Below are positions 1 to 7,249 of a DNA stretch of 7,249 bases, one piece after another. The position numbers were made by a program, and so were the translations under genes. The DNA lies in the NCBI GenBank assembly GCA_002711555.1, contig PARQ01000020.1, positions 1 through 7,249 of the forward strand, written 5' to 3'. The stretch's first letter is position 1. Each line of letters begins with the position of its first letter. Source of the stretch: Rhodospirillaceae bacterium (GTDB lineage: Bacteria > Pseudomonadota > Alphaproteobacteria > UBA8366). The notes below the pieces were generated by a model that did not search any database, had not been told where the DNA came from, and saw nothing but the letters and a program-made list of their open reading frames with translations.

Positions 1-45
1 CATCGGAAGCTTATGCGGAAGCGCCTGGAGCGTGAAGGGTATTAA
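1..45 (+). CDS. C-terminal end of an unidentified gene (partial, 5' end outside the window)
   Basis: Frame 1 reads 14 codons and then TAA at 43-45, giving a charged tail that ends KRLEREGY. This is typical of a soluble protein C-terminus, and nine of the 14 third positions are G or C, while the sequence just after the stop turns clearly AT-rich. The other two forward frames also stop within the first 55 bases, so the frame choice is a judgement. Too little is visible to name a family. No hairpin terminator follows the stop. Confidence 0.35.
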   Translation, partial: HRKLMRKRLEREGY

Positions 46-284
46 ACTTCTTTAATTCCTTAGTAACATTGTTTGCTGGTAACATATGGTGCTATTCACG
101 TGTTTTAGAGCATTTGAACAGGTCGATCTATAATTGCCGTTATATTGGATTTTCGGTGTGGCAATCTGTTGCTGGCTGTAAGATTTTCATACTATGTCTT
201 TTCCTAAGTTATTAATTTTGTTATGAAATTACCCTAGCACTGCTTTTTTCGGTATCGTGGCAAACATGGCACCCTGTCATCGGT

Positions 285-316
285 CTATCACCAATAATCG
301 CTTTGTGATAGCTATC
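285..316. repeat. Operator-like inverted repeat CTATCAC/GTGATAG overlapping the palindrome GATAGCTATC
   Basis: CTATCAC at 285-291 is the exact reverse complement of GTGATAG at 305-311, with 13 bases between them. The right arm runs directly into a perfect 10-base palindrome, GATAGCTATC, at 307-316. The ATAGCTAT core of that palindrome recurs in the pnt leader at 3967-3974. It could be a regulator binding site. Nothing identifies the regulator, and AT-rich DNA produces such matches by chance. Confidence 0.3.
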
Positions 317-484
317 TTCAACATTCAGGTGACGAATAACTTTGTACGTAAACTGCGTGGCTGACTAGGTAAATATAACGGCCAATCAACCTTACTGAAT
401 TTATCGCCTCTTTCCTAAATCAAGCTATTTAGTTTCATTTTCTCCACACCGCAATAATGAAATTAAATTGCGAACCGATGCTAT

Positions 485-507
485 ACCCATGCAAAAATTG
501 CATAGGT
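485..507. promoter_or_regulatory. Operator-like 23-base inverted repeat (ATGCAA-AAA-TTGCAT core)
   Basis: ATGCAA (489-494) and TTGCAT (498-503) are perfect inverted arms around AAA. After one mismatch the symmetry continues with ACC (485-487) against GGT (505-507), so nine of ten arm positions pair. It lies about 15-40 bases upstream of the predicted promoter of the DUF1127 gene, the usual place for a dimeric activator or repressor site. The CAA-N3-TTG core resembles sites described for NtrX-type regulators, but I would not assign it on that alone. Confidence 0.4.
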
Positions 508-520
508 GCGTTGCAGCAAT

Positions 521-552
521 TTTGTTGGATTACAATATACCCAATGTATATA
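521..552 (+). promoter_or_regulatory. Candidate promoter of the DUF1127 gene, housekeeping or heat-shock type
   Basis: Two overlapping readings are possible. As a housekeeping promoter, TTGGAT (525-530) and TATATA (547-552) are 16 bases apart. As an RpoH-type promoter, CCCAATGT (540-547) matches seven of eight positions of the heat-shock -10 consensus CCCCATNT, with a weak TTTGTTG element (521-527) 12 bases upstream. Either would start transcription about 30-40 bases before the ATG at 593. RpoH control would fit what is known of DUF1127/CcsR loci in Rhodobacter, but the -35 match is poor. Confidence 0.3.
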
Positions 553-592
553 TCTGTTATGTGACAGCGTAATGTATGAAGGGATATTGTTT

Positions 593-781
593 ATGGCGTC
601 TTCAAGACTAGGTATGAAACCTCGGCAATTTGTTGGTGTAAGAGTGTTACAAGCTATTGGTAGAGCCTTAGATGCTCGTGATACGTACCGCGAATTATCA
701 GTTTTAAACGACGTAGAGCTCGCGAAACGCGGTCTTCATCGTAACGACATCGTCAAGCAGGCGATGGAAAAGCTTGGCTAA
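593..781 (+). CDS. Small basic DUF1127 (YjiS-like) protein
   Basis: This encodes a 62-residue basic protein. Residues 31-53 carry the DUF1127 signature: an arginine-rich helix, then RELSVLND, then GLHRNDI, matching the family pattern of REL..L.D..L...GL.R.DI. The ATG at 593 is chosen because AAGGGA (579-584) lies 8 bases upstream; the in-frame GTG at 506 and ATG at 572 lack this and would add non-conserved residues. From the family: DUF1127 proteins are common in alpha- and gammaproteobacteria, are often stress-induced, and at least one from Rhodobacter (CcaF1) binds RNA and affects its co-transcribed CcsR small RNAs. Others have been linked to phosphate or carbon metabolism. Here the gene appears monocistronic and ends in a terminator directly against the convergent pntB. 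The role of this copy is not known from sequence. Confidence 0.88.
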   Translation: MASSRLGMKPRQFVGVRVLQAIGRALDARDTYRELSVLNDVELAKRGLHRNDIVKQAMEKLG

Positions 782-833
782 GTCCTCCCTTAAGTCAAGC
801 TCATTGGCGGGTCCCTCGGGACCCGCCTTTTTT
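771..833 (+). ncRNA. Possible 3'-UTR small RNA with a UCCUCC loop (CcsR/cuckoo-like)
   Basis: The last codons of the DUF1127 gene and the following bases form a long hairpin: 771-779 pairs with 793-801 (nine pairs, one G-U), A792 is bulged, and 780-782 pairs with 789-791, leaving the six-base loop TCCTCC at 783-788. A second hairpin (806-827) with a T-tract ends the transcript. A hairpin presenting an anti-Shine-Dalgarno loop downstream of a DUF1127 gene is the layout known for CcsR/cuckoo RNAs of Rhodobacter and relatives. This version has one such loop, overlaps the coding region and is short (about 63 bases). The pairing is visible; the existence of a processed RNA is inferred. Confidence 0.45.
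806..833 (+). terminator. Strong rho-independent terminator of the DUF1127 gene
   Basis: GGCGGGTCCC (806-815) and GGGACCCGCC (818-827) are perfect inverted arms, effectively a nine-pair GC-rich stem with a CTCG loop, followed by six T residues (828-833). The T-tract overlaps the pntB stop codon (832-834 on the minus strand). In the opposite direction the hairpin is not followed by a T-run, so it should act as an intrinsic terminator only for rightward transcription. Confidence 0.93.
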
Positions 834-2220
834 ATTCAAGTGCCTTTACAATATCCTCGCACATTTGCTTCGCGTCTGAAAAAAGCATCATAGTGTTCTC
901 TCGAAAAAACAGCTCATTATCGACGCCAGCATAACCAGATCCAAGTGAACGTTTAATAAAAAGCACGGTAGCTGCACGTTCCACGTCAAGAATTGGCATC
1001 CCGTAGATGGCACTCTGGGGGTCGGTTTTGGCTGCGGGGTTAGTAACATCGTTTGCGCCTATAACAAATGCTACATCTGTGCTAGGGAAATCTCTATTTA
1101 TTTCATCTAGTTCTAACACCTCATCGTAAGGTACGTTTGCTTCAGCTAACAGCACATTCATGTGCCCGGGCATTCGCCCGGCTACTGGGTGGATAGCATA
1201 CCGGACGTTAATACCTTCTTTTTTCAATAAGTCTGCCATCTCACGCAGAGCATGCTGTGCCTGCGCAACAGCCATGCCATAACCTGGGACGATAATTACG
1301 CTTGAAGCATTTTTCATTATGAACGCAGCGTCATCAGCACTTCCAGCCCTTACATTTCTATCGCCTGTAACACTACCTGTTGTTGAAGTTTCACCCCCAA
1401 AACCACCGAGTATCACGCTTATAAACGACCTATTCATTCCTTTACACATTACGTAGCTAAGAATAGCACCTGATGAACCCACTAGAGCTCCCACTATTAT
1501 TAAAGCTGGATTGGAAAGTGTGAAGCCGATACCACATGCCGCCCAACCAGAATATGAATTCAGCATTGAAATAACAACTGGCATATCTGCGCCACCGATG
1601 GGAATAATCATTAAAATGCCGAGTAATAAGGCTAAGCCGACAATGGTCCAATAAAGTTGTTCCGATTGATCAGTGCAAATCATTACGACTAATGCCACCA
1701 TAATGATTCCAAGTACTGCATTCAGTAGGTGTTGGCCTGAGAAGATAACCGGGGCTCCGCTCATAATTCCCTGCAATTTTGCAAAAGCGATAATAGAGCC
1801 GGTGAAAGTCAACGCGCCGATTGCCGTTCCAATGCTCATCTCAACCATACTAGGGGTAGGAATGCTTAGGAAGTCACCTATCCCATAGGCCGCTGGCTGA
1901 TAAAACGCAGCCGATGCGACAAAAACTGCGGCGAGCCCTACCAAACTATGGAAGGCTGCAACAAGTTGGGGCAGTGCTGTCATTTGAATTCGGCGTGCAA
2001 TAATATCACCAATAGCTCCGCCTATTACTAAACCAACTATTATCCAGTCATAACTGACTACGCTGGGGGATGCGAGTGTCGTTGCAATGGCAATTACCAT
2101 TCCAGTGATACCAAACATATTACCATTGCGCGCAGTCTCGGGTGACGAAAGACCACGCAGTGCCATAATGAAAAATATGCTAGCGATCAAGTAAGCGATC
2201 GCAGAGAAATTTTCGCTCAT
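832..2220 (-). CDS. pntB: NAD(P) transhydrogenase beta subunit
   Basis: PntB is an integral membrane subunit of proton-translocating transhydrogenase, which reduces NADP+ with NADH using the proton gradient. At 462 residues it has the same length as E. coli PntB. Residues 1 to about 260 form the membrane part (domain II), a series of hydrophobic helices that includes His91 in the FHSLVGLA segment, the GGADMPVV motif (Asp212) and Asn221 in LNSYSGW; these correspond to residues in the proton channel and its coupling in E. coli. Residues about 290-462 form the NADP(H)-binding domain III, with the GYGMAVAQ nucleotide-binding loop (313-320), HPVAGRMPGHMNVLLAEA (344-361), GANDVTNPA (388-396) and KRSLGSGYAG (423-432). 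It is the last gene of the operon, 9 bases after pntAB. The AAGGA ribosome binding site (2227-2231) overlaps the pntAB stop codon, suggesting coupled translation. No terminator of its own is visible. Confidence 0.98.
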   Translation of the reverse strand: MSENFSAIAYLIASIFFIMALRGLSSPETARNGNMFGITGMVIAIATTLASPSVVSYDWIIVGLVIGGAIGDIIARRIQMTALPQLVAAFHSLVGLAAVFVASAAFYQPAAYGIGDFLSIPTPSMVEMSIGTAIGALTFTGSIIAFAKLQGIMSGAPVIFSGQHLLNAVLGIIMVALVVMICTDQSEQLYWTIVGLALLLGILMIIPIGGADMPVVISMLNSYSGWAACGIGFTLSNPALIIVGALVGSSGAILSYVMCKGMNRSFISVILGGFGGETSTTGSVTGDRNVRAGSADDAAFIMKNASSVIIVPGYGMAVAQAQHALREMADLLKKEGINVRYAIHPVAGRMPGHMNVLLAEANVPYDEVLELDEINRDFPSTDVAFVIGANDVTNPAAKTDPQSAIYGMPILDVERAATVLFIKRSLGSGYAGVDNELFFRENTMMLFSDAKQMCEDIVKALE

Positions 2221-2229
2221 CTCAGGTCC

Positions 2230-2637
2230 TTACCGTACTTTCTTTTTATACATTTGAAGCATGCGTTGCGTGACCATAAAACCACCAAAGATATTAATAG
2301 ATGCTAGCACGACTGCTATAAAACCGAATATCTTTGCAGGATTAAGGTCAGCAACATCAATTTCTTTGGGACCGGCTGCAATGAGTGCGCCCACGATTAT
2401 TACTGATGAAATTGCGTTTGTTACACTCATTAAAGGGGAATGCAGTGCGGGTGTCACATTCCATATTACGTAATATCCTACAAAAATGGCTAGAATGAAG
2501 ATGGTGAACATCGAAATAAAGGTACCATCAGAATGTACAATGGCGGTGGTTTCGATGAGGTTGGCGCCTTGCTGGGCACCATTTTTGAGTGTTTCAATTA
2601 CACCTTCTTCCTGAGCAAGCGTAGATTCTAGGACCAT
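2230..2637 (-). CDS. pntAB: NAD(P) transhydrogenase subunit alpha part 2 (membrane domain)
   Basis: This 135-residue protein carries the alpha-side membrane helices of transhydrogenase domain II. In E. coli this is the C-terminal part of PntA; in Rhodospirillum it is a separate gene, as here. Three hydrophobic helices are visible at about 39-58, 68-88 and 101-123. The loop between helices 1 and 2 ([19 protein letters not shown]) is the most conserved stretch of the family, and the protein ends with [10 protein letters not shown] and a short basic tail. The first 35 residues are polar and probably cytoplasmic. A good ribosome binding site (AAAGGAG, 2648-2654) lies inside the end of pntAA, and only 5 bases separate the pntAA stop from this ATG, so translation is probably coupled. 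The product should assemble with PntAA and PntB in the inner membrane. Confidence 0.96.
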
Positions 2638-2642
2638 GGCCG

Positions 2643-3920
2643 TTACGCTCCTTTCACAGACTTTTTAGAACGCCTTACTTGGCGTTTGCTAATAGTTCTT
2701 TGTTTTGCTGCCTTCACTGTTTTTTTCCTCTTGACGTTAGAAGATGTCTTTCCTGAGGAGGACTTGCGACTAATCTTCCTCTTTAAAGTTGGGTGCACGA
2801 CCGCTCCGTTCTCCGTTACTTTGATTCCCTCAATTATTTCATCTTTGGGATCGAAAACAATTTTGCTTAGTTTCTTGTCAAAAAATGGTGTGAGAAAATT
2901 GAACAAGTTTCGCGAAAACAGTTTACTGGCTTCCTCTGGAAGCCTACCTGGAACATTATCATAACCAACGATGGTAACCCCATTGTATTTTACGATTTGT
3001 CCTAGCTTTGAGCCGGCACAGTTCCCTCCAGCTTCGACTGCAAGATCAATTACAACAGAACCTGGTTTCATAATTTTAAGCATTGAATTGGAGACGAGTT
3101 TCGGCGCGGGACGACCTGGTATTAGCGCAGTGCAAATAACAATATCTTGTTTTGTTATATGGTCGGAAATTAAACGAGATTGTTTGCGCTTATAATCAGC
3201 ACTCATTTCCTTTGCATACCCACCTGCAGTCTGTGCCTTTCTAAATTCTTGGTTTTCCACCGCTATGAATTTTCCACCAAGCGACTCGACCTGCTCCTTT
3301 GTCGCAGGGCGCACATCTGTAGCCGTTACAATTGAGCCGAGACGTCTAGCGGTTGCTATTGCTTGGAGACCCGCTACACCGACACCCATGACAAAGATGC
3401 GTGCTGGCGGAACAGTTCCCGCTGCTGTCATCATCATAGGCAAGGCCCTGCTGTAATGAATCGTAGAATCGAGCACTGCTTTGTAGCCAGCCAAGTTTGA
3501 TTGTGAGGATAAAATATCCATCGATTGTGCGCGCGTGATTCGAGGCATTAATTCCATTGCATAGCCAGTGATACCAGCTTTCGCCATTGCCAAAATAAAT
3601 TTTGATTCCGTCAGAGCATTCATCTGACAAATGAGAATTTGGCCTTTGGTGAATGCAGCGAGTTCATTTTTTTTCTCACCTGCAATCATCGGTCGTTGAA
3701 CCTTCAGGACTATATCAGCACCTCTTATCGTAGCTGCTGCGCTAGCCCCTATAGATGCGCCAGCTGCCCTATACTCTGCATCACTGAAAGAGGCACAAGC
3801 ACCAGCATTTTTTTCAATTGAGATGTTAAAGCCGAGATCGATAAATTTTTTAACGGTCTCTGGTGAAGCTGCGACACGGGTTTCGCCGGGCCGCAATTCC
3901 TTTAATATGGAAATTTTCAT
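2643..3920 (-). CDS. pntAA: NAD(P) transhydrogenase subunit alpha part 1 (NAD-binding domain), with a basic C-terminal tail
   Basis: PntAA is the cytoplasmic NAD(H)-binding domain I of transhydrogenase. Residues 1 to about 135 are the AlaDH/PNT N-terminal domain, starting with [15 protein letters not shown]. Residues about 140-350 include the Rossmann motif GVGVAGLQA (179-187) and the acidic residue Asp202 in TDVR. Arg127, Gln132, Asp135, Ser138 and the mobile-loop Tyr235 (GGYAKEM) fall at positions I recall as functional in Rhodospirillum rubrum PntAA, so the enzyme should be active. The R. rubrum protein is about 384 residues; this one has 425. The extra part (381-425) has 19 lysines or arginines and nine serines among 45 residues and no acidic residue, and looks disordered. 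The ATG at 3920 is supported by AGGA (TCCT at 3930-3933 on the plus strand) 9 bases upstream. It is the first gene of pntAA-pntAB-pntB. Confidence 0.97.
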
Positions 3921-3961
3921 TAAAAAGGTTCCTAGGATCGGATAGACCTAAACATATGGGG

Positions 3962-3979
3962 AAAAAATAGCTATTTTTT
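3962..3979. promoter_or_regulatory. Perfect 18-base palindrome in the pnt leader
   Basis: AAAAAATAGCTATTTTTT is perfectly self-complementary and lies 41-58 bases upstream of the pntAA start codon. With no GC-rich stem and no spacer loop it is a poor terminator and more like a protein-binding site or a curved A-tract/T-tract element. Its ATAGCTAT core is shared with the palindrome at 307-316. If transcription starts further upstream (see 4027-4055), this lies inside the transcribed leader. Confidence 0.45.
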
Positions 3980-4026
3980 ATTTGTGGGTCTCTACACTGC
4001 CGAAAACTTTCTGATTTGCCAAGAAT

Positions 4027-4055
4027 TTACTCGCTTTTAAAAATAAAAATGTCAA
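4027..4055 (-). promoter_or_regulatory. Candidate pnt operon promoter (minus strand)
   Basis: On the minus strand a perfect TTGACA (4050-4055) faces pntAA. No good -10 lies at the ideal spacing: GAGTAA follows at 17 bases (4027-4032) and the better TAAATT only at 20 bases. The promoter may therefore depend on an activator, or the real one may lie closer to the gene. The leader would be about 100 bases long. Confidence 0.3.
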
Positions 4056-4101
4056 TTATTTGCATGGGTCCAATCGTCGCAGGTGTGATAATTATTGAAT
4101 T

Positions 4102-4130
4102 TTGACAGCAGAGGCGAGGCGTTCTAACTT
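4102..4130 (+). promoter_or_regulatory. Promoter of the 2OG-Fe(II) oxygenase gene
   Basis: A perfect TTGACA (4102-4107) is followed after 17 bases by TAACTT (4125-4130), which keeps the important first, second and last positions of the -10 box. Transcription would start near 4137, giving a short leader that contains just the ribosome binding site GAAGGGA (4146-4152). Its -35 lies 46 bases from the candidate pnt -35 on the other strand, so the two would be back-to-back divergent promoters. Confidence 0.6.
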
Positions 4131-4159
4131 TATTTTTGATCTCTTGAAGGGATAAGTCC

Positions 4160-4771
4160 ATGTCGAATGAGACTGAAACTGAAGTTAATTTGGTGTTCCC
4201 AACGCCAGTTCAGGTGAGCGAGATTGCTGACTCCAAAACACTTAACGCATCCTTGATCAATGAGATTAATGATGTGCGTAAAGTAACGCCTAACGGATTG
4301 CCCAACTCGTGGTCATGCGAAGTTTATACCACAATTTCAAATAACTGTCGTTTGCATGAGCGGCCCGGGTTCGCTGAACTCGTGCGGCATATTGAGTTGG
4401 AGACCAAAAAATTTGCAGATCTACTGGCCATTGAGCAATCTTCTGAATTCCTGCGGATAGCTGATTGCTGGGTCAACATTTACGGTCGTGGTCACTCCCA
4501 AGAAATTCACGCGCATGCTAATAATATTTTGTCCGGGGTTTATTTCGTAACAGCCCCGGCAGGGGCGTCACCTATTATGTTTCATTCGCCAGACTGTGAT
4601 TTAATGTTAGCCCCGAAATTTAGTGAGCTTAATGATTATAATAATGCCGCCGTTGGTTTCGAGCCGCAACCCGGTACTATGTTAGTATTTAGGAGTCACT
4701 TAAAACACAGTGTTAAAACGAGCCAGATAGATGAAGAACGCATTAGTATTGCGTTCAATCTTAGGTATTGA
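4160..4771 (+). CDS. Putative 2-oxoglutarate/Fe(II)-dependent oxygenase (TIGR02466 / 2OG-FeII_Oxy_5 family)
   Basis: This 203-residue soluble protein shows the family pattern. It starts with a short motif around LVFPTPV (11-17). The core reads CWVNIYGRG (103-111), then IHAHANNILSGVYFV (116-130), then FHSP (141-144). The C-terminal strand block reads PGTMLVFRSHLKHSV (171-185) and ERISIAFN (193-200). By analogy with the jelly-roll dioxygenases, His117 and/or His119 with His183 would bind iron and Arg194 would hold 2-oxoglutarate. The motif is H-x-H rather than the classical H-x-D, which I believe is normal for this family. The substrate is unknown; related proteins are widespread in marine bacteria and cyanophages. 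The start has a strong ribosome binding site (GAAGGGA) 7 bases upstream. The gene is transcribed alone, divergent from pnt and convergent with the ABC1 gene, leaving 50 bases between the stops with no obvious hairpin. Confidence 0.85.
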   Translation: MSNETETEVNLVFPTPVQVSEIADSKTLNASLINEINDVRKVTPNGLPNSWSCEVYTTISNNCRLHERPGFAELVRHIELETKKFADLLAIEQSSEFLRIADCWVNIYGRGHSQEIHAHANNILSGVYFVTAPAGASPIMFHSPDCDLMLAPKFSELNDYNNAAVGFEPQPGTMLVFRSHLKHSVKTSQIDEERISIAFNLRY

Positions 4772-4821
4772 AATCCTTCGTAAATAGCCAACATGAAGAC
4801 TCAAACAAAAGCATAGGAGAA

Positions 4822-6168
4822 TTAATCCGGCAAAGGTAGTTTGTGTTCCGTCAATATACGAGATTGGCGTTCTTGTAATTTTTCGATTTTGAAATCTTCG
4901 ATCAAGCCATTGAACATTTTATGCCAATTAATTTCGGCCTTGAGGTGAAGGAAAACAGAACCAAGACCAACTGCTGCGCGGTCCATAAAGACAAACTCAC
5001 GCGGCGGCGTAACGCCACCTACTCGGCGTAATTCTTTATAAACTTTGGCGGCAACTTGTGCTCCGTAAAGGCCATTTTCTGACTCCTGTATTCGAGTAAC
5101 TTTATCTTTGAGAAGTGGTGAATATATGAACTTGGCCCAAATGTTAAGAACATCCATTAGTTCTTTGTTTATATCTTTGAAGCCCCAACAAGCGTATGCC
5201 TCAGCGGCGAGCATTACATCGTCCGTCCTGAGTGCTTCATAAAGGTCGATGACCCCTTTTACAAAACGGGAGTGAAATACTCTAATGCAGCCAAAGTCCA
5301 GTAAATTAATAACTTGGTTTGGCGCAATAGTATAATTTCCAAGATGTGGATCACCATGGATCACACCAAAATGATAAAAAGGAACATACCATGCCCGAAA
5401 CATATTCTTTGCCACTACATTTCTAATTTCAAGCGGTTCATCTTTTAAGCTAAGAAGCGGTTCACCATTAAGCCAAGTCATGGTAAGGAGGCGTTGGGTC
5501 GAGAGATTAACAACAGGCTTGGGAATACGGACATGTTTTTCATCTTTTAACATGTCAGAATATAATTCCATTTGGCGCCTTTCTCGGTCGTAATCAAGTT
5601 CCTCACGTAAACGGGCGGCTATCTCTTTATGTATTTGGCCTGTTGAGAGAGACCGTGTTCCGCGCTCATAAATAGAAAATACGAGTTTCAACTGTTTTAA
5701 GTCTGCCTCCACTGCTGAAAGCATGTCGGGATATTGTAACTTGCACGCAAGATTTTGCCCGTCTAAGGATTTGGCTTTATGGACCTGACCCAGAGACGCT
5801 GCGTGTGCGGCTTGTCTATCAAAGGTTTCAAATTTCTGCTCCCAGTTTCTGCCAAGCTCAGTTACCATACGTCTCCTAACAAAAGGCCACCCCATTGGAG
5901 GAGCATTTGTTTGGAGACGACCAAGAGCCTCTACATAATTTGATGGCAAGGCATCTGGAACTGTTGCTAGTAATTGTGCCACTTTCATCAATGGGCCTTT
6001 GAGCCCACCCAAAGCGACTTCGAGTTCTTGCGCGTCTTTGATCTGATTAAGATCGCGTCCCAATAAACGGGCTGTAGCCATTTTGCCGGCCAGTCCACCT
6101 ATCGTGCCCCCTACCTTAGCATAGCGACGTAGTCTTCCACCTAGATTATTTTTATCAGAGCCCGACAT
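4822..6168 (-). CDS. ABC1/UbiB/AarF-family kinase-like protein
   Basis: This is an atypical protein-kinase-like ATPase related to UbiB, COQ8 and ADCK3, which support ubiquinone biosynthesis. In the 448-residue form chosen here, the N-terminal extension carries KVAQ (62-65) where the family has KxGQ. An alanine-rich loop, AAHAASLGQ (120-128), replaces the usual glycine-rich loop. The ATP lysine is Lys143 in ACKLQYP, followed by EELDYDRE (189-196), the catalytic HGDPHLGN (271-278) and the metal-binding DFG (291-293). There is no pair of C-terminal membrane helices as in the longer gammaproteobacterial UbiB, so it is closer to the ADCK/COQ8 type. The ATG at 6168 is preferred over a TTG at 6204 because it lies just 4 bases after the upstream stop codon. 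No clear Shine-Dalgarno is present, so translation is probably coupled to the upstream oxidoreductase. Whether it is the housekeeping ubiquinone kinase or a paralogue cannot be told here. Confidence 0.92.
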   Translation of the reverse strand: MSGSDKNNLGGRLRRYAKVGGTIGGLAGKMATARLLGRDLNQIKDAQELEVALGGLKGPLMKVAQLLATVPDALPSNYVEALGRLQTNAPPMGWPFVRRRMVTELGRNWEQKFETFDRQAAHAASLGQVHKAKSLDGQNLACKLQYPDMLSAVEADLKQLKLVFSIYERGTRSLSTGQIHKEIAARLREELDYDRERRQMELYSDMLKDEKHVRIPKPVVNLSTQRLLTMTWLNGEPLLSLKDEPLEIRNVVAKNMFRAWYVPFYHFGVIHGDPHLGNYTIAPNQVINLLDFGCIRVFHSRFVKGVIDLYEALRTDDVMLAAEAYACWGFKDINKELMDVLNIWAKFIYSPLLKDKVTRIQESENGLYGAQVAAKVYKELRRVGGVTPPREFVFMDRAAVGLGSVFLHLKAEINWHKMFNGLIEDFKIEKLQERQSRILTEHKLPLPD

Positions 6169-6172
6169 CACA

Positions 6173-7249
6173 TTATAATTTGTAAGGTTTAAGGTTAAGA
6201 TCAATCTCGCGCCCTGAAATCAGGTCAGCATTTATGCGCCCTATGGTAGGACCCAGCGTCATTCCAACATGGCCCCCACCAAAACCAACAAAAATATTCT
6301 TATGTCCGAATATATTGCCGATTCGTGGAACAGAGTCAGGCATTGATGGCCGACAACCCATCCAAATTTGCTGTTCATCTGGATGGAGGCCTTTCACCGC
6401 TCGTAATGCTCTAGGGACCATTCGACGAACTCGGGTGAAGTCTGGAGGAGCATCAGCACTAGCGAGTTCGACCCCTGACGTTAGTCTGAGACCTGTATTC
6501 ATAGGAGACAGAAACATAGAATCTTCAAAAACATTTACAGGATGGCTAAGTCCTGGTTCCGGTGTTGGCAACATAACGTGATATCCACGTTCCGCCTCAA
6601 GCGGCACTTTTATCCCTATGGTCTCAAGCAGTTTTTTTGACCATGCGCCTGCAGTTATTACCAGACGTTCCGCTGTGTATTCTCCATTGGAAGAGGTTAC
6701 GGAAACACTCTTTGGATTACTTCGCGTGATTCCAAGAATCCGTTCTGATATTCGAACACCGCCGCGGGCTAAAAATGCTTCATGCAGCCCAATCATAAGT
6801 TTACCGGGATCTAGTATATGTCCGCTATCTGGAGTTAAAAAGGCATGTTGGAAAATAGGTTTCAGGCCGTGCTCTACTTGTCCAATTTCATTCGAATTCA
6901 AGATCTCTACTTCTCGTCCTATATCATTAAGTAGTTTTAAAATCCATTGCGCTTGTCGCCAGCCCCGTTCTGTCTCAAAAACTGTGAGCAATCCAGGCTG
7001 ATGGGTTAGCCTACCCAGGCCTGTAATTGTCAATATCTGGTCGTAGTTTCTACTAGCATGAGCAAGAAGTCCTGCCTTGCGTCGCGCATTGTGTTGGACG
7101 CGACTTGGTTTAGCATTTAGGACGAGCCGTGAAAGCCACGGCATTAATTTTGGCAAGTATCGCCACCGAATCATAAGCGGACCATGTGGATTCAGTAGCA
7201 TAGACGGAACGTTCGCTATTGTGCGAGGGGTGGCGGTCGGAACACAGCT
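6173..7249 (-). CDS. FAD-dependent oxidoreductase, D-amino-acid dehydrogenase (DadA) type, 5' end outside the window
   Basis: The frame is open to the right edge, and 358 residues of the C-terminal part are visible. The first visible residues, SCVPTATPRTIANVPSMLLNP, continue directly into the conserved GPLMIRWRYLPKLMPWL, so the ATG at 7199-7201 is internal; the missing start should hold the FAD-binding GxGxxG motif. Other family marks, numbered from the window edge, are VITAGAWS (197-204), GYHVMLP (222-228), WMGCRPSMPDSVPRIG (296-311) and the FAD-contacting C-terminal GGGHVGMTLGPTIG (324-337). Members of this DAO family oxidise D-amino acids or secondary amines and pass electrons to the respiratory chain rather than to oxygen; the substrate here is not predictable. 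The gene ends 4 bases before the ABC1-family gene, so the two are probably one operon whose promoter lies outside the window. Confidence 0.93.
   Translation of the reverse strand, partial: SCVPTATPRTIANVPSMLLNPHGPLMIRWRYLPKLMPWLSRLVLNAKPSRVQHNARRKAGLLAHASRNYDQILTITGLGRLTHQPGLLTVFETERGWRQAQWILKLLNDIGREVEILNSNEIGQVEHGLKPIFQHAFLTPDSGHILDPGKLMIGLHEAFLARGGVRISERILGITRSNPKSVSVTSSNGEYTAERLVITAGAWSKKLLETIGIKVPLEAERGYHVMLPTPEPGLSHPVNVFEDSMFLSPMNTGLRLTSGVELASADAPPDFTRVRRMVPRALRAVKGLHPDEQQIWMGCRPSMPDSVPRIGNIFGHKNIFVGFGGGHVGMTLGPTIGRINADLISGREIDLNLKPYKL

What the first reader, a model, noticed from the sequence alone, without database searches (positions are those of the whole stretch)
771..833. DUF1127 gene ends in a hairpin that presents an anti-Shine-Dalgarno loop: possible CcsR/cuckoo-like 3'-UTR small RNA
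Seen directly: a 12-pair stem (one G-U, one bulged A) from 771 to 801 displays TCCTCC in its loop, and a strong terminator hairpin follows 4 bases later. The stem includes the last codons and stop of the DUF1127 gene, so one sequence serves both protein and RNA. Known: in Rhodobacter and many other alphaproteobacteria, DUF1127 genes are co-transcribed with CcsR/cuckoo RNAs whose hairpin loops carry CUCCUCCC, and the DUF1127 protein CcaF1 binds RNA. Inference: this is a minimal, single-loop, coding-overlapping form of that system in a different lineage. The released RNA could pair with GGAGGA ribosome binding sites or titrate an RNA-binding regulator, and the DUF1127 protein could control its processing.
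Basis: partly seen in the sequence, partly recalled or inferred. Interest (0 to 1): 0.7.

Follow-up and report, generated by a model that had tools for sequence, protein, structure and literature searches.

The report
LsrB-box DUF1127 gene, anti-Shine-Dalgarno 3' hairpin
A tiny bacterial gene seems to be switched on by a known stress regulator and ends in an RNA hairpin that could block other genes' ribosome sites, while the separate small RNA often found beside that regulator appears to be missing in its close relatives.

Summary
The hairpin is real: 12 pairs at 771-801 (one G-U, one bulged A), loop UCCUCC, then a terminator. It is kept in the three close relatives found (89-90% protein identity); its three changes keep pairing or lie in the loop. 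Two relatives at 52% identity keep gene and terminator beside pntB but lack it. By Rfam it is not a CcsR/alpha-r14 RNA, a test that works on true members. The new result lies upstream: a conserved element (489-525) fits the published LsrB/VtlR box, and that regulator activates DUF1127 genes and the anti-Shine-Dalgarno RNAs AbcR1 and NfeR1. Five of five family genomes tested encode an LsrB homologue. A CUCCC-plus-terminator unit follows lsrB in seven of seven comparison genomes (two of them chosen through it) but in neither of two intact clade genomes; a third has masked bases. The two sister genomes show the mirror pattern: separate RNA, no DUF1127 hairpin. Best reading: one LsrB-driven mRNA makes a DUF1127-like protein and ends in an anti-Shine-Dalgarno hairpin that may stand in for the lost RNA. 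Transcription, processing and targets are untested. Main rival: a terminator for convergent pntAB.

The parts
489..525 (+). conserved upstream element ATGCA-N5-TGCAT-AGGTGCGTTGCAGCA
   Evidence: 4 of 37 columns vary in four species against 33 of 66 in the rest of the leader; kept in G003/G004
499..513 (+). LsrB/VtlR-box-like site TGCATAGGTGCGTTG; GCAT-N3-TG-N3-T fits exactly at 500-512
   Evidence: 12 of 15 bases against the reverse complement of the published motif CAATGCAGCCATGCA (PMC12595884); box form from PMC7486931
525..530 (+). -35-like TTGGAT
   Evidence: read by eye, kept in four species; the promoter scan did not list it
547..554 (+). -10-like TATATATC
   Evidence: read by eye, mostly kept; not in the promoter scan
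578..584 (+). Shine-Dalgarno-like GAAGGGA; AAGGGA is complementary to UCCCUU at 786-791
   Evidence: sequence; kept in four species; duplex -8.1 kcal/mol against -8.7 for a consensus SD
593..781 (+). DUF1127-like small protein, 62 aa
   Evidence: Pfam PF06568 18.8 bits, below cut-off
771..801 (+). anti-Shine-Dalgarno hairpin, 12 pairs, overlapping the last codons and stop
783..789 (+). UCCUCCC (loop 783-788 plus C789)
   Evidence: ACCUCCC in L002
806..833 (+). intrinsic terminator, 9-pair stem then TTTTTT
832..2220 (-). pntB, convergent neighbour (source of the minus-strand rival)
   Evidence: PF02233 E 1.2e-197

Best explanation
This is a dual-purpose stress transcript of roughly 270 bases. 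A LysR-type activator of the LsrB/VtlR kind binds the box at 499-513 and switches on the promoter at about 525-554. The mRNA is translated into a 62-residue DUF1127-like protein and ends at the terminator at 833. Its last codons, stop and 3' untranslated bases fold into a hairpin that shows UCCUCC(C), which can pair with GGAGG-type ribosome binding sites, either as part of the mRNA or as a roughly 60-base RNase-released 3' piece carrying the U-tailed terminator. In this clade the hairpin probably does the job of the stand-alone anti-Shine-Dalgarno RNA that sits beside lsrB elsewhere and is missing here. Shown: hairpin, conservation, box match, presence of the LsrB homologue in relatives, absence of the lsrB-adjacent RNA unit in relatives. 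Inferred: LsrB binding, transcript ends, processing, target pairing, replacement.
For: Hairpin in the window and 3 of 3 close relatives found; 21 pairs in two helices, 84 of 84 cells paired, two stem changes both pair-keeping, third change in the loop. Noncoding half varies at 3 of 20 columns against 33 of 66 in the leader (p 0.005) and 175 of 462 pntB third positions (p 0.03). The box element with up to one mismatch occurs in 16 of 385 class genomes (G001 one of them) and 0 with the pattern reversed; by eye 10 of these 16 sites precede DUF1127-like genes and 2 precede small-RNA units beside lsrB. A shorter form occurs in 8 of 14 genomes tested, control 0; in G001, G002 and G011 its only place is this promoter. 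LsrB homologues in 10 of 10 genomes tested, 51-57% identical to the L179 homologue in the five family genomes; the G001 protein's best solved match is 9hh1 (E 2.3e-92), the A. tumefaciens LsrB structure (PMC11975290 passages). A CUCCC motif plus terminator follows lsrB in 7 of 7 comparison genomes, and in 0 of 2 for G001 and G011; chance of such a unit is about 0.003 per 700 bases (6 in both strands of 609,722 bases). G002 shows no box and no TCCTCC/CCTCCC there, with masked bases. Passages of PMC8844928 and PMC10746234 report LsrB activation of AbcR1 and NfeR1, and aSD1 = CUCCUCCC in the AbcR 5' hairpin loop.
Against: No RNA data of any kind. Four sequences carry the hairpin, with no two-sided compensatory change, and the shuffle control cannot tell it from chance (500 of 500 reach the observed values). 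Most box-bearing DUF1127 genes have no such hairpin: 8 of the 10 judged by eye have no TCCTCCC within 700 bases. The replacement idea rests on one evolutionary contrast. The seven comparison genomes are not a random sample: G084 and G382 were found through a box beside their lsrB unit, G065, G371 and G293 through CcsR loci, G003 and G004 as sisters. G002's region after lsrB holds masked bases. The relatives are draft genomes, so a site or RNA may be in missing DNA, and no whole-genome Rfam search for AbcR/SorX-like RNAs was made. The 15-base box alone matches by chance about once per 45 kb of strand (27 sites with 12 or more of 15, two of them this locus), and the shorter element also occurs at sites without a DUF1127 gene (G005, G008, one in G293). 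PMC11975290 calls LsrB unique to Rhizobiales, although the PMC7486931 abstract (listing) calls VtlR conserved in the class.
Confidence: 0.52

Rival explanations
1. The hairpin works on the other strand as the 3' end or weak terminator of the convergent pntAB transcript, with a GGAGGA loop and a UUUU tail.
For: On the minus strand it folds at -9.4, -9.4, -9.3 and -16.6 kcal/mol in the four species and is followed by UUUUCC in three. In G003/G004 the shared terminator has an A-run on its 5' side and so looks bidirectional; the window clade has none there.
Against: Weaker than the plus strand (-12.3, -12.3, -12.8, -15.0) in three of four species, because the G-U pair becomes C-A. The U tail is broken to UUCUCC in L002. 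The tail is coding sequence of the small gene.
Confidence: 0.15
2. A reduced, true descendant of a CIN1 (DUF1127 plus CcsR/alpha-r14) locus, shrunk to one hairpin.
For: Same order of parts; first hairpins after DUF1127 in L137, L138 and L146 carry UCUCCUCCC or CCUCCUCCC loops; L146 closely shares the upstream element; another DUF1127 gene of the order, L028 in G023, is followed 42 bases after its stop by a single 10-pair hairpin with UCCUCCC in the loop and then a terminator.
Against: Proteins are remote: 12-14 identities over 31 aligned residues. G003/G004 at 52% identity lack the hairpin. No ar14/CcsR1 match. CCTCCTCCC is not in excess in 8 family genomes taken together (113 against 138 for the reversed pattern). 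L028 has no forward match to the upstream element.
Confidence: 0.15
3. Only a stabilising or accessory hairpin before the terminator; the anti-Shine-Dalgarno loop is coincidence.
For: One arm is fixed by the coding end EKLG-stop; such hairpins arise at about 2e-4 per given gene end and many windows were read; with a looser definition 21 of 1002 control stretches of 170 bases hold a CCTCC hairpin.
Against: Loop CCUCC kept in 4 of 4; noncoding half about as conserved as the terminator (3 of 20 against 3 of 30 columns); the same regulator's other known targets include anti-Shine-Dalgarno RNAs.
Confidence: 0.18

Closest known systems
AbcR1/AbcR2 (alpha-r15) and SorX/SorY-like RNAs beside lsrB
   Same: LsrB-type regulator, LsrB box upstream, CUCCUCCC-type loop in a hairpin (AbcR aSD1), U-tailed terminator
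   Different: They are separate noncoding RNAs next to lsrB; here the hairpin is the end of a protein-coding mRNA elsewhere in the genome, and the lsrB-adjacent unit is absent in G001 and G011 (and not seen in the partly masked G002)
CIN1 loci: DUF1127 (CcaF1) plus CcsR / cuckoo / alpha-r14 RNAs, including NfeR1
   Same: DUF1127-like gene followed at once by an anti-Shine-Dalgarno hairpin and a terminator; similar upstream element in L146; NfeR1 is LsrB-activated
   Different: One hairpin, loop UCCUCC, stem overlapping the coding end, no Rfam match, remote protein
LsrB/VtlR-activated DUF1127 genes (Brucella BAB1_0914, BAB2_0512, BAB2_0574; A. tumefaciens atu1667, called orthologous to the first two in PMC7486931)
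   Same: small DUF1127-type gene with the same kind of binding box
   Different: No anti-Shine-Dalgarno hairpin is described for them in the passages read; PMC7486931 leaves open whether atu1667 also acts as an RNA

Membership tests
CcsR / cuckoo / alpha-r14 | match to Rfam RF02344 or RF02791 | tested here: not met
   neither among 12 weak hits at E<=10 for 700-900, none at E<=1 for the window; control pSymA 89.9 and 90 bits for RF02344
CcsR / cuckoo / alpha-r14 | several hairpins each with CCUCCUCCC (three or four in PMC3927594, two in RS0680a) | tested here: not met
   one hairpin, AGUCCUCCC, 7 of 9 bases
CcsR / cuckoo / alpha-r14 | follows a DUF1127 gene (CIN1 form) | tested here: met
   stem overlaps the stop of a DUF1127-like gene, Pfam below cut-off
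CcsR / cuckoo / alpha-r14 | processed, stress-induced RNA | not testable with these tools
   needs RNA data
LsrB/VtlR regulon | box GCAT-N3-TG-N3-T upstream of the promoter | tested here: met
   exact at 500-512, conserved
LsrB/VtlR regulon | LsrB homologue in the genome | tested here: met
   tested in relatives only: 5 of 5 family genomes searched, of 11 held, 9hh1 best solved match; no whole genome is held for the window
LsrB/VtlR regulon | direct binding and activation | not testable with these tools
   needs gel shift and reporter
AbcR / SorX-like RNAs | stand-alone gene beside lsrB | tested here: not met
   window locus lies beside pntB; unit absent after lsrB in G001 and G011, not seen in partly masked G002
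DUF1127 (PF06568) | score above Pfam cut-off | tested here: not met
   18.8 against 23.3 bits; L001 18.4 bits, L010 and L011 no DUF1127 hit

The most novel reading that the evidence does not exclude
The anti-Shine-Dalgarno function of an LsrB-controlled small RNA has moved in evolution: the stand-alone RNA beside lsrB was lost, and its motif re-arose at the end of the one remaining LsrB-box gene, a DUF1127 mRNA, which then serves as both protein message and riboregulator.
Probability: 0.33. Interest if true: 0.75.

Novelty: new variant of a known kind. Interest (0 to 1): 0.6.

Why it matters
It ties together things usually studied apart: DUF1127 genes, LsrB/VtlR, and anti-Shine-Dalgarno RNAs. 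It offers a natural case of a small RNA turning from an independent gene into the tail of a co-regulated message, and possibly a one-site regulon in which LsrB function can be tested simply. It also predicts an LsrB system outside the Rhizobiales, which one paper denies (PMC11975290) and another allows (PMC7486931 abstract, VtlR conserved in the class).

Tried and rejected
Rfam on the window: no match at E<=1; best weak match on 700-900 is Listeria sbrA, 23.8 bits against 45 needed, taken as terminator likeness. Covariance model R1 from four sequences: strong in 3 of 43 order genomes (103-106 bits), matches up to 29.5 bits in others, which I took for terminators without checking each; it gives 16.8 bits on the pSymA alpha-r14 locus L134, not used as evidence. 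Exact hairpin pattern in viral contigs: 0; protein in viral contigs: none. CCTCCTCCC in 8 family genomes: 113 against 138 reversed; the four in G010 at 12-base steps look like a simple repeat. 3' ends of 39 loci read (window plus 38; for the Pfam search 30 loci, one from each of 30 of the 35 genomes with a match, not every DUF1127 gene): this hairpin only in the window, L001, L002 and L044; a later looser scan of the same 39 found CCTCC-loop hairpins in 6, the four plus L028 (10 pairs) and L041 (7 pairs); the permuted motif CTCCC also gives 6, partly the same places, other permutations 1-3. CcsR1 search of 385 class genomes: 41 with a match at E<=0.01, 0 over the cut-off, and one of 14 control genomes also rings below it; 30 loci scanned for motifs, three CIN1 loci clear: L137, L138, L146. 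Own-RBS pairing is no stronger than a generic SD duplex. A strand test from the two stem changes was indecisive. Metagenome relatives P0002-P0011 could not be read as DNA, since no metagenome scan was allowed. I did not fetch the remaining DUF1127 matches.

Full report
What is there. The window holds, in order, an upstream intergenic stretch, a 62-codon ORF (593-781), a hairpin (771-801), a terminator (806-833) and, convergent, pntB (832-2220 minus). The ORF is a divergent DUF1127 protein: Pfam gives 18.8 bits where 23.3 are required, E 0.0014, NCBIfam gives nothing, and the protein search found 11 proteins, all at least 85% identical, one of them the window's own.

Is it kept. Three genomes with 89-90% identical proteins carry it in the same place beside pntB: G001 (CAJWLM010000001.1) and G002 (PBCW01000074.1), both labelled Rhodospirillaceae MAGs, and unnamed G011. 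All 84 pair cells are standard pairs. The two stem changes, both in G011, turn G-U into G-C and U-A into U-G; the third change, in G002, turns the loop into ACCUCC. No pair has changed on both sides, and the shuffle control has no power here. The noncoding half (782-801) varies at 3 of 20 columns, the coding half at 0 of 11, the spacer and terminator at 3 of 30, the rest of the leader at 33 of 66, pntB third positions at 175 of 462 (p values). Two further genomes of the same family, G003 and G004, have the gene at 52% identity in the same place, with a terminator, but without hairpin and loop. Six of the 11 family genomes held matched the protein at all, one of them, G006, only remotely. The hairpin is therefore a feature of one narrow clade. 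Because only four sequences carry it, the covariation evidence is consistent but thin.

Is it CcsR/cuckoo. As a positive control I took two CCUCCUCCC clusters on S. meliloti pSymA; Rfam recognises both as ar14, RF02344, and weakly as CcsR1, RF02791. The window is recognised as neither, even at E 10 on 201 bases. A class-wide search (385 genomes) gave real CIN1 loci. In L137, L138 and L146 a DUF1127 gene is followed closely by a hairpin whose loop holds UCUCCUCCC or CCUCCUCCC, then by more such hairpins and a terminator. So the window resembles the first module of a CIN1 locus and may work like one, but it fails the tests for membership. On checking I also found that one other DUF1127 gene of the order among the 30 read, L028 in G023, has a single 10-pair hairpin with UCCUCCC in its loop 42 bases after the stop, followed by a terminator; the minimum-energy fold did not show it. 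With this looser definition 6 of 39 gene ends score (window clade 4, L028, and a weak 7-pair case L041) against 21 of 1002 control stretches of equal length, and a permuted motif, CTCCC, also scores 6. Single-hairpin forms may thus have arisen more than once.

The upstream element. Alignment showed a block at 489-525 that is better conserved than the gene's third positions (4 of 37 against 34 of 59 columns) and is still present in G003 and G004, where the hairpin is not. A loose form, derived from the window, stands upstream of 17 of 42 DUF1127 loci (13 of 38 without the window clade), with 0.04 expected from shuffles, 0 of 42 in the downstream stretch, but also 7 of 42 on the reverse strand. 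A strict form with at most one mismatch occurs in 16 of 385 class genomes, G001 included, and in none with the pattern reversed. Read by eye, 10 of the 16 sites precede DUF1127-like genes (L167, L168, L170, L172-L176, L181, L182), 2 precede small-RNA units next to a LysR gene (L179, L180), and 4 precede something else or something unclear (L169, L171, L177, L178). Papers then gave the name: VtlR (LsrB) directly activates small DUF1127-type genes and AbcR RNAs, with the motif given as CAATGCAGCCATGCA (PMC12595884, passages) or GCAT-N3-TG-N3-T (PMC7486931, passages). The window site TGCATAGGTGCGTTG matches 12 of 15 bases of the reverse complement, is the best match in the whole window, and fits the box form exactly.

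The regulator. Each of ten genomes tested has a homologue of the LysR protein found beside the L179 RNA units; in the five family genomes tested (of 11 held) identity is 51-57%. The G001 protein's best solved match by far is 9hh1, which PMC11975290 gives as A. tumefaciens LsrB (passages). NCBIfam has no model that names it. Names in the protein search are only LysR family (best 120 of 7971 listed). In G001, G002, G011 and G004 the composite site TGCATNGNTGCNNTGCA occurs once per genome, upstream of this gene; 4 of 8 genomes matched, G003 having one mismatch. A shorter form matched 8 of 14 genomes: in G004 both the DUF1127 promoter and the lsrB unit, in G003 the lsrB unit, in G005, G008 and one of three places in G293 sites without a DUF1127 gene.

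The missing RNA. In S. meliloti, AbcR1 and AbcR2 lie beside lsrB, AbcR1 is LsrB-activated, and the loop motif of the 5' hairpin is CUCCUCCC (PMC8844928, passages). NfeR1, an alpha-r14 RNA, is also LsrB-activated, from a site at -72 to -57 (PMC10746234, passages). In seven comparison genomes (G003, G004, G065, G084, G293, G371, G382) lsrB is followed within 700 bases by a CUCCC motif and a strong terminator; chance would give such a unit in about 0.003 of such stretches. The seven are not random: G084 and G382 were found through the box beside that unit, so five are free of that choice. Rfam reads these units as SorX or SorY, two over the SorX cut-off (L190, L192), the others below cut-offs. 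In G003 and G004 the unit has its own box. In G001 and G011 the same place has no box and no terminator; a CTCCC lies at +372 to +374 without a terminator. In G002 there is no box and no TCCTCC or CCTCCC, but the stretch holds masked bases. Thus the sister pair has a separate RNA and a plain DUF1127 message, and the window's clade has no separate RNA there and a DUF1127 message with the anti-Shine-Dalgarno hairpin. This is one evolutionary contrast, so it suggests replacement and does not prove it.

How it probably works. From the box, the promoter-like TTGGAT/TATATATC (read by eye; the scan lists other, chance-level sites) and the terminator, I infer a message of roughly 270 bases, activated by LsrB, perhaps under oxidative stress as in S. 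meliloti. Whether a 3' piece is released, whether Hfq or the DUF1127-like protein takes part, and which messages are hit is unknown. Published views of DUF1127 differ: CcaF1 binds RNA and takes part in maturing CcsR RNAs (PMC10253847, passages), while other members act through the kinase PhoR (PMC12501420, passages). No paper in the searches was seen to describe this arrangement, judged from listings and the passages read.

Limits. No whole genome is held for the window, so regulator and missing RNA are read from relatives, which are drafts. Conservation p values treat columns as independent. Identity of DUF1127 genes was judged by motif, not by Pfam.

Noticed in passing
L028 (G023), 42 bases after the DUF1127 stop: A single 10-pair hairpin with UCCUCCC in a 14-base loop, then a strong terminator: a second single-hairpin case in the same order, without the LsrB-like element.
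   Followed up: partly
L146/L175 (G293) and L139 (G196): LsrB-box-like elements stand upstream of a full CIN1 locus and, more loosely, of a stand-alone CcsR cluster, suggesting that LsrB may also drive CcsR RNAs.
   Followed up: partly
L209 (G293:C8:137786): An LsrB-box-like site lies about 110 bases upstream of a gene that looks like elongation factor P (label recalled, not from a call).
   Followed up: no
L179, L180, L183, L184: Tandem small-RNA units with UUCCUCCC loops follow lsrB in two unnamed alphaproteobacteria; Rfam reads them only below cut-off (SorX, suhB, ar14), so they may be unlisted AbcR-like RNAs.
   Followed up: partly
window 2643-2800 minus: The PntA subunit ends in a tail of about 45 residues very rich in lysine and arginine.
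   Followed up: no
L010 and L011 terminators: In G003/G004 the terminator between the DUF1127 gene and pntB has an A-run before and a T-run after it and looks bidirectional; the window clade has no A-run.
   Followed up: partly
window 578-584 and 786-791: The gene's own ribosome site AAGGGA is complementary to UCCCUU of its 3' hairpin, allowing self-pairing.
   Followed up: partly
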